Shown: one piece after another, positions 1 through 64,000 of the stretch
Layout: every line of letters begins with the position of its first letter
Position numbering within the stretch: the first letter of the stretch is position 1
Assembly: GCF_000760215.1 (NCBI RefSeq)
Contig: NZ_JNAW01000002.1
Coordinates: forward strand, 124,001-188,000
DNA length: 64,000 nt
Reading direction: 5' to 3'
Source: Prochlorococcus sp. MIT 0603
GTDB taxonomy: Bacteria; Cyanobacteriota; Cyanobacteriia; PCC-6307; Cyanobiaceae
Translations under genes and position numbers: made by a program
The notes under the pieces: model-generated
The model's database searches: none
What the model saw: only the letters and a program-made list of their open reading frames with translations
Told to the model about the DNA's origin: nothing

Positions 1-2
1 CC

Positions 3-68
3 AATGAAACTGCGGTACGAAACCGCTTAAATCAAGAGTTTACAACAATCTCAGATTTTTTTGTGTAA
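3..68 (+). CDS. Possible 3' end of an unidentified gene
   Basis: An open frame enters from the left edge and stops with TAA, encoding about 21 residues that end in SDFFV. It would converge on psb27 with a 27-bp gap. The fragment is too short to identify. A second plus-strand frame is also open at the edge but stops within 30 bases. This may be the tail of a real gene or chance reading, so it is offered only as a boundary note. Confidence 0.25.
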   Translation, partial: NETAVRNRLNQEFTTISDFFV

Positions 69-95
69 GTCAAACAAATCAATCAAAAGTTATAT

Positions 96-530
96 TTACA
101 TTTCCTTTGTAACTATTTTTTCTGCTCTTGATAGTTCTTTGTTTAGCCGCTCCTTTAATTTTTCTGGTAAAGGCCTATTTGAGAAAGTTTTATAGTGACC
201 TGCCATTGCATTAAGGGCTGTTTGCATTGTTGTAAAAGACGATGAGCCATTTACTTGAGGGCGATTACGGTATCTAGATATATATGCTGTGATAAGTCCT
301 AGTGCTTCATCTTTAGCATCTGGTTGTGCTTCATCTGTATCAGCCAAAGCAATAGTTGTTTTTAGGCTTTGTGCAACTGAAACTGTATCCTTTACAAAAT
401 CCCCAGACATTGATGCCCCTGCAGCAAGAAGGCTGTTTCCAAACGGGTGAAGTGTTAATAATAAGCCTAGGCATATCGCTAACGAAGAGCGAATCAATTT
501 TTTGATGAGGTTTTGTAGATTCCTGGACAT
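96..530 (-). CDS. psb27: Photosystem II assembly protein Psb27
   Basis: Psb27 binds CP43 on the lumenal side of photosystem II during assembly and repair, before the oxygen-evolving cluster forms. The 144-residue protein has a basic N-terminus, a hydrophobic export segment at about residues 15-37, and then the helical Psb27 domain, including the conserved stretch around residues 70-90 (ITAYISRYR). Length and pattern fit the family. Many cyanobacterial Psb27 proteins are lipoproteins with a lipobox cysteine. Here the corresponding region reads LLAAGAS with no cysteine, so lipidation looks impossible and ordinary signal-peptide cleavage is more likely. The gene lies 33 bp downstream of proS on the same strand and may be co-transcribed with it. 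Confidence 0.9.
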   Translation of the reverse strand: MSRNLQNLIKKLIRSSLAICLGLLLTLHPFGNSLLAAGASMSGDFVKDTVSVAQSLKTTIALADTDEAQPDAKDEALGLITAYISRYRNRPQVNGSSSFTTMQTALNAMAGHYKTFSNRPLPEKLKERLNKELSRAEKIVTKEM

Positions 531-563
531 TTTTAATAAGTAATTAATATAACTCTATAAGAA

Positions 564-2366
564 TCAATGCAAAAGTGACTTTTTATGATGAGATATTTTT
601 TCTATGAGTTCGTTTACAGCAGCTTCTGAATTTAATGATCTTGATTCTTTGTTGGATCGGTTAACTAACTCGACTTTCCCAGAAGATGAATCTCTCCCAG
701 CAATTATTTTCCAAGGGATCCCAATGAGATCTGCATCTTTGAATTTAACTCCAGCTCTTTCATCCCTATCATCAATTAATGCATCAATACCTTTCCTTTT
801 AAGTTCTAAATATATTTGTTCGCCAAGCTCAGATTGAGCGTTATCTTTCATATTAGCTACAACAACTACAACTTCAAAAGGGGCAATATTTAAAGGCCAT
901 ATTATTCCAGACTCATCATGGTTTTGTTCAACAGATGCTTGGGCAAGTCGAGATATGCCTATCCCATAGCAGCCCATCCAAAACGGCTCTTCAATACCTG
1001 ACTGATTTGTAAACGTAGATTTTAAGGAGGATGAGTATTTTTTGCCAAGTTGAAATATATGTCCAATTTCAATTCCTCTTTTTTCCAAAAGTTTTTGCTT
1101 TGGATTGTTAATAGAAATATCTCCTGCCATTGCTTTTCTTATATCAACAACTTCTGGAGTTATTTCAAGGGAAGGCCAATCTGCATAGACTTTGTGATAG
1201 TTGAGTGTATTTGCTCCACATACAAATGATTTTAGATTTGCAGCCGTATGATCTGCAAATCTAATGAATTTGTGTTCCCAGTTAGCAGCATTATCTAAAA
1301 CAGAATCTTTTAGATCTGGTCCTAGGTAACCAATTGGTAGATCATTAAGACCTTGTTGCTCAAGATCCTTTAGATTTATTGTTGATAGCTTGACTACATC
1401 CTTATTCAAATATTTGCTTATTTCATTACTTAATTTGACCTCATTTAACTCTTGATCCCCTCTAATACTTATAAGTATTGGTTGATATATGTTTTTATCC
1501 AGTAACGCTATTAGGAGGATTACTTTGATTATTTGATCAGGTGTAAACCCTTTTTCATTAGATAGTTCTTGTATTGATTTTTGGTTTTTAGTTTCTAGTA
1601 ATTGAGTTTCTTTCTTTTCCAGTGCTTTTGCTTTTGGTGGTATTGAATTAGCTTTTTCTTGATTGGCAGCATATTTTTTGTCAGGACTGAATAAAATCAG
1701 GTCTTCTCCTACTTCTGCAGGTGCCATAAATTCTTTTGATTCTGCACCACCTATTGCGCCACTATCTGCTTCTACTGAAACTGTTTCAAGACCACATCTT
1801 TTAAAAATTCTTTCGTATGCATTATTCATTTCTAAATAAGTATTTTTCAAATCCTTTTCATTGGAATGAAAGGAGTAAGAATCCTTCATTATAAATTCTC
1901 TACTCCTCATTAATCCAAATCTCGGTCGGATTTCATCACGAAATTTGGTTTGGATTTGATATAGATTTACTGGAAGCTGTTTATAGGATCTCAAACATTC
2001 ACCGGCTATTTGGGTTATTACCTCTTCATGGGTAGGAGCTAAGCCAAGCTCTCGGTTTTGCCTATCAATTAAATGAAACATTAGACCTTCTCCCTCTGTA
2101 TAAGCATCCCATCTACCGCTTCGCTGCCATAATTCTGAAGGATGAAGTTGGGGCAGAAGGGTCTCCAAACATCCTTTTGCATCTAGTTCTTCTTTAACAA
2201 TGCAAGTGACCTTTTTTACAACTTTCCACATCAAAGGCATATATGCATAGATCCCTAATGTGACCCGTCTTATAAAACCACCTTTTACAAGCAATTGGTG
2301 TGAGGCAATCTCGGCGTCGGCGGGAATATCCCGCAGCGTCACCAGCATTAGGCGGGAGACGCGCAT
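564..2366 (-). CDS. proS: Prolyl-tRNA synthetase (bacterial type)
   Basis: ProRS charges tRNA-Pro with proline in the cytoplasm. At 600 residues it is a bacterial-type enzyme. It has class II motif 2 (RFGLMRSREFIMKDSYSFH, about 148-166), motif 3 near GIGISRLAQAS (about 470), and the inserted YbaK-like editing domain at about 225-405, with a lysine in the expected segment (IIKVILLIA). The C-terminal anticodon-binding domain (IDDRDERAGVKFKDAD) follows. The ATG start gives MRVSRLMLVTLRD, which matches my memory of relatives. The first 20 or so codons are strikingly GC-rich (CGC, GTC, CTG, GCC, GAC) compared with the AT-rich remainder. Confidence 0.96.
   Translation of the reverse strand: MRVSRLMLVTLRDIPADAEIASHQLLVKGGFIRRVTLGIYAYMPLMWKVVKKVTCIVKEELDAKGCLETLLPQLHPSELWQRSGRWDAYTEGEGLMFHLIDRQNRELGLAPTHEEVITQIAGECLRSYKQLPVNLYQIQTKFRDEIRPRFGLMRSREFIMKDSYSFHSNEKDLKNTYLEMNNAYERIFKRCGLETVSVEADSGAIGGAESKEFMAPAEVGEDLILFSPDKKYAANQEKANSIPPKAKALEKKETQLLETKNQKSIQELSNEKGFTPDQIIKVILLIALLDKNIYQPILISIRGDQELNEVKLSNEISKYLNKDVVKLSTINLKDLEQQGLNDLPIGYLGPDLKDSVLDNAANWEHKFIRFADHTAANLKSFVCGANTLNYHKVYADWPSLEITPEVVDIRKAMAGDISINNPKQKLLEKRGIEIGHIFQLGKKYSSSLKSTFTNQSGIEEPFWMGCYGIGISRLAQASVEQNHDESGIIWPLNIAPFEVVVVVANMKDNAQSELGEQIYLELKRKGIDALIDDRDERAGVKFKDADLIGIPWKIIAGRDSSSGKVELVNRSNKESRSLNSEAAVNELIEKISHHKKSLLH
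2320..2334 (-). promoter_or_regulatory. GC-rich hairpin inside the 5' coding end of proS
   Basis: A perfect inverted repeat, GCGGGA-ATA-TCCCGC, lies about 11-16 codons into proS. In the mRNA it would form a 6-bp all-strong stem with a 3-nt loop. It sits in the only markedly GC-rich segment of the neighbourhood (about 2312-2366). A role in translation or RNA stability is inference. It could equally follow from codon choice alone. Confidence 0.3.
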
Positions 2367-2514
2367 ATGTAGCTCTCCTGATTTTAATTATCCACATATA
2401 TTAGCTTCATAAATTGCCAATTGTAAAAGTGTCATGGACGGCTGATTGTCTATAGAACTCTTAAGGCTCATCTGCTATTTTCTGAAAAGTCTTCGGCTGT
2501 AAAAAGTGTTTAAT

Positions 2515-2928
2515 ATGTCGGCGTTAAATCCTGACCTCTATAACTCTCCATCTAAGCCTCTAAAAGATGCTGAATCATTTGCTCCTGATTCTGACTCACT
2601 TGTTGGAATAGATGATGTTCAAAAGTTTTTAAATAGATCACGGGCTTCAGTGTATAGGTACACAAATAGTGATCCTCGTAATCTTAATCCACCTTTTAAT
2701 CCTAGGAAATTAAATCCTGAATTTAGAAGTGATCAGAAAGATCCCCTTTTATTTCACTCTAACGAAGTGGCTAGGTTTGCAAAAGATATCCTTAGGATTA
2801 AAGAAGTCACTGTTGAGGTTCTCAATTCGCCTTCAACAGCAACTCAGAATATTTTGGTTTCTATCCATGAAGAATTAAAATTAATAAGAAGTAATCTTGA
2901 AAAGATGAACAATAAGGAACAACAATAA
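2515..2928 (+). CDS. Conserved hypothetical protein with helix-turn-helix motif
   Basis: The protein has 137 residues from the ATG at 2515; an in-frame GTG lies 9 bases upstream at 2506. After a disordered N-terminus of about 30 residues, residues 31-54 (VGIDDVQKFLNRSRASVYRYTNSD) resemble the helix-turn-helix of excisionase/MerR-type DNA-binding domains. A Pro/Asn-rich linker and a C-terminal amphipathic helix rich in Glu, Lys and Leu follow, possibly for oligomerisation. I do not recognise a named family. It is divergent from proS across about 150 bp, so it could share a control region with it. A DNA-binding or resolvase-accessory role is inference. Confidence 0.6.
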   Translation: MSALNPDLYNSPSKPLKDAESFAPDSDSLVGIDDVQKFLNRSRASVYRYTNSDPRNLNPPFNPRKLNPEFRSDQKDPLLFHSNEVARFAKDILRIKEVTVEVLNSPSTATQNILVSIHEELKLIRSNLEKMNNKEQQ

Positions 2929-3267
2929 AGAACTTCTAATAAGATCGAACAATTATCTGAATATTCTTATGTATTCATTTTAGGAACTAATAATTTAAGT
3001 ATTAAACATAATTAGAAATATTAAAGTCATTTCTTTTCTTTTATAGTTCTTTGAGAATCAACAAACTATTTTTTGCTTTATGCTATTTGGAGAAGGTTTT
3101 CTAAGTAATAAGATATCTATGCATTTCTTTGCACATAGGCTTATTCTTTTCTTAGCACTTCAAGTCATACTTAATTTGATTTTTGAATATAGAGGAATTG
3201 TTTGTTTTAGTTTTGCCTCTTTTCAAGAATCAAATCAAATTTAATTACCACTGTTTTCTAGGCTCTA
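2929..3267. other. Intergenic region, 339 bp, with a weak 54-codon ORF
   Basis: The region is very AT-rich, with no hairpin followed by a T-run. On the plus strand an ATG at 3080 opens a 54-codon frame to 3244, encoding a hydrophobic peptide (for example RLILFLALQVILNLIF) that ends 23 bp before ppa. It has no clear ribosome binding site and Phe/Leu-rich frames are common in AT-rich spacer, so I do not call it a gene. The ppa promoter presumably lies here, but I cannot place it. Confidence 0.4.
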
Positions 3268-3798
3268 ATGGATTTAAATACGCTTGCCCCATCACCATCC
3301 TCTGGTTTAGTAAATTTGGTTGTTGAAATACCTGCAGGTAGTCGTAATAAATATGAGTATTTCGCAGAGGCTGGAACAATGGCACTTGATAGAGTTCTCC
3401 ATTCCTCAGTGCGTTATCCATTTGATTACGGCTTTATTCCTAATACACTTGCAGAAGATGGAGCGCCTTTAGATGCAATGGTAATAATGGAAGAGCCTAC
3501 ATTCGCAGGATGTCTTATAAAAGCTAGGCCTATTGGAGTATTAGATATGCATGACTCTGGTGCTTATGATGGAAAGTTGTTGTGTGTCCCTGTTGCTGAT
3601 CCTCGGCAAAAAGGAATAAAGAGCATTCGGCAAATTGCCCCTAATCAACTTGAAGATGTAGCAGAGTTTTTTAGAACATATAAAAGTCTAGAAGGTAGAG
3701 TTGTTGTTATTGATGGATGGAGGGATAAAGAAGCTGTGTATGATTTATTGCAAACTTGCATAGATGCAAGCAAAAAAACATGCAAGGAAGATGAATAA
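3268..3798 (+). CDS. ppa: Inorganic pyrophosphatase (family I)
   Basis: The enzyme hydrolyses pyrophosphate to phosphate, pulling biosynthetic reactions forward. The 176-residue length and the sequence VEIPAGSRNKYEY, SSVRYPFDYGFIPNT and the later DSGAYDGKLLCVPVADPR are typical of soluble family I enzymes. The central metal-binding motif, normally D-G-D-P-x-D, reads D-G-A-P-L-D at about residues 65-70. The middle aspartate (E. coli Asp67) is therefore alanine, while the flanking aspartates are kept. My memory is that relatives in marine picocyanobacteria also lack it, so activity is probably retained. The ATG at 3268 gives a normal N-terminus. Confidence 0.93.
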   Translation: MDLNTLAPSPSSGLVNLVVEIPAGSRNKYEYFAEAGTMALDRVLHSSVRYPFDYGFIPNTLAEDGAPLDAMVIMEEPTFAGCLIKARPIGVLDMHDSGAYDGKLLCVPVADPRQKGIKSIRQIAPNQLEDVAEFFRTYKSLEGRVVVIDGWRDKEAVYDLLQTCIDASKKTCKEDE

Positions 3799-3839
3799 AG
3801 GATATAGGCATATAATCTTTTTTATATTTAATTAATATC

Positions 3840-4208
3840 ATGGCGGTAGCATTGCAAATCTTTAGTTATTCCAGATGTAGCACTTGCCGAAAGGCTATTT
3901 CTTGGTTGAAGTCTAAGAATATTAATTACAAATTAATTGATATAATTGAAACCCCACCATCAAAAGATACGCTTGTTAAAGCACTTAACCAATTAGGTGA
4001 TAGGAAATATCTCTTTAACACTAGTGGTAAAAGTTATCGTGCTATAGGAGCTGCTTCTATAAGAAGAATGAGTGATGATGATGTTATTAAATTACTTGCA
4101 TCTGATGGTAAGTTGATTAAACGTCCTTTTGTTATAAATAATGATGGCAGAATTATAACAGGTTTTAATCAGCTGAGTTGGGAGGAGCTTTTTCTGAGCT
4201 TAAAATAA
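3840..4208 (+). CDS. ArsC/Spx-family thioredoxin-fold protein
   Basis: The protein has 122 residues and begins with a thioredoxin-fold strand followed by the redox motif CSTCRK (about residues 13-18). The C-x-x-C arrangement is typical of the Spx/MgsR/YffB branch of the ArsC superfamily. Downstream, SYRAIG and LIKRPFVIN match the family's conserved Arg and K-R-P segment. It could be a glutaredoxin-dependent arsenate reductase or a redox regulator; sequence alone does not decide. Its 3' end overlaps the next, convergent gene by 44 bp. Confidence 0.85.
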   Translation: MAVALQIFSYSRCSTCRKAISWLKSKNINYKLIDIIETPPSKDTLVKALNQLGDRKYLFNTSGKSYRAIGAASIRRMSDDDVIKLLASDGKLIKRPFVINNDGRIITGFNQLSWEELFLSLK

Positions 4209-5670
4209 TTTTATTTAAATTTGAGATGATTCGATCAACTTTTGATTGCTTTGTTACTTGATTTAAACTGGCAAATTTGAACTCGTCGAGTATAGATAAT
4301 AAAAGAATTTGAGTTTTTCCGAGTGTTTCATTACCCTCAAGTTCAATTGCTAATTCCTCCCAAAATTTATCTATAGCATTAATAGTTAGATCTTCTAAAA
4401 TGACGTCTTTCTGCGCAAATTGATCTCCTGCTTTTTTAGATATTCCTAGTATTGTATCAACCATTCCAGATGCAATTTTTTGACTTATTGCCGACTCTGC
4501 TTTCTCTATGACTAAATTACTTTTTAAAATTCTTTGTAAACCATTCTCTTTTATACTTCTTTGAAGAGCATGTTCTGATAGTGCAATAATTTGACCTCGC
4601 ATGTTAGGGCCTATTTTTCTTAGTATTAATGGCAGCCATATTCTTAATAATTCAGCTGAATTAGAACTTTGCTTAGAATAAGTTGATTGGTAGCTGCAAA
4701 GGTCTCTAACCCTTTCAGGTAGCTTAGGTGAGCCAATAATGTCCTGTAGAGAATCTATTGTTCTTATTGTGAGAACTTCTAAAATCTCAATTGCTAAAAG
4801 CCCAACAATCCATTGACTTATAGCTGATCGTATAGGTTCAATTGAAATCAATCTTAGGCTTAAGATTCTCTCTGTAATTGGTAAAACCCTAAGTAAACGA
4901 AAAAATGGCAATAAAAGTAGTAAATCAAACCATCTTCTAATGAAAGCATTAGATAATTTAATGTTTGGATGGCTAGATTTTAAGCGTAGTACCCTCATTA
5001 ATATATCTATAAGAAATATTATCTGAAAAGGTAAATCTATTTTCCATGAATTTGAAGTATAAAGTCCATTCTTATTAATAGATCTGGAGTATTTTGCATT
5101 AATAACTCCTAGAATCTCTCCTTTCCAGTATGCCTTTTCATTCTTCCAACTTGCTTGACTAAGATAGTTGATGCTTAGAAGTTTTTTATAACCTGACTTG
5201 TAGTTGATCTCACCAGATCTTTCTTTAAGAGATGCCTTTATTGTTTTAATTCCATCAAGATCTTTTTGAGATGATATTTGAGAAAACTCTACAAAGTTAT
5301 TAATCAGTAATTGATAATCTGATAGTAATTCTTTTACAGATTGATTTCTTATGCCATTTTTACTAATAGTCTTGTCGAGCTTTGCAAAACTATTTTTAAT
5401 TTCATTGCTGAGAGGATTGGCTTGAATACCTTTGATTTGGTCATAATAATTGGTTATATCGGGGATCCATCTGAGCGAGATGCTTGTCGTCGAGGAATTA
5501 AATAAATAAATAGATCTACTTGCCCAGAAGTTTCTAAGAGGGATATAGCTAACATCAAATATTATCCAGCTGAAATTAACCATAGCTATTATGGCTAAAA
5601 CGTTTTCCCAACGTTTCCATGTCCCAGCCTTGGATTCTTCTTTTACCTCTTGCCAGCGAGGGACTGCCAT
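4165..5670 (-). CDS. Conserved cyanobacterial membrane protein of unknown function
   Basis: This 501-residue protein has a transmembrane helix at about residues 24-45, an extracytoplasmic-looking polar region of about 160 residues with coiled-coil character, and then a hydrophobic block at about 210-290. That block contains FLIDILMRVLRL and RRWFDLLLLLPFFRLLRVLP. Its spaced arginines on hydrophobic helices resemble S3-S4 segments of voltage-gated-channel-type proteins, but I see no pore signature. The C-terminal 200 residues are soluble and helical. I do not recognise a family with a known function. It is divergent from lepB and overlaps the ArsC-like gene tail-to-tail. Confidence 0.75.
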   Translation of the reverse strand: MAVPRWQEVKEESKAGTWKRWENVLAIIAMVNFSWIIFDVSYIPLRNFWASRSIYLFNSSTTSISLRWIPDITNYYDQIKGIQANPLSNEIKNSFAKLDKTISKNGIRNQSVKELLSDYQLLINNFVEFSQISSQKDLDGIKTIKASLKERSGEINYKSGYKKLLSINYLSQASWKNEKAYWKGEILGVINAKYSRSINKNGLYTSNSWKIDLPFQIIFLIDILMRVLRLKSSHPNIKLSNAFIRRWFDLLLLLPFFRLLRVLPITERILSLRLISIEPIRSAISQWIVGLLAIEILEVLTIRTIDSLQDIIGSPKLPERVRDLCSYQSTYSKQSSNSAELLRIWLPLILRKIGPNMRGQIIALSEHALQRSIKENGLQRILKSNLVIEKAESAISQKIASGMVDTILGISKKAGDQFAQKDVILEDLTINAIDKFWEELAIELEGNETLGKTQILLLSILDEFKFASLNQVTKQSKVDRIISNLNKIILSSEKAPPNSAD

Positions 5671-5757
5671 GATTATTTAACTTTCCCTTTGTTTTAGTGA
5701 TTTATAAACTTTGGTCATGGGGTTATTCTAAGTAATTAAATTCATAGAAGAGATTTT

Positions 5758-6471
5758 GTGACTAAATCATCTGATGAAAATCAAAGAAATGAATCCCTGG
5801 GCTTCCCAAACAATAAGTGTATAGCCAGGCTTACTTCTTTCTTGGATTTTTGGGCCCCAATCTTTGTAACCTTTTCACTATATGCAGGCATTAAATGTTT
5901 TATAGCAGAAGCTCGATATATTCCGTCCGAATCCATGTTGCCTACTCTTCAGATCAATGACCGCCTTGTAGTCGAAAAACTATCATACCGTTCTAGGTCG
6001 CCTCGTAGAGGTGAAGTGGTTGTCTTTAAGTCACCTTATTCTTTCAAACAAGAATTAATTGCTAGGAGGTCTACTCCTTTACCTTCTGATTTTGTATGTA
6101 CTGTAGTAAATTTCCCTCTAATTAATTTATTTGTTGGAGGAGTTGACCCAGCTTGTTATGCATATATTAAACGAGTTGTAGCTATTGCAGGTGACCGTCT
6201 ACGTGTGAATTCAGAAGGGCGCGTTTTTGTAAATAGACAATTAGTTGATGAGAGCTATGTAAATAATTTTTGCGATACTCCTCATGGAATGTTAAACCTT
6301 TGTAGGTCTGTTGATTTAGAAATCCCTGCCAGACATGTTTTTGTTTTAGGTGATAACAGAGCTAATAGTGAGGATGGAAGATCATGGGGCATTTTACCTG
6401 AGAAAGAAATTCTTGGGAGAGCTTTCTGGAGATTTTGGCCATTTAATAGAGTAGGAAGCTTAACTCTTTAA
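5758..6471 (+). CDS. lepB: Signal peptidase I
   Basis: The membrane-bound protease removes signal peptides from exported and thylakoid-lumen proteins. The 237-residue protein has one N-terminal transmembrane segment (about 30-50). The catalytic serine is in SESMLPT (Ser59), the general-base lysine in IKRVVAIAGD (Lys138), and the C-terminal box VLGDNRANSEDGRSWG is present. An insertion at about residues 100-136 between the serine and lysine boxes has hydrophobic character and two cysteines. The start is GTG at 5758; no earlier start fits because the frame is short upstream. Confidence 0.94.
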   Translation: MTKSSDENQRNESLGFPNNKCIARLTSFLDFWAPIFVTFSLYAGIKCFIAEARYIPSESMLPTLQINDRLVVEKLSYRSRSPRRGEVVVFKSPYSFKQELIARRSTPLPSDFVCTVVNFPLINLFVGGVDPACYAYIKRVVAIAGDRLRVNSEGRVFVNRQLVDESYVNNFCDTPHGMLNLCRSVDLEIPARHVFVLGDNRANSEDGRSWGILPEKEILGRAFWRFWPFNRVGSLTL

Positions 6472-6474
6472 TTG

Positions 6475-7737
6475 TTACCCCTTGAGGCCACAATCTATTA
6501 CTTTTCCAGTTATCTCAAGACCTTCCCAAGGCTCATTTGCGATTGCTTTCAACATTTGATCTGACTGTCTCTTCCTTTGAACCCACTTTTCATTAGGGTC
6601 AAATAATAGCCATCGATTGCTATTTAAAGATAATTTCTCAGGGGGCAAGTTTAATATTTTAGAAGGTCCAAAACTAATAGATTCCCACAACTGCTCAACA
6701 GACCAATTAGATTTCTTTATTAATTCTTGCCATAAAGCCGGCAATACTAAATGATATCCACTTAGACCGGGAATCCTTTCAGCAGCAGGCTTTTTGCTTT
6801 CCATATCATCTAATGAGATCCCATTTACTGATATAGCTGTGATTGTTCCATTCAAAAGTCCTTCTTTTATTTTTAGCCTGTCATTTCGATTCCCTAGCGA
6901 TGGCGTTACCCTTATCCCTATGTCTATAGAGTTGACTGTTGATTGATCTGACACTACGTGCCACCAGGAGACACTGGCCAGTGGCTTTGGATTACTATTT
7001 TCCAACATAGATACACCCTCTGCAGTAGACAAGTTCATTAGTCTAATACTTGCTTTTGTATGTTGCTTTTGCAATTCAAGCAATATACCAAGAGGGATGG
7101 TTTCACTTTCAATGGGGTCTTGATGCCAGCCAGACCTTAGTGCTGCCACGCCTTCTCTTGCGATCCCATCTCCTTGAATTGATTTGTCCCTTGGAGCCAA
7201 AAGATATGGCTTCCCATTTGATTCGTCGAGTAAAAGTCCTTTCCTTAATAAATTAATTGGAATAATCGAATCATGGTCGGCTAATCCAATGGCCCCATAT
7301 TGAATTAAGTCTTTATGAGAAGTAAGCACTTCCCCTTCCCCTCCATAGGTGAAGCTACCCCAAAGATGTATTAATACGTCTTTTTTCTCATTAGAAATTA
7401 CTTGTATGTTTTGAGGTTTATCTCTCCATGTGTCGCTTTTGGGTAATAGTGCAATCTGACCGTATCCGGCATCAGCTGCTTTATGTCGTAAGCTGAGGAG
7501 TGTTTCTACCTCACCGTTTAGGTGATTCTCAAGTGTCGAATGTGGATCAACTAAACAAGGAGCGAAAATAAGGTTTTCTGAATTAATAGGTTTTATGTTT
7601 AATTGATTTGCTAAGGCGCGTGCATCTTCGCCAAATGCTTGAATATGTTTCGCCTTAATGAGAACAGCACTAGTTACAAGTTTTGTTTCTGGACCATGAA
7701 GAATTTTAACGGGGTCCAATAGATATGATTGAGTCAT
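6475..7737 (-). CDS. Dihydroorotase-like protein, probably non-catalytic
   Basis: The 420-residue protein has the fold and length of the multifunctional-type (class I) dihydroorotase family: SAVLIKAKHIQAFG, the segment leading to the first metal site, and late motifs such as GPSKILNLP. The metal-binding D-x-H-x-H is replaced by DPHSTLENHL, losing the second histidine, and the usual lysine and histidine ligands are not evident. A complete class II pyrC is at 59879-60952, so this copy is unlikely to be the biosynthetic enzyme. It could be a structural partner of aspartate transcarbamoylase, as known for other inactive dihydroorotases, but that is inference. I chose ATG 7737 because it begins just after the upstream stop; an ATG at 7770 would overlap that gene by 29 bp. 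Confidence 0.8.
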   Translation of the reverse strand: MTQSYLLDPVKILHGPETKLVTSAVLIKAKHIQAFGEDARALANQLNIKPINSENLIFAPCLVDPHSTLENHLNGEVETLLSLRHKAADAGYGQIALLPKSDTWRDKPQNIQVISNEKKDVLIHLWGSFTYGGEGEVLTSHKDLIQYGAIGLADHDSIIPINLLRKGLLLDESNGKPYLLAPRDKSIQGDGIAREGVAALRSGWHQDPIESETIPLGILLELQKQHTKASIRLMNLSTAEGVSMLENSNPKPLASVSWWHVVSDQSTVNSIDIGIRVTPSLGNRNDRLKIKEGLLNGTITAISVNGISLDDMESKKPAAERIPGLSGYHLVLPALWQELIKKSNWSVEQLWESISFGPSKILNLPPEKLSLNSNRWLLFDPNEKWVQRKRQSDQMLKAIANEPWEGLEITGKVIDCGLKG

Positions 7738-7741
7738 AAGT

Positions 7742-9073
7742 TTAGAGGGCGCCTTGAGCAGTTCTGTCAAATATGTCTTGTGAACCGGAGGTGATATTGA
7801 GGCAAGTGACTACGTCGGGTTGGCATGTCTCTTTCGATAAATCTATGATAGTAATACCAGCATTGCCTTGTTTGACTTTCCAAATATCAGCATTAGTTAG
7901 TCCTAAAAGATTGCAAAGTATAGTCTTATTTACTGCATCATGAGCTACAACAAGTGCTGTCTCTTTGTCCGTTAGACTTTTGCAGATGCTTTTCCAGCAT
8001 CTTATTGCACGAGTTGATACTTCATCGATATTTTCGCCTTCTGGCATTTGAACGGTTTCTGGGGATTGTTGCCACTTGCGAAGTAATTCCCCCCAGTTTG
8101 CAGCAATTTCTGACTCTAGTTTCCCTTCCCATAGACCATGGCCAATTTCTCTTAGCTCGTCTTTCTGGTCAATCTCCAAGCTTGATAAGTTTTGCAAAAT
8201 GATTTTCGCCGTTTCTATAGGCCTAGACATCGAACTACTAAAAACCTTATCAAATTTAACTTCTTTCAAAAATTCTCTTGCAGCAATTGCTTGCTGCTTA
8301 CCATTATTATTTAGCGGAATATCTATTTGCCCTTGAAATCTCCCCTCTTTATTCCAGTCAGTTTCTCCATGGCGTACAAGAAAAATTCGCGGCTTTTCTC
8401 CTTTAGGGGGGAACTTAGGCGCTAAGTGGGATGTGTTATTAAGACATTCAATTTGAATACTTAACTGTTTATCTTCAGTAATATTTATATTGAAAATAGA
8501 TACTGATGCATTATCTAATTTAATTCTTCTGAAGCCAAAATTGGGGTTCCCTAGAATTTTTAGTATTAGGCAACGTAGTATTGCATTATGTCCTACTACT
8601 ACTATGTTTTTATCTTCTTCTGGTTTGTACGTAGAGAGAATTTTATTTATAAATCTTTCTGCTTGACAAGTTAATTCATGAATTGGTTTGTATTTAGTGC
8701 CATCTTTTCTATTTAGAGTAAGTTCACTTGGAGAGTTTTTCCAAATTAGATATGAATCAGGGAATTTCGATTTAACTTCGTCAATAGTAAGACCACTCCA
8801 TTGAGTCAAATCGACTTCTAAAAGATCGTCCTCCAGTATTAACTCTGTTGTGCCTCCTTGCTTCATTAGTAATTCTTTTGCTGTATCTTGCGCCCTTTGA
8901 AGCGGAGAGGAGTAAACAGTATGGATTGGGATTGATTGGAGGGCGGCCCCTGTTTTTGAAGCTTGGCTTTTACCTTCAGCAGTGAGGCTGGAGAGGTCGC
9001 TCCTACCTTGGATCCTTTTTTCACGGTTGTAACTGCTTAAACCATGACGTATTAGTAAAAGGCGTAAGGACAT
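7742..9073 (-). CDS. Tandem histidine phosphatase (phosphoglycerate-mutase-like)
   Basis: The 443-residue protein contains two complete histidine-phosphatase domains. The first has LIRHGLSSYN (about residue 8) and the second-histidine box VVVGHNA (about 160). The second has FLVRHGETDWN (about 231) and VVAHDA (about 375). Both nucleophile histidines are present, so both halves may be active. Related cyanobacterial genes are labelled alpha-ribazole or phosphoserine phosphatase, or GpmB; the substrate cannot be told from sequence. It precedes the dihydroorotase-like gene by a few bases, suggesting one transcript. Confidence 0.88.
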   Translation of the reverse strand: MSLRLLLIRHGLSSYNREKRIQGRSDLSSLTAEGKSQASKTGAALQSIPIHTVYSSPLQRAQDTAKELLMKQGGTTELILEDDLLEVDLTQWSGLTIDEVKSKFPDSYLIWKNSPSELTLNRKDGTKYKPIHELTCQAERFINKILSTYKPEEDKNIVVVGHNAILRCLILKILGNPNFGFRRIKLDNASVSIFNINITEDKQLSIQIECLNNTSHLAPKFPPKGEKPRIFLVRHGETDWNKEGRFQGQIDIPLNNNGKQQAIAAREFLKEVKFDKVFSSSMSRPIETAKIILQNLSSLEIDQKDELREIGHGLWEGKLESEIAANWGELLRKWQQSPETVQMPEGENIDEVSTRAIRCWKSICKSLTDKETALVVAHDAVNKTILCNLLGLTNADIWKVKQGNAGITIIDLSKETCQPDVVTCLNITSGSQDIFDRTAQGAL

Positions 9074-9181
9074 TGGCAGAGGTTTTTTACGAATTTATCC
9101 TTTGGATACTGTGTCAACCTAATGTTGATTGGGAAATGAGAATTATGTTTTGCTCATTTCATTTCTTTGAGTCTATCTCTG

Positions 9182-10537
9182 ATGAAGAAAAACGCCTCTA
9201 GTTGGAAAGTATTGTTGGCTATTTTCTCAATTCTGCTAACATTTTTGATTTGGCAACGCGGACTGCAAGAAAGTTTTGAAAGACCTTCTGTAAGCCCTAA
9301 AATCACACTTAATCAACGAGAGATTGCCCTGCTTGCAGCACCTTCCCTCCCAGAGTCTTTAAGACCAGCTTTAGTTGGTAAAGATCCAAAATTAGAACTT
9401 AAAAAGACTTTGTTAGATATTGGTTCTGACCAACTTGATAATAGAGAAAAACTTTTGCTTGCTTCTCTTGAAAATTCAGAAAACAAACGACGTACATTGT
9501 TGAAGAATAGTTTTCAAGACGAGAACTTGGATTTGATTAGGCAAAATTTGCTAGATAGTCTTGATAGAAGAGTTGATTCTCGGAATTTTTTAGGGCAATT
9601 AAAGTCAGCAAATGTAGACCCTTTGCTGTACAGACTTTCTTGTAATGCAATTGGAGAATCCCCAGATATTTGCTTTGATTCGAGATCTTCCAATCAAATG
9701 GCTTTTCGACTGCTGTTTAGTCAGTTATTCCCTTTGTTCGCAACCTTGCTAGGGATACTTTTGTTGATTTGGCAAGCCTGGAATCTCTTACGCAAGACAA
9801 GCCTCCCATGGCCTGAGATCTCTTTTTGGCCTCTTTCTTCTTTGGACATGGTCCTTCTTGTGGCAGGAGGTTTTGTCGTATTGGGGGAACTTGTTACGCC
9901 TTTAATTGCTTTACCTTTAAGTGAATTGTTAACAAGAACAGTTTCAAGTCCTCTTAAAGAGTCTCTAAAAGTAATTATTGGATATGTTGCAATGACTATT
10001 CCACCTTTGTTAATTCTTCGCCAACAAATTAGAAGTATTCCTAAGCAAATATTAGATGGAGGAGGTTTCCAATGGGGTTTTAAATCTTTCGCAAAATCAG
10101 CTTCTCAGGCTTTAAAGGGTTGGCTAATGATTATGCCTCTAGTCCTTCTCGTAAGTTGGCTGACGACATTATTTTTTGGAGATCCAGGTGGCAGCAATCC
10201 TTTGCTAGAGATGGTCTTGACTAGTAATAACTTTGGTGCATTGGCAATCCTTTTTGTTACGACTGTTTTTATAGCTCCCGTTTTTGAAGAGTTTATTTTC
10301 CGAGGTGTACTTTTGCCAGTATTAGTAAATAAACAAGGACGAATTTTGGCGGTAATTGTTAGCGCTTTGATTTTTGCTCTAGCTCATTTGAGTGTTGGTG
10401 AAATGCCTCCATTATTTGTATTGGGTATAGGACTTGCCTTATTGCGTTTAAGTTCAGGTCGTTTACTCCCATGTGTAATTATGCATTCTTTATGGAATGG
10501 GATTACTTTTGCTAATTTATTAATACTTAGTGGTTGA
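9182..10537 (+). CDS. CPBP-family intramembrane metalloprotease
   Basis: The membrane protein has about 451 residues: an N-terminal signal-anchor (about 9-25), a soluble region to about 180, and then six or more membrane segments. The C-terminal half carries the CPBP/Abi motifs EEFIFRG (glutamate pair and arginine), AHLSVG and a late histidine/asparagine box, CVIMHSLWNG. These match type II CAAX-prenyl-protease-like enzymes. Substrates in cyanobacteria are unknown to me. The start is ATG 9182; a TTG five codons earlier (9167) is also open. Confidence 0.87.
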   Translation: MKKNASSWKVLLAIFSILLTFLIWQRGLQESFERPSVSPKITLNQREIALLAAPSLPESLRPALVGKDPKLELKKTLLDIGSDQLDNREKLLLASLENSENKRRTLLKNSFQDENLDLIRQNLLDSLDRRVDSRNFLGQLKSANVDPLLYRLSCNAIGESPDICFDSRSSNQMAFRLLFSQLFPLFATLLGILLLIWQAWNLLRKTSLPWPEISFWPLSSLDMVLLVAGGFVVLGELVTPLIALPLSELLTRTVSSPLKESLKVIIGYVAMTIPPLLILRQQIRSIPKQILDGGGFQWGFKSFAKSASQALKGWLMIMPLVLLVSWLTTLFFGDPGGSNPLLEMVLTSNNFGALAILFVTTVFIAPVFEEFIFRGVLLPVLVNKQGRILAVIVSALIFALAHLSVGEMPPLFVLGIGLALLRLSSGRLLPCVIMHSLWNGITFANLLILSG

Positions 10538-10621
10538 TTAAGTTTATTAAAACAGTTGTATAGATATAGCTTGCACCTCAACCTATGTAATGTTTGACTT
10601 GGTTGATACCTAATTGAGTGA

Positions 10622-11086
10622 GTGTATTCTTTGAGGAATGTAAATACAGAGTTGGAGCCTCAAAGGAATTATTCTAAAAGAGCTCTTTTGTTATTGAAAT
10701 CTTCTTTCTCGAATTCTAGTATTTTAAGAAAGCACCCTCTTCTTGCAAATTTTCATAAAGGTGTTGATGGCGCATTGGTTGGGGTGATCCTTTCTGGCTC
10801 TGTTATGACAAGCCTGGCTTTGCATTCTCAACATTTATGGACACTTAATTTTTCTCGATTAGATCTAACCAGGGACTTAATTCATAAAGTTGAAGAATCT
10901 ACCTCAATATTGGAGAGACATTTTCTAAAAATAGAATCTTCTCCTACCCATTTAGTGTCAACTAAATCAGCTCATTTGCTTTATATCGATAAGCCTCAAG
11001 AAAAGAAAAGACTACTCAGCAATCTTGTTAAGTCTATAAGTGATCATCTGTCTCCCTTCTCTTATCCAAGTGTGAATGGTTACTAA
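10622..11086 (+). CDS. Small single-pass membrane protein upstream of ftsI (FtsL-like by position)
   Basis: The 154-residue protein has a basic N-terminal region, one hydrophobic segment at about residues 49-69 (GALVGVILSGSVMTSLAL), and a short helical stretch that could be a weak coiled coil (about 79-105). Its stop overlaps the ftsI start in TAATG, which implies translational coupling. Size, topology and place match the divisome protein FtsL, which is poorly conserved and usually found just upstream of ftsI. There is no sequence signature that proves it. The start is a GTG. Confidence 0.7.
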   Translation: MYSLRNVNTELEPQRNYSKRALLLLKSSFSNSSILRKHPLLANFHKGVDGALVGVILSGSVMTSLALHSQHLWTLNFSRLDLTRDLIHKVEESTSILERHFLKIESSPTHLVSTKSAHLLYIDKPQEKKRLLSNLVKSISDHLSPFSYPSVNGY

Positions 11087-12888
11087 TGTCTGTTAGCAGA
11101 AAATCAAAATCATTGTCCCCGAGGAAGCGACTGACTGTTCGTCCACTTTCTCCAATCCCACCTTTTAGGTTGAAGCTTACATTCGCCATCCTTTGTTTTT
11201 CACTTCTTGGGTTATTAGGTAGAGTTGGTCATCTTCAATTGATTCAAGGCATTGCGCTTGAATCTCGTGCACGTAATTATCAAACGAAAAAAATTGAGCC
11301 GTTAGGAAAAAGGCGCTCTATAGTTGATCGCAAAGGTAGATTAATAGCTCTTGATGAAAAGAGGTATAGATTATATGCACATCCTGCTCGGTTTAAGTTC
11401 CAAGGAGACACGCAAAAGACTATTAGGACCCCTGAAGAGGTAGCAGTAAAGTTAGAAGGACTCTTGCCTATATCCAGGGAAAATATTATTGAAAGCCTTT
11501 ATGGTAAGGAATCAGGTGTCAAGTTAATCGAAGGATTGAAGCCTCGCATTGCATCAAAGGTAAGGGAACTTAGTATTAATGGTTTAGATCTTGAGCCTTA
11601 TCCTCAGAGAACATATCCACAAAATCATTTATTTTCTAATGTTGTAGGATTCTTGGATTATGACCGAATACCACAAGCAGGCCTTGAGTTAAGTTTGAAT
11701 AAGTACTTATTGCGTAAAGAAAAAACTAGAAATTATAGATTTGGAAGAGATGGGACTCCTTTGCCTACTGATATAGAAGCTGGAGTTTTTAATCAAGATG
11801 ATGTCCATTTGCATTTAACTCTTGATGCTCGACTTCAGGAGGTTGCTCTTAAGGCGTTGGTTGAGCAATTGGAGGATTGGAAGGCGAGGAAAGGTGTGGC
11901 AATTGTCATGAATGTCGATAATGGAGAGATATTAGCGTTGGCATCAACTCCTACTTACAACCCTAATAAGTATTGGGAGTATCCATCTAATTTGTATAAG
12001 GAGTGGTCTGTTCAGGAGCTTTTTGAGCCTGGATCAACATTTAAGCCTATAAATCTTGCTCTAGCTCTTGAAGAAGGAGTGATTGAACCTAATGGAACTG
12101 TGTATGACTCAGGAGTTGTCAATGTAGGAGGATGGCCTTTGACTAACTGGAACAAAAAGCCTAATGGCCTTTTGGATTTTGCCAAAGTGCTTCAGGTTTC
12201 AAGTAATGTTGGAATGGTGAATATCATTCAGAAGCTTAATCCCTCAGACTATTGGGAAAGGCTTAATCAATTAGGTCTGAGTAAAGCTCCTGATACAGAT
12301 TTGCCAGGTGCAATTCCTGGGCACATGAAAGAAAAAGAGTTGTTCCTTAGGCAACCTATTCATCAAGCAGTTGCGTCATACGGCCAAGGTTTTTCTATAA
12401 CTCCATTGAAGTTAGTTCAATTACATGCCTTAATTGCAAACGGCGGAAAATTAGTTACTCCTCACATTAAAAAAGGCTTTGCTGTGAAGTCACCTGAGAA
12501 GAATGATTCGTCTAGACCACCTAAGATGCTTTTAAGCCAAACAGCTACAAAAACAGTTTTAAGCTGGATGGAATCAGTAGTAGAGAATGGGAGTGGTAAG
12601 GACGTTAAAATTGAGAATTATCGAATTGGTGGGAAGACAGGTACGGCCGACCAAACACAAGATGGAAAGAATTACAACACTAAAATCTGTAGTTTTGTAG
12701 CAATATTGCCAATAGAAAACCCTCAATTTGTTGTTGTAGTTGCTGTTGATTCTCCTCAGAAAGCTCATGCTTATGGATCTACTGTTGCTGTTCCTGTTGC
12801 CAAAAAGATTATTGAAAGTTTGATTGTTATTGAGAAGATTCAACCTGAAAAAAATGAGATTGACTTGATTTCTAAAAAAAATTGGTAA
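11086..12888 (+). CDS. ftsI: Penicillin-binding protein 3 / FtsI septal transpeptidase
   Basis: FtsI cross-links septal peptidoglycan at the division site. The 600-residue class B PBP has an N-terminal membrane anchor (about 27-48), a dimerisation/pedestal domain (RRSIVDRKGRLIALD), and a transpeptidase domain. The catalytic STFK is in FEPGSTFKPIN (about residue 315), SSN in QVSSNVGMV, and KTG in IGGKTGTAD (about 517). Length and motif spacing are normal. The ATG overlaps the stop of the preceding small membrane protein by one base. Confidence 0.95.
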   Translation: MSVSRKSKSLSPRKRLTVRPLSPIPPFRLKLTFAILCFSLLGLLGRVGHLQLIQGIALESRARNYQTKKIEPLGKRRSIVDRKGRLIALDEKRYRLYAHPARFKFQGDTQKTIRTPEEVAVKLEGLLPISRENIIESLYGKESGVKLIEGLKPRIASKVRELSINGLDLEPYPQRTYPQNHLFSNVVGFLDYDRIPQAGLELSLNKYLLRKEKTRNYRFGRDGTPLPTDIEAGVFNQDDVHLHLTLDARLQEVALKALVEQLEDWKARKGVAIVMNVDNGEILALASTPTYNPNKYWEYPSNLYKEWSVQELFEPGSTFKPINLALALEEGVIEPNGTVYDSGVVNVGGWPLTNWNKKPNGLLDFAKVLQVSSNVGMVNIIQKLNPSDYWERLNQLGLSKAPDTDLPGAIPGHMKEKELFLRQPIHQAVASYGQGFSITPLKLVQLHALIANGGKLVTPHIKKGFAVKSPEKNDSSRPPKMLLSQTATKTVLSWMESVVENGSGKDVKIENYRIGGKTGTADQTQDGKNYNTKICSFVAILPIENPQFVVVVAVDSPQKAHAYGSTVAVPVAKKIIESLIVIEKIQPEKNEIDLISKKNW

Positions 12889-12969
12889 GAGACTGTTGAA
12901 AGAAATATATATGGATGAAATAACCATGGTTTATCGCTAGTTTTAAGTCAAATGTAAATAGTTGAAATC

Positions 12970-13977
12970 ATGGCTAGTTTGTTAGAACAGCTTTCGGCAA
13001 TGACTGTTGTTGTTGCTGATACAGGTGATATAGAAGCAATTCGCAATTTCAAGCCAAGAGATGCAACAACTAACCCTTCTTTAATTCTCGCTGCCGCTCA
13101 AATACCTTCTTATCAACATTTGATTGATCAATCACTGAATTCTTCACGGAAAAAATTAGGACCATTGGCCTCAACGAAAGAAATAGTTGCTGAAGCTTTG
13201 GATGAGATATGTGTGATATTTGGCAAGGAAATTCTGAAGATAATTCCAGGGAGAGTTTCTACAGAAGTTGATGCTCGATTGAGTTTTAATAGAGATGCAA
13301 CTATTGAGAAGGCCCGAAAGATTATTTCTTTATACAATGAGGCTGGCATTAGTAATGAAAGAGTCTTAATAAAAGTCGCCTCAACATGGGAAGGAATTAA
13401 AGCTGCTGAAGTTTTAGAAAAAGAAGGCATTCATTGTAACTTAACCTTGTTATTTGGCTTTGCTCAAGCCGTTGCCTGTGCAGAGGCTGGTGTAACACTT
13501 ATTTCACCTTTTGTTGGACGTATCCTTGATTGGTATAAAGCAAAAACTGGCAAAGAATCTTACCCAGGGCCTGAAGACCCTGGAGTTATTTCAGTAACTA
13601 AGATTTTTAATTATTATAAATCTCACAATTATAAAACTGAGGTAATGGGAGCAAGTTTTAGAAATATCGATGAGATTATTGAGTTAGCAGGATGTGATTT
13701 GCTTACTATTTCCCCTAAGTTACTGGAAGAATTAGATAGTGATGACACAGAATTAAATAAAAAATTAAACTCTACAAATCCATCATCCTCAGAAAGCAAG
13801 CTTCATTTAAATGAAGGTCAGTTTAAGAATATGCTTCAGTCAGACATAATGGCTGATGAGAAGCTTGAAGAGGGTATTAGAAGTTTCAGCAAGGCTATTG
13901 AACAGCTTGAAACACAATTAAGTGAAAGACTTGTTTTTCTAGAAGATAAGTCTAAAGCTATTCTAAGTACAATATGA
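12970..13977 (+). CDS. tal: Transaldolase
   Basis: Transaldolase moves a dihydroxyacetone unit between sugar phosphates in the oxidative/non-oxidative pentose phosphate route, active in Prochlorococcus night metabolism. The 335 residues include [22 protein letters not shown], the Schiff-base lysine in [12 protein letters not shown] (about residue 136), and [12 protein letters not shown]. These are the hallmarks of the TalB class. Length is close to E. coli TalB with about 18 extra C-terminal residues. It follows ftsI by 81 bp and is probably transcribed separately. Confidence 0.96.
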
Positions 13978-14022
13978 TTTTAATTGAATAATTAATCATC
14001 GAGGAATACTTTTTAGCTGAAT

Positions 14023-15159
14023 TTATTTGTTTCGTTGAAAAAGCAGCCTTTTGATCACACGTTGGGCAATATCTCCATAACCCATCTTTCCAGAAAGTAT
14101 TTGGGCAATTCTTTGTGGTGCCGTATGCCTCTTTACTCCAAGCTGATATCCCACTTTTGGGAAGCGATAGAAAACTTGGGAGATTCTTCTTCCCCATGCC
14201 ATTGAGTCTCCCCACTTCACTCGCATTGATTTTGTATAGCTACTTAAATCGTGTGTATTCCCTTTTAACCAATTGCTTATTGCTTTTGCTGCTTCAAATC
14301 CACTAATTAATGAGGGCCTTAACCCTTCTGCTAGGAATGGATCGCAAAGGGATGCTGCATCACCTACTACTAAGATCCCATTGCCATGAAGAGTGCTATG
14401 CCCATTCCATACTCTTAACTGAGAATCTTGTCTTATACCTGCATCAGCATTAAACCCTAGGCTTGGTAGAAGCTGATTAAGAATTTTCTCGCTTTCAACA
14501 GCTTGGTTGCCAATGAATGTTCCTACCCCAATATTTACAGAGTCTTGTATTGGGAATGCCCATGCAAATCCGTGATGGACTAAGCCAAATTCAAATCTTG
14601 AAGTGCCTTCCTCTAGAGATCCTCTGCCTTTGAGCCGAACAGAGGTAGTTGAAGCATAATGAAGTTTTTTAGGCCCAAGATTGAATTTACTAGCCCAAGG
14701 GGATTTTGATCCATCTGCAATGACTATGCTCCGTGATTGAACCTGACGGCCGTCTTGTGCAGTTATTATCCATTCCCCACTTGTTAGTCTTTGTATTTCT
14801 TTTACATCAAATAAATCTAAAAGTTCTGTTCCTAGGCTCATAGCTTTTTTGATTAACAGCTCATCAAGCTTTTCTCTTTTTACTATCCAAAAAGGGGAGG
14901 AACCTGGAAGTTCTGCAATTACTTTGTCAGATAAGCACCATGAAAACTCAACTTTTCTAATGACCTCATCGATGACTGGATCAAGAGAAAAAGGAAATAA
15001 ATTTTGAATTGATGCTGCCATACCTCCACCACAAGGTCTTAAAGGGAAGCTGTGATTCTTTTCTAAAACAAATACTTTAATTCCAGCATTTGCAAGGTGA
15101 AATGCTGCTGAAGAACCAGCTGCTCCAGCGCCTATTATTGCTACATCAACAGAACTCAC
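14023..15159 (-). CDS. Geranylgeranyl-reductase-family FAD-dependent oxidoreductase
   Basis: The 378-residue flavoprotein has an N-terminal FAD-binding motif, [15 protein letters not shown], the family motif PCGGG (about residue 43), and the second FAD box [15 protein letters not shown] (about 262). These are shared with ChlP/BchP geranylgeranyl reductases and related isoprenoid saturases. It is probably a paralogue rather than ChlP itself; the substrate is unknown. The GTG start overlaps the stop of frr by 4 bases (GTGA), so translation is likely coupled. Confidence 0.82.
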
Positions 15160-15704
15160 ACCTTAAGAATTTCAGATTCCTTTTTGGATAAATTGTTTTC
15201 AATCTCATGGATATATTTATCGGTTAGTTTTTGAATGGAAGACTGCTCATCTCTGCTCTGATCTTCTGAGAAATCACCTTCTTTTTCTGCAAGCTTTACT
15301 TTGTCAATTGCATCTCGTCTAATATTACGAAGAGCTATTTTCCCTTCTTCTGCATATTTAGAGGCCAATTTGCAGAACTGTTTTCTTCTCTCTTCTGTTA
15401 ATGGTGGAATGTTAATACGAATTATCTTCCCGTCATTATTAGGGGTAAAGCCAAGATCGCTAATAGATATTGCTTTTTCTATTAATGATAATGAACTTAA
15501 GTCGAATGGTTGAATGGAAATAGTTTGAGAGTCAGGTGTGGATATAGTGGCCAGTGATTTCAGTGGCGTATCTGCTCCGTAATATTCAACAGTTAAACGG
15601 TCTAGCAAAGATGTATTAGCGCGTCCTGTTCTTATGGTATTAAAATTTCGTTGAGAAGCTTCAACTGTTTTTTGCATGTTTAATTCAACTTCATTAGTAA
15701 TCAT
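15156..15704 (-). CDS. frr: Ribosome recycling factor
   Basis: RRF splits post-termination ribosomes together with EF-G. The protein has 182 residues and the family core: [52 protein letters not shown], and the C-terminal helix of the three-helix bundle. It lies 48 bp downstream of pyrH, the classic pyrH-frr pair, on the same strand. Confidence 0.97.
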
Positions 15705-15752
15705 TGGTTTTATATTAAATTTTGGAAAGGATAATAGAGCACAAATTAAAGA

Positions 15753-16466
15753 TTAGCTTGAATTAGAAATACGAGAGCCTATATTTTCTCCTGCGACTGC
15801 TTTGTTAATATTGCCAGCTTCGAAAATATTAAAAACAATTATTGGAATTTTATTGTCTTTACAAAGAGCAATTGCAGTGCTATCCATAACAGCTATTTCT
15901 TTGCTAAGTACATCTTGAAAAGATAGAGATTCATATTTAATGGCTGTTGGGTATTTCTTTGGATCTTGGTTATATACACCATCAACTTTAGTTGCTTTGA
16001 AAATAACATCAGCATTTATTTCGGCTGCACGTAATGCTGATGTTGTATCTGTAGTAAAGAAAGGGTTCCCACATCCGCCTCCAAATACAACAACTCTTCC
16101 TTTTTCAAGATGTCTTATTGCTCGACGTCGAATATATGGTTCAGCGATTTGTTGCATCTCAATAGCTGTCTGAACTCTTGTTGGCACTCCTGCTCTTTCT
16201 AGTCCATCTTGAAGAGTTATCGCATTCATTACAGTCGCAAGCATTCCAACATAATCTGCAGTTGCTCGATCCATTCCAGCAGAAGATCCTTTTAGACCAC
16301 GGAAAATATTTCCTCCTCCTACGACAATTGCTAGCTCTGTTCCTCCTTCAACAACTTTTGAGACATCTTCAGCAATTGATTGAACTATCTCCGGATCTAT
16401 CCCATATGGTTTGCTTCCCATTAGGGCTTCACCACTAAGTTTTAGGAGTACACGTGAGTAAGCCAT
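15753..16466 (-). CDS. pyrH: Uridylate (UMP) kinase
   Basis: PyrH phosphorylates UMP to UDP for nucleic acid and sugar-nucleotide synthesis. The 237-residue sequence has [12 protein letters not shown] at the N-terminus, GGGNIFRG (about 50), the [13 protein letters not shown] segment (about 138) and [11 protein letters not shown], all typical of bacterial hexameric UMP kinases. It heads the pyrH-frr gene pair. Confidence 0.97.
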
Positions 16467-16608
16467 TTATTATTCATATCAAAATGACAGTAGCAAGGGA
16501 TTATTGATTCGCATTATCTATGTATGGTTTTGTTCGTGAGAACAGACACTTTGTTTTATGGGTAGTGGCTAATATGATTTTGTTGAAAATTATTTTTAGA
16601 ATCCTGAG

Positions 16609-17301
16609 TTAAAATTCAATACCTTTTTGGGCTTTAACACCTTGCTCTCTAAAAGGATGTTTCAATAAATTCATTTCAGTTACCAGATCGGCATTTTCTA
16701 TTAGCTCTGCTTTTGCACCCCTTCCAGTTAAAACAACATGGGTTAATGGAGGACGTCTTTTGATTCCATTAATGACTTCACTTAGTGAAAGGTAACCTAA
16801 CTTTATAGCAATATTGATTTCATCAAGAATTACTAATTTATAATCAGGATTCAATAGATATAAAAGCGATTGATCCCATGCTTCTTTTGTAAGCTTTTTA
16901 TCTTGGATTCTATCCTGCGTCTCCCACGTGAAACCTTCACCAAAGGCATGCCATCTAAGAGACTCTCCATATATTTTCAATGCTTTTGCTTCACCTGGTA
17001 CCCATCCACCTTTGATGAATTGAACTATTGCGATATTTTCATCATGCCCAAGAGTCCTTAATGCCATACCTAAAGCTGCTGTTGTTTTACCCTTACCTTG
17101 TCCTGTAAAAACAATAATTAACCCTTTTTCTATATTCCTTCCTTCTACTCTTTTGCTCTGGACTTCTTTTCGTTTTTGCATTCTTTTTCGATACTTTTCC
17201 TCATCAGAATCGTTGGGTGAAAAACCTCCTATTCCTAGATTGGTAGACTCTTTGTCTAAATCCTTTAAGGATAATTTGTTATTAGCTGTTTTACTGTTCA
17301 T
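16609..17301 (-). CDS. cobO: Cob(I)alamin / cob(I)yrinate adenosyltransferase
   Basis: This enzyme attaches the 5'-deoxyadenosyl group to the corrin cobalt in B12 synthesis. The 230-residue protein has a P-loop, FTGQGKGKTTAALGMALRTLG (shared core GQGKGKTT), the motif IVQFIKGGW, FTWETQ and VILDEINIA (Walker-B-like), as in the CobO/BtuR family. About 55 hydrophilic residues precede the P-loop, similar to other cyanobacterial versions. Prochlorococcus makes pseudocobalamin, and this gene fits that pathway. No cobalamin riboswitch is visible upstream. Confidence 0.94.
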   Translation of the reverse strand: MNSKTANNKLSLKDLDKESTNLGIGGFSPNDSDEEKYRKRMQKRKEVQSKRVEGRNIEKGLIIVFTGQGKGKTTAALGMALRTLGHDENIAIVQFIKGGWVPGEAKALKIYGESLRWHAFGEGFTWETQDRIQDKKLTKEAWDQSLLYLLNPDYKLVILDEINIAIKLGYLSLSEVINGIKRRPPLTHVVLTGRGAKAELIENADLVTEMNLLKHPFREQGVKAQKGIEF

Positions 17302-17361
17302 GAGAAATTAAAGAAATTTAATTTTTTATACGAAAGTTTGGCAAAGTTAAATTTAATAATT

Positions 17362-18522
17362 TTAACGAATTTTTCTCCCTAAAGCTTTATCAACAGCTTG
17401 CTGTTGATCTCGACGTGTAATCCAATGGTGATAAGTCCGTGTATGTATAGAAACTGAATGCCCCATCATTCTCGCTGAAACACTATCAGGGAGACCTATA
17501 TGAATTGTACGAATGGCCCAAGCATGTCTTAAGTCATAGGGAGTGATGGGAAGCTCATATCTTCGGAATTGTTCTGAAACTCTACGGCCTACATTTTGCA
17601 ATGTGGTTTTATTTAAATCTGTTTGGATCTTGGGTAGTGAATTTAAAGTGTCTGAAATTGAATTTAATTGAAAACGTTCTACCCATTCTGGATGAAATGG
17701 CCACACTTGATGTTCGCCTGTTTTTGTATTTGGGAAGACCCTTAATATTTTATCTCCATTATCTTTTAGGCAGGAAAGATCGCAAAAAAATACCTCATGA
17801 TTCCTAAGACCGTATGTAGCCATTAGCCCAAAAACTATTTTCCAGCTTGGATTTGGAATTAATTTATATGTTTCTTCTATAAGATTGTCACTTGGCAATT
17901 GCCTGAATTGTGCTTTATGTAAGCCATAACCATATGAAATCGACTTCCACTCCTCAGGGAGTTCAATTTTTAGATGTTTTGCAAGTGCTTTAAGCGTAGT
18001 TCCACATTGTTGCCTGCTACGACTATTTTCTGAATAACTTGAAAGAGTTTCTATTAAAAGCTTCTTGTCTAAGCCGAAACTATTCTTATTGGCTATAAGT
18101 TTCAGTCTTCGAAGATAAGGTAAATAGGCGCCTTCCCAATTAGTTTTATTGCTGGATTTTGACTTAGCTCTACTTTGATTATTAAAGAAATTATCTTTGA
18201 ATTCTTCTATGGCTTTGTCTAGTTCTAAAGAATGATTTGTAGAAGAATTCTTTGAATTCTTTTGGGCCCAGTTCTTCCAATCAAATTGGTTGTGTTGGAT
18301 TTGTAAATCAATAAAATTAAGTGTTTTCTCCGCTTGCTCAAGCCCATTAATGCTTGTATTCAATCCCAAACTTATTCTTTGATCCTTTTTTTGACTAGGG
18401 TCTTTAGGGCAAGGCAGTGGGCCTCTTAGACCAAGTCGATTACCACGTTGTTCAATTCGAAGCTTTATCCCTTTAGAGGCAATCTTTTGATTGACATTCA
18501 AAAGCTCACTTTTAAAGTTCAT
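17362..18522 (-). CDS. Tyrosine recombinase (phage-integrase family), chromosomal
   Basis: The 386-residue protein has a SAM-like N-terminal half (about 110-190) and a catalytic domain. Visible active-site residues are Arg in TYGLRNHEV, Lys in PNTKTGEH, then YDLRHAW, RMMGHS and the tyrosine nucleophile in RTYHHWI. The first position of the usual H-x-x-R box is tyrosine instead of histidine. No phage genes, tRNA or att-like repeats flank it, and it sits between cobO and hemH. It therefore looks like a resident gene, perhaps for dimer resolution, rather than an active integrase of an island. The AT-rich codon use is like its neighbours. Confidence 0.85.
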   Translation of the reverse strand: MNFKSELLNVNQKIASKGIKLRIEQRGNRLGLRGPLPCPKDPSQKKDQRISLGLNTSINGLEQAEKTLNFIDLQIQHNQFDWKNWAQKNSKNSSTNHSLELDKAIEEFKDNFFNNQSRAKSKSSNKTNWEGAYLPYLRRLKLIANKNSFGLDKKLLIETLSSYSENSRSRQQCGTTLKALAKHLKIELPEEWKSISYGYGLHKAQFRQLPSDNLIEETYKLIPNPSWKIVFGLMATYGLRNHEVFFCDLSCLKDNGDKILRVFPNTKTGEHQVWPFHPEWVERFQLNSISDTLNSLPKIQTDLNKTTLQNVGRRVSEQFRRYELPITPYDLRHAWAIRTIHIGLPDSVSARMMGHSVSIHTRTYHHWITRRDQQQAVDKALGRKIR

Positions 18523-18592
18523 TTGTTTAAATGGTTACACATACATTGACGTCGTTCCGCGTTAAGCTCAACCCCTAAAGTGAAGGTTTTTA

Positions 18593-19768
18593 ATGACTCG
18601 TGTTGGCGTCCTTTTAATGAACCTAGGGGGACCTGAAAGAATTAAAGATGTTGGCCCTTTCTTGTATAACCTTTTTTCAGACCCTGAGATCATTAGATTG
18701 CCTATTCCATTATTCCAAAAGCCTTTGGCTTGGTTTATAAGCACACAGAGAAGTTCAAAGTCGCAAAAGGCTTATCAGGCAATAGGGGGTGGATCACCAT
18801 TGAGAAGAATTACTGAACAACAAGCTAGGGAATTGCAGAGTGAATTGCGTAAAAGAGGAATTGATGCGACTAGTTATGTTGCTATGCGCTATTGGCACCC
18901 TTTTACTGAATCAGCAGTTGCTGATATAAAAGCAGATAATATTAGTGAGGTTGTTGTACTCCCCCTTTATCCTCACTTCTCAATTAGTACAAGTGGATCA
19001 AGCTTTAGAGAACTAAGACGTTTAAGCGAGGTTGATAAGGACTTTCAGAAGCTTTCTATAAGGTGTATTCGCAGTTGGTTTGACAATCCTGGATATATAG
19101 CTGCTATGGCTAAATTAATTGAAAAAGAAGTTCTTGCATGCTTGTCACCTGAAAAAGCCCATATTTGTTTTACAGCCCACGGTGTCCCTAAAAGTTATGT
19201 TGAGGAGGCAGGAGATCCTTATAAAGATGAGATAGAAAATTGTTCTTTATTAATTATTGACAGAATCGAAACATCTCTTGGATTCAGTAATTCTTATACT
19301 CTTTCTTACCAGAGCAGAGTTGGACCTGAAGAATGGCTACAGCCTTATACAGAAGATGTATTGCAAAAGCTGGGTTCTGAAGGAATTAAAGAACTAGTTG
19401 TTGTTCCAATAAGCTTTGTTAGTGAACATATAGAAACTCTACAAGAAATTGATATTGAGTATAGAGAAATTGCAATTAAGAATGGAATAAGTAATTTTCG
19501 TAGAGTTAAGGCTTTAGACACAAACCCTTTATTTATTAATGGGCTTGCAGACTTAGTTAGCACTTGTTTGAAAGGGAATAATATAACTCTTGAAGAGGCA
19601 GCAAGATTACCCGAGAAAGTTAAGCTTTATCCTCAAGAAAAATGGCAGTGGGGATGGAATAATAGTGCAGAAGTTTGGAATGGAAGAGTTGCAATGTTTG
19701 TATTCATTATTTGTTTCATAGAACTCGTTATTGGGAATGGACCATTGCATTATGTGGGGCTTCTTTAA
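18593..19768 (+). CDS. hemH: Ferrochelatase with C-terminal chlorophyll-binding-like helix
   Basis: Ferrochelatase inserts Fe2+ into protoporphyrin IX, the heme branch point opposite chlorophyll. The 391 residues include [10 protein letters not shown], the metal-site region AHGVPKSYV (about 199), [13 protein letters not shown] and [16 protein letters not shown]. After residue 340 a linker leads to a membrane helix with the motif [20 protein letters not shown]. This is the Hlip/CAB-type segment found fused to cyanobacterial and plastid ferrochelatases, which links the enzyme to the thylakoid membrane and may bind chlorophyll. It is divergent from the recombinase gene. Confidence 0.96.
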
Positions 19769-19903
19769 GACAAGGATTTTAGATACTTAATAATAAAATT
19801 AATCTGCAATTGCAATTTAGTGTTTTTTCTCCTTATATTTTGTTTATAGGCAAAATAACCATTACCCATATAACATTTATATAGGAGTAAATATTTTTCT
19901 GCC

Positions 19904-21676
19904 GTGCCCGTATCGTCTTTTTCTTTAGGCCTTGGTGAATCAACGAGCCAGAAGCAAATGCAGATATTAGGATCAGATGCCCTGATGGACTCTCTTCGGA
20001 GACATGGAGTTGATACTATTTTCGGCTATCCCGGAGGAGCTATTCTCCCCATATATGATGCAGTTTATAAGGCCGAAAAAGAAGGTTGGTTAAAACATAT
20101 CCTTGTTAGGCATGAGCAAGGTGGTGCACATGCTGCCGATGGATTTGCTAGGGCAACAGGTAAGGTTGGGGTTTGCTTTGGTACGTCTGGACCAGGAGCA
20201 ACAAATCTTGTTACAGGGATTGCTACTGCTCAGATGGATTCGGTCCCATTGGTTGTAATTACTGGACAGGTTCCAAGGGCTGCAATTGGCACAGATGCTT
20301 TTCAAGAAACAGATATTTTTGGCATTACCCTCCCAATTGTTAAACATTCTTGGGTAGTAAGAAAACCTTCTGAAATCGCATCGGTTATAGCACAAGCTTT
20401 CTTTATAGCGGCCTCTGGCCGCCCAGGCCCTGTTTTAGTTGATATACCAAAAGATGTAGGCCAGGAGACTTTTGATTATGAACCTGTTCAGCCTGGATCT
20501 GTAATACCTGCTGGCTTTAAGTCGCCACCAAATCCTGATCTTAAATCGATAGCAAAAGCACTGGATTTAATTGAAAAAGCGCAACGACCTCTTTTGTATG
20601 TAGGAGGCGGGGTGATTTCGGCTAGTGCTCATGATGATCTTGCTGCTATAGCAAAACGTTATCACTTGCCTGTTACAACAACATTAATGGGAAAAGGTGC
20701 TTTTGATGAACGAGACCCACTCTCAGTTGGCATGTTGGGAATGCATGGTACTGCATATGCAAATTTTGCAGTGACTGATTGCGATTTATTAGTTGCAATA
20801 GGCGCTCGTTTTGATGACAGGGTCACAGGCAAACTTGATACATTTGCTTCTAAGGCTAAGGTTATTCATTTTGAGGTGGACCCAGCAGAAATAAATAAGA
20901 ATAGAATTGCTGATGTAGCTGTCCTTGGTGATTTAAGTGCAAGTCTTTCGAAGTTATTAGAGTTAAGCAATCAAAGAAAAATTCTTCCGAATACTGATAA
21001 GTGGTTGGCAAAAATAGAAGAATGGAAGACTAATTATCCACTTGTTATACCTTTGAAAGAAGGTGAAATATATCCTCAAGAAGTGTTGTTGGCGTTAAGA
21101 GATTTGGCGCCGAATGCATACATAACAACTGATGTAGGTCAGCACCAAATGTGGTCTGCTCAATATTTAAGAAATGGACCAAGGCAATGGATTAGCAGTG
21201 CGGGATTAGGAACAATGGGTTTTGGTGTGCCTGCAGCATTAGGGGTCCAAATCGCATTGCCAGAAGAGAAGGTGATTTGTATTGCTGGTGATGCAAGTAT
21301 CCTTATGAATATTCAAGAATTAAGTACAATTTCGCAATATCAACTAAACACAAAAATCATCATTATTAATAATCATTGGCAAGGTATGGTTCGCCAGTGG
21401 CAAGAAAGCTTTTATGACGAACGTTATTCAGCAACGAATATGCTAACTGGAGAACCTGACTTTGTTGCTCTTGCAAATGCTTTTGGTGTTGGTGGCATAT
21501 TAATTAAAGATCGGAATATGTTAAAAACTAAGTTAAAGGAAGCATTGGATCATCCTGGAGCAATGCTAATTGATGTGCATGTTCGTAGAGATGAGAATTG
21601 TTACCCCATGGTTCCACCTGGTAAAAGTAATGCTGAGATGGTCGGATTGCCAAATGTTTTAGACCCAGATTCTTAA
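19904..21676 (+). CDS. ilvB: Acetolactate synthase large subunit
   Basis: AHAS condenses pyruvate molecules with thiamine diphosphate in valine, leucine and isoleucine synthesis. The 590 residues carry the catalytic glutamate in VRHEQGGAHAADGFARATG, the FAD region (GMLGMHGTAYAN), and the ThDP/Mg box beginning GDASILMNIQEL near residue 465. GTG at 19904 is used as start; an ATG at 19958 is an alternative that would drop 18 residues. No attenuator peptide rich in branched-chain residues is apparent upstream. Confidence 0.95.
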   Translation: MPVSSFSLGLGESTSQKQMQILGSDALMDSLRRHGVDTIFGYPGGAILPIYDAVYKAEKEGWLKHILVRHEQGGAHAADGFARATGKVGVCFGTSGPGATNLVTGIATAQMDSVPLVVITGQVPRAAIGTDAFQETDIFGITLPIVKHSWVVRKPSEIASVIAQAFFIAASGRPGPVLVDIPKDVGQETFDYEPVQPGSVIPAGFKSPPNPDLKSIAKALDLIEKAQRPLLYVGGGVISASAHDDLAAIAKRYHLPVTTTLMGKGAFDERDPLSVGMLGMHGTAYANFAVTDCDLLVAIGARFDDRVTGKLDTFASKAKVIHFEVDPAEINKNRIADVAVLGDLSASLSKLLELSNQRKILPNTDKWLAKIEEWKTNYPLVIPLKEGEIYPQEVLLALRDLAPNAYITTDVGQHQMWSAQYLRNGPRQWISSAGLGTMGFGVPAALGVQIALPEEKVICIAGDASILMNIQELSTISQYQLNTKIIIINNHWQGMVRQWQESFYDERYSATNMLTGEPDFVALANAFGVGGILIKDRNMLKTKLKEALDHPGAMLIDVHVRRDENCYPMVPPGKSNAEMVGLPNVLDPDS

Positions 21677-21708
21677 TAATTAATTGATCATGCTTTTTTT
21701 TAACTCTC

Positions 21709-22068
21709 ATGATTCTTGTTAATAAACATATAACTATTCCAATAGTTATTATTACCATTTTTATTTTTCTTGTTCCTCTAAATGTTTTTTCTGCTGAGGT
21801 TTTGCAAGTGAAAAGTGCTTCTGTTATTCGAATTGGTGACAATAATAGAGACTATAAAGTAAAAATCGCTTGCCTAGATGTTGACCCCTTAAAAGAAAAA
21901 GAGGCTCTTGAATGGTTGAAGATGGAATTGCCAAGAAAATCAAAGGTAAACCTTTTGCCTAAAGGTTCTGAAGATGGTGTTTTAGTGGCTAAAGTTATCA
22001 ATCTTAATTCAGAGAAAGATTTGGCAAACTCAATGAAAGAATTGGGGCTTGCTAAGCTTTATTGCTAA
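21709..22068 (+). CDS. Small secreted protein with a nuclease (SNase-like) fold, likely degenerate
   Basis: The protein has 119 residues with a hydrophobic signal segment at about 8-28 (ITIPIVIITIFIFLVPL) ending near FSAE. The mature part, VLQVKSASVIRIGDNNRDYKV then KIACLDVDP and finally ELGLAKLYC, follows the strand order of staphylococcal nuclease-like domains. The active-site arginine and glutamate of that fold are not conserved (K and D/P occur instead), so nuclease activity is doubtful. It follows ilvB by 32 bp. The family call is tentative. Confidence 0.6.
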   Translation: MILVNKHITIPIVIITIFIFLVPLNVFSAEVLQVKSASVIRIGDNNRDYKVKIACLDVDPLKEKEALEWLKMELPRKSKVNLLPKGSEDGVLVAKVINLNSEKDLANSMKELGLAKLYC

Positions 22069-22118
22069 GTAGATTTTGATAAGAAAAAGTCGAATACTCA
22101 AGAATAAAATAAACCTTT

Positions 22119-22901
22119 TTATATTCTTTTTGAGACTATAAAACTCCATTGCCTGTTTTTAGTTTGATTCCTACGCCAGGAGTTGAATAGATTAGAATTT
22201 GCATAAGTACATTCTGAATTTAAACAAATTTTCTTGCTGCTTATCCCTTCTAGAAGTAATTGTCTTTTTGCTGCCTTTCTAATGTCAAGAAAAGGTATGG
22301 AGTTGTTAATGCTAATACAATCTTTGAATGAAAATAAATCTATATTATGGTTATATCTTGTGTTCGCATTAATACTTATGAGGAATGCATTAACTATATC
22401 TTCATTTACTGGATAATGAATTCCACTTATGGATGGCCCAAGAGCAAAAATAAGGTCGGCTCTTTGGCATCCGCAAAATTCTAGTTTTTCCAGTGTTTTT
22501 TTTATTATATTGAGAGTTAACCCTTTCCAACCAGAATGTATTGCAGCGACAAAGCCTTTTTTTGTATCCGCTAATAAGATAGGTATACAATCAGCTGTAT
22601 ATAGCCATAAACTTTGATCGGACTTGTTACTTATTATGCTGTCTGCGCTTGCTTTTTTTTTGTTAGATGCGTCGGACGCAATAATTACTTTTTCTCCATG
22701 TACTTGGTTCAAAAGATGAATTTTCATATCGCTATTGAATAGTTTTGATAAACCCTTTGGTGTCTTATTAGAATTTATCTTCGTAAAGAATGCATGGATA
22801 AAACCATTCTTTAATAATAATTTTGATTGAATATAAATACACCCATTTCTCTTCATATACCTCCAGCTTTGATCCTCATGTAGGGTTATATTGGAATCCA
22901 A
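22119..22901 (-). CDS. YfiH/YlmD (PgeF) laccase-domain protein
   Basis: The 260-residue cytosolic protein has the conserved metal/active-site trio: QVHGEKV (about residue 59), YTADCIPIL (about 101) and AAIHSGWKG (about 118). The family has been reported as purine nucleoside phosphorylase/adenosine deaminase-like enzymes and as peptidoglycan-editing factors. Which role applies here is unknown. It is located downstream of tab2 on the same strand with a 23-bp gap. Confidence 0.9.
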   Translation of the reverse strand: MDSNITLHEDQSWRYMKRNGCIYIQSKLLLKNGFIHAFFTKINSNKTPKGLSKLFNSDMKIHLLNQVHGEKVIIASDASNKKKASADSIISNKSDQSLWLYTADCIPILLADTKKGFVAAIHSGWKGLTLNIIKKTLEKLEFCGCQRADLIFALGPSISGIHYPVNEDIVNAFLISINANTRYNHNIDLFSFKDCISINNSIPFLDIRKAAKRQLLLEGISSKKICLNSECTYANSNLFNSWRRNQTKNRQWSFIVSKRI

Positions 22902-22924
22902 TTTTGGTTGTTAAATTATATAAA

Positions 22925-23824
22925 TTAGATGAAATTTATATCTTTTAACATCCAAAAACCAGTGAATTTTTCCTCTTCAGGTGAGGTTTGAATGGATATA
23001 AATTGAATTCCATCAGCATTTTCTCTTGCTTCAATTAAATTCAGCTTGACTTTTTCAGAATATTCTTTATTCATATCTGTAACTAGCCATCTTTCTTCTT
23101 GACCTGCTTCTAAGATTAATTGGTTGTTTTCAACTAAAAGTTTAACTGGCTCAACTCCACTTAACCAAGCTGACAAAGCAAGAGCTCTAGTCTTGCTAAA
23201 TAATCGGAGGCCAGGTACTGAGCAATTTTCGTTAATAGATTCTTTTATATGAAGTAGTGAATAGAATTCCATTGGCCATTCTTTTGCTTCGCGTAAATTA
23301 GCTATCGAAAGGGACGAAAAGCTCCAAGCATCTCCTCTAAGTGCCTCAGGCAAAGGTTCAGGTTGGTTAATTATTATGTTGGGATTAGGAGCTATTGGCC
23401 CTGAAATATAGCCTTCTTCATTGGGGTATAGGTTTTTTTCTCTTTGTTCAATCCATTCATAAAGTGCAAAAGTTCTTCGACTATCAACAACTTCTATTCC
23501 AACTTTTTCGGAAGCTTTCTTTATCATTGTTCTCATAGATGAACGCCAACAGCGCAATCTCTTTGGGCAATCCCACCCTTGCTCCTGAGCTTCTTTTAAT
23601 GCCTCTTCTAATGATTGACTTAGCCATAATGAATTGACTTCATTTGCAGGGCACCTTTTTTCCCAGCGAAAAGTTTTAGCTCCAGAGAAATCTTCAGTAC
23701 TTGAAATTAATAGTTCCCACCTTTTCTTTCCATCAGTTTCTATTATCGGGCGAGAATAGAAGTCCAGTTCCCAATCACTCCTTTTCAACTGTTTTTGTTC
23801 TGGTTCTGATGAGGTTGGTATCAT
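22925..23824 (-). CDS. Tab2/Atab2-family RNA-binding protein
   Basis: The 299-residue protein opens with DWELDFYSRPIIETDGKKRWELLI, the diagnostic start of the Tab2 family, and has a conserved CPKRLRCWRSSMRTMIKKA block (about 91-110) and an internal ALYEWIEQRE segment. In algae and plants, Tab2/Atab2 is needed for translation of the photosystem I subunit PsaB. A similar photosystem-translation role is likely here but inferred. The ATG overlaps the stop of the S1-domain gene by 4 bases, so the two are translationally coupled. Confidence 0.9.
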   Translation of the reverse strand: MIPTSSEPEQKQLKRSDWELDFYSRPIIETDGKKRWELLISSTEDFSGAKTFRWEKRCPANEVNSLWLSQSLEEALKEAQEQGWDCPKRLRCWRSSMRTMIKKASEKVGIEVVDSRRTFALYEWIEQREKNLYPNEEGYISGPIAPNPNIIINQPEPLPEALRGDAWSFSSLSIANLREAKEWPMEFYSLLHIKESINENCSVPGLRLFSKTRALALSAWLSGVEPVKLLVENNQLILEAGQEERWLVTDMNKEYSEKVKLNLIEARENADGIQFISIQTSPEEEKFTGFWMLKDINFI

Positions 23825-25080
23825 TTTTCTTGCTCTTCTTTTGTGCTAAGGACGCTTAGCGCTTTCTTTGCTCGCTCCTCTGCTTCAGCTAATACTTTGT
23901 CTTTATCTACAAGAAGTTCGCCTGGAAGACCTTCTAAAAGGGCTGTGTTTAAACCAATCCTTCCTCTACCAGGGTCAAGTTCTGTTATAAGTGCTTTGAC
24001 ATTGTCACCTAGATTAAAAACTTCTTTAAGAGATCTAAGGCTTCCATTAGTAATCATTGATTGATGTAAAAGACCGCTAATCCCATCTAGTTCAACAAAG
24101 AAACCGTATGGTTTAACTGCAACAACTTTCCCCTCTACAAGCTGACCTATTTTAAGTTGTGCAAATTTAGCTGCAGTTGCAGCTTTCTTTTCCGACAGGA
24201 TAAGTTTGCGATTGTCTGGATTAACTTCAATAAATGCAACTCCAGTTTGTTTGCCTACAAGAGATTCATGATTTTCTCCTGAATTCAATTGTGAGCGAGG
24301 AATAAAGCCACGAAGACCTTCAAGATCACAAGTTACTCCTCCTCTATTGAATCCATTTATTTTTACCTCAACTACTTTCCCCTCTTTTGCTAGTTCAAGA
24401 GCTTTATCCCAGCTTTTGCGAAGTGCTAAGGCTCTGCAACTAATGGTTACCATCCCATCAGCATTTTGCTCTCGTGTTACAAGTACTTCTACTCCTAAGC
24501 CTTTTGGAAATCGCTCTTTGAGATTTGTTATTACACCAAGGCCACATTCGTTTTTAGGCATAAAGCCAGGAGCTTTCCCTCCAATATCTACATAGACACC
24601 ATCACTCTCCACCCCAATTACTGACCCTTTAGCGATTTCACCAGTATTGCCAATAGGCTCATTTTCTTCTAGTGCAGCAAGAAATGCTCCTTCATCAAAA
24701 TCAAAATCATCAACACTTCTTTCTGTAAAATCGCCTGAAGTGAAATTTCCTGAAGATGCCTTGTCTTGATTGGGAAGATTTTCTTTGTTTAGAAGATCTT
24801 CCATAGTTACTTCTTTGTCTTGTTCATCTATAAATTCCTTTTGAGATTTTTTATTAGCAGTTTCTGAAGGTCTTAAAAGGATGTTTTCGCTCTTTGGATT
24901 TAATCCGTGCTCTTCTTGTTGTTTGTTATCACTTTTAATTTGTTTGGTATCGTCAAGCTCATCAAAGGCTGTAGGCTCTTTTTTGCGACTGATATGCATT
25001 ACCTGTAAAGGCTTTCGCATACTGTCCTGCTGCCTTGGAGGATTGGGTCTTTTGGGTTGTGGGCTTCCTGATCCGGCCAT
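23821..25080 (-). CDS. rps1b: S1-domain RNA-binding protein (ribosomal protein S1 homologue B)
   Basis: The 419-residue protein has a low-complexity acidic N-terminal region (1-145) followed by three S1 domains at about 150-220, 235-305 and 315-390. Examples are GSVIGVESDGVYVDIGGKAPG, VVEVKINGFNRGGVTCDLEG and VEGKVVAVKPYGFFVELDG. Cyanobacteria carry two or more S1 paralogues; this shape fits the second copy that has been described as an RNA-binding S1 homologue. The C-terminus ends in a charged helix. It is coupled to tab2, suggesting a shared role in translation of photosynthesis mRNAs. Confidence 0.88.
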   Translation of the reverse strand: MAGSGSPQPKRPNPPRQQDSMRKPLQVMHISRKKEPTAFDELDDTKQIKSDNKQQEEHGLNPKSENILLRPSETANKKSQKEFIDEQDKEVTMEDLLNKENLPNQDKASSGNFTSGDFTERSVDDFDFDEGAFLAALEENEPIGNTGEIAKGSVIGVESDGVYVDIGGKAPGFMPKNECGLGVITNLKERFPKGLGVEVLVTREQNADGMVTISCRALALRKSWDKALELAKEGKVVEVKINGFNRGGVTCDLEGLRGFIPRSQLNSGENHESLVGKQTGVAFIEVNPDNRKLILSEKKAATAAKFAQLKIGQLVEGKVVAVKPYGFFVELDGISGLLHQSMITNGSLRSLKEVFNLGDNVKALITELDPGRGRIGLNTALLEGLPGELLVDKDKVLAEAEERAKKALSVLSTKEEQEK

Positions 25081-25143
25081 TTTGTGGGCCTAATGGGGTT
25101 GTTGATACACCATTCTTGCAGGAAAAGTTAAATTATTTCATGA

Positions 25144-25968
25144 TTGGAGACTATTTCTATCAGTTCTAAATTGCGTAACTTTGCTTACCTTAGTTGGCCA
25201 GATGCTTCTGAGGCAGCATTGAGAGAGGGCTCAACCCTTGTGTGGCCTTTCGGTGCATGTGAACAACATGGCCCGCATTTGCCTTTGATCACAGATGCTT
25301 TTTTTGCAAAAAGTATTTTGTTTGATGTTTTAAATCGCTTACCAAATGATTTGCCAATATGGTCTTTGCCTTCTCAAACTATTGGCTTTTCACCGGAGCA
25401 TCTAGCTTTTCCTGGGACTTTATCTCTTTCAGGTGATTTGATGATGAAAATGGTTAGTGAAATCGGGAGGCAGTTGGCAGGGATGGGATTCAAAAGACTT
25501 GTTTTTTTTAATGCTCATGGAGGACAAATTGGTCTTTTGCAGGCAATAGCAAGAGAATTAAGAGTTCAATGTCCTTCTATGGCCGTTTTGCCATGTTTTT
25601 TATGGAGTGGTATTGATTCTTTAAAGAATTTGATTCCAGATCGAGAAGTTGAACAAGGATTACATGCTGCTTTGGCTGAAACCAGCTTAATGCTTTCATT
25701 GAATTCTCATTTAGTGGGAGATGATAGGCCCTTTGATGGTGGTTTCAAAAAAACTGATGAAAAAACCACCCAAGTTCCTAAAGGGTGGAGTCTTGAAGGT
25801 TCAGCTCCATGTGCTTGGCTTACGCATGAGCTTAGTAAAACTGGTGTAATAGGAGATAGTAGAGGCGCTAGCTCTGATTTAGGCGATAAACTAAAGGATT
25901 TATTAGTAGACCATTGGGTGGAATTGTTCCTAAATCTAATGAATAGTAATTGGCCACCTTTGGATTAG
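25144..25968 (+). CDS. Creatininase-superfamily amidohydrolase
   Basis: The 274 residues show the metal-ligand pattern of creatininase-like enzymes: VWPFGACEQHGPHLPLITDA (Glu, His and Asp ligands, about 34-52), FFNAHGGQIG (about 120) and HAALAETSLML with a late glutamate. Family members hydrolyse cyclic amides such as creatinine or formamidopyrimidines. The cyanobacterial substrate is not known to me. The start is TTG at 25144, divergent from rps1b; an overlapping ATG at 25140 is in another frame and soon stops. Confidence 0.88.
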   Translation: METISISSKLRNFAYLSWPDASEAALREGSTLVWPFGACEQHGPHLPLITDAFFAKSILFDVLNRLPNDLPIWSLPSQTIGFSPEHLAFPGTLSLSGDLMMKMVSEIGRQLAGMGFKRLVFFNAHGGQIGLLQAIARELRVQCPSMAVLPCFLWSGIDSLKNLIPDREVEQGLHAALAETSLMLSLNSHLVGDDRPFDGGFKKTDEKTTQVPKGWSLEGSAPCAWLTHELSKTGVIGDSRGASSDLGDKLKDLLVDHWVELFLNLMNSNWPPLD

Positions 25969-26062
25969 AAAAATGATTAAATACAATAAATTATTTAATT
26001 AACTCACCAATTACTTGGTAATTCTGTAAAGTGCCGCTTATTGTGAATTATTGAATAGTCTC

Positions 26063-26773
26063 ATGCAGACCCTAGAAGCTACAAAGGTTAATGTTTCAGA
26101 AGAAAGTTTGCCTGATTTTTCTTCTGAAAAGTATAAAGACGCTTATAGCAGGATAAATGCAATAGTTATTGAAGGCGAAAAGGAGGCTCATGATAACTAT
26201 CTTGCGATAGGTACTCTTATCCCAGATAAGGCTGATGAGTTGAAGAAGCTAGCGATTATGGAGATGAAGCATATGAAGGGCTTTACTGCTTGTGGTAAAA
26301 ACCTTGGTGTACAAGCTGATATGCCTTTTGCTAAAGAGTTTTTTGAGCCTCTACACAGTAATTTCCAGAAAGCTTTTGATCAGGGTAATTTAACAACTTG
26401 CTTTCTTATCCAAGCCATTTTAATAGAGGCTTTTGCAATATCTGCTTATCACGTGTACATCAGAGTGGCGGACCCTTTTGCAAAAAAAATTACTGAAAAT
26501 GTTGTAAAGGATGAGTATTTACACTTGAATTATGGTCAGGAATGGTTGAAAGCTAATTTAAGCTCCTGCAAAGAGGACTTGATTAAAGCTAATAAGCAAA
26601 ATCTTCCACTTATCAAATCAATGCTTGATCAAGTTACAGATGACGCTAAATCGCTTGATATGGATAAAGAGGAGCTTATGGAAGAATTTATGATTGCCTA
26701 TCAAGACTCTCTAGTAGAGATTGGATTAGATTCCAGGGAAATAGCCCGAATGGCCTTAGCTGCTCTAGTTTGA
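26063..26773 (+). CDS. Aldehyde-deformylating oxygenase (alkane synthase)
   Basis: ADO converts fatty aldehydes to alkanes (mostly C15-C17 in cyanobacteria) plus formate, using a ferritin-like di-iron centre. The 236-residue protein has the ligands in VIEGEKEAHDNY (Glu37), IMEMKHMKG (Glu67, His70), ILIEAFAISAYH and VKDEYLHLNYG. I chose ATG 26063 because MQTLE is how I remember the characterised Prochlorococcus enzyme beginning; a TTG 12 bases earlier also fits the frame. It lies directly upstream of its partner AAR. Confidence 0.97.
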   Translation: MQTLEATKVNVSEESLPDFSSEKYKDAYSRINAIVIEGEKEAHDNYLAIGTLIPDKADELKKLAIMEMKHMKGFTACGKNLGVQADMPFAKEFFEPLHSNFQKAFDQGNLTTCFLIQAILIEAFAISAYHVYIRVADPFAKKITENVVKDEYLHLNYGQEWLKANLSSCKEDLIKANKQNLPLIKSMLDQVTDDAKSLDMDKEELMEEFMIAYQDSLVEIGLDSREIARMALAALV

Positions 26774-26921
26774 TTGATTTTTCCAATTAGCGTAAAAGCT
26801 TAATATATTTTTTTAGTATTTAAAAACTGCTATTTTTGATTCTTTTTGAACATCATGGTTTAGTCTGTGAGATCATCTTTAAATATTTATTTCCTTCCGG
26901 AATAAAGCTTTCTCTTAGGCA

Positions 26922-27965
26922 ATGTTTGGATTGATAGGGCACTCAACAAGCTTTCAAGATGCCAGGAAAAAGGCAATGGATTTGGGATATGACCATATTG
27001 CAGAAGGAGACCTTGATGTTTGGTGTAGTGCACCACCTCAGTTGGTTGAGCATGTAAAAGTAGTTAGTGCAATTGGTAAAACTATTGAAGGAGCATATAT
27101 AGATTCCTGCTTTGTTCCTGAAATGCTTGGACGATTTAAGACAGCAAGGCGAAAGGTCCTTAACGCAATGGAGTTGGCTCAGAAAAAAGGTATAAGCATT
27201 ACAGCATTAGGAGGCTTTACTTCGATTATTTTTGAGAATTTTAATCTTCTTCAGAATAAACAGGTTCGAAATACAACTCTTGATTGGGAACGCTTTACAA
27301 CAGGTAATACTCATACAGCATGGGTGATTTGTAGGCAGTTAGAGATCAATGCCCCTCTTCTAGGAATTGATCTAAAGAAAGCTCGAGTTGCTGTTGTGGG
27401 TGCAACAGGAGATATTGGGAGTGCGGTTTGTCGTTGGATGTCTGAGCGAACTCAAGTAAAGGAACTTTTGCTCATAGCTCGTCAGCAAAAACCCCTTCAA
27501 GAACTTGATGAATGTCTACAATGTGATAGTCGAATACTTAGTTTGGGAGAGGCTCTGCCAGAAGCCGATGCAGTTGTCTGGGTAGCAAGTTTACCTAAAA
27601 ATTTAGAAATTGATAAAAGTACTATTCGGCGACCTTGCCTAATGATAGATGGCGGCTATCCCAAAAATATTGATATGAAATTCAGAGGAGAAGGCATCCA
27701 TGTCTTAAAGGGGGGTATTGTTGAATTTTTTGCAGATATTGGTTGGAATATGATGGAATTAGCAGAAATGGAGATCCCTCAACGTCAGATGTTTGCTTGT
27801 TTTGCTGAAGCAATGCTACTTGAATTTGAAAATTGTCATACTAATTTTAGTTGGGGAAGGAATAACATCACTTTGGAGAAAATGGATTTTATAGGTCAAG
27901 CCTCTTTAAAACATGGTTTTTCAGTTCTTGGCCTTCAACCTGGTTTACAGGAATCTTTTGCTTAA
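26922..27965 (+). CDS. Long-chain acyl-[acyl-carrier-protein] reductase (AAR)
   Basis: AAR reduces acyl-ACP to the fatty aldehyde that ADO consumes. The 347 residues include [26 protein letters not shown] (active-site cysteine region, about 67), [13 protein letters not shown] and a Rossmann motif, [17 protein letters not shown] (about 152). Length and order match cyanobacterial AAR. A 148-bp gap separates it from ADO; accA follows 19 bp later, so acyl supply and acyl use may share a transcript. Confidence 0.96.
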
Positions 27966-27984
27966 CTTTTAGCAACTTTTTACC

Positions 27985-28974
27985 ATGGCACGTCGTTATC
28001 TTCTTGAATTTGAAAAACCTTTAGTAGAGCTTGAGAAGCAAATTGAACAAATTAGAGAACTTGCTCGTGATTCAGAGGTTGATGTTAGTCAGCAATTGCT
28101 TCAGTTAGAAACTCTTGCAGCAAGAAGACGAGAGGAAATCTTTAGAGGATTGACTCCTGCCGAAAAAATACAAGTTGCAAGACACCCTCAAAGACCCAGT
28201 ACACTGGACTTTATTCAGATGTTTACGGAAGACTGGATAGAATTACATGGTGACAGGAATTGTAGTGATGACAGCGCCTTGGTCGGGGGAGTTGCTCGTA
28301 TTGAAGATCAGTCGGTTATGTTGATTGGTCAGCAAAAGGGTAGGGATACGAAGGAGAATGTTGCTAGAAACTTTGGGATGGCCAAGCCAGGAGGATATCG
28401 AAAAGCATTGAGATTAATGAATCATGCAGATCGTTTTAACTTGCCAATTATTTCCTTTATCGATACTCCAGGGGCTTATGCTGGCCTTTTGGCTGAAGAA
28501 CAAGGCCAAGGTGAAGCAATAGCAGTTAATTTGCGTGAAATGTTTCGATTAAAAGTACCTATTATTGCAACTGTAATTGGTGAAGGTGGTTCTGGTGGAG
28601 CCTTGGGTATTGGAGTAGCCGATAGATTACTAATGTTTGAACATAGTGTTTATACAGTGGCCAGCCCGGAGGCATGTGCTTCTATCCTTTGGCGCGATGC
28701 GGCTAAAGCATCTGATGCAGCAGCAGCTTTGAAAATCACTGGAGAAGATTTATTGAATTTAGGGATTGTAGACGAAGTTATAAAAGAGCCTTCAGGTGGA
28801 AACAATTGGGCGCCGCTTCAGGCAGGTGAATTCTTGAAGCAAGCCATTCTAAAACATTTAAAAGATCTTTCTGAGTTGCCTATAAGCAAACTTAGAGATA
28901 ATAGGTACGAAAAATTTAGGAGAATAGGTAGTTTCTTAGAGCCAAATTCACAAGAAGCAGAATTTGTTAAATAG
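27985..28974 (+). CDS. accA: Acetyl-CoA carboxylase carboxyltransferase alpha subunit
   Basis: AccA with AccD transfers carboxyl from biotin to acetyl-CoA, forming malonyl-CoA for fatty acid synthesis. The 329 residues include [24 protein letters not shown], the oxyanion-hole glycines in [10 protein letters not shown] (about 155) and [15 protein letters not shown] (about 194), and the [14 protein letters not shown] motif. It is immediately downstream of AAR. Confidence 0.97.
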
Positions 28975-29001
28975 AATATTAGAAATTCTAAGGAAATCAA
29001 A

Positions 29002-29709
29002 TTGACAACAGCTCTCATTACAGGAGCCTCTAAAGGTATTGGAAAAGCAACTGCAAAGGCTTTTGCACATGCTGGCTGGGATTTATTGCTTGTAGCTCGT
29101 TCGAGAAAATCTCTGGAGTCTCTATCGGAAGAATTGAAAACTTTTGGGATTAAAGTTTTCTATGAGTGTATAGATCTATCTGATGCAAATCAGATACCTA
29201 CAGGTATTAAAAATCTCCTTGAGCATGGATTTCATCCATCTGTTCTTATAAATAATGCTGGTGTTGCATGGACCGGTAACCTTTTATCTATGCCAATAGA
29301 TAGATGGAAGTGGTTAATGGAAGTTAATCTCACAAGTGTTTTTCAGGTTTGCTCCCTTGTTGTTCCTTATATGAGAAATAATAAAGGCTTGGTTATTAAT
29401 GTAAGTAGTCATGCTGCAAGAAATGCTTTCTCTCAATGGGGAGCATATTGTGTTTCTAAAGCTGCATTGGAGAGCTTTACTAAATGTTTAGCGCAGGAAG
29501 AGAAGGAATTTGGAGTAAGAGCTTGCACTCTTACTCTGGGATCTGTTAATAGCGCTCTCTGGGATTCTGATAGTGTTCAGAGTGACTTTGATCGAGAAGC
29601 AATGCTGTCCGTAGACCAAGTTGCATCCGAAATCTTGCATCTAGCTCAGCAGCCTGATTCTCAAGCAATAGATGACGTTGTATTAATGCCCTCGTCAGGT
29701 GCCTTTTGA
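29002..29709 (+). CDS. Short-chain dehydrogenase/reductase
   Basis: The 235-residue classical SDR has the cofactor motif TGASKGIG (about 7-14), NNAGVAW (about 85), a catalytic serine in INVSSHAARNAF, and YCVSKAALESF (Tyr-x-x-x-Lys, about 149-153). The residues after the second strand (RSRKSLE) suggest NADP preference. The start is TTG 29002, supported by a good AAGGAAA site 7 bases upstream. It follows accA by 27 bp. An acyl- or fatty-product role is possible but not shown by sequence. Confidence 0.9.
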   Translation: MTTALITGASKGIGKATAKAFAHAGWDLLLVARSRKSLESLSEELKTFGIKVFYECIDLSDANQIPTGIKNLLEHGFHPSVLINNAGVAWTGNLLSMPIDRWKWLMEVNLTSVFQVCSLVVPYMRNNKGLVINVSSHAARNAFSQWGAYCVSKAALESFTKCLAQEEKEFGVRACTLTLGSVNSALWDSDSVQSDFDREAMLSVDQVASEILHLAQQPDSQAIDDVVLMPSSGAF

Positions 29710-29817
29710 TTTAACTTTTACGTTATTTCTCTAATTGGATCTTCATACTCCTTGTGATGTGCCAAATACAGCTAATTAAGAGGACTATTAAGCACTAAAG
29801 GGCCTAATACAATTCAA

Positions 29818-30477
29818 TTATTTCTTTTTAACTTTGTTTATGAGATCATTTACTTTTTGAATATTCTTTATCCCAGGATGTGTTTCTAATTTGCTTGATG
29901 CATCTATACCAAAAGGATTGATTTGTGATGATATTTCTTCGATTAAATCTGAGGAAATCCCTCCTGCCAACCACCATGGTGTTTTCAGATCAATTGTTTT
30001 TAGCCATTCAATAGGAACTCTTGCTCCTGTTCCTCCTAAAGCTTTTTCACTCCAAGCATCTAAGAGTATTGCATCAACTGAACCTTGATAATTTTGGGCT
30101 AGTATTAAATCACTTTGTTGGCGAATTTGAAATGCTTTCCACCATTTGATATTTGGATGCTTATTCCTCAGCACTTCGCAACGTTCCCTTGATTCTTGTC
30201 CATGGAGTTGAACAATGGATGGCAATCCAAGCCCATTTAAACCTTCGCAAATTTCATTTAGATTCAAGTTTGCTACTACCCATACTCTTTCAATGGATGG
30301 TGCTTCCTTTTCTAAAGCTCCAAATATTTTTCTTCTTTTATCTTCTTGTACAAATCTAGGTGAACTATCTACTCCGATTACACCAATTGCATCCGCTCCA
30401 ATTTTTGCAATTTCAATAGCTTGTTTAATTTGTGTGACTCCACAGATCTTAACAGCTGTTGGTGGTTGAGAATTCAT
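29818..30477 (-). CDS. trpF: Phosphoribosylanthranilate isomerase
   Basis: TrpF isomerises PRA to CdRP in tryptophan synthesis. The 219-residue TIM barrel has VKICGVTQIKQAIEIAKIGADAIG at the start with the catalytic cysteine, LHGQESRERC, ILLDAWSEKALGGTG and WWLAGGIS, then FGIDASSKLETHPG. All key phosphate-binding and catalytic motifs are visible. I chose ATG 30477; a TTG two codons upstream (30483) is also possible. It is unlinked from the other trp gene here (trpA, 62218). Confidence 0.95.
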   Translation of the reverse strand: MNSQPPTAVKICGVTQIKQAIEIAKIGADAIGVIGVDSSPRFVQEDKRRKIFGALEKEAPSIERVWVVANLNLNEICEGLNGLGLPSIVQLHGQESRERCEVLRNKHPNIKWWKAFQIRQQSDLILAQNYQGSVDAILLDAWSEKALGGTGARVPIEWLKTIDLKTPWWLAGGISSDLIEEISSQINPFGIDASSKLETHPGIKNIQKVNDLINKVKKK

Positions 30478-30557
30478 CTTCAACGTAAATGGACTATTCC
30501 CTTTATAGGGTTGAAGTACTTTATTATCACCTTTTTTAGTTTTCAGGAGGATTAATT

Positions 30558-31826
30558 TTGGAAGGGATAGAGGTTATAAAGTTAAAGGGAATCTCTTTAA
30601 AGGTTCATCCAAGTTGGTTTTTTATACTGATTATTTTCACTCGTCTATCGCAGATTCAATTTTCCAGAACATTTGAAGGTCAACTCCCTATATGGCAAGG
30701 TTGGTGTATTGGCTTTTTGATATCTATAGCATTACTAATATCAGTTGTTTTACGAGAGCTGGGACATTCTTTTATGGCTTTGAATGAGGGGGTAAAAGTT
30801 TCTGGCATTACGGTAGTTTCTTTTGGTGGTATTAAAAGAGTAGATAAACAATGTTCTACTGCTATGGCAACTCTTCGAGTTGCCATAGCAGGACCTTTAG
30901 TAAATATTTCGCTTGGGATGTTATTTTTGATTTTTGCCAGAGTTGGTAGCAGTTTTAACCCTGTTTTTGTAGAGTTATTGATTAGGATTGGAATCATTAA
31001 TATACTTTTGGCGGTTGTAAATTTATTACCAGGCTTACCTTTAGATGGGGGCGTGATATTAAAATCATTAGTTTGGCATTTTACTGGTAGTCAGCGTAAA
31101 GGACACAAAGCTGCTAATGCCTCAGCGCGTGTTTTTTCATTGATTGTGATTTTTATTGGAGGGTTGACTTTTACAGTTAAAGGAGCTGGCTTCTTGGCGC
31201 TCTGCTTAATAATCATGGGCTGGTTTGGATTTACTGCGTCAAGATCTCAAGACCAAATAATGATTGTTCAGCAAGCTTTATCAGATTTAAGTGTTTCTGA
31301 GGCTGCTAGAAAACGCTTCCGTGTTCTTGATCAAGATCAATCACTTAAAAGGCTTAGCGAATTAGGCTTAAACTCTTCTAATTCCAAGGAAAATAATTTG
31401 GAAGAATGGGTTCTTTTGTGTAGTTCTGGGCGTTGGGTTGGTTATGTAACTAGCGAATTGTTGATGGATGTTCCTTCCGAATATTGGGATCAGTATCTAT
31501 TGGCCAATTATAAGAAACCTCTTTCTGAGCTTCCATCGATTAATGATTGCAGCCCACTTTGGAAGGCTGTTTTGAAATTGGATAGTATCAATAAACAAAG
31601 GCTATTAGTCTTTAATGCTGCAGGCTTGCCTTGCGGAACTATAGACAAAGTTGATCTTGCACAGATAGTTTTAAAAAAGCTTGGGATTGAACTTCCTCAG
31701 AATCTCCTAGAGATGGCGAGAAAAAATAATATTTACCCTTTAGGTATATCTCTGAGCAAGATTGTTGAAGGAATGGTTTCCTCAGGGTTAATTCAAAGGA
31801 CTCAATCTCAGAGAGTGACTAAGTAG
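30558..31826 (+). CDS. Site-2-protease-family (M50) membrane protein with CBS domains; zinc motif altered
   Basis: The 422-residue protein has five or six membrane helices in its first 225 residues and a CBS-domain pair at about 245-400. It matches cyanobacterial M50 proteases such as those with SGITVVSFGGI and NLLPGLPLDGG. However, the normal H-E-x-x-H is R66-E67-L-G-H70, the first histidine codon being CGA. Without that zinc ligand, proteolysis is doubtful and the protein may be a sensor or a pseudoprotease. The TTG start has a strong AGGAGG site 8 bases upstream. Its 3' end overlaps the convergent lipoate-ligase-like gene by 19 bp. Confidence 0.9.
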   Translation: MEGIEVIKLKGISLKVHPSWFFILIIFTRLSQIQFSRTFEGQLPIWQGWCIGFLISIALLISVVLRELGHSFMALNEGVKVSGITVVSFGGIKRVDKQCSTAMATLRVAIAGPLVNISLGMLFLIFARVGSSFNPVFVELLIRIGIINILLAVVNLLPGLPLDGGVILKSLVWHFTGSQRKGHKAANASARVFSLIVIFIGGLTFTVKGAGFLALCLIIMGWFGFTASRSQDQIMIVQQALSDLSVSEAARKRFRVLDQDQSLKRLSELGLNSSNSKENNLEEWVLLCSSGRWVGYVTSELLMDVPSEYWDQYLLANYKKPLSELPSINDCSPLWKAVLKLDSINKQRLLVFNAAGLPCGTIDKVDLAQIVLKKLGIELPQNLLEMARKNNIYPLGISLSKIVEGMVSSGLIQRTQSQRVTK

Positions 31827-32536
31827 GCTTTTGAATTTTTAGAAATTTCTTCTAATTCATTTAATTGAAAATCTTTTTGAATCCAGTTAATCGAAGGCCA
31901 ATGCTTGCATAGTGATTTTGCAAGAATTTTTTCTAGGTCCATTCTTGGGATGTTTTGTGGAGCTGCTTTTGGAGGCTCAGAGTTGAAAACATCATGCCAA
32001 AGATCTAGAGGTGGATCTAAAAGTATCTCACCATGTTGAAGTACATTTCCCCCACGCCAAAATTGAGCACTGCCTATTCTTTTAAGCCCTTTTTTATCAA
32101 CTAGATCTGCATTACTGGATGTAGAGAAGCAATTCCCAGTAGGCAAAGCAATTGTATTGCCAAACTTTAAGTTTAGGCCTAGTTCTGCGAAACTATTGAT
32201 TAACCATTGACTTGCTTTTATATAGGCTTGGTTTCTTTTTCGAGGTGGAGATTTCCAGGCAAGGGAGTATGTTAATCCTCCTGAATGAAGAACAGCTCCT
32301 CCACCACTTGGTCTTCTGACTAGATTTAATTTTCTGTTTTTGACTAAAGTGGCCCAATGCTTTGGGAAATCTTTTTGATGATGACCAATTGAGAGCCAAT
32401 TCCCTTCCCATCTGTAAAAACGAATGGATATTTCGAGATCAGATGTCCGATTCAAATTTTCAAGCATCATTACATCAGAGGCCATTTGAAAAGGACCGTT
32501 AAGGACGGAGAAATTAATTATTTGACCATGTTTCAT
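31808..32536 (-). CDS. Lipoate/biotin protein ligase family protein (LplA-like)
   Basis: The 242-residue protein has the BPL/LplA/LipB fold signatures: IRFYRWEGNWLSIGHHQ (about 37-53), the conserved VRRPSGGGAVLHSGG box (about 73-87), LTYSLAW and GEILLDPP. It lacks the C-terminal LplA accessory domain, so it resembles the LplJ/LipM-type octanoyl/lipoyl transferases. It could attach octanoate to lipoate-dependent enzymes such as pyruvate dehydrogenase or GcvH. The exact activity is not decided by sequence. Confidence 0.87.
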   Translation of the reverse strand: MKHGQIINFSVLNGPFQMASDVMMLENLNRTSDLEISIRFYRWEGNWLSIGHHQKDFPKHWATLVKNRKLNLVRRPSGGGAVLHSGGLTYSLAWKSPPRKRNQAYIKASQWLINSFAELGLNLKFGNTIALPTGNCFSTSSNADLVDKKGLKRIGSAQFWRGGNVLQHGEILLDPPLDLWHDVFNSEPPKAAPQNIPRMDLEKILAKSLCKHWPSINWIQKDFQLNELEEISKNSKAYLVTL

Positions 32537-32726
32537 TTGATATTTATAGGAATTTGTCTAGACCTAATAACTAGAAGATGAGAAATATGAAAAGGGTCTC
32601 ATATATTGAAGTTTAGAATTTTCCATTAAATATTGTAAGAAAGTGCATTGATCCATGACAGGGTTTTGCAAAATTCCCCATTTTTGACAATTTAAGTTGA
32701 CAATATTAATAGTTCTAATGTTTTCC

Positions 32727-32831
32727 ATGGAGACCTCAACCACTATTGATCTTGCCGGCCTTTGCTTAGTGGTGGTTATGCATGCGGGAATATTGGCTTT
32801 GAGATTAGGAATTAGTCTAAGAAAAGCTTGA
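32727..32831 (+). CDS. psaM: Photosystem I reaction centre subunit XII (PsaM)
   Basis: A 34-codon ORF beginning METSTTIDLAGLC and ending LRLGISLRKA encodes a single hydrophobic helix (about 9-28). This is the size and sequence type of PsaM, a small peripheral PSI subunit that helps form trimers. The stop is TGA at 32829-32831. It is followed 64 bp later by a small membrane protein gene and then por, a photosynthesis cluster. Confidence 0.93.
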   Translation: METSTTIDLAGLCLVVVMHAGILALRLGISLRKA

Positions 32832-32895
32832 TTAGCTTTAATTGGCATATCTCTCTGCTTTACGGTAAAAGCAAGTAAATACAATAATATTATTT

Positions 32896-33312
32896 TTGGC
32901 TCAATCTCATGTGAATGCGAGAGATTCAGTCACTCGTTCAATTCGTTCTTCAAGAAGTAATCTTGAAGTTGGTAAGACTTCTCCCCAGGATAGGCTAGAT
33001 GCTTCAACGTTGGCCTCTAGGCTTCAACTTCAGGAAGAGCAGCGTGAACTAACTTATACCTTAGTATCTTTATTTATAAAGTCAGGAATTCTGATAATTG
33101 CTATAGCCAGTTTTTTCAAGCTAGGGATGGCTTCCCATCAAAGAATTAATCGTAATCATGAAATTGCTTCAGTTCTTAGGATGGAAAAAAATAAGCTTGA
33201 GAGATTGTATTTGAAATTTGATAGATTGTTTTCTATAGGGGGAAAAGATCGATTAATGGATGAGCAAGATCAATGGATTGAACCCAAAAGCAGGCGAATC
33301 ATTTGGCGTTAA
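32896..33312 (+). CDS. Hypothetical single-pass membrane protein downstream of psaM
   Basis: The 138 residues have a basic/serine-rich N-terminus (1-45), one transmembrane helix (about 57-78, LVSLFIKSGILIIAIASFF), and a C-terminal helical region rich in Arg, Lys and Glu (about 80-138). I do not recognise a family. Its place between psaM and por suggests a thylakoid-associated role, but that is inference. The start is TTG at 32896; no strong ribosome binding site is visible. Confidence 0.7.
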   Translation: MAQSHVNARDSVTRSIRSSRSNLEVGKTSPQDRLDASTLASRLQLQEEQRELTYTLVSLFIKSGILIIAIASFFKLGMASHQRINRNHEIASVLRMEKNKLERLYLKFDRLFSIGGKDRLMDEQDQWIEPKSRRIIWR

Positions 33313-33382
33313 AAATATTTTCTAATGTTTCTTTGATTCTTCGGGGTTACACTGTTTACTGAGTAGTGCTAATAAATTTTAT

Positions 33383-34396
33383 ATGGCCTTATTTCAATCT
33401 GCACCAGGTACTGTTCTTATAACTGGGACAACTTCAGGAGTTGGTCTTTATGCAACAAAAGCTTTGGTGGATTTAGGTTGGAAAGTTATCACTGCCAATC
33501 GATCTCCAATTAAAGCGGAGGATGCGGCAGTTAAATTAGGATTGCCGTTTAGATGTCCAAATCAGCTTCAACATATTTATTTAGATCTTTCTGATTTAGA
33601 GAGCATTCGTGTTGAGACCAAAAAACTTTTGATTTCTCTGGAACAGCCTTTGGATGCCTTGGTTTGTAATGCTGCTGTTTATATGCCAAGACTATTGAAA
33701 CCTCAGCGATCACCTCAAGGGTACGAGCTTTCTATGGCTACAAATCATTTTGGCCATTTCCTTCTAATTCAACTTTTATTGGATAATTTAAGTGATTCCA
33801 AACGACCAGTCTGGAAGGGGCGTTCATGGGGTATTGAATCCTCGAGAATTGTCATGCTAGGAACAGTGACAGCTAATTACACCGAATTAGGAGGGAAAAT
33901 CCCAATCCCAGCGCCAGCCGACTTAGGAGATTTATCTGGCTTTAAGCAAGGTTTCATTGACCCAATTTCGATGGCTAGTGGGAAACGTTTTAAACCAGGG
34001 AAGGCCTACAAAGACAGCAAGCTTTGCAATATGATCACCATTCAAGAGCTTGATAGAAGGTATAAGGATTCTTCTATTGTATTTAGTTCTCTTTATCCAG
34101 GATGTGTTGCAAATACAAAGCTTTTTAGAAATACACCTAAGATATTTCAATGGCTTTTCCCTCTATTTCAAAGGTTTATAACAGGAGGCTTTGTTAGTCA
34201 GACGTTAGCAGGTAAAAGGGTGGCTCAAGTCGTTTCCAATCCTGAATTTGGAATTTCTGGTGTCCACTGGAGCTGGGGAAATAGACAAAAGAAAAATGGC
34301 GAACAATTTTCTCAAAAATTATCTGAACGTATTACTGATCCTTTAACAGCAAAGAATGTTTGGGAATTATCTATGAAGCTAATAGATTCGAATTAA
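33383..34396 (+). CDS. por: Light-dependent protochlorophyllide oxidoreductase
   Basis: POR reduces the C17-C18 bond of protochlorophyllide using NADPH and light. The 337-residue SDR-type protein has the cofactor motif [16 protein letters not shown] (about 11-26), VCNAAVY, the [13 protein letters not shown] segment and the catalytic [10 protein letters not shown] (Tyr and Lys, about 212-216). Length and motifs match cyanobacterial POR. It faces convergently the dark-operative enzyme gene chlL, 15 bp away, so both routes to chlorophyllide are encoded side by side. Confidence 0.97.
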
Positions 34397-34411
34397 TTTA
34401 CTTTAATGTTC

Positions 34412-35305
<894 letters not shown>

Positions 35306-35380
35306 TTAAAGCCTCTTGTTATTTCAAACAGATCTTTATATTCAAGCAGGAATTTGATTCGTTGGTAAATGTTTAGTTAA

Positions 35381-35419
35381 TTAGATACAAGTAGTTCTTA
35401 ATAGAGTTTTGGTATCTAA
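35381..35419. repeat. 8-bp inverted repeat in the chlB-chlL spacer
   Basis: TTAGATAC and its perfect complement GTATCTAA are separated by 23 bases in the 172-bp gap upstream of chlL. The spacer is AT-rich, so a match of this size could arise by chance. It might be an operator or weak RNA hairpin controlling chlL. Confidence in function is low. Confidence 0.25.
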
Positions 35420-35477
35420 ACTTTTGCAAATAATAGGGGTAAATACTCATAACTTATTGATTGCTTTTGGGCATAAT

Positions 35478-37073
35478 TTATTTCGCGAAATGAGCTTTTG
35501 CGTCTAATAAGGTCTCTCCATTGATTTCAGTACAACCTGCTTCTCGAGCATATATCTCAGTATTTCTTCTAACTTTTCCTCTTACAAAAAATGGGATTTT
35601 AGCTAATTCTGATTCACCTTCCTTGGTCCAATGAAGAGCTTTTTGAGAATCTATTTTATTGCTCAACTCTTGTATGGGTGCATTTTGGCTTGATACTTCG
35701 TTTGTGGAGGAATGGCCTCCAAGATGACCCAAGTGGCTTTGATGTCCATCTGTAAACTCAAAGTCATGACGAAACATTCCTATTAGATGCTCTTCTAGTC
35801 CCATCATTAGAGGATGAACCCAATCGTCAAATATTACATTTGCTCCCTCCCAGCCCATTTGAGGGCTATAGCGTGCAGGAACATCTTGAACGTGCATAGG
35901 GGTGCTTATTACGGCGCACGGAATACCAAGTCTTTTGGCGCTATGCCTTTCCATTTGTGTTCCAAGAACTAGTTCTGGTGCGGACTCTTTTATTGCTTCT
36001 TCGACTTCTAAATAGTCGTTTGTAATTAAGGCTTCTATCTCATGTTCTTTGGCTGCAGAACGTACTTTGCGAGCCATTTCCCTGCTATAAGTTCCCATCC
36101 CTACTACTTCGAATCCTAGCTCTTCTTTTGCAATTCTTGCTGCGGCTAAGACATGGGTGCCATCCCCAAAAATGAACACTCTTTTACCTGTTAGGTAATT
36201 AGAATCAACAGACTTTGAATACCAAGGTAGCTTTGATTGATTGTTTTGATTAATTGAGCTCGACAGTTCAAGGCCTAGTAATTCATGAAGTTCATCAAGG
36301 AACTCATGCGTTGCTTTGACGCCAATAGGGATTGTTTTTGTGAAAGGGATATTGAAATTTCGTTCAAGCCAAATACAAGTCGATTCAGCTATCTCTGGAT
36401 ATAAGCAAATATTTACATCTGCTTTCGGGAGTCTGGTTATGTCAGCAGGTGATGCTCCAAGAGGAGCGATGACATTAATATCAATTCCATGTTCTCCAAG
36501 GATTTTTTGAATTTCCAATACATCATCTCTACATCTGAAACCAAGCAAAGATGGACCTAGTAAATTTACTCTTGGCCTTCTACCTTCATCTTTCCAGGAT
36601 GTTTTAGATTGTTTTAGAGTTTCTTGTGGAATATCTTTTAAGAGGCCTCTAACTAGTTGATAGAGAGTCTCTGCTGCCCCCCAGTTTTCTTTTTTGCTAT
36701 ACGCAGGAAGTTCTAGGCCAACAATGGGAAGATCTAATCCCAATCCCTTGGCAAGAGAACCCGGTTGGTCTTGTATTAATTCAGCAGTGCAACTTTCGCC
36801 AACGAGAAGTGCCTCCGGTTTGAAGCGTTCTACAGCTTCATGAATATGCCCTTTAACTAATTCTGCAGTATCTCCTCCTAAATCTCTTGCTTGAAAAGTT
36901 GTATAGGTTACTGGAGGTCTAGTGCCTCTGCGTTCAATCATGGTAAAGAGAAGGTCTGCATATGTATCTCCTTGAGGCGCATGCAATACGTAATGGACGC
37001 CTTTCATTGATGATGCGATTCTCATTGCACCTATATGAGGGGGGCCTTCATAGGTCCAAAGTGTTAGTTCCAT
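35478..37073 (-). CDS. chlB: DPOR subunit ChlB
   Basis: ChlB pairs with ChlN to form the catalytic (NifDK-like) part of dark-operative protochlorophyllide reductase. The 531-residue protein begins [20 protein letters not shown], contains [38 protein letters not shown] and the C-terminal [18 protein letters not shown] domain, all characteristic. It begins 4 bp after chlN and is surely co-transcribed with it. Confidence 0.98.
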
Positions 37074-37077
37074 GGTT

Positions 37078-38343
<1,266 letters not shown>

Positions 38344-38488
38344 TTAAGTTCTATCTTTAACTTGCATCTAATAATCGAAAGATGCAATTACTATCAGGAA
38401 AAATTCGGAATTCAATATATATTTTGTTGCTTTTTGTTTTTAGCTTTTCTCTTGAAAACTTGCTTGCTTGGTCAAAAACACTCGAATA

Positions 38489-38860
38489 TTAGTTCCTCCA
38501 ATATGTTGTTTCTTTGTCTTCAGCCCGAGATAGTTTCCAAACATTTCTACTGATTCTTTGAGCTAAAAGGCCACCGCGCTCTGTTTTAGATGAGCCAGGC
38601 TTTGCTCCTAGAAGATATTTAACCTCACTAGTGCTTAGTGGAGCACCTGTTTTTGTGGCCAAGTCTATAAGTTCGAGGCGTTGTCGAAGATTATGTAGGT
38701 CAAACTTCTCTTCATTATCTTCAACTAATCTTAATCTTGAAGTTCCTACTCGAGATATTTTTTGCATCATGCCTAGTCCTACTAATCCAAGGGCTTGTTC
38801 AGGGTTTAACTCGCTTGGTATAGCTTGAGAGTTTGTATTGGGATTGGGTGAGGCAGACAT
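38489..38860 (-). CDS. Conserved cyanobacterial protein of unknown function
   Basis: The soluble protein has 123 residues and no membrane segment. After a disordered N-terminus of 20 residues it has an ALGLVGLGMMQKIS helix, a charged region, and a C-terminal part (LSTSEVKYLLGAKPGSSKTERGGL and VWKLSR) resembling small helical DNA- or protein-binding domains. I do not recognise a named family. It lies between chlN and csoS1D and is divergent from csoS1D across 99 bp. That spacer probably holds both promoters. Confidence 0.7.
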   Translation of the reverse strand: MSASPNPNTNSQAIPSELNPEQALGLVGLGMMQKISRVGTSRLRLVEDNEEKFDLHNLRQRLELIDLATKTGAPLSTSEVKYLLGAKPGSSKTERGGLLAQRISRNVWKLSRAEDKETTYWRN

Positions 38861-38959
38861 CTTTTTTCATTGTATTTCTTAGAAGGTATCGGTTCGGATT
38901 TAAGCTTGCAAGACTTTGTTGTTTACTAAAACTACAACCTTTGAGGTATTATCCCTCCC

Positions 38960-39730
38960 ATGAGTGCTTTGACTGGCTTTCCAAATGATGAGCGGAGACT
39001 CTCTGGGAGTTCGCTTGTAACAGGTTCTGAGGTTGGCCCTCAGGCTGGAGCAAGCTGCGTTATTACTACTGACTCGGAAAAATCACTTGTATCTCGTCAG
39101 GCTAGTCATGTTCAACAAATTGAGTTAAGAACGTACGTATTTTTAGATTCACTTCAACCTCAGCTTGCTGCCTATATGGGTACAGTGAGCCAAGGGTTCC
39201 TTCCTATCCCTGGTGATGCTTGTCTTTGGATGGAAGTGTCTCCAGGCATGGCTGTTCATAGAGTTACTGATATCGCTCTGAAAGCGAGCAACGTTAGGCT
39301 AGGTCAAATGGTTGTAGAAAGGGCTTTTGGTTCTTTAGCTCTTTATCATCGAGATCAAAGTACTGTTCTTCATTCTGGTGATGTTGTATTAGATGCCATT
39401 GGAAGTAGCGTTGATAGACGAACTAAGCCTCAAATTAGCTGGACTGAAGTTATTAGAGCTATTACGCCAGATCATGCTGTTTTGATTAACCGTCAAAACA
39501 GAAGAGGATCTATGATCCAATCTGGAATGAGTATGTTTATTTTAGAAACTGAGCCAGCAGGCTATGTTTTAATGGCTGCAAATGAAGCAGAGAAGGCTTC
39601 TAATATTACTGTTGTTGATGTAAAAGGAGTTGGTGCCTTTGGTAGGCTAACTCTAGCTGGCAAAGAGGGTGACGTTGAAGAGGCGGCAGCAGCTGCAATG
39701 AGATCAATTGATCAGATAAACCGTCAATAA
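38960..39730 (+). CDS. csoS1D: Carboxysome shell protein CsoS1D (tandem BMC domains)
   Basis: CsoS1D forms trimers that stack into a gated, wide-pore unit of the alpha-carboxysome shell, thought to pass larger metabolites such as RuBP. The 256-residue protein has about 50 disordered residues and then two circularly permuted BMC domains (about 52-150 and 155-255). The second carries [25 protein letters not shown] near the pore. It is separated from the main carboxysome operon by rdgB on the opposite strand, which is the usual picocyanobacterial order. Confidence 0.95.
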
Positions 39731-39747
39731 TAAAGAGAGAATATTGT

Positions 39748-40335
39748 TCACTGGAGCCCGATTGTTTTAAGAAGATAAGGGGCCAATGCTCTTGCTGCTT
39801 TTCCTCTGCTTCCTAATTTTGTTAATTGTTCTTGGCTGAGCTCCCCATAAGTACAATTTGCTTCTCTTACCCAAAAGATCGATTCAAATTCGCCTTTTGG
39901 GTATGCAGGTTTTCTTAAGATCTCACCCCAACAGGTTCCTTGTGCATCATGAATGTGATTACCTTCTGGATCGCATAGAACCATTACGCTGCAAAAGCGA
40001 GCACTTCGATATGGCGTGTCTGCAAGTTCGTTTAGAAGCTTGTTGACCTTGATTTCGTTAGATTCAGCAAATCGTGCAGAGTAAATACCTGGTCCACCTT
40101 GCAAGGCATCTACTTCTAATCCAGAATCATCTGCAATTGTCCATGAGTTAGTTAATTTTGCAGTTGCTTTTGCTTTTAATATGGCATTCTCTAAATAAGT
40201 TGACCCACTTTCTTCTACTTCAAAATTGTCTGGCTGACGTTGAACTTTCAGAGGGAGAGGCCCTAGCATGAATTCAATTTCTGCAACCTTTTTAGGGTTC
40301 CCACTAGCAATTGTAAGTAGTGGTTTGATCAACAT
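39748..40335 (-). CDS. rdgB: XTP/dITP pyrophosphatase (RdgB/HAM1)
   Basis: RdgB removes non-canonical purine nucleotides (XTP, ITP) from the pool. The 195 residues have IASGNPKKVAEIEFML (about 8-23), the acidic ADDSGLEVDAL motif (about 67-77), GGPGIYSARFA, and SRGKAARAL near the C-terminus. The gene is convergent with csoS1D with a 17-bp gap and divergent from csoS1 across the 341-bp leader. Confidence 0.95.
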   Translation of the reverse strand: MLIKPLLTIASGNPKKVAEIEFMLGPLPLKVQRQPDNFEVEESGSTYLENAILKAKATAKLTNSWTIADDSGLEVDALQGGPGIYSARFAESNEIKVNKLLNELADTPYRSARFCSVMVLCDPEGNHIHDAQGTCWGEILRKPAYPKGEFESIFWVREANCTYGELSQEQLTKLGSRGKAARALAPYLLKTIGLQ

Positions 40336-40407
40336 AAAGAGTTTTTAAATCTAGTTAGGTGTTGGCTTATTAAAGTACTCGATAAATAATTTGAGACAGG
40401 ATGGGGT

Positions 40408-40423
40408 TGAACATTCCATACCT
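40408..40423 (+). repeat. Direct repeat copy 1 (TGAACATTCCATACCT)
   Basis: This 16-bp sequence recurs at 40643-40658 with a single change (T to A at the twelfth base). The two copies are 235 bp apart, one distal and one immediately before the csoS1 start region. The core GAACATTC is an imperfect palindrome. Such paired sites could bind a carbon-responsive regulator such as a LysR-type CbbR/RbcR protein; this is inference. Confidence 0.45.
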
Positions 40424-40546
40424 AGGCTATGCCTTGGGCACCTGCCTCTGTTAAAGAAAATAATCCTAAAAAGGAAATAACACAAATGTTTGTTTGGCGG
40501 TGCTGACGAGATATTTAACAGCCTCTTGTATCAGTCAGCGCAAGGG

Positions 40547-40565
40547 TGATAAGTTTATCTTATCA
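40547..40565. repeat. 7-bp palindrome with 5-nt loop in the csoS1 leader
   Basis: TGATAAG-TTTAT-CTTATCA is a perfect inverted repeat, about 110 bp before the csoS1 start. It could be an operator or an mRNA hairpin. No T-run follows, so it is not a classical terminator. Confidence 0.4.
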
Positions 40566-40642
40566 ATGAGAGAGGATACCGTGATCGCTTTTTTAATGAA
40601 TTTCCCTTGACGTACAAGTGCTTAAGAAGTCATTGTCTGTTG

Positions 40643-40658
40643 TGAACATTCCAAACCT
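40643..40658 (+). repeat. Direct repeat copy 2 (TGAACATTCCAAACCT)
   Basis: This is the second copy of the repeat at 40408-40423, matching 15 of 16 bases. It ends 18 bp before the csoS1 ATG, so a bound protein here could block transcription or the ribosome binding region, depending on where transcription starts. Confidence 0.45.
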
Positions 40659-40676
40659 TTATTTCTCGTAAGGCAT

Positions 40677-40988
40677 ATGGCTAACGAAACTATGGGCATC
40701 GCACTCGGCATGATCGAGACTCGCGGACTTGTCCCAGCTATTGAAGCTGCTGACGCAATGACTAAGGCTGCTGAAGTGCGCCTTATAGGTCGTGAATTTG
40801 TTGGTGGCGGTTATGTAACCGTTTTAGTACGTGGCGAAACTGGTGCAGTTAATGCTGCTGTTCGTGCTGGCGCTGACGCATGTGAGCGTGTAGGTGATGG
40901 ACTTGTTGCTGCTCACATTATTGCTCGTCCTCATAGAGAAGTTGAGCCTGCATTGGGCAACGGCAACTTCCTTGGTCAGAAGGACTGA
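40677..40988 (+). CDS. csoS1: Carboxysome shell hexamer protein CsoS1
   Basis: This is the main BMC-domain shell facet protein of the alpha-carboxysome. The 103 residues consist almost entirely of one BMC domain (GIALGMIETRGLVPAIEAADAM to AAHIIARPHREVEP), with the pore loop around FVGGGYV. Codon use is richer in GC and preferred codons than its surroundings, as expected for a highly expressed gene. A ribosome site (GTAAGG) lies 4-9 bases before the ATG. A hairpin follows before cbbL. Confidence 0.97.
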   Translation: MANETMGIALGMIETRGLVPAIEAADAMTKAAEVRLIGREFVGGGYVTVLVRGETGAVNAAVRAGADACERVGDGLVAAHIIARPHREVEPALGNGNFLGQKD

Positions 40989-40996
40989 AGTCTAAA

Positions 40997-41018
40997 GCGC
41001 TTTATTTAAGAAAAGCGC
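40997..41018 (+). promoter_or_regulatory. Hairpin between csoS1 and cbbL
   Basis: GCGCTTT pairs perfectly with AAAGCGC across an 8-nt loop in the 69-bp gap. There is no T-run after it, so it more likely stabilises the csoS1 mRNA 3' end, marks a processing site or gives partial termination. The function is inferred. Confidence 0.5.
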
Positions 41019-41057
41019 GATTTCAAATCCCTACAACGACCTAAAAGGAGTTATTTT

Positions 41058-42470
41058 ATGAGTAAGAAGTATGACGCTGGGGTTAAGGAGTACAGAGACA
41101 CCTACTGGACTCCCGACTATGTCCCCCTAGATACAGACCTTTTGGCTTGCTTTAAATGCACAGGCCAAGAAGGAGTTCCAAGAGAGGAAGTAGCTGCTGC
41201 GGTAGCTGCAGAATCTTCAACAGGTACTTGGTCTACAGTGTGGTCTGAATTGCTAACTGACCTTGAATTTTATAAGGGACGTTGCTATCGCATTGAAGAC
41301 GTTCCTGGAGATAAGGAATCTTTCTATGCATTTATTGCATATCCACTAGATCTTTTTGAAGAAGGATCAATCACAAATGTGCTGACTTCATTGGTCGGTA
41401 ATGTTTTTGGATTTAAAGCTTTACGCCATTTGCGTTTAGAAGATATCCGCTTCCCAATGGCCTTCATTAAAACCTGTGGAGGGCCACCTCAAGGAATCGT
41501 TGTAGAGCGTGACCGTTTAAATAAGTATGGTCGTCCTCTACTTGGTTGCACTATTAAGCCTAAGCTTGGCTTGTCTGGCAAAAACTATGGACGTGTGGTC
41601 TATGAATGCCTTCGAGGTGGATTAGATCTTACAAAAGATGATGAGAACATAAACTCACAGCCCTTCCAGAGATGGAGAGATCGTTTTGAGTTTGTTGCTG
41701 AAGCTGTAAAGCTTGCTCAGCAAGAGACTGGTGAAGTTAAAGGCCATTATCTTAATTGTACAGCTACTACTCCTGAAGAGATGTATGAGCGTGCAGAGTT
41801 CGCTAAAGAACTTGATATGCCTATTATCATGCATGATTACATTACCGGTGGCTTTACTGCTAACACAGGATTAGCTAATTGGTGTCGTAAGAATGGCATG
41901 TTGCTTCATATCCATAGAGCAATGCATGCGGTAATTGACCGTCATCCAAAGCATGGAATTCACTTCCGTGTTCTAGCTAAGTGTTTACGTCTGTCAGGTG
42001 GTGATCAACTTCACACTGGAACAGTTGTAGGTAAGTTGGAAGGTGACCGTCAAACAACTCTTGGGTATATCGACAATTTACGTGAATCCTTCGTCCCAGA
42101 AGACCGTACTCGCGGTAACTTCTTCGACCAGGATTGGGGCTCTATGCCGGGCGTATTTGCTGTTGCTTCAGGTGGTATCCATGTATGGCATATGCCAGCT
42201 TTGCTTGCAATCTTTGGTGACGATTCATGTCTTCAGTTTGGTGGCGGAACTCATGGACACCCATGGGGATCAGCTGCTGGTGCAGCTGCCAACCGCGTAG
42301 CTTTAGAAGCATGTGTTAAGGCACGTAATGCAGGTAGAGAAATCGAGAAGGAAAGTCGCGACATCCTTATGGAAGCTGCGAAGCATAGTCCTGAGTTAGC
42401 TATTGCACTTGAGACCTGGAAGGAGATCAAGTTCGAGTTTGACACTGTAGATAAGCTCGACGTTCAGTAA
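41058..42470 (+). CDS. cbbL: Rubisco large subunit (form IA)
   Basis: The enzyme carboxylates RuBP inside the carboxysome. The 470 residues include the [14 protein letters not shown] segment, [16 protein letters not shown] (catalytic lysine), and [17 protein letters not shown] (carbamylated lysine and metal ligands, about 197-213). The loop 6 lysine is in the VVGKLEGD segment. The form IA character, carboxysome location and length match marine picocyanobacteria. A strong AAGGAG site lies 8 bases before the ATG. Confidence 0.99.
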
Positions 42471-42482
42471 AAGCAAAATCAT

Positions 42483-42503
42483 GAGGAGGCTTTATGTCTC
42501 CTC
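42483..42503 (+). promoter_or_regulatory. Hairpin between cbbL and cbbS
   Basis: GAGGAGGC pairs with GTCTCCTC (8 bp, one G-U) across the loop TTTAT, 12 bp after the cbbL stop and 71 bp before cbbS. The next bases (TGACTTTCC) are not a strong U-tract. It may protect the cbbL message or tune the large-to-small subunit ratio; this is inference. Confidence 0.5.
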
Positions 42504-42574
42504 TGACTTTCCTTCCCAAATAAGTTCCGAATAACTTTATCGGAATACTTTTCTATCCTTTTTAAAAGTTCACC

Positions 42575-42916
42575 ATGCCTTTTCAGAGCACAGTTGGTGA
42601 CTATCAAACAGTCGCCACCCTGGAGACATTCGGCTTCTTGCCTCCAATGTCACAGGACGAAATTTACGACCAAATTGCTTACATCATTGCTCAGGGTTGG
42701 AGCCCTGTGATTGAGCATGTTCACCCCAGTGGTTCCATGCAGACTTATTGGTCTTATTGGAAGTTACCTTTCTTTGGTGAAAAAGATTTGAATGTCGTTG
42801 TTAGCGAGTTAGAAGCTTGCCACCGTGCATATCCAGATCACCATGTTCGAATGGTTGGCTATGACGCTTATACCCAAAGTCAGGGTACAGCTTTTGTAGT
42901 TTTCGAAGGTCGCTAA
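42575..42916 (+). CDS. cbbS: Rubisco small subunit (form IA)
   Basis: The 113-residue small subunit caps the L8S8 holoenzyme and helps dock onto CsoS2. It has the family sequences YQTVATLETFGFLPPMS, EHVHPSGSMQTYWSYWKLP and the C-terminal GYDAYTQSQGTAFVVFEGR. No obvious ribosome binding site precedes the ATG at 42575, in contrast to cbbL. Confidence 0.98.
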   Translation: MPFQSTVGDYQTVATLETFGFLPPMSQDEIYDQIAYIIAQGWSPVIEHVHPSGSMQTYWSYWKLPFFGEKDLNVVVSELEACHRAYPDHHVRMVGYDAYTQSQGTAFVVFEGR

Positions 42917-42921
42917 TAGCG

Positions 42922-42956
42922 ACGAGGTTTATAGCCTCGATAATTATTTCGAGGCT
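42922..42956 (+). promoter_or_regulatory. Two overlapping, mutually exclusive hairpins between cbbS and csoS2
   Basis: A weaker stem pairs CGAGG (42922-42926) with CCTCG (42934-42938). A stronger 9-bp stem pairs TAGCCTCGA (42931-42939) with TCGAGGCTA (42948-42956). Both use the same bases 42934-42938, so only one can form at a time. The stronger stem is followed by TTTAG, a weak U-tract. The layout resembles an attenuator or a 3'-end stabiliser separating abundant Rubisco from less abundant csoS2 products; that reading is inference. Confidence 0.5.
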
Positions 42957-43019
42957 ATTTAGTTCCCTTAGAGAAGATTCTGAATCTTCTTCAAACAGTA
43001 AAGTTCCTATCCGGTAGAA

Positions 43020-45389
43020 ATGGCAAAACAAACCAGTCGAGAACTAGTCCTTGAACGCCGTAAAGCGCTAAGTCAAGGTGGAAAGAATGCCCTAGCAGGG
43101 AATGATTCTCTTAATAATAGAGTTCGTTCGGCTGTAGATTCCCGTGCTACCAGGACAGGTGCAACTTCTGTACAGAATGAGAATGAGATTGAGATATCAA
43201 CCTCTACCCCTTCAAGTGCCTATACCAATTTGAATACATCGACGTCAAATTCATCTATTAGTAGACACATGAAACGTGTAAGCCAACCAAGTAGAGAGCT
43301 TGTGTTAGCACGTCGCGAAGCACTTTCTCGCCGAGGTAAGTCAGCTGATACAAGTAAAGATAGAACTAGAGCAGATTCAAGTGCGAAATCTGTTTCAACA
43401 GTTTCAAACCCAACGGTCTTGACTAAGTATTGTTGTGATGAATGTAAAGAGAATGAACTTAATCCTTCTTCTGAATCCAAAAGCTCTTTGTCATTGGAAT
43501 CTAGATCTAAGGAATTATCTGTGAGTAATAATGCACGTCGTTCTACTACAAAACGTAGGCCTATTCAAAACTCTAGTAGAGCTCTAGTCTTAGCACGCCG
43601 TGAGGCTCAGTCTAAGCATGGCAAGACAGCTGGAAAACAACCAACATCTGCAGCTTCAGTTGCCAGGCAAGGTGACCCTGATCTTACAAGCAGAGAGTTG
43701 TCTCAGAGAGTTCGTGAGCTAAGGAGTAAAATAGGTGCTACTGGCTCTAAACGGTCTGGGAGCTGTAGACCTTGTGGGCCAAACAAAAATGGATCTAAGC
43801 AATTAGCAGCAGATGCACATTGGAAAGTTGGAATAAGTGAGACTATTTCAGGTCAGGTTGTTACAGGGACTCAAGCTAATAGATCTTCTAAAACAACTGG
43901 GAATGAGGCAAGTACTTGTCGATCTGTGACAGGTACACAGTATATGGGTACAGATGACTTTAATACCTTTTGTGATACAACACCATCTCCAAGCCAACCA
44001 TCAAAGGTAGCTGTTACTAACACTTCGCATGGGAATATGGTTACGGGCAATGAGGTTGGTAGATCTGAAAAAGTTACTGGTAATGAGCCTGGAACTTGCA
44101 AGGCCCTAACAGGAACAGAATATATTTCAGCTAATCAATCTAATCAATATTGTGGAGGATCAAACCCTTCTCCTAGGAAGGTTGGTCATAGCCTCACTCA
44201 AGATGGTAGGAAAGTAAGTGGTGTGATGGTTGGCCGTTCTTCTAGTGTTACAGGGAATGAGGCAGGCTATCAAAAAGGGCTTACAGGTGATCAGTATCTT
44301 GGTTCGGATCCTTTGCCAGAAGGAAGACCTGCTGAAAAGGTTAGTTCTTTTAATACTTTGCGTGGATCAGGTGTAACGGGAACAAATGTCTCGCGTGCAG
44401 ACTCCGTCACTGGTAATGAAGCTGGTACTTGTAAACGTGTAACGGGAGATGAGTATGTAGGTCAAGAGCAATATCAATCGTTTTGTGGGGGTAAGCCTCA
44501 AGCAGAAGCAGCAAAAGTTGGCTTAAGCCTTACTAATAAATCACAAATTGTTAGTGGGACCCAAACTGGTCGTTCTAAAATTGTCACGGGAGATGAACCT
44601 GGAACATGTAAGGCAGTTACAGGCACTCCATATGCAGGCCTTGAGCAAGCAAGTCAATTATGTGAAGTTGACTCAGTTAAAGAAATCCAACTTCGTACAC
44701 CTAAAAGATTGGGAACTCCAGCAGCTCCTTTGACTGGACTACAGCCTGGTATAGGAGGAGTTATGACTGGGGCTGAAAGAGGAGCTTGTGAGCCTTTGAC
44801 AGGGACCCCATATGTTGGTGCAGATCAATTGAGTCAAGCTTGTGGAACATCATCTCAAATTGTTAGTGGTCAGAAGGATGAAGTCTCTGTAGCTGGACCA
44901 GGATCACAATTTACTGTTCAATCTCCAGCAAGATCGGCTCAGAAGAATAGAGAAAATTTATCAGCTGTTACTGGAACCAGCTATGAGAACGGATCAAGAA
45001 TCACAGGCCCTTTTGATATGGCACCCGATAAAATTACAGGTACTGAACAATTTCGTTTTGGATTAAAGCCCACTCAACACCCTTCAGCAAATGAACCTCT
45101 TGTACCTGAAGAAGGCGCTAGGCCTCTCTCAAGGATTACAGGGGAAGGCCAATCTTCTGGGCTTAATATCACAGGAGATGATTGGGCTAGAGGAGAGAGC
45201 GTTACAGGGACAGAAGGTACATCTTCTGTGAGACGTAACCCTTCCCGTACAGGAGGAATGAGTGCCATGCCGGCTTTCGATCCAAAAAGGAACGAAGAAC
45301 TTAAAAAGCCAGAGCTTTTGATAACAGGCTCCAGTGGTAATACTGGACAGGGCCAATTGGTTACTTTTTCAGGCGGAGCAAGAGGTTAA
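43020..45389 (+). CDS. csoS2: Carboxysome scaffold protein CsoS2
   Basis: CsoS2 is the disordered scaffold linking Rubisco to the shell. Four N-terminal Rubisco-binding repeats of the SRELVLxRRxALS type are at about residues 6-26, 91-108, 186-203 and 224-241. The middle region (about 278-625) has six repeats built on the pattern V-T/S-G then VTGNE..TC then TGT.Y.G and a C-terminal Cys. The third repeat (near VMVGRSSSVTGNEAGYQKG) lacks both cysteines. A C-terminal region with two weaker repeats ends in the shell-binding tail GQGQLVTFSGGARG. An extra cysteine cluster, CCDEC, lies at 138-142. Confidence 0.97.
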   Translation: MAKQTSRELVLERRKALSQGGKNALAGNDSLNNRVRSAVDSRATRTGATSVQNENEIEISTSTPSSAYTNLNTSTSNSSISRHMKRVSQPSRELVLARREALSRRGKSADTSKDRTRADSSAKSVSTVSNPTVLTKYCCDECKENELNPSSESKSSLSLESRSKELSVSNNARRSTTKRRPIQNSSRALVLARREAQSKHGKTAGKQPTSAASVARQGDPDLTSRELSQRVRELRSKIGATGSKRSGSCRPCGPNKNGSKQLAADAHWKVGISETISGQVVTGTQANRSSKTTGNEASTCRSVTGTQYMGTDDFNTFCDTTPSPSQPSKVAVTNTSHGNMVTGNEVGRSEKVTGNEPGTCKALTGTEYISANQSNQYCGGSNPSPRKVGHSLTQDGRKVSGVMVGRSSSVTGNEAGYQKGLTGDQYLGSDPLPEGRPAEKVSSFNTLRGSGVTGTNVSRADSVTGNEAGTCKRVTGDEYVGQEQYQSFCGGKPQAEAAKVGLSLTNKSQIVSGTQTGRSKIVTGDEPGTCKAVTGTPYAGLEQASQLCEVDSVKEIQLRTPKRLGTPAAPLTGLQPGIGGVMTGAERGACEPLTGTPYVGADQLSQACGTSSQIVSGQKDEVSVAGPGSQFTVQSPARSAQKNRENLSAVTGTSYENGSRITGPFDMAPDKITGTEQFRFGLKPTQHPSANEPLVPEEGARPLSRITGEGQSSGLNITGDDWARGESVTGTEGTSSVRRNPSRTGGMSAMPAFDPKRNEELKKPELLITGSSGNTGQGQLVTFSGGARG

Positions 45390-45396
45390 GTGACCA

Positions 45397-46932
45397 ATGG
45401 CCTATAAGAAGCTGGCCAGAAATAAAGATCGTATCTTAGGGCCAACGGCACCTAGGAAGAGTTATCTTTCTGCTCAATCATCACAGTCATTTGCTCAAGT
45501 AAGAGGTGCTTCTCCTTTATTAAATGAATCACACCCATTGACTGATTTGTCTTCTAACAAGAAACTTCAACAATATGAAGAAGAGGTAAAAGGTAAGTTC
45601 GATCAGATTGTCCCATTGCTTAAAAAGATATCAACTATTCAGCACGAGGATAATTTTATAGACAGTGCCCAAAAATTAGCCAAATCTCAATTAGGATTTG
45701 AACTCCCCGAGGAAATATTAGAAAAAGCTTGGGTTCGCCCTTTAGACATGAGAGCTTTGTTTGCAACATGTGTTTTTCAAGCTCATCAATTATCAAGCAA
45801 TCAGTTTTTTAATTCTGATCCATTAGGTGGTTCGGAGGGCAGCCATGATGCAAACCTTTTTGAGTCTTTCCTTTCTAAATGTGGGTTTCACTTGTTGGAT
45901 GTAACACCTTGTGCAGACGGTCGCTTGGCGCATTCAATTTCATATGCGCTTCGGATACCTTTTAGCGCAGTAAGAAGAAGATCGCATGCAGGAGCTTTGT
46001 TTGATGTTGAAAATACTGTAAATCGTTGGGTAAAAACAGAACACAGACGTTATAGGGAGAGTTTGCCTAATTCTCCTCATGAGCCAACTAGGTATTTAAA
46101 AGTAGTTGTCTACCATTTTAGTTCTATAAATCCTTCTACCCAAGGTTGTGCTGCTCATGGTAGTGATGATTCTCTTGCGGCTTCTGAAGGGCTGCAGAGA
46201 TTGTTGGATTTTAAGAAATCAGTTGAGAATAGTTTTTGTTGCGGGGCCTCTGTAGAGCTTTTGCTGATAGGTCTTGATACTGATACAGATGCAATTCGTG
46301 TACATGTCCCTAATTCTGAGGGCCAAATTCTTCTTGACGAATGGGTTTCTGCAATAGATATTTATGAGGAAACAAAACTATTATCTCGTGAGGAAGCAAT
46401 AAGAAAGATTAATGAAAAAGTTAACTCAAGCGTGCCTGGAAATATAGAAAAAGGAATGGTTGATTTTGTTGTGAAATTAATAGTAAATAATCTTTCACAG
46501 ATTGATTATGTAAGGCAACTTCATAATGGCCCATACCCTGATGAAGGTCATGCAGAGAGGTTTATTGGTGTAGGTATTGGATTCAAGGAAGTTCACCTAA
46601 GAAATCTTACTTATTTCGCACATCTTGATACTGTTGAGGAAGGGGCTCCTGATCTGGATGTAGGGATTAAAATCTTTAAAGGCTTAAATGTTTCTCGAGA
46701 TTTACCTATACCAGTTGTCATTAGATTTGATTACTCAGGCCAAGTGCCTGGAGCAAGAGAAAGAGCAATCTTAGATTGTAAGAGAGTTGATAGTGCTATC
46801 TCTTTTCGCTATCGAAAATTAGTAGATGATGGTCTTTTGCATACATGTCTTACTATTAGAGATCGAAATACAAAATCCCCTGCAGAAGTTGTAGGGTCTT
46901 CTCTCGATCCTGTCCTTCAGGAGGAACATTGA
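45397..46932 (+). CDS. csoSCA: Carboxysomal beta-type carbonic anhydrase CsoSCA
   Basis: CsoSCA converts bicarbonate to CO2 inside the shell. The 511-residue protein has an N-terminal helical domain, a catalytic domain and a C-terminal domain that lacks catalytic residues in the family. Visible zinc and catalytic residues are CADGR (Cys, Asp, Arg; about 171-175) and VYHFSSINPSTQGCAAHG (His and Cys; about 233-250). The gene starts 7 bp after csoS2, tightly linked, with no hairpin between. Confidence 0.97.
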   Translation: MAYKKLARNKDRILGPTAPRKSYLSAQSSQSFAQVRGASPLLNESHPLTDLSSNKKLQQYEEEVKGKFDQIVPLLKKISTIQHEDNFIDSAQKLAKSQLGFELPEEILEKAWVRPLDMRALFATCVFQAHQLSSNQFFNSDPLGGSEGSHDANLFESFLSKCGFHLLDVTPCADGRLAHSISYALRIPFSAVRRRSHAGALFDVENTVNRWVKTEHRRYRESLPNSPHEPTRYLKVVVYHFSSINPSTQGCAAHGSDDSLAASEGLQRLLDFKKSVENSFCCGASVELLLIGLDTDTDAIRVHVPNSEGQILLDEWVSAIDIYEETKLLSREEAIRKINEKVNSSVPGNIEKGMVDFVVKLIVNNLSQIDYVRQLHNGPYPDEGHAERFIGVGIGFKEVHLRNLTYFAHLDTVEEGAPDLDVGIKIFKGLNVSRDLPIPVVIRFDYSGQVPGARERAILDCKRVDSAISFRYRKLVDDGLLHTCLTIRDRNTKSPAEVVGSSLDPVLQEEH

Positions 46933-46933
46933 C

Positions 46934-47206
46934 ATGTTAATTTGCAAGGTTGTAAAGCCACTTGTTTCCACAAATCGTATACCTGGTTTTGAACACAGAC
47001 ATCTTCAAGTGGTTCTAGATGGTAGCTCTAAGAAAGTTGCTGTAGATGCTGTGGGCTGCAAGCCAGATGATTGGGTTATTTGTGTAGGAAGTTCTGCGGC
47101 AAGAGAAGCCGCAGGGAGTAAGTCCTATCCTAGTGACCTCACAATAGTTGGAATAATTGATCATTGGGACCCGGATGCCTCACATTCTTCTGGAGGAGTG
47201 AAGTAA
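46934..47206 (+). CDS. csoS4A: Carboxysome vertex pentamer protein CsoS4A
   Basis: This 90-residue BMV-fold protein forms pentamers that cap carboxysome vertices. It has MLICKVVKPLVSTNRIPGFEH and VGCKPDDWVICVGSSAARE, the family's conserved segments. It starts 1 base after csoSCA and its stop overlaps the csoS4B start (TAATG). Confidence 0.96.
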   Translation: MLICKVVKPLVSTNRIPGFEHRHLQVVLDGSSKKVAVDAVGCKPDDWVICVGSSAAREAAGSKSYPSDLTIVGIIDHWDPDASHSSGGVK

Positions 47207-47457
47207 TGGAAATAATGCGGGTTATGGGCCGCTTGGTTTGTACTCAAAGAGTTGCAGGTTTAGGTCATATGCATTTGCGTATTTTGCAAAATAATCAAGG
47301 GAAGAGGCTCGTTGCCGTAGACCCCGTAGGAGCACGTGAGGGCAACTGGGTGTTTACTTCTAGTGGCTCTGCTGCAAGATTTGCATGTCCAGATCCAACT
47401 ACACAAACAGATTTAACAATCGGCGGAATAATTGATTTTTGGACCCCTGATGGATAG
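47206..47457 (+). CDS. csoS4B: Carboxysome vertex pentamer protein CsoS4B
   Basis: The second vertex protein has 83 residues from the ATG at 47206, which overlaps the csoS4A stop by one base. An open frame extends 42 bases upstream to 47164, but the coupled start and the family length favour 47206. It has MRVMGRLVCTQRVAGLGHMHL and VGAREGNWVFTSSGSAARFA, the paralogous pattern to CsoS4A. Confidence 0.96.
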   Translation: MEIMRVMGRLVCTQRVAGLGHMHLRILQNNQGKRLVAVDPVGAREGNWVFTSSGSAARFACPDPTTQTDLTIGGIIDFWTPDG

Positions 47458-47493
47458 CTTTTTCTACTTTGCAAAACTTTCCTAATTTTTTTC

Positions 47494-48003
47494 ATGACTT
47501 CTTCTAATCCACTCAACAGCTCTAAAGCAAAACAAAAGATAAAAAACATCGATGCTTCAAAGCAAATAGTTGATGTTGAAACCGGTTCTACTAAGCCAAA
47601 GGAAGTTTCATCTCAAACTAAAAGTGCTAAGAATTCCACTGGATCTGGAAGGAATTCAAATACTAATAATCCTCCATACAACAATTCTTCCTCGAAGTAT
47701 GGTCCGATTTCTGGTATTGCTTTAGGAATGATTGAGACACGTGGTATGGTCCCAGCTATAGAGGCAGCAGATGCTATGACAAAAGCTGCAGAGGTGAATT
47801 TAGTTGCTAGAGAATATATTGGAGGTGGATACGTGAGTGTTCTAGTACGTGGCGAAACTGGAGCAGTAAATGCTTCTGTTAGGGCAGGAGCTGATGCCTG
47901 TGAGCGTGTTGGAGACGGATTGGTGGCTGCACATATTATTGCTCGGCCTCATGTCGAAGTGGAACCTATCCTTCAAGTTAGTGGAGCAACTCGTCGCCTT
48001 TGA
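47494..48003 (+). CDS. csoS1E: BMC shell protein with N-terminal extension (CsoS1E-type)
   Basis: The 169-residue protein has a BMC domain (about 72-160) very similar to CsoS1: GIALGMIETRGMVPAIEAADAM to AAHIIARPH. It is preceded by about 70 disordered residues rich in Ser, Asn, Lys and Thr. The C-terminus ends VSGATRRL. It lies at the end of the carboxysome operon, 36 bp after csoS4B. Extended CsoS1-like proteins of this kind are known in low-light Prochlorococcus and Synechococcus. The tail may bind cargo or shape the shell; that is inference. Confidence 0.92.
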   Translation: MTSSNPLNSSKAKQKIKNIDASKQIVDVETGSTKPKEVSSQTKSAKNSTGSGRNSNTNNPPYNNSSSKYGPISGIALGMIETRGMVPAIEAADAMTKAAEVNLVAREYIGGGYVSVLVRGETGAVNASVRAGADACERVGDGLVAAHIIARPHVEVEPILQVSGATRRL

Positions 48004-48071
48004 TGAAGGATTGATTGCTAATGCTCCTTTTATTTAAGTAAGTTTGCTTAAGACGAAATTTCTCTAAAGTT

Positions 48072-48317
48072 ATGCACAAATGGAATGAGAGAAGTCGCCC
48101 TTTGAGGCTCGAAAGGAGATTGGAATTTCTAACTTATGAGTCGACTAGAGATTTCCTTGATCGACTTGGTGATCTTTGTGAGAACAGAAAGCGCTTCCCT
48201 GACATAAGTTTTGGTAAAACGTATGTAAATTTGACTTTGAAACCTGAAGATGAAAATCAGATAACAGATCTTGATAAGAAATTCGCTTCAGAAATAGATG
48301 AATTGACAAATAACTAG
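48072..48317 (+). CDS. Rubisco assembly factor acRAF (PCD-like)
   Basis: The 81-residue protein has the alpha-beta fold of pterin-4a-carbinolamine dehydratases (LTYESTRDFLDRLGDLCENRKRFPDISFGKTYVNLTL) but lacks the histidine-rich active site. This is the acRAF family, encoded next to alpha-carboxysomes and known to help form IA Rubisco assembly. It is in line with the operon, 68 bp after csoS1E. Confidence 0.9.
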   Translation: MHKWNERSRPLRLERRLEFLTYESTRDFLDRLGDLCENRKRFPDISFGKTYVNLTLKPEDENQITDLDKKFASEIDELTNN

Positions 48318-48335
48318 CCCTTTAAGGATCGAATA

Positions 48336-48560
48336 TCACTCTTTACCTTCAGAGATGTCACGTTTAATTAGTGCCATTAAGTAAGCAGGAGCCTTATACC
48401 TTCCAGGTAGGCACCTATTAAGGGTCTCTAAATGCCCCCAGCAGACTGTTCTCTCAATCTCTTGGCGAGTGCGACCTAGTTCAAGAAGCCTCCTAAGAGC
48501 TTTGCAGTAGAGAGGATAACCAGCCTCGAGTTCTCCAATTGTTAGCTTGGCTGCGGACAT
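48336..48560 (-). CDS. Small conserved-looking protein of unknown function beside acRAF
   Basis: From the ATG at 48560 this is a 74-residue soluble, helical protein: LTIGELEAGYPLYCKALRRLLELG, RTVCWGHLETLNRCLPGRYKAPAYLMALIKRDI. A TTG at 48593 would add 11 residues. It has three cysteines and a CWGHLE motif that looks structured. Codons are coherent with a real gene. It faces the carboxysome operon convergently, 18 bp from acRAF. I do not recognise a family; a carboxysome-related role rests only on position. Confidence 0.65.
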   Translation of the reverse strand: MSAAKLTIGELEAGYPLYCKALRRLLELGRTRQEIERTVCWGHLETLNRCLPGRYKAPAYLMALIKRDISEGKE

Positions 48561-48646
48561 GTTTTGTCGCAGGTCAACACTTAATCTAGACAATTATGTG
48601 ACCGGCATGCAAATCAAATATCAAAAATCAAGCGATTTTTTGACTT

Positions 48647-49045
48647 TCAACCAAGCCACGCTACACAGTCGATCTCTACAAGCCCCCCTTTTGGAAGAGC
48701 AGAAACCTCTATACAGGCTCTCGCAGGACTAATGTTGTTCTTGAAAAAATCAGAATAAATATTATTTACTTTCTTGAAGTCTTCTAGGTTGACCAAATAG
48801 ATAGTTGTTCGGACAACATTGGAAGTATCTCCACCTGCGGCCTTTAGGACCTCTAAAAGGTTTTTAAGAACTTGATGTGTTTGTTGCTCGACATCCTCCT
48901 TTCCAACAATATTTCCTGTAGAAGGGTCAAGTGCAATTTGCCCAGAACAATAAAGCCACCCTCCTGCAAGAATGGCTTGATTATAAGGACCTACTGGAGC
49001 TGGGGCTGCTTTTGATTCGATTGCTTTCTTCAATAACGCAGTCAT
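48647..49045 (-). CDS. RidA/YjgF/TdcF family protein
   Basis: The 132-residue protein is probably an imine/enamine deaminase. It has the family signature APVGPYNQAILAGGWLYCSGQIALDP at the start and the C-terminal ISPARACIEVSALPKGGLVEIDCVA, including the conserved arginine in PARACIEV (about 110). RidA protects PLP-dependent pathways such as branched-chain amino acid synthesis by hydrolysing 2-aminoacrylate. It is 51 bp upstream of gloB's stop on the same strand but reads as its own gene. Confidence 0.95.
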   Translation of the reverse strand: MTALLKKAIESKAAPAPVGPYNQAILAGGWLYCSGQIALDPSTGNIVGKEDVEQQTHQVLKNLLEVLKAAGGDTSNVVRTTIYLVNLEDFKKVNNIYSDFFKNNISPARACIEVSALPKGGLVEIDCVAWLG

Positions 49046-49096
49046 AAAAATAGTGATTTAATTATGTTTGGGTTTATCTTTTCTAACATCTTATTT

Positions 49097-49858
49097 TCAC
49101 CAACTGTCTTTATGTAAACGTAGTTTAGATAATTCTTTTGGAGTTGAAGAACGAATGAATAAATTACTTTTCCTTTCTTCGTAAAGCGTTGTTGGAAGAC
49201 TCAATAGACCCTTCGATCTTTTACTAATAACCTCAGCAAGTCTTCTTTTTATTTCTATATCTTCAGGATAAATTGATTTAGCCCAAATTAAGTTGTTTTC
49301 TGTGTACTCATGAGCACAATAAATTTTCGTGTTGGCGGGTAGCTTATTGATTCGCTTTAAAGAATCAAACATTTGATGAGCAGTGCCTTCAAATAAACGG
49401 CCACAACCAGCCCCAAATAAAGTATCACCGCAAAAAAGAACAGGGTTTCTCTTCACTCCTGATGCTTTTGAAGCATGTAAATAGAATGAAATATGATGTT
49501 TTGTGTGACCTGGTACGCTTAGAACTGTAATTTCTTCTCCTAGTAGAGAAAAAGTTTCGTTGTCTAATACTGAACGAGTTTGAAATGGGATTCGAGCTAT
49601 ATCTTCTTTAGAAGCAATTACTGAAGAAGCTGGCCAAACCCTTAGTAAACCTTCAGTCCCACCAATGTGATCATCATGGTGATGTGTTTGTAAGATCGAT
49701 TCGAGAGTTAGATTCTTTGATTGCAACCAGCTTATAACTGGCTCAGAAATCGCAGGGTCAATTACGACAGCTTGATTTTTTTTCACCCAGATCCATATGA
49801 TGTTGTCCTTTAGTACAGGGATAGGATGAATTATGAAATCGTTTTTTTCTTGCTTCAT
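49097..49858 (-). CDS. gloB: Hydroxyacylglutathione hydrolase (glyoxalase II)
   Basis: GloB hydrolyses S-lactoylglutathione in methylglyoxal detoxification. The 253-residue metallo-beta-lactamase-fold protein has the binuclear metal motif THHHDDHIGG (about 58-67), VPGHTKHHISF, CGDTLFGAGCGRLFEG and AHEYTENNLIWA, all typical of glyoxalase II. It is divergent from hisG. Confidence 0.95.
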   Translation of the reverse strand: MKQEKNDFIIHPIPVLKDNIIWIWVKKNQAVVIDPAISEPVISWLQSKNLTLESILQTHHHDDHIGGTEGLLRVWPASSVIASKEDIARIPFQTRSVLDNETFSLLGEEITVLSVPGHTKHHISFYLHASKASGVKRNPVLFCGDTLFGAGCGRLFEGTAHQMFDSLKRINKLPANTKIYCAHEYTENNLIWAKSIYPEDIEIKRRLAEVISKRSKGLLSLPTTLYEERKSNLFIRSSTPKELSKLRLHKDSW

Positions 49859-49907
49859 AGCTTTAAAACTAATTCAAATAGTTAGAGTCAGGTTGATTAA
49901 TTAACTC

Positions 49908-50555
49908 ATGATTACTGTTGCCTTAGCCAAAGGAGCCCTGTTAAAAGAATCTGTTGCAAGATTCGCTAAAGCAGGATTGGACTTTTCAGCAGTCCTTGAT
50001 CCTAGGAATCGTCTTCTAATGGTACCGTCAGTCTGCGGGAGAGCTAAGGCCCTTCTTGTTAGGAATGGGGATGTGCCTGTTTATGTTGCTTATGGGCAAG
50101 CTCATTTGGGAATTGTAGGATTTGATGTTTTGAGTGAGAAGCAAATGCCAGTAGCAAGTTTGGTAGATCTTGGGTTTGGTAGTTGTCGTATGTCTGTGGC
50201 AGTAAAAGAAACCAGCGTTTATAAGCATGCTGTTGACTTACCCCCTCATTGCAGAGTCGCAAGTAAATTCACGGGTTGTGCAAGACGTTTTTTTGAAGGG
50301 ATTGATCTTCCTGTCGAATTGGTTCATTTAACAGGCTCTGTTGAGCTTGGTCCTTTGACTGGTATCGCTGAGGCAATTGTTGATCTAGTAGCTACAGGGC
50401 GCACATTGCGCGAAAATGGCTTGATTGAAATAGACCAACTCTTTTATTCAACCGCTCGATTGATAGCACATCCTCTTTCTTTGCGATTAGACAATGGCAC
50501 TCTTCAGGAGATTGTGGAAGCAATTCAATCTCATAATGATACTTTTGCCCCCTAA
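49908..50555 (+). CDS. hisG: ATP phosphoribosyltransferase, short form
   Basis: HisG starts histidine synthesis by joining ATP and PRPP. The 215-residue length is the short (HisG-S) type, which lacks the C-terminal regulatory domain and needs the HisZ partner, not in this window. The PRPP-binding loop is [18 protein letters not shown] (about 156-173). The ABC transporter gene begins 5 bp after its stop. Confidence 0.95.
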
Positions 50556-50560
50556 CTATA

Positions 50561-52360
50561 ATGAGCGTTAAAGACTTACATAGACTTAAAAGAATTGCTC
50601 ATTATCTCCACAAAGATAAAAAGCGATTGTTAATAATTCTTTTGTTGCTGCTACCTCTTTCTTTTGCAGGAGCAATGCAGCCATTACTTGTTGGACAAGC
50701 AATAAGTGTTTTGAAAGGTGAGCAGACTTTTATGTGGTTAAGAGTGCTGTCCATGGGCGGTGAAATTAAAATATTAATAATCTTTTTGCTTGTTTCTGTC
50801 CTCATTCGATTAGCCCTTCAGGGTTTTCAGTCGTATACAATTCAATCCGTCGGTCAAGGCTTAACAGCTCGTATTAGGAAGGATTTATTTTCACATGCAA
50901 TTAATTTATCGCTGAAATATCATGATTCAATGCCTGTAGGCAAATTGCTTACAAGGCTAACTAGTGACGTTGATGCATTGTCTGAAGTCTTTGGGAGTGG
51001 AGCTGTTGGGGTGATTGCAGATGTTGTGACTCTGGCTGTAATTTCCATTACAATGGTTTTAATTGATTTGAAATTAGGAATATTACTTTTAACAACACAA
51101 ATTCCGGTTACTCTTTTTATTCTTTGGTTACAGCAGAGATATAGAAAGTCTAATTATCGAGTTCGGGAAGAATTGTCTGAACTCAATGCAGATTTTCAAG
51201 AGAATCTTCAAGGAATTGAAGTTGTTCAGATGTTCAGAAGACAATCTGTCAATGCGAGGCGATTCAATCAAACTGGAATTGCATATCGCAATGCCGTTAA
51301 TAGCATTATATTTTACGACAGTAGTATTTCCGCTTTTATTGAATGGGTCTCATTGGCCGTAGTTGCTTTGGTAATTGCCATAGGAGGTTGGTTTGTAACC
51401 TCAGGATCAATGGGTTTAGGAACTCTTACGACTTTTATCCTTTACTCTCAGAGACTCTTCGAACCTTTGAGACAACTTGCTGAAAGATTTACTCAAATTC
51501 AAGGAGGCTTGACAGCGGTAGAAAGAATTGGTGAATTATTAGAAGAAAAGATTGAAATATTAGATGTCTACTCTAATGAAGAGAAAAGTAAGAACGATTT
51601 AATCAAGTCAAAATCAGTTGGCTTAGGAGAGATTGTGTTTGATAATGTTAGTTTTCACTATAGATCCGATGACCAAATCATTAGCAATCTCAGCTTTCGG
51701 ATATCACCAGGAGAGCATGTTGCACTTGTTGGCCCAACAGGATCAGGAAAAACCACCTTAATCAGGTTGTTATGTAGATTATATGAACCTCAGGAAGGAA
51801 GGATACTTATAGACGGAGTAAATATAAAGGATATTCCTTTGATTGATTTAAGAAGACAAATAGGTGTTGTTCTTCAAGATACTTTTTTATTTAGTGGTAA
51901 TGTTGCCGATAATCTTAGGTTAGATGCATCTATAACTGATGAAAAACTAACTGAAATATGTAAAGAATTAGGCTTGATACCTTTGCTGAATAGATTCCCA
52001 AATGGTTTACATACATTGTTAAGAGAGCGAGGAGGTAATATATCTTCTGGTGAAAGGCAATTGCTCTCAGTTGCACGAGTGGCAATTCGAAGTCCTAAAA
52101 TCTTGATTTTGGATGAAGCCACAGCTTTTATGGATCCTTCTACTGAAGCAACTCTGCAAAGAGATTTAGACAGACTGCTTGAAAAAAGGACAGCATTAGT
52201 GATTGCACATCGGCTTGCGACAATTGAACTTTCAGATCGTATTTTGGTTATGAAGAAAGGAAAGCTGATTGAACAAGGTAGTCACCAAGAGCTCCTCAAG
52301 CAAAGTGGTCTCTATTCCCAGTTGGCAAGGCTGCAAGAACAAGGCCTGGCTAAATTCTGA
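50561..52360 (+). CDS. ABC-type exporter (MsbA/multidrug type), half transporter
   Basis: The 599-residue protein fuses a six-helix exporter domain (about 20-315) to an ATPase domain (about 355-590). It has Walker A GPTGSGKTTLI, Q-loop VLQDTFLF, signature ISSGERQLLSVAR and Walker B ILILDEATAFMDPST, plus an H-loop IAHRLAT. The signature reads SSGER rather than the usual SGGQ. It probably works as a homodimer moving lipids or hydrophobic compounds; the substrate is unknown. It is 5 bp downstream of hisG. Confidence 0.93.
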   Translation: MSVKDLHRLKRIAHYLHKDKKRLLIILLLLLPLSFAGAMQPLLVGQAISVLKGEQTFMWLRVLSMGGEIKILIIFLLVSVLIRLALQGFQSYTIQSVGQGLTARIRKDLFSHAINLSLKYHDSMPVGKLLTRLTSDVDALSEVFGSGAVGVIADVVTLAVISITMVLIDLKLGILLLTTQIPVTLFILWLQQRYRKSNYRVREELSELNADFQENLQGIEVVQMFRRQSVNARRFNQTGIAYRNAVNSIIFYDSSISAFIEWVSLAVVALVIAIGGWFVTSGSMGLGTLTTFILYSQRLFEPLRQLAERFTQIQGGLTAVERIGELLEEKIEILDVYSNEEKSKNDLIKSKSVGLGEIVFDNVSFHYRSDDQIISNLSFRISPGEHVALVGPTGSGKTTLIRLLCRLYEPQEGRILIDGVNIKDIPLIDLRRQIGVVLQDTFLFSGNVADNLRLDASITDEKLTEICKELGLIPLLNRFPNGLHTLLRERGGNISSGERQLLSVARVAIRSPKILILDEATAFMDPSTEATLQRDLDRLLEKRTALVIAHRLATIELSDRILVMKKGKLIEQGSHQELLKQSGLYSQLARLQEQGLAKF

Positions 52361-52377
52361 TAGGTATAGATGTAAAA

Positions 52378-52920
52378 ATGATTAGGAAACTAGGAGAAGG
52401 AAAAATAAGACCACTAGGCTGGGGAAACAGTCGTCAGTTGATTAATGAGTGGCACCATGTCTATGGTGAAGAGTCATATGAATGTATATCGACTAATAAA
52501 AAACATCAATTTATCTTCAGCCAATCTAAGCCTTTCGATTTAATTGAGCTGGAACAGTTGCTTCAGTCAGTTGGGTGGAGTAGAAGGCCTCTTCGGCGTG
52601 TTCAGAAAGCATTGGACAATAGCTTGTTGAAGGTTGGTTTGTGGCAGCATGACCCTAGATTTCCTAGATTGATAGGCTTTGCAAGATGTACAGGTGACGG
52701 AGTCCTTCAGGCAACGGTATGGGATGTTGCTATTCACCCTGTCTATCAAGGCTTTGGCCTTGGCAAAGAGTTGATGTCGTATGTCATGAAAAGTCTTAAG
52801 ATAATGAATATAGAGAGAGTTATTCTTTTTGCAGATCCAGGAGTCGTAAGTTTTTATAAAAGTCAAGGGTGGATGCTTGAGCCAAATGGCTATCGTTGTG
52901 CATTCTGGTACGCTAATTAA
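52378..52920 (+). CDS. GNAT-family N-acetyltransferase
   Basis: The 180 residues contain acetyl-CoA-binding motif A in ATVWDVAIHPVYQGFGLGKELMSYVM (about 118-143) and the FADPGVVSFYKSQGW motif B region, both clear GNAT features. The N-terminal 60 residues are variable. The substrate (amino group of a metabolite or protein) cannot be told. It follows the ABC transporter by 17 bp. Confidence 0.9.
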   Translation: MIRKLGEGKIRPLGWGNSRQLINEWHHVYGEESYECISTNKKHQFIFSQSKPFDLIELEQLLQSVGWSRRPLRRVQKALDNSLLKVGLWQHDPRFPRLIGFARCTGDGVLQATVWDVAIHPVYQGFGLGKELMSYVMKSLKIMNIERVILFADPGVVSFYKSQGWMLEPNGYRCAFWYAN

Positions 52921-52939
52921 GATTTAATTCTTTGAAGCA

Positions 52940-53650
52940 TCACTTAGTTGAATAGTATTTTTTTGCTAGAGTTTTTACATCGACTCCTTTCTCCCAAAGC
53001 ATTCTTAGAATTGCATTCTCCAAAGAATTCAGAAATATATTGCTTTGATGATATTTACGACTACTTGTTCTAAGTGCCATGCCTATTCGTTTGAGCTTAT
53101 ATTGCTTGTTAAGTCGTTTTATCAGATCAAGATCTTCCATTATCTGAAGGCTTCTATAGCCACCAATCTTGAAATATAAATCTTTGCTTATTAGTAGACC
53201 TTGATCACCATAGGGCTTGTGAAAAAAATTGCTTCGTAATGCGACGCTTTTTTCTAACAAGAACCAACAAAGTCCTTTTCTATTGATCTTGAAATCGAAA
53301 AACCAGCCATGCTTTTTGTTTAATGGGTTTCGGATGATCTGGTTTATTGTTGATGGCCAGTCGCTACTAAGCCTACAATCCGCATGTAGAAAAAGAAGCC
53401 AATCTCCTGATGCTTTACAAGCACCTTTGTGAAGCTGATCTCCTCTATTGGCTTCTTTTGTCTTTAGGACTTGTGCGCCTCCAATTTCAGCAATAAAAGT
53501 ACTTAAATCTAAACTGCTTCCGTCAACTATGAATAACTCGAATTGGTAAGGGCATAGGTTTATATCTGCTAGTAAAAGAGGAAGTCTCTCTGCTTCATTA
53601 AGAGTTGGGACAATAATACTTAGCTTTTTTTTAGGACTCATGAATGCCAT
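52940..53650 (-). CDS. Family 2 glycosyltransferase (TIGR04283-type)
   Basis: The 236-residue GT-A fold protein has SIIVPTLNEAERLPLLLADI, FIVDGSSLDLS (nucleotide-binding aspartate) and LLFLHADCRLSSDW (DxD-like). This is the TIGR04283 type, often named for arsenosugar synthesis in other bacteria. Its start overlaps the end of the next gene by 13 bp, so the pair is coupled. The product here is unknown. Confidence 0.88.
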   Translation of the reverse strand: MAFMSPKKKLSIIVPTLNEAERLPLLLADINLCPYQFELFIVDGSSLDLSTFIAEIGGAQVLKTKEANRGDQLHKGACKASGDWLLFLHADCRLSSDWPSTINQIIRNPLNKKHGWFFDFKINRKGLCWFLLEKSVALRSNFFHKPYGDQGLLISKDLYFKIGGYRSLQIMEDLDLIKRLNKQYKLKRIGMALRTSSRKYHQSNIFLNSLENAILRMLWEKGVDVKTLAKKYYSTK

Positions 53651-54282
53651 GAAAACAAGTCTGCTTCAACATCAAGATCAGATCTCTTGACGATTGATTT
53701 ATGTTTGAGACCTTCTAGATCTGCTCGCCTAAGTGTCTCTTTAAAAACAGAACTCGTACCCCAATTTATTCCGGTAAAAGGCCAAGATATTATTGGTGAA
53801 AGAATATTTTTTGAAAAAGCTATTAGCCAGTACCCACCATCTTTTGCAGGCCCTATTACTAAATCATTCCTTGCTAAATAATTAACAGCGGAATCTATGT
53901 CTGATTGGCATAGGCTGGGCACATCTGTACCTATAAGAATAGTATCTCTTGGTTCTGCTCTGCCAGCGCTGCTTTTCCTTTGAGCAAGGACTAATTGTCG
54001 CTTCATCTTAACCCCAAGATTTCCCAACCCTTGTGCACCTGCTTGACTAATCCCTTTACTCCTTGCCCAGGTTGCAATCTTTTTGTTCCCTATTCCATCT
54101 ACAGCTAATTTGATATCTAATATTCCTTTCTCGCTTAGCTTTTTGGCTACAGCAATTGTGTGATTAGTTAACTGCCTTTGTATCCTTGCAGCTTTATAGG
54201 GCCCTATATCCTTGCTTAGCCTCGTTTTGCACCTCTTAGGTGCAGGCCATCGAGTCATTAAAACAAGAATAGGCTTACGCAT
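53638..54282 (-). CDS. DUF2064 glycosyltransferase-fold protein (TIGR04282-type)
   Basis: From ATG 54282 this is 214 residues, starting MRKPILVLMTRWPAPKRCKTRLSKDIG; a TTG at 54306 would add 8 residues. The conserved basic K-T-R-L segment and IGTDVPSLCQSDIDSA match the TIGR04282/DUF2064 family. It is the partner of the adjacent TIGR04283-type gene in many bacteria. No arsenic methyltransferase or radical-SAM arsenosugar gene is visible nearby. Confidence 0.87.
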   Translation of the reverse strand: MRKPILVLMTRWPAPKRCKTRLSKDIGPYKAARIQRQLTNHTIAVAKKLSEKGILDIKLAVDGIGNKKIATWARSKGISQAGAQGLGNLGVKMKRQLVLAQRKSSAGRAEPRDTILIGTDVPSLCQSDIDSAVNYLARNDLVIGPAKDGGYWLIAFSKNILSPIISWPFTGINWGTSSVFKETLRRADLEGLKHKSIVKRSDLDVEADLFSWHS

Positions 54283-54570
54283 TTTTAGAGACAAATGATT
54301 GCGCAAGTAAGCAATTTTGCATTTGCTTTGTTCTGAGGTTTGATAATTGAAATGTTTTTACAGTAATTTTTCTTTGCATGATGTATTTCTTTAATAAGCT
54401 TTTGAATGTACTAATCATAACCCTTTTCGCTTGAACACCTTTGTACGCCTTGATTAAAAACAAAGAGGGGATAATTTTCCGAATAATTTAAGATATGATT
54501 CTCTGATTAATTTCTGCTTAATCCTAAAACCACGTGTAGATTCAGCCTCTGATTAAAAAATTCTTGGCTA

Positions 54571-55959
54571 ATGCGTGAAGAGTCATGGGCAGAGGTTCAG
54601 AGCTCGTTGAAAAAAAATCTAAGTAAGCCTTCTTATGAAACTTGGATTAGACCTACTCAATTTAGAAGTTTTGAGAATGGAGAGCTGACTTTAGTAGCTC
54701 CTAATAGTTTTTCAAGTGCTTGGTTAAGGAATAATTACTCTCAAACAATTCAAGAAACAGCCGAAAAAGTTTTTGGAGAACCAGTTACAGTAAATGTGAA
54801 AGTAAAAGAAATTACAGATAACTCTCCACAATCTCTGCATTCTCCTAATGCTGTTGAAACCTCCTTGAAGATTCCTTCTGACCCTATTAATAAATCAAAG
54901 GAAGCTTTGAGGTTGCCTAAAAAGACACGCTCCTTGCTTAATTTAAGATATGTTTTCAATCGATTTGTCGTAGGACCTAATAGTCGAATGGCACATGCTG
55001 CTGCAATGGCTGTAGCAGAATCCCCAGGACGTGAATTTAACCCTTTGTTTATTTGTGGAGGAGTTGGTTTAGGGAAAACTCATTTAATGCAAGCCATTGG
55101 GCATTACCGAATAGAAATTGATCCGGGAGCAAAGGTTTCTTATGTTTCAACTGAAACTTTCACTAATGATTTAATTCTTGCTATTAGGCAAGACAGAATG
55201 CAGTCTTTTAGAGATCGATATAGAGCTGCAGATTTGATACTTGTTGATGACATTCAATTTCTTGAAGGCAAGGAATACACTCAGGAGGAGTTCTTTCATA
55301 CTTTTAATGCCTTGCATGATGCTGGAAGTCAGATTGTGCTTGCTAGTGATCGACCCCCTAGTCAGATTCCACGGCTTCAAGAACGATTGATGTCAAGATT
55401 TTCAATGGGATTAATAGCCGATGTTCAAGCGCCTGATTTGGAAACAAGAATGGCGATTTTGCAGAAGAAAGCTGAGCAAGAACAAGTGGGCTTGCCTAGA
55501 GACTTAATTCATTTTATAGCAGGACGTTTTACTTCTAATATCCGTGAATTAGAAGGTGCACTCACTAGAGCTATAGCTTTTGCTTCTATTACTGGTCTTC
55601 CTATGACAGTTGAATCTATAGCACCAATGCTAGATCCAAATAGTCAAGGCGTTGAGGTTACCCCTAGGCAGGTTATGGAGAAAGTCTCTGAAGTTTTTAA
55701 CGTTACCCCTGAAGAAATGCAAAGTGCAAGTAGACGAAGACCAGTAAGCCAAGCAAGACAAGTAGGCATGTATTTGATGCGACAAGGCACTAATTTAAGT
55801 TTGCCAAGAATAGGTGACTCATTTGGTGGAAAGGATCACACTACGGTTATGTATGCAATTGAGCAAGTGGAAAAAAAATTATCTAGTGATCCTCAGATAG
55901 CTAGTCAAGTACAAAAGATTAGAGATCTGTTGCAGATAGATTCACGAACTAAAAAATGA
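54571..55959 (+). CDS. dnaA: Chromosomal replication initiator DnaA
   Basis: DnaA binds oriC and opens DNA for replication. The 462-residue protein has the N-terminal helical domain, a variable linker (about 85-125), an AAA+ domain with Walker [12 protein letters not shown] (about 163-173) and Walker [13 protein letters not shown], and the DNA-binding signature [13 protein letters not shown] (about 429). The 288-bp region upstream shows no cluster of DnaA boxes, so an origin is not evident here. Confidence 0.98.
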
Positions 55960-55978
55960 GTTTTTTTGGCGCAGTATT

Positions 55979-57229
55979 TTAATTAGAGCTTTTAAGAAAA
56001 CAAGATGGGTCTTGATCAAATCTATTTTGAATTGGGATTGAAGGACCTTCTGTAGTTCCATCAATTATAGCTGTTGCTTCTAATGCGATCCGTAATTTTC
56101 TCGCTGATAGTAGAGGCATGTCTCTAGGGACACAGATTCTATCTCTTAAATATCTTAATCCTAGTGCGCTGCCTTTTGTCGGTAAATAGGTCTCATTTAG
56201 AACCATTTTGCTTAGAGCCGCTCGTAATGGTTGGTCAAAATTTTCAGAACCTAAAGGATTAACGGCTTTTATTTGATCACGGTGTTTTAAAACTCTCATT
56301 AATGCAATTCCTGTATGAATGTTTTCCGCAAGAGGCTTAAAGGTTGTTTCGTCTTCACCAAGCCCTTCTCCACTATTGATTTTATTTGAAAGTAGATTTT
56401 GATTCGAATTTTCATCTATCCAGCATCCTCCCATTTGTGGTGGTAAATCATGAGAGTGAGTATGAAAATCTCCTTGAGTCCCTCTATATGCATCAAGCTT
56501 TTCAAGTGCTTTAAACCAGTGATCTATATTTGGAAAATCTTTACGAATTCTTACTCCTTTGTAGTAAGCCAGAGATGCATTCATCCTTTCTAAATAAGGA
56601 ATGAAGACAATATCAGCACTGCCAGGGAATAATTCCATTGAATTGCTTCGAGAAGGGGCTAACCATGGGGAATTTGTTTTTGATAATTGGTCGTCTACTT
56701 CTTGAGCTATGACTTTGAATTGTTCTGCCCTTCTCGAGGCTTGCTTTTCCCAAAAGCTTGGTGGGCTACATAGCCAAATGCACCAAGCCCTAAAGAGTTT
56801 CCGTTCAAGTTTACGTAAATTTATGATTTCTGGATGCTCAAGGGGCATGCCTAAAGGCCCAAAGACCTTCTCTAGATTTAAAAGTATTTGGTCGCTTTCA
56901 GTTATAAGCTTCTTATCCAGTTCGATGGCAGGGAAAATACCGGACGGTACTTTTTCTAAGTACCAACTTTCCTTTTTCCCATAGCATCTCATTGTCACTT
57001 TCCTTACTTCATAAGGAATCCTTTTCCACTCAAGCCATAACCAAACCTTTTGACAATATGGACACCACGCATGCTTATCTCTATAAAGGACTACTCTTAT
57101 AGAAGACTTCTCTTGATTAAAAAGTCTTATATAAGAATATGAGTTGTTAGGCCCATTAATCAGGTCCTCTTGCTCTGAAGAAAATTTCTCTAATTCTTCC
57201 CAACTAAGAGCTTCGCTGGCTTCTTTCAT
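55979..57229 (-). CDS. Glutathione S-transferase family protein
   Basis: The 416-residue protein is longer than a typical GST. A thioredoxin-like N-terminal domain (about 45-125) with a CPYC active-site motif in HAWCPYCQKVWLWLEWKRIPYEV and SGIFPAIEL is followed by an alpha-helical C-terminal domain and a further 150 residues. The C-P-Y-C motif is glutaredoxin-like. It is divergent from gor (glutathione reductase), consistent with glutathione metabolism. The substrate is unknown. Confidence 0.88.
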   Translation of the reverse strand: MKEASEALSWEELEKFSSEQEDLINGPNNSYSYIRLFNQEKSSIRVVLYRDKHAWCPYCQKVWLWLEWKRIPYEVRKVTMRCYGKKESWYLEKVPSGIFPAIELDKKLITESDQILLNLEKVFGPLGMPLEHPEIINLRKLERKLFRAWCIWLCSPPSFWEKQASRRAEQFKVIAQEVDDQLSKTNSPWLAPSRSNSMELFPGSADIVFIPYLERMNASLAYYKGVRIRKDFPNIDHWFKALEKLDAYRGTQGDFHTHSHDLPPQMGGCWIDENSNQNLLSNKINSGEGLGEDETTFKPLAENIHTGIALMRVLKHRDQIKAVNPLGSENFDQPLRAALSKMVLNETYLPTKGSALGLRYLRDRICVPRDMPLLSARKLRIALEATAIIDGTTEGPSIPIQNRFDQDPSCFLKSSN

Positions 57230-57272
57230 GGTAATTATGGAGAATAAGTAATGAGTTAACGGTAGGCTTTTC

Positions 57273-58631
57273 TTGGAAAACCATTCTTTTGATTTGATTG
57301 TATTAGGTGCAGGCTCTGGCGGATTGGCTGCGGCTAAAAGAGCCGCCAGTCATGGTGCCCGAGTTGCAATTATAGAGGGTGATCGTGTTGGAGGGACCTG
57401 TGTCATAAGAGGTTGTGTCCCTAAAAAACTATTGGTATATGGATCTCAGTATGGGGAATATCTAAAGCATGCCCCCAGCTTTGGTGTAGACATATCTGAG
57501 GCTAAAATAAATACAGCAACTTTACTAGGGAATATTCGGAGCGAAGTTGACCGTTTGAATAAATTGCACATTGATTTACTTGCTAAAGCTAATGTTGAAC
57601 TTATTAAAGGATGGGGATACATCTCTAACCCGAATTTGGTTTCAGTTAAAGTTGCAAATGGCGTTTCACCTCTTGAATTGGCAGCTAAAAATATTCTTAT
57701 AGCTGTAGGAGGACGGCCTCAACGCCTTGATATTCCTGGATCTTCTTTAGCTTGGGTTAGTGATGATGTATTTATGCAAAAAAGTTTTCCTGAAAAAGTT
57801 GTTGTAATTGGAGCAGGTTTTATTGCTTGTGAATTTGCTTGTATTCTAAATGGCTTAGGAGTTGAAGTCACTCAACTGGTTCGAGGGAATAAGTTGCTTA
57901 AGGGTTTTGATAGAGAAATTGTCTCAACATTGCAAGAAATGATGCTTTCAAAAGGGATTAATATTCACTTTGCTACTAATGTCACTGCCTTAAAAGGTGA
58001 AATTGGTAACCTGACTTTATCTACAAGTAAAGGTAAGAATATTAAGTCTGGAGCAGTCCTTTTTGCTATTGGAAGAAAGCCATTCCTTGAAGGCTTAGAC
58101 TTAACCGGGATGAATCTGGTTGCTGACAATAAAATCTTAGTAGATAAACATCATAGAACTAATGTTAGTAGTATATTTGCTGTTGGAGATGTTACTAATC
58201 GGATTAACTTGACTCCCGTAGCTATTGAAGAAGGAAGGGTTCTTGCTGATAATCTTTTTGCTGGGAAGAATAGACATGTGAATTATGACTTTGTTCCGAA
58301 GGCGGTTTTTTCACAGCCTGAGCTTGCTTTTGTTGGAATTACAGAAGAAGAAGCTTTGGATAAGTATGGAGAGGATAATATTGTTGTTTTTAGATCAAAA
58401 TTTAGACCCATGTCTCAGATGTTGCCTAAGTCGACAGAGATATGTTTGTTGAAATTAATAGTGGATAGAAAAACAAGCAAAATAATTGGTTGTCATATGA
58501 TCGGAGAACACGCGTCAGAGATAATTCAAATGGCAGCTGTTTCTATTCAAATGGGAGCAAAGAAATCGGATTTTGATAAAACAATGGCTCTTCATCCAAC
58601 TATTGCTGAAGAGTTTGTGACCATGGCATAA
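57273..58631 (+). CDS. gor: Glutathione reductase
   Basis: The enzyme reduces oxidised glutathione with NADPH. The 452-residue flavoprotein has FAD motif VLGAGSGGLAAAKRAA, redox-active GGTCVIRGCVPKKLLVY (two cysteines), the NADPH motif VVIGAGFIACEFACIL (about 176), VGDVTNRINLTPVA, and the C-terminal HPTIAEEFVT (His-Glu pair). The start is TTG at 57273 with no better upstream codon. It is paired with the GST gene on the other strand. Confidence 0.96.
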   Translation: MENHSFDLIVLGAGSGGLAAAKRAASHGARVAIIEGDRVGGTCVIRGCVPKKLLVYGSQYGEYLKHAPSFGVDISEAKINTATLLGNIRSEVDRLNKLHIDLLAKANVELIKGWGYISNPNLVSVKVANGVSPLELAAKNILIAVGGRPQRLDIPGSSLAWVSDDVFMQKSFPEKVVVIGAGFIACEFACILNGLGVEVTQLVRGNKLLKGFDREIVSTLQEMMLSKGINIHFATNVTALKGEIGNLTLSTSKGKNIKSGAVLFAIGRKPFLEGLDLTGMNLVADNKILVDKHHRTNVSSIFAVGDVTNRINLTPVAIEEGRVLADNLFAGKNRHVNYDFVPKAVFSQPELAFVGITEEEALDKYGEDNIVVFRSKFRPMSQMLPKSTEICLLKLIVDRKTSKIIGCHMIGEHASEIIQMAAVSIQMGAKKSDFDKTMALHPTIAEEFVTMA

Positions 58632-58658
58632 TCTCACACCTTTCCCCAACCATGCCAA

Positions 58659-59759
58659 CTATAAAAAATTAGCTTTTCTTAGATTCCTCCAATAATTAGC
58701 AGTTTTAAACATTACTAAAATCAATATAATTGGTAAGACGATAACTAGACTAATAAAGCGAAATTTCGCTTGAAATATTGGAACACTGTATGGGATAATT
58801 TGATCTAATAAATATAATATATATAGTATCAAAAGAATTACTCCTTCAGATCTACTTATTTTGCCCTTTGTCCAAAAGATGGGCATACAAGCTAAAACTG
58901 AAAGGATCATGATTGGAAAATCACGTTGAATCAATATTTCTTCGACGACCAGACCTTTGCTTCCTGAAAATAGAGCACAGCTGCCAAGAACTAGTAATTG
59001 ATTAAGTAGGCTGCTGCCAACAACATTACCAATTGCTAAATCTGTTTTGCCTCGGAGTGAGGCGACTAAAGAAGTAATTAACTCTGGCATAGACGTGCCA
59101 GCAGAAATAATTGTTAGTCCTATTAGTGTTTCACTCCATTCATATGAATTAGCTAGAGACTTGGCTCCATTAATTAAAAGATTAGAGCCAAACCCAAGTA
59201 TTATTATACCGATGATGATTTTCCCAGTAGCAATTAACCATTTTTTAGATTCAGATTTGATATAAATTACTGGTTCAGCATCTTTAATCCCTTGAGGCTC
59301 CTCTCTTGCGGTTCTAATTTCCCAGATAGTGTTAATTCCAAGTGCAACCAGTAAGGCAAGCCCAGACTGCCAAGTGAAATTACCGGAAGACGCCATTCCC
59401 CACACAGCCACTGAAACTGCAAGTAAGACTGGTACATCTCTTTTGACTAGACGACTCTCGACCTTAAGCGGCACTATTAGAGCGCTGCTACCAAGAACAA
59501 CCAATACGTTGAATATGTTGCTGCCGACAACATTCCCCACCGCAATGGCATCTGAGCCTTTAAAGAAGGAGCCAACACTTACAAATAATTCTGGCGCACT
59601 TGTGCCAAGAGAAACTACAGTTAAACCAATTACAAGTTGAGGGATTCCTAATATAATTGCAAGAGTTGCAGAACCTTGCACGAAGAACTCACCGCCAAGG
59701 AAAAGAGTAATTATTCCAATAATTATTTCTAAAGATGACTTTATTAACATTGCTGACAT
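58659..59759 (-). CDS. Calcium/proton or sodium/calcium exchanger (CaCA family)
   Basis: The 366-residue membrane protein has ten or eleven helices arranged as two alpha-repeats. The first has VSLGTSAPELFVSVGSF and GNVVGSNIFNVLVVLG; the second has ISAGTSMPELITSLVAS and GNVVGSSLLNQLLVLG. These are the ion-binding motifs of YrbG-type exchangers. Which ions are carried is not clear from sequence. It is convergent with gor. Confidence 0.92.
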   Translation of the reverse strand: MSAMLIKSSLEIIIGIITLFLGGEFFVQGSATLAIILGIPQLVIGLTVVSLGTSAPELFVSVGSFFKGSDAIAVGNVVGSNIFNVLVVLGSSALIVPLKVESRLVKRDVPVLLAVSVAVWGMASSGNFTWQSGLALLVALGINTIWEIRTAREEPQGIKDAEPVIYIKSESKKWLIATGKIIIGIIILGFGSNLLINGAKSLANSYEWSETLIGLTIISAGTSMPELITSLVASLRGKTDLAIGNVVGSSLLNQLLVLGSCALFSGSKGLVVEEILIQRDFPIMILSVLACMPIFWTKGKISRSEGVILLILYILYLLDQIIPYSVPIFQAKFRFISLVIVLPIILILVMFKTANYWRNLRKANFL

Positions 59760-59878
59760 GAGTGGGATGATTTGGGTAATGTGTTGCGTTTGGCCTAGAA
59801 ATTTAATCCAATCATAATATTCAGGTTATTTTAAGGGTAATGGTATTTGCCGTTTAGATTAATTTACAGTTTCCTCCT

Positions 59879-60952
59879 TTGCATTTGTCCTCAGAACGGA
59901 TCACATTACGTCAACCAGACGATTGGCATTTGCATCTTAGAGATGGGGCGATCTTAGATGCAGTAGTGACTCCGACTGCAAGAGTGTTTAGACGTGCTGT
60001 TGTAATGCCAAATCTTCAGCCGCCAATTTCAAGTTGCGAATCTGCAATGAATTATAGGCAAAGGATTATAAAAGCAATACCTAAAGGACTTGCTTTCACG
60101 CCTCTTATGACTGTATATCTTACAGATGACCTCCCTTCTGATGTATTGAGAAAGGGTTGTAGTGAAGGTATATTTGTAGGAGCAAAATTGTACCCTGCAA
60201 ATTCAACCACTAATTCATCTGCTGGCGTAACAAAGTTGGAAAATATCTACTATCTTTTTGAGACAATGGAGGAAATCGGACTGCCATTGTTAATTCATGG
60301 CGAAGTAACTGATCCTGATGTAGATGTTTTTGACCGAGAAGCTGTTTTTATTGAACGTCATCTTAATCCGTTGCTTGAGAAGTTCCCTTCTATGCGCGTA
60401 GTCCTAGAGCACATAACAACAGAGGAGGCTGTTCAATATATTCAAGAAAATCAAGCAAATTTAGCTGCCACAATCACCCCTCATCATTTGCATATAAATC
60501 GAAATGCTCTCTTCCTGGAGGGATTAAGAAGTGATTTTTATTGTTTACCTGTTGCAAAAAGAGAGAATCATCGGCTTGCATTGAGACGCGCTGCCACCAG
60601 TGGAGAGCCTTGCTTCTTTCTTGGTACTGATTCGGCTCCTCACATTCGAGAATTTAAAGAGAGTTCCTGTGGTTGTGCTGGGATTTTCAATGCAATGAAT
60701 GCAATTGAAAGCTATGCGCAGGCTTTTGACGAAGAAGGTGCACTTGATAAACTAGAGTCCTTTGCAAGTGAATTTGGACCTGCTTTTTATGGATTACCAG
60801 TTAATGAAAAAAGAATAACTTTGATAAGAAAACCACATATTGTTCCTTCTCGCTTTGAAATTAGCAATAAAGATACTTCTGAAAACTATATAGTCCCATT
60901 TCATGCGGGAGAAAAATTAAATTGGTCATTTGAACCATCTAATGTGAATTAA
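59879..60952 (+). CDS. pyrC: Dihydroorotase (class II)
   Basis: PyrC makes dihydroorotate from carbamoyl aspartate in pyrimidine synthesis. The 357-residue protein has the metal motif DDWHLHLRDG (His-x-His, about 16-25), the carbamylated lysine in GAKLYPANSTTNSS (about 102), GEVTDPDVDVFDREAVF, and ITPHHLHINRN and GTDSAPHI with further ligands. Unlike the copy at 6475-7737, all active-site residues are visible, so this is the working enzyme. The start is TTG 59879. Confidence 0.96.
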   Translation: MHLSSERITLRQPDDWHLHLRDGAILDAVVTPTARVFRRAVVMPNLQPPISSCESAMNYRQRIIKAIPKGLAFTPLMTVYLTDDLPSDVLRKGCSEGIFVGAKLYPANSTTNSSAGVTKLENIYYLFETMEEIGLPLLIHGEVTDPDVDVFDREAVFIERHLNPLLEKFPSMRVVLEHITTEEAVQYIQENQANLAATITPHHLHINRNALFLEGLRSDFYCLPVAKRENHRLALRRAATSGEPCFFLGTDSAPHIREFKESSCGCAGIFNAMNAIESYAQAFDEEGALDKLESFASEFGPAFYGLPVNEKRITLIRKPHIVPSRFEISNKDTSENYIVPFHAGEKLNWSFEPSNVN

Positions 60953-61140
60953 GGATATGCCTTCTATATAAGCCTGTTCCTATTCTAGGCTTTAAATTCT
61001 ATTGAACTCTTTAAAAGCATTGGTATGACATTCACCTGCTTAACTATAAGCATGTCAGAATAAGTGGTTAATTTGCAGAATTTTCTTTTGGATCGACGTA
61101 TGATAAGTAATGAGTCCTTTCACCTCTAGGTTCAAGCTTT

Positions 61141-61226
61141 GCGAGTGTGGTGGAATTGGTAGACACACAGGACTTAAAATCCTGAGACCAGCAATGGTCG
61201 TGAGGGTTCAAGTCCCTCCACTCGCA
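61141..61226 (+). tRNA. tRNA-Leu (anticodon UAA)
   Basis: A complete cloverleaf is visible. The acceptor arm GCGAGTG pairs with CACTCGC, the D-arm has GGTAGAC, the anticodon loop CTTAAAA gives UAA, and the T-arm is GGTTCAAGTCC. A class II variable arm is present and the discriminator is A. The total is 86 nt and no intron interrupts the anticodon loop. Many other cyanobacteria have a group I intron in this gene; it is absent here. CCA is not encoded. Confidence 0.97.
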
Positions 61227-61573
61227 TCAATTTATGATATGAACAGAATAATTTTTAGATATATGGGATTTTATCAATATGCCTTTGGAAGACCAAACTC
61301 TCTAATTGAGGGATATTAATTCTAACTTAGAAAAAGCAGCTTCAATCTTTAAAAGATGTTCAGTTGGTATTGGGCACGAAAAAAATTTAGACTCCTTTGT
61401 AAGTTAATAGGTGGACTTTATATAATTGGTTAGAACTTAGATCTTAAAGGGTTTGGGAATTAAGAGATTGATTGACGCTGTTAAGTTAAAAATGTTTAGT
61501 TGGAAATCTTAAGCCGATATGATTAATCTGATATTAGAATTAAATGTATATCCTTCAGGGAGCAAGCCTTTTA
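61227..61573. other. Intergenic region between tRNA-Leu and ndhL (347 bp)
   Basis: The region is AT-rich with no clear ORF; a 25-codon frame at 61356 is too short and unsupported. There is no strong hairpin with a T-run. An AGGGAG site at about 61557-61562 precedes ndhL. The ndhL promoter is presumably within this stretch. Confidence 0.5.
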
Positions 61574-61810
61574 ATGGAGAACGAAGTATTGAATAATTCT
61601 TTCCTTGTAATAGTCACATACTTCGTATTGGGCTCTATCTATTTGGTGGCAGTTCCGATTTTTCTTTACTTCTGGATGAATGCGAGATGGAATTTCATGG
61701 GTAAGTATGAAAGACTATTTATTTATAGTTTGGTTTTTCTTTTTTTTCCAGGAATGATTTTGTTTTCCCCTTTGCTTAATCTTCGTATGAATGGACAAGG
61801 AGATTTATAA
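61574..61810 (+). CDS. ndhL: NAD(P)H-quinone oxidoreductase subunit L
   Basis: NdhL is a small membrane subunit of the cyanobacterial NDH-1 complex used in cyclic electron flow and CO2 uptake. The 78-residue protein from ATG 61574 has two membrane helices and the family motif [20 protein letters not shown] plus [18 protein letters not shown] longer start at 61544 adds 10 residues but lacks support, whereas AGGGAG lies 11 bases before 61574. Confidence 0.92.
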
Positions 61811-61813
61811 AGA

Positions 61814-62155
61814 TTGACTAAAGCTAATGTTATTCAATTAGGATTATTTCTTTTTGTACTTGGAGGTTTAGGTTATGGAGTATTTCTCCTAGCCGGTCTA
61901 GAAGGAAGCAAAGCTGGTATAGCTTCGGAATCTGTGATTATATTTCTTTTGATCGTATGGATTTCCTCTTATTTTTATAGAGTTGTTACTGGCAATATGA
62001 CTTTCATGGAGCAACGTAAACGTTACAACGATGAATACAAGCTGATTACTGATAGAGAATTGCAAGATAAATTTGATTCAATGTCTAACGAACAGAAGAG
62101 TGATTTAATTAAAGAGCTTGAAAAAGATAACAATGATAATGGAGCAACACTTTAA
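61814..62155 (+). CDS. DUF3007-family membrane protein
   Basis: The 113-residue protein has two membrane helices (about 7-27 and 39-56) and a charged C-terminal tail with the family-type segment YRVVTGNMTFMEQRKRYNDEY. It is found between ndhL and trpA in picocyanobacteria and plastid-related genomes, where its function is unknown. The start is TTG 61814, 3 bp after ndhL. Confidence 0.85.
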   Translation: MTKANVIQLGLFLFVLGGLGYGVFLLAGLEGSKAGIASESVIIFLLIVWISSYFYRVVTGNMTFMEQRKRYNDEYKLITDRELQDKFDSMSNEQKSDLIKELEKDNNDNGATL

Positions 62156-62217
62156 ATAGAAGCTAATCTTTTAAAACTCTTCAATGCATTTGATCAGAAA
62201 AAATCAACTATCACTCT

Positions 62218-63021
62218 ATGAAGAACTCTGCTATTGCTGAATGTTTTATTCAATCAAAGAAACAAGGTCGTATTGCATTAATGCCTTTTATAATGGCAGG
62301 CGATCCTGATTTGAATACATCTGCACAGATATTATTAAAACTTCAAGAGAAAGGAGCAGACATTATTGAATTAGGTATTCCATATAGTGACCCACTTGCT
62401 GATGGGCCAATAATACAGTTAGCAGCATCACGTGCACTTTCTTCTGGAACTTCTCCAAAAGCTGTTTTAGAAATGTTGTCTAATTTAAAGGGCAGATTAA
62501 ATATTCCTATAATACTTTTTACTTATAGCAATCCATTGCTTAATTATGGTATGGAGTCTTTTTGTGAGCTAGCGTCTAATGCTGGCGCCTCTGGACTAGT
62601 TGTTCCAGATTTACCACTTGAAGAGGCTAAAAAATTATCTTTAATTGCTGTAAAAAAAGGATTGGATTTAGTTCTCTTGGTTGCACCTACTACACCTTCA
62701 GATCGCATGAAAAAAATCTCTGAAAGTAGTAGTGGTTTTACCTATCTTGTAAGCGTAACTGGAGTCACAGGAGAACGCACTGTAATAGAAGATCGTGTTA
62801 AGTTGCTAGTTAATAAACTGAAGAAAATACATTCGAATCCTGTTGCTGTTGGGTTTGGTATTTCAGAGCCTAAGCACGTAAGTCAAGTTAGAGAATGGGG
62901 TGCTGATGGTGCAATAATTGGGAGTGCTCTAGTGAAAAGGATTAGCAAAGCATCTAAAGAGAATGCTGTAGAAGAAGCAGGGAAATTTTGTAGTGAACTT
63001 CGTAAAGCAGCTGGTTACTGA
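62218..63021 (+). CDS. trpA: Tryptophan synthase alpha subunit
   Basis: TrpA cleaves indole-3-glycerol phosphate to indole, which is channelled to TrpB. The 267-residue TIM barrel has the catalytic glutamate and aspartate in [20 protein letters not shown] (about 47-66), [23 protein letters not shown] and [11 protein letters not shown] (phosphate site). It is downstream of ndhL and DUF3007 with a 62-bp gap and not linked to trpB here. Confidence 0.96.
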
Positions 63022-63063
63022 TCGTTTGATGTGGAATATATTAGTTGGTTAATTAAGTAAATA

Positions 63064-63091
63064 AAAAAGCCCCAGATTTATTCTGAGGCTT
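63064..63091 (-). terminator. Rho-independent terminator for the cyAbrB gene (minus strand)
   Basis: A 10-bp hairpin with one mismatch (AAGCC-C-CAGA with TCTG-A-GGCTT) is followed, on the minus strand, by TTTTTAT. Read from the abrB direction this is a good intrinsic terminator, about 60 bp after the abrB stop. On the plus strand it has no T-run, so it is only weakly bidirectional. Confidence 0.75.
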
Positions 63092-63151
63092 AAGATTAAT
63101 AAATTAAAAGAAATAAGTATTCTCTAAAAATCAAGTTAAATATTAATTCTT

Positions 63152-63520
63152 TTAGTCGTCAGAATCTTCTGCTCCAGCAGGAACAAGTCTGATTTGCTTG
63201 CGACCTAATTTAATTTCAAATTCATCGCCAGCTTTGAGATCTAGTAAAGCTGTATATGCTTTACCAATTAATAGATTTCCGTTGCCTTGAACAGTTGCAA
63301 CATAGCTAAGCTTTCTACCACCTTTTCCAATTCCTGCTACACCAGTTGCTCCTAGGCTTACACCTTTAGCTTCTAGCAGAGCTTCATAAAAAGCAGTGAA
63401 GTTTAGTCTTTCACCACCATCCTTCTTGTTGGATACATATCCACATGCACGAACAAGATCTGATTTACTGACATCACCAAGTTCTTTGACTTTAGTGAGC
63501 AGGTCGCTACCTGTTAGCAT
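63152..63520 (-). CDS. cyAbrB-family transcriptional regulator
   Basis: The 122-residue protein has an N-terminal region MLTGSDLLTKVKELGDVSKSDLVRACGYV and the C-terminal AbrB-like part GNLLIGKAYTALLDLKAGDEFEIKLGRKQIRLV. This matches the cyanobacterial cyAbrB family, global regulators of carbon, nitrogen and redox genes. The ATG at 63520 fits the family's start; a frame to 63559 is open but not needed. It is terminated by the hairpin at 63064-63091. Confidence 0.92.
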   Translation of the reverse strand: MLTGSDLLTKVKELGDVSKSDLVRACGYVSNKKDGGERLNFTAFYEALLEAKGVSLGATGVAGIGKGGRKLSYVATVQGNGNLLIGKAYTALLDLKAGDEFEIKLGRKQIRLVPAGAEDSDD

Positions 63521-63624
63521 AGTTAAGTAATAAATTGATCTACTTAAATAACATAGCAATTAGTATGCCAATTGTGCAATCATTTAAGTGTAATTTTCAT
63601 TTAATTGTTTAATCTCTGATTCTA

Positions 63625-63894
63625 ATGGAGAAATTTGTTCTGATTGGTACTTACTGTGAAAATGCTATTCAAAAGCGCAACCCTTTTCGCGAAGAACATC
63701 TCTATAGACTAAATAAACTCAAGGAAGAAGGGATACTGATAACCTTAGGTCCTACAAAATGTACTAGATATGTATTTGGAATTTTTGAAGCTTCAAGTAT
63801 TGAAGATGTAAAGAAACTTTTAAAAGATGACGTTTATTGGAAAGAAGGAATATGGACTTCGTTAGATGTCTATCCTTGGATCCAAGCTTTCTGA
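63625..63894 (+). CDS. YciI-like protein
   Basis: The 89-residue protein folds as a small alpha-beta YCII domain: FVLIGTYCENAIQKRNPFREEHL, KEEGILITLGPTKCTRYVFGIFEA and WKEGIWTSLDVYPW. YciI-like proteins are probable small dehydratase- or hydrolase-type enzymes, with no firm function here. Its 3' end overlaps the convergent cytochrome c gene by 25 bp. Confidence 0.85.
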   Translation: MEKFVLIGTYCENAIQKRNPFREEHLYRLNKLKEEGILITLGPTKCTRYVFGIFEASSIEDVKKLLKDDVYWKEGIWTSLDVYPWIQAF

Positions 63895-64000
63895 GCTTGT
63901 AGCAATATCCAATTTGCAACAATTTCATCTCCATTTTCACCAAGAACTTCTTTATATCCACTCATACTTCCTATACCTTCTCTTGCAATTTTTGCAATTT
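63870..64000 (-). CDS. Class I cytochrome c, 3' end only (cut by the window edge)
   Basis: The C-terminal 42 residues of a minus-strand gene run off the right edge and stop with TAG at 63870. The tail includes GIGSMSGYKEVLGENGDEIVANWILLQAQ (methionine heme ligand in a G-x-M setting), which resembles cytochrome c6-like proteins. The heme CxxCH is outside the window, so the family cannot be confirmed. It overlaps the YciI gene by 25 bp. Confidence 0.5.
   Translation of the reverse strand, partial: IAKIAREGIGSMSGYKEVLGENGDEIVANWILLQAQKAWIQG

Follow-up and report, generated by a model that had tools for sequence, protein, structure and literature searches.

RoxS blocks RNase J1 and raises the half-life of yflS mRNA in Bacillus subtilis, and FasX is cited as stabilising ska mRNA likewise in Streptococcus pyogenes (PMC5419742). 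In Synechocystis PCC 6803, the 113-nt antisense RNA RblR is completely complementary to rbcL and acts positively (PMC5306279), and affinity pull-down with the sRNA Yfr10 of Prochlorococcus MED4 enriched csoS1 and csoS2 mRNA (PMC6778093). A 2026 review gives ATTA(G/A)-N5-(C/T)TAAT as the motif of the regulator RbcR and places activation about 90 nt before the start (PMC13249358). Cluster 87 in Table 1 of Axmann 2005, flagged MIT and WH8 and marked NT, is listed as a "region upstream of the rbcLS cluster containing conserved promoter" (PMC1242208); this is probably the same spacer as the one described here. Among the phototrophs of the ocean, Prochlorococcus itself is extremely abundant, and it has very few regulatory proteins (PMC2518516).

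The window, by which we mean the whole 64,000-nt stretch of DNA that was analysed, contains a 341-bp spacer in front of csoS1 (40336–40676). The original prediction had placed two 16-mers in this spacer that match at 15 of 16 positions and lie 235 bp apart start to start; positions, identity, and spacer length all proved correct. On the + strand of the window, copy 1 reads TGAACATTCCATACCT and copy 2 reads TGAACATTCCAAACCT (coordinates in Table 1). When the 64-kb window was scanned with TGAACATTCCAWACCT, the copies were the only matches with fewer than three mismatches (two others had exactly three), and in the 1.75-Mb genome they were the only matches with fewer than two (eight others had exactly two). 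By its closest named RbcL relatives, this genome is of the Prochlorococcus kind. The left neighbour of the spacer is ham1, the transcription of which is directed away from csoS1. At the far end of the carboxysome cluster lies a second csoS1-type BMC gene (47494–48003) with an N-terminal extension of about 70–75 residues, which was also matched in the csoS1 search of the genus. A small conserved protein, DUF3136 (48336–48593, − strand; PF11334, E 1.1e-34), is encoded on the opposite strand just past the cluster.

Table 1. Genes, predicted promoter elements, repeat copies, and candidate regulatory features around the csoS1 spacer (coordinates are positions in the window)
Feature	Position	Strand	Remarks
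ham1 (Ham1 family)	39748..40335	−	Pfam PF01725, E 1e-47; gene behind the hairpin
Hairpin RNA	40393..40448	−	Predicted 5' end of ham1-sense transcript; P1 = 40441–40448 with 40393–40400; inner P2; short arm P3
Copy 1	40408..40423	− (reading)	Loop and flank UGGAAUGUUCA, complementary to predicted csoS1 mRNA 5' end
ham1-side predicted −10 TATTTT	40457..40462	−	+1 predicted near 40449–40451
ham1-side predicted −35 TTGTGT	40480..40485	−	17-nt spacer to TATTTT
RbcR-like dyad ATAAG-N5-CTTAT	40549..40563		Centre 88 nt before csoS1 +1; candidate site
csoS1 predicted −35 TTGACG	40607..40612	+	TTGACG or TTGACT in 183/185 loci counted
csoS1 predicted −10 CATTGT	40631..40636	+	CANNNT in 178/182 loci among twelve listed hexamers
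Copy 2	40643..40658	+	From G at 40644, predicted first 15 nt of csoS1 mRNA
csoS1 (BMC shell protein)	40677..40988	+	Pfam PF00936; first gene of csoS1-rbcLS-carboxysome cluster

Loci for comparison were gathered from the genus, the family, and a collection of named species. This yielded 211 loci with csoS1 and 189 distinct upstream sequences; csoS1 loci were excluded if they lay too close to a contig end, if the match started beyond residue 6, or if identity was below 91%. Comparing the csoS1 upstream regions of relatives, as the original prediction had proposed, showed that both the pair and its spacing are kept, so the outcome that would have refuted that prediction did not occur. Both copies occur in 144 of the 189 distinct sequences and in all 37 named Prochlorococcus loci, at a spacing of 229–238 nt in 141 of the 144 (257, 278, and 306 nt in the other three). 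The core 9-mers of the two copies are identical in 140 of these loci; three pairs are mismatched (L076, L201, and L221), and the fourth difference, in L014, is one that G·U pairing would tolerate. Copy 2 reads GAACATTCC in 138 of the 144 loci, GAACATCCC in five, and GAACAATCC in one. Wherever copy 1 is in its standard place (144 of 144 loci), ham1 is divergent and less than 500 nt away. The 45 distinct loci without copy 1 in this place retain an intact copy 2 in 26 cases, and some have the hairpin described below farther off. A total of 142 loci qualified for the alignment of upstream regions, one of them (L156) with a false copy 1, and 80 representatives were aligned. As to whether the repeat is real, conservation in 144 of 189 loci outweighs any chance estimate. 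The regulatory view first taken of this repeat stands in so far as the copies are conserved, lie in the promoter and leader region of the carboxysome operon, and are very probably functional. The part of that view in which they are paired operators for a LysR-type protein is not supported, and the copies are probably not a pair of protein sites at all.

The sequence in front of copy 2 follows one order in nearly all loci counted: TTGACG or TTGACT, 18 nt, a CANNNT hexamer (CATTGT, CATTCT, CAATGT, etc.), 7 nt, and then the G of GAACATTCC. In most of 124 non-Prochlorococcus genomes, the G of the copy 2 core lies 32 nt after TTGAC. A sigma-70 polymerase is expected to start at a G 7 nt past the −10 hexamer. 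The predicted csoS1 +1 of the window is 40644, with a 5' leader of 33 nt, and copy 2 is predicted to start at the +1 of the csoS1 mRNA, on the first base of the core that both copies share. Four loci (L067, L212, L214, and L226), in which ham1 is only about 190–201 nt from csoS1, are without the hairpin, and their expected mRNA start differs (GGGACCCTCC and others).

A site resembling that of RbcR is also present in the spacer. All 189 loci contain a match to ATAAG-N5-CTTAT at 8 or more of the 10 positions, and 122 contain an exact one; 5.1% of shuffled regions reach 8 of 10. The centre of this dyad lies 87–88 nt before the predicted csoS1 +1 in 182 of the 189 loci. Of the 10 positions in the published RbcR consensus, 8 are shared by the dyad of the window. 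A single gene that encodes a LysR substrate domain is present in the genome. The GAACATTCC core, compared with the same consensus, does not match it. This separate, better-fitting dyad and the single LysR-type gene speak against the proposal that the two copies are paired LysR-type sites, and we rejected the repeat as a set of RbcR or LysR sites. The carbon-responsive regulator invoked in the original prediction may well act at this spacer through the dyad, not through the repeat, and the dyad is a candidate site for the one LysR-type regulator of the genome.

Read on the ham1 strand, copy 1 is part of a predicted RNA hairpin. The hairpin set was derived from 246 stem candidates. A filter on the csoS1 start identified 115 of them as copy 2 read on its minus strand, and these were dropped. 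The remaining 131 were reduced to one per locus with a score of at least 20, and a hand list of hairpins not linked to ham1 was removed where present (L039, L084, L086, L087, L089, L090, L094, L103, L104, and L106), which left 119, of which 110 are distinct. Since the set was gathered with a motif filter, motif conservation inside it is partly by construction. The arms of the outer stem P1 read GAGRCAGG/CCTGTCTC in the relatives of the window, and elsewhere GCAGCGGT/ACCGCTGC, GTGAAACGGG/CCCGTTTCAC, GGAACCGGC/GCCGGTTCC, and so on. An alignment of 55 of the 110 distinct hairpins (A1) contains both-side changes at all seven P1 pairs, with 46 double-changed cells versus 10.1 in shuffles, and 90.0% of the P1 cells are paired versus at most 46.2% when the stem is slid. 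In a second alignment (A2), the 17 sequences of which were chosen for alignability so that the figure is optimistic, P1, P2, and P3 together are paired in 97.3% of cells versus 91.2% in shuffles. The two P3 pairs are invariant and show no covariation, and this arm is predicted from folding only. The P3 loop of the window hairpin displays AAUGUUCAA. Folding leaves the bases of AAUGUUCA unpaired with mean probabilities of 0.64–0.96, and the two G's before them with 0.23 and 0.11. Compared with shuffled sequences, the hairpin of the window folds only moderately better (z −1.93; 6 of 200 shuffles as good). As modelled, the hairpin is probably a three-way junction.

Promoter signatures indicate in which direction the hairpin would be transcribed. 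On the ham1 strand, 109 of the 110 distinct hairpins have a TANNNT box 2–10 nt before the stem (27.1 expected), versus 12 of 110 on the opposite strand (31.2 expected). TTG occurs at a spacing of 15–19 nt in 80 of the 109 hairpins with this box, and in 74 the spacing is exactly 17. An antisense RNA would accordingly have its own promoter on the right strand, as judged by sequence signature. The G·U strand test depends on scoring: when only Watson–Crick pairs are rewarded, the 110 hairpins contain 29 G·U pairs on the ham1 strand versus 7 on the csoS1 strand, and under other rewards the counts are 52:7, 30:49, and 60:49. Scored hairpin by hairpin (n = 110), the ham1 strand is better in 42, worse in 21, and equal in 47. 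Copy 1 as a + strand leader or upstream sRNA is disfavoured by the strand of the promoter signature and the neutral G·U count. A simple scan of 40250–40800 found no terminator 3' of the hairpin, so that the ham1-side RNA could be either an sRNA or a ham1 leader.

A covariance model built from the hairpins (R1) gives one strong match in the genome of the window, at 40390–40451 on the − strand, with 60 bits versus 14 for the next, although the window belongs to the training set of the model. Of 400 genomes in the family, the model detects the hairpin in 260. When 145 genomes sampled from the class were scanned, there were 12 matches, every one of them within the family, and no hairpin was found in the 131 sampled genomes outside it (18 listed, the rest placed by list order). 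Both scans used stricter filters that lose weak matches, and the family scan missed five genomes of one marine group in which copy 1 is visible (G270, G276, G282, G294, and G316). In Cyanobium, Vulcanococcus, and others, ham1 lies 1.4–2.4 kb from csoS1, and the hairpin, where present, fronts ham1 at 1.6–1.9 kb from csoS1. A TANNNT box precedes the stem in all five of the far-ham1 loci examined (L069, L071, L073, L078, and L082). Judged by gene order, the hairpin follows ham1 rather than csoS1.

Several further observations were made in these searches. The Cyanobium-like loci L069, L071, L073, and L078 contain about 1.7–2 kb of extra sequence between ham1 and csoS1, where a frame seems to end shortly before csoS1. 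Contig C17 of genome G014 carries two hairpin matches of equal score about 34.5 kb apart, and this genome has two rbcL matches; a duplication or an assembly artefact could account for this. The second GAACATTCC of the spongiarum locus L089 gave no hairpin match. Carriage by phages was considered and set aside: the 28 exact-pattern matches in a viral scan reach a best covariance score of 19.9 bits (E 0.056) and are probably due to chance. At gathering scores, Rfam models matched only a tRNA in the whole window, and a covariance search of 38000–42600 up to E 5 returned only one sub-threshold snoRNA match; the hairpin fits no known Rfam family.

Complementarity between the hairpin loop (GGAAUGUUCA) and csoS1 starts at +1 and reaches about +10/15. 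Among 63 distinct combinations of copy 1 and copy 2, positions +1 to +9 match in 61–63, and the base directly 5' of +1 is unable to pair in 43. Past +10 the match becomes looser, and many differences fit no pairing: those at +11 to +15 comprise 36 that are G·U-compatible, 11 A·C, and 36 others, a count that is biased because copy 1 must also pair in P2 there. In 119 of 119 distinct RNA pairs the best duplex begins at the predicted nucleotide 1 of the mRNA. The mean duplex energy is −37.2 kcal/mol versus −19.4 kcal/mol for shuffled leaders, and net of folding it is −12.3 versus −2.1. Own partners reach −24.7 versus −22.3 for swapped partners (0 of 2000 permutations as good) and also win with one sequence per cluster (0 of 5000 permutations at 67, 50, and 26 clusters), with the qualification that differences beyond +10 can also arise because copy 1 has to pair inside P2. 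Two features of RoxS- and FasX-like RNAs, extended complementarity to a defined mRNA site and a conserved structured RNA with its pairing bases in a loop, are thus found here. If RNAs pair, it is natural for the match between the copies to stop, as it mostly does, at the transcription start; for a DNA-binding site there is no obvious reason why it should.

This last point bears on a version of the original prediction that allows for any DNA-binding protein, in which a regulator binds GAACATTCC as DNA, once at the csoS1 start and once just inside the ham1-side transcript, and represses or loops both promoters. Such a protein would account for the pair being kept at 229–238 nt in 141 of 144 loci, for the location of both copies near predicted promoters, and for the near-palindromic GAAnnTTC, and it would equally predict that both copies are lost together. 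Against it, copy 1 is embedded in a covarying stem with a promoter signature on one strand, toward ham1, and the orientation is antisense wherever both copies could be placed. The spacing seen in most loci with adjacent ham1 gives way to 1.6–1.9 kb in many Cyanobium-like genomes, where copy 1 adjoins ham1, and this is not a workable distance for an operator pair. The copy match mostly fails just before the predicted csoS1 +1 (43 of 63 combinations), and the sole LysR-type gene has its better-fitting site elsewhere. On this balance we consider paired DNA sites unlikely.

Loss of the two parts was compared in 124 non-Prochlorococcus genomes with a readable csoS1 stretch. The hairpin was scored as present if the family scan gave a covariance match or if the motif occurred near ham1, and copy 2 was scored as intact if it read GAACATTCC or GAACATCCC. 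Where the hairpin is present, copy 2 is intact in 79 genomes and altered in 1; where it is absent, copy 2 is intact in 15 and altered in 29 (Fisher p 3.5e-16, uncorrected for relatedness, which was handled by genus labels and k-mer clusters only). With ham1 adjacent, the hairpin is present in 40 genomes with intact and 1 with altered copy 2, and absent in 5 and 12, respectively. With ham1 more than 500 nt off (n = 38), the corresponding numbers are 29 and 0, and 7 and 2; in 28 of the 124 genomes, ham1 falls outside the readable stretch. The genomes with altered copy 2 are phylogenetically clumped, with 11 genus labels and 9 of the 29 in one. The labels g30, g34, and g59 hold altered genomes and also genomes with both parts, and five g34 genomes share a T-to-C difference in both copies (GAACATCCC). 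Since an intact copy 2 persists both in genomes where no hairpin was detected (15 of 44) and in loci that lack copy 1 in its standard place (26 of 45), it may also have some other function. The genome of the window contains six additional GAACATTCCA sites; these were considered as other mRNA targets and rejected, as each lies within a long open frame.

In our judgement the two copies are probably the two halves of one RNA–RNA interaction, between a ham1-side RNA and the csoS1 mRNA at its 5' end. This model is built on the conservation of the repeat, the covariation of P1, both promoter signatures, complementarity that mostly ends at +1, and co-loss; from these we infer that the two RNAs are made in the predicted form and pair inside cells, and in which direction the effect would go. 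Copy 2 would constitute the first ~15 nt of the csoS1-rbcLS-carboxysome mRNA (5'-GAACAUUCCA..), and copy 1, on the other strand, would form the hairpin loop at the 5' end of a divergent transcript heading into ham1. This ham1-side RNA could be a long leader of ham1, or a short RNA that arises from such a leader by cleavage or early termination. Pairing would be seeded by the loop AAUGUUCA where the csoS1 mRNA has its free 5' end, and would then take in P3 and the 3' arm of P2 to reach about 10–15 bp. The resulting duplex would cover the mRNA 5' terminus. Since about 14–18 nt before the start codon would stay free, a ribosome block is less likely than altered 5'-end-dependent decay. The most likely outcome would be a changed stability of the csoS1 mRNA, probably protection from 5'-end-dependent decay, coupled to the firing of the ham1-side promoter. 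The rate of transcription would be set by RbcR, bound to a separate site 88 nt upstream. A more specific version, in which a three-way junction of the ham1 leader caps the first ~10–15 nt of the csoS1-rbcLS transcript and serves as a dedicated RNA lock that links nucleotide-pool housekeeping to carboxysome synthesis, seems to us a proposition with even chances of being right or wrong.

The same pairing could also work in the reverse direction. The 5' end of the csoS1 mRNA might open or block the hairpin of the ham1 leader, and thereby tie ham1 expression to the rate of carboxysome transcription. The structured partner does front ham1, roughly 45–90 nt before the aligned ham1 start. However, the hairpin does not overlap this start, the intervening stretch looks unconserved, and what is conserved in the csoS1 mRNA is the 5' terminus, the place at which decay enzymes work; we regard ham1 as a rather improbable target. 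Very unlikely, finally, is the explanation that copy 2 is a conserved initially transcribed sequence (for promoter escape, start selection, or as a 5'-end translation element), that copy 1 is a separate ham1 leader element, and that they resemble each other for a different reason, for instance a single RNA-binding protein that acts on + strand transcripts of both: of the 44 genomes in which no hairpin was detected, the 15 with an intact copy 2 would agree with it, but the + strand has TANNNT before the hairpin in only 12 of 110 cases, and chance identity of 9-mers in 140 of 144 loci is not credible.

The pairing of the ham1-side RNA with the csoS1 mRNA, if confirmed by experiments, would amount to a new way in which marine cyanobacteria control ocean carbon fixation through RNA. 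Picocyanobacteria, which fix a large share of ocean carbon, would then carry a dedicated RNA lock on the Rubisco and carboxysome mRNA. The analysis offers a specific, testable RNA mechanism by which the carbon-fixation operon of Prochlorococcus may be tuned, along with a covariance model that detects the hairpin RNA. Within one 341-bp spacer, it tells apart two possible controls: a promoter site resembling that of RbcR, and an RNA opposite the initial bases of the mRNA. A search of the literature available without subscription found no prior RNA regulator of the alpha-carboxysome operon with such a dedicated co-evolving site; a mapped start or transcript may be in print. The accessible portions of PMC1242208, PMC6778093, PMC2897979, PMC4215834, PMC12014562, PMC13249358, PMC4499774, PMC12918739, PMC7368042, and PMC5419742 make no mention of the hairpin, and word searches of PMC2518516 and PMC5069720 gave no occurrence.

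Compared with the systems introduced above, this locus has familiar and unfamiliar traits. Cluster 87 of Axmann 2005 describes a conserved promoter only, and the accessible part of that paper contains no hairpin, antisense loop, or link to ham1 (PMC1242208). In the regulation of rbc and ccm genes by RbcR in Synechocystis, a similar dyad lies about 90 nt before the start (PMC13249358); the repeat itself is distinct from that dyad. Yfr10 is a different RNA, with a motif common to Yfr1, and the hairpin is not its subject in the accessible portion of PMC6778093. Like RblR, the proposed ham1-side RNA would be an antisense RNA that acts on a Rubisco transcript of a cyanobacterium. In contrast to RblR, it would use 9–15 nt of complementarity at the 5' end of the csoS1 mRNA, come from a separate transcript, and belong to alpha-carboxysome cyanobacteria. 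In contrast to RoxS/yflS and FasX/ska, the ham1-side RNA has its gene next to the proposed target or not far from it, in divergent orientation, as the predicted 5' end of a ham1-directed transcript, and it would present one hairpin loop for a pairing that is predicted to begin at nucleotide +1.
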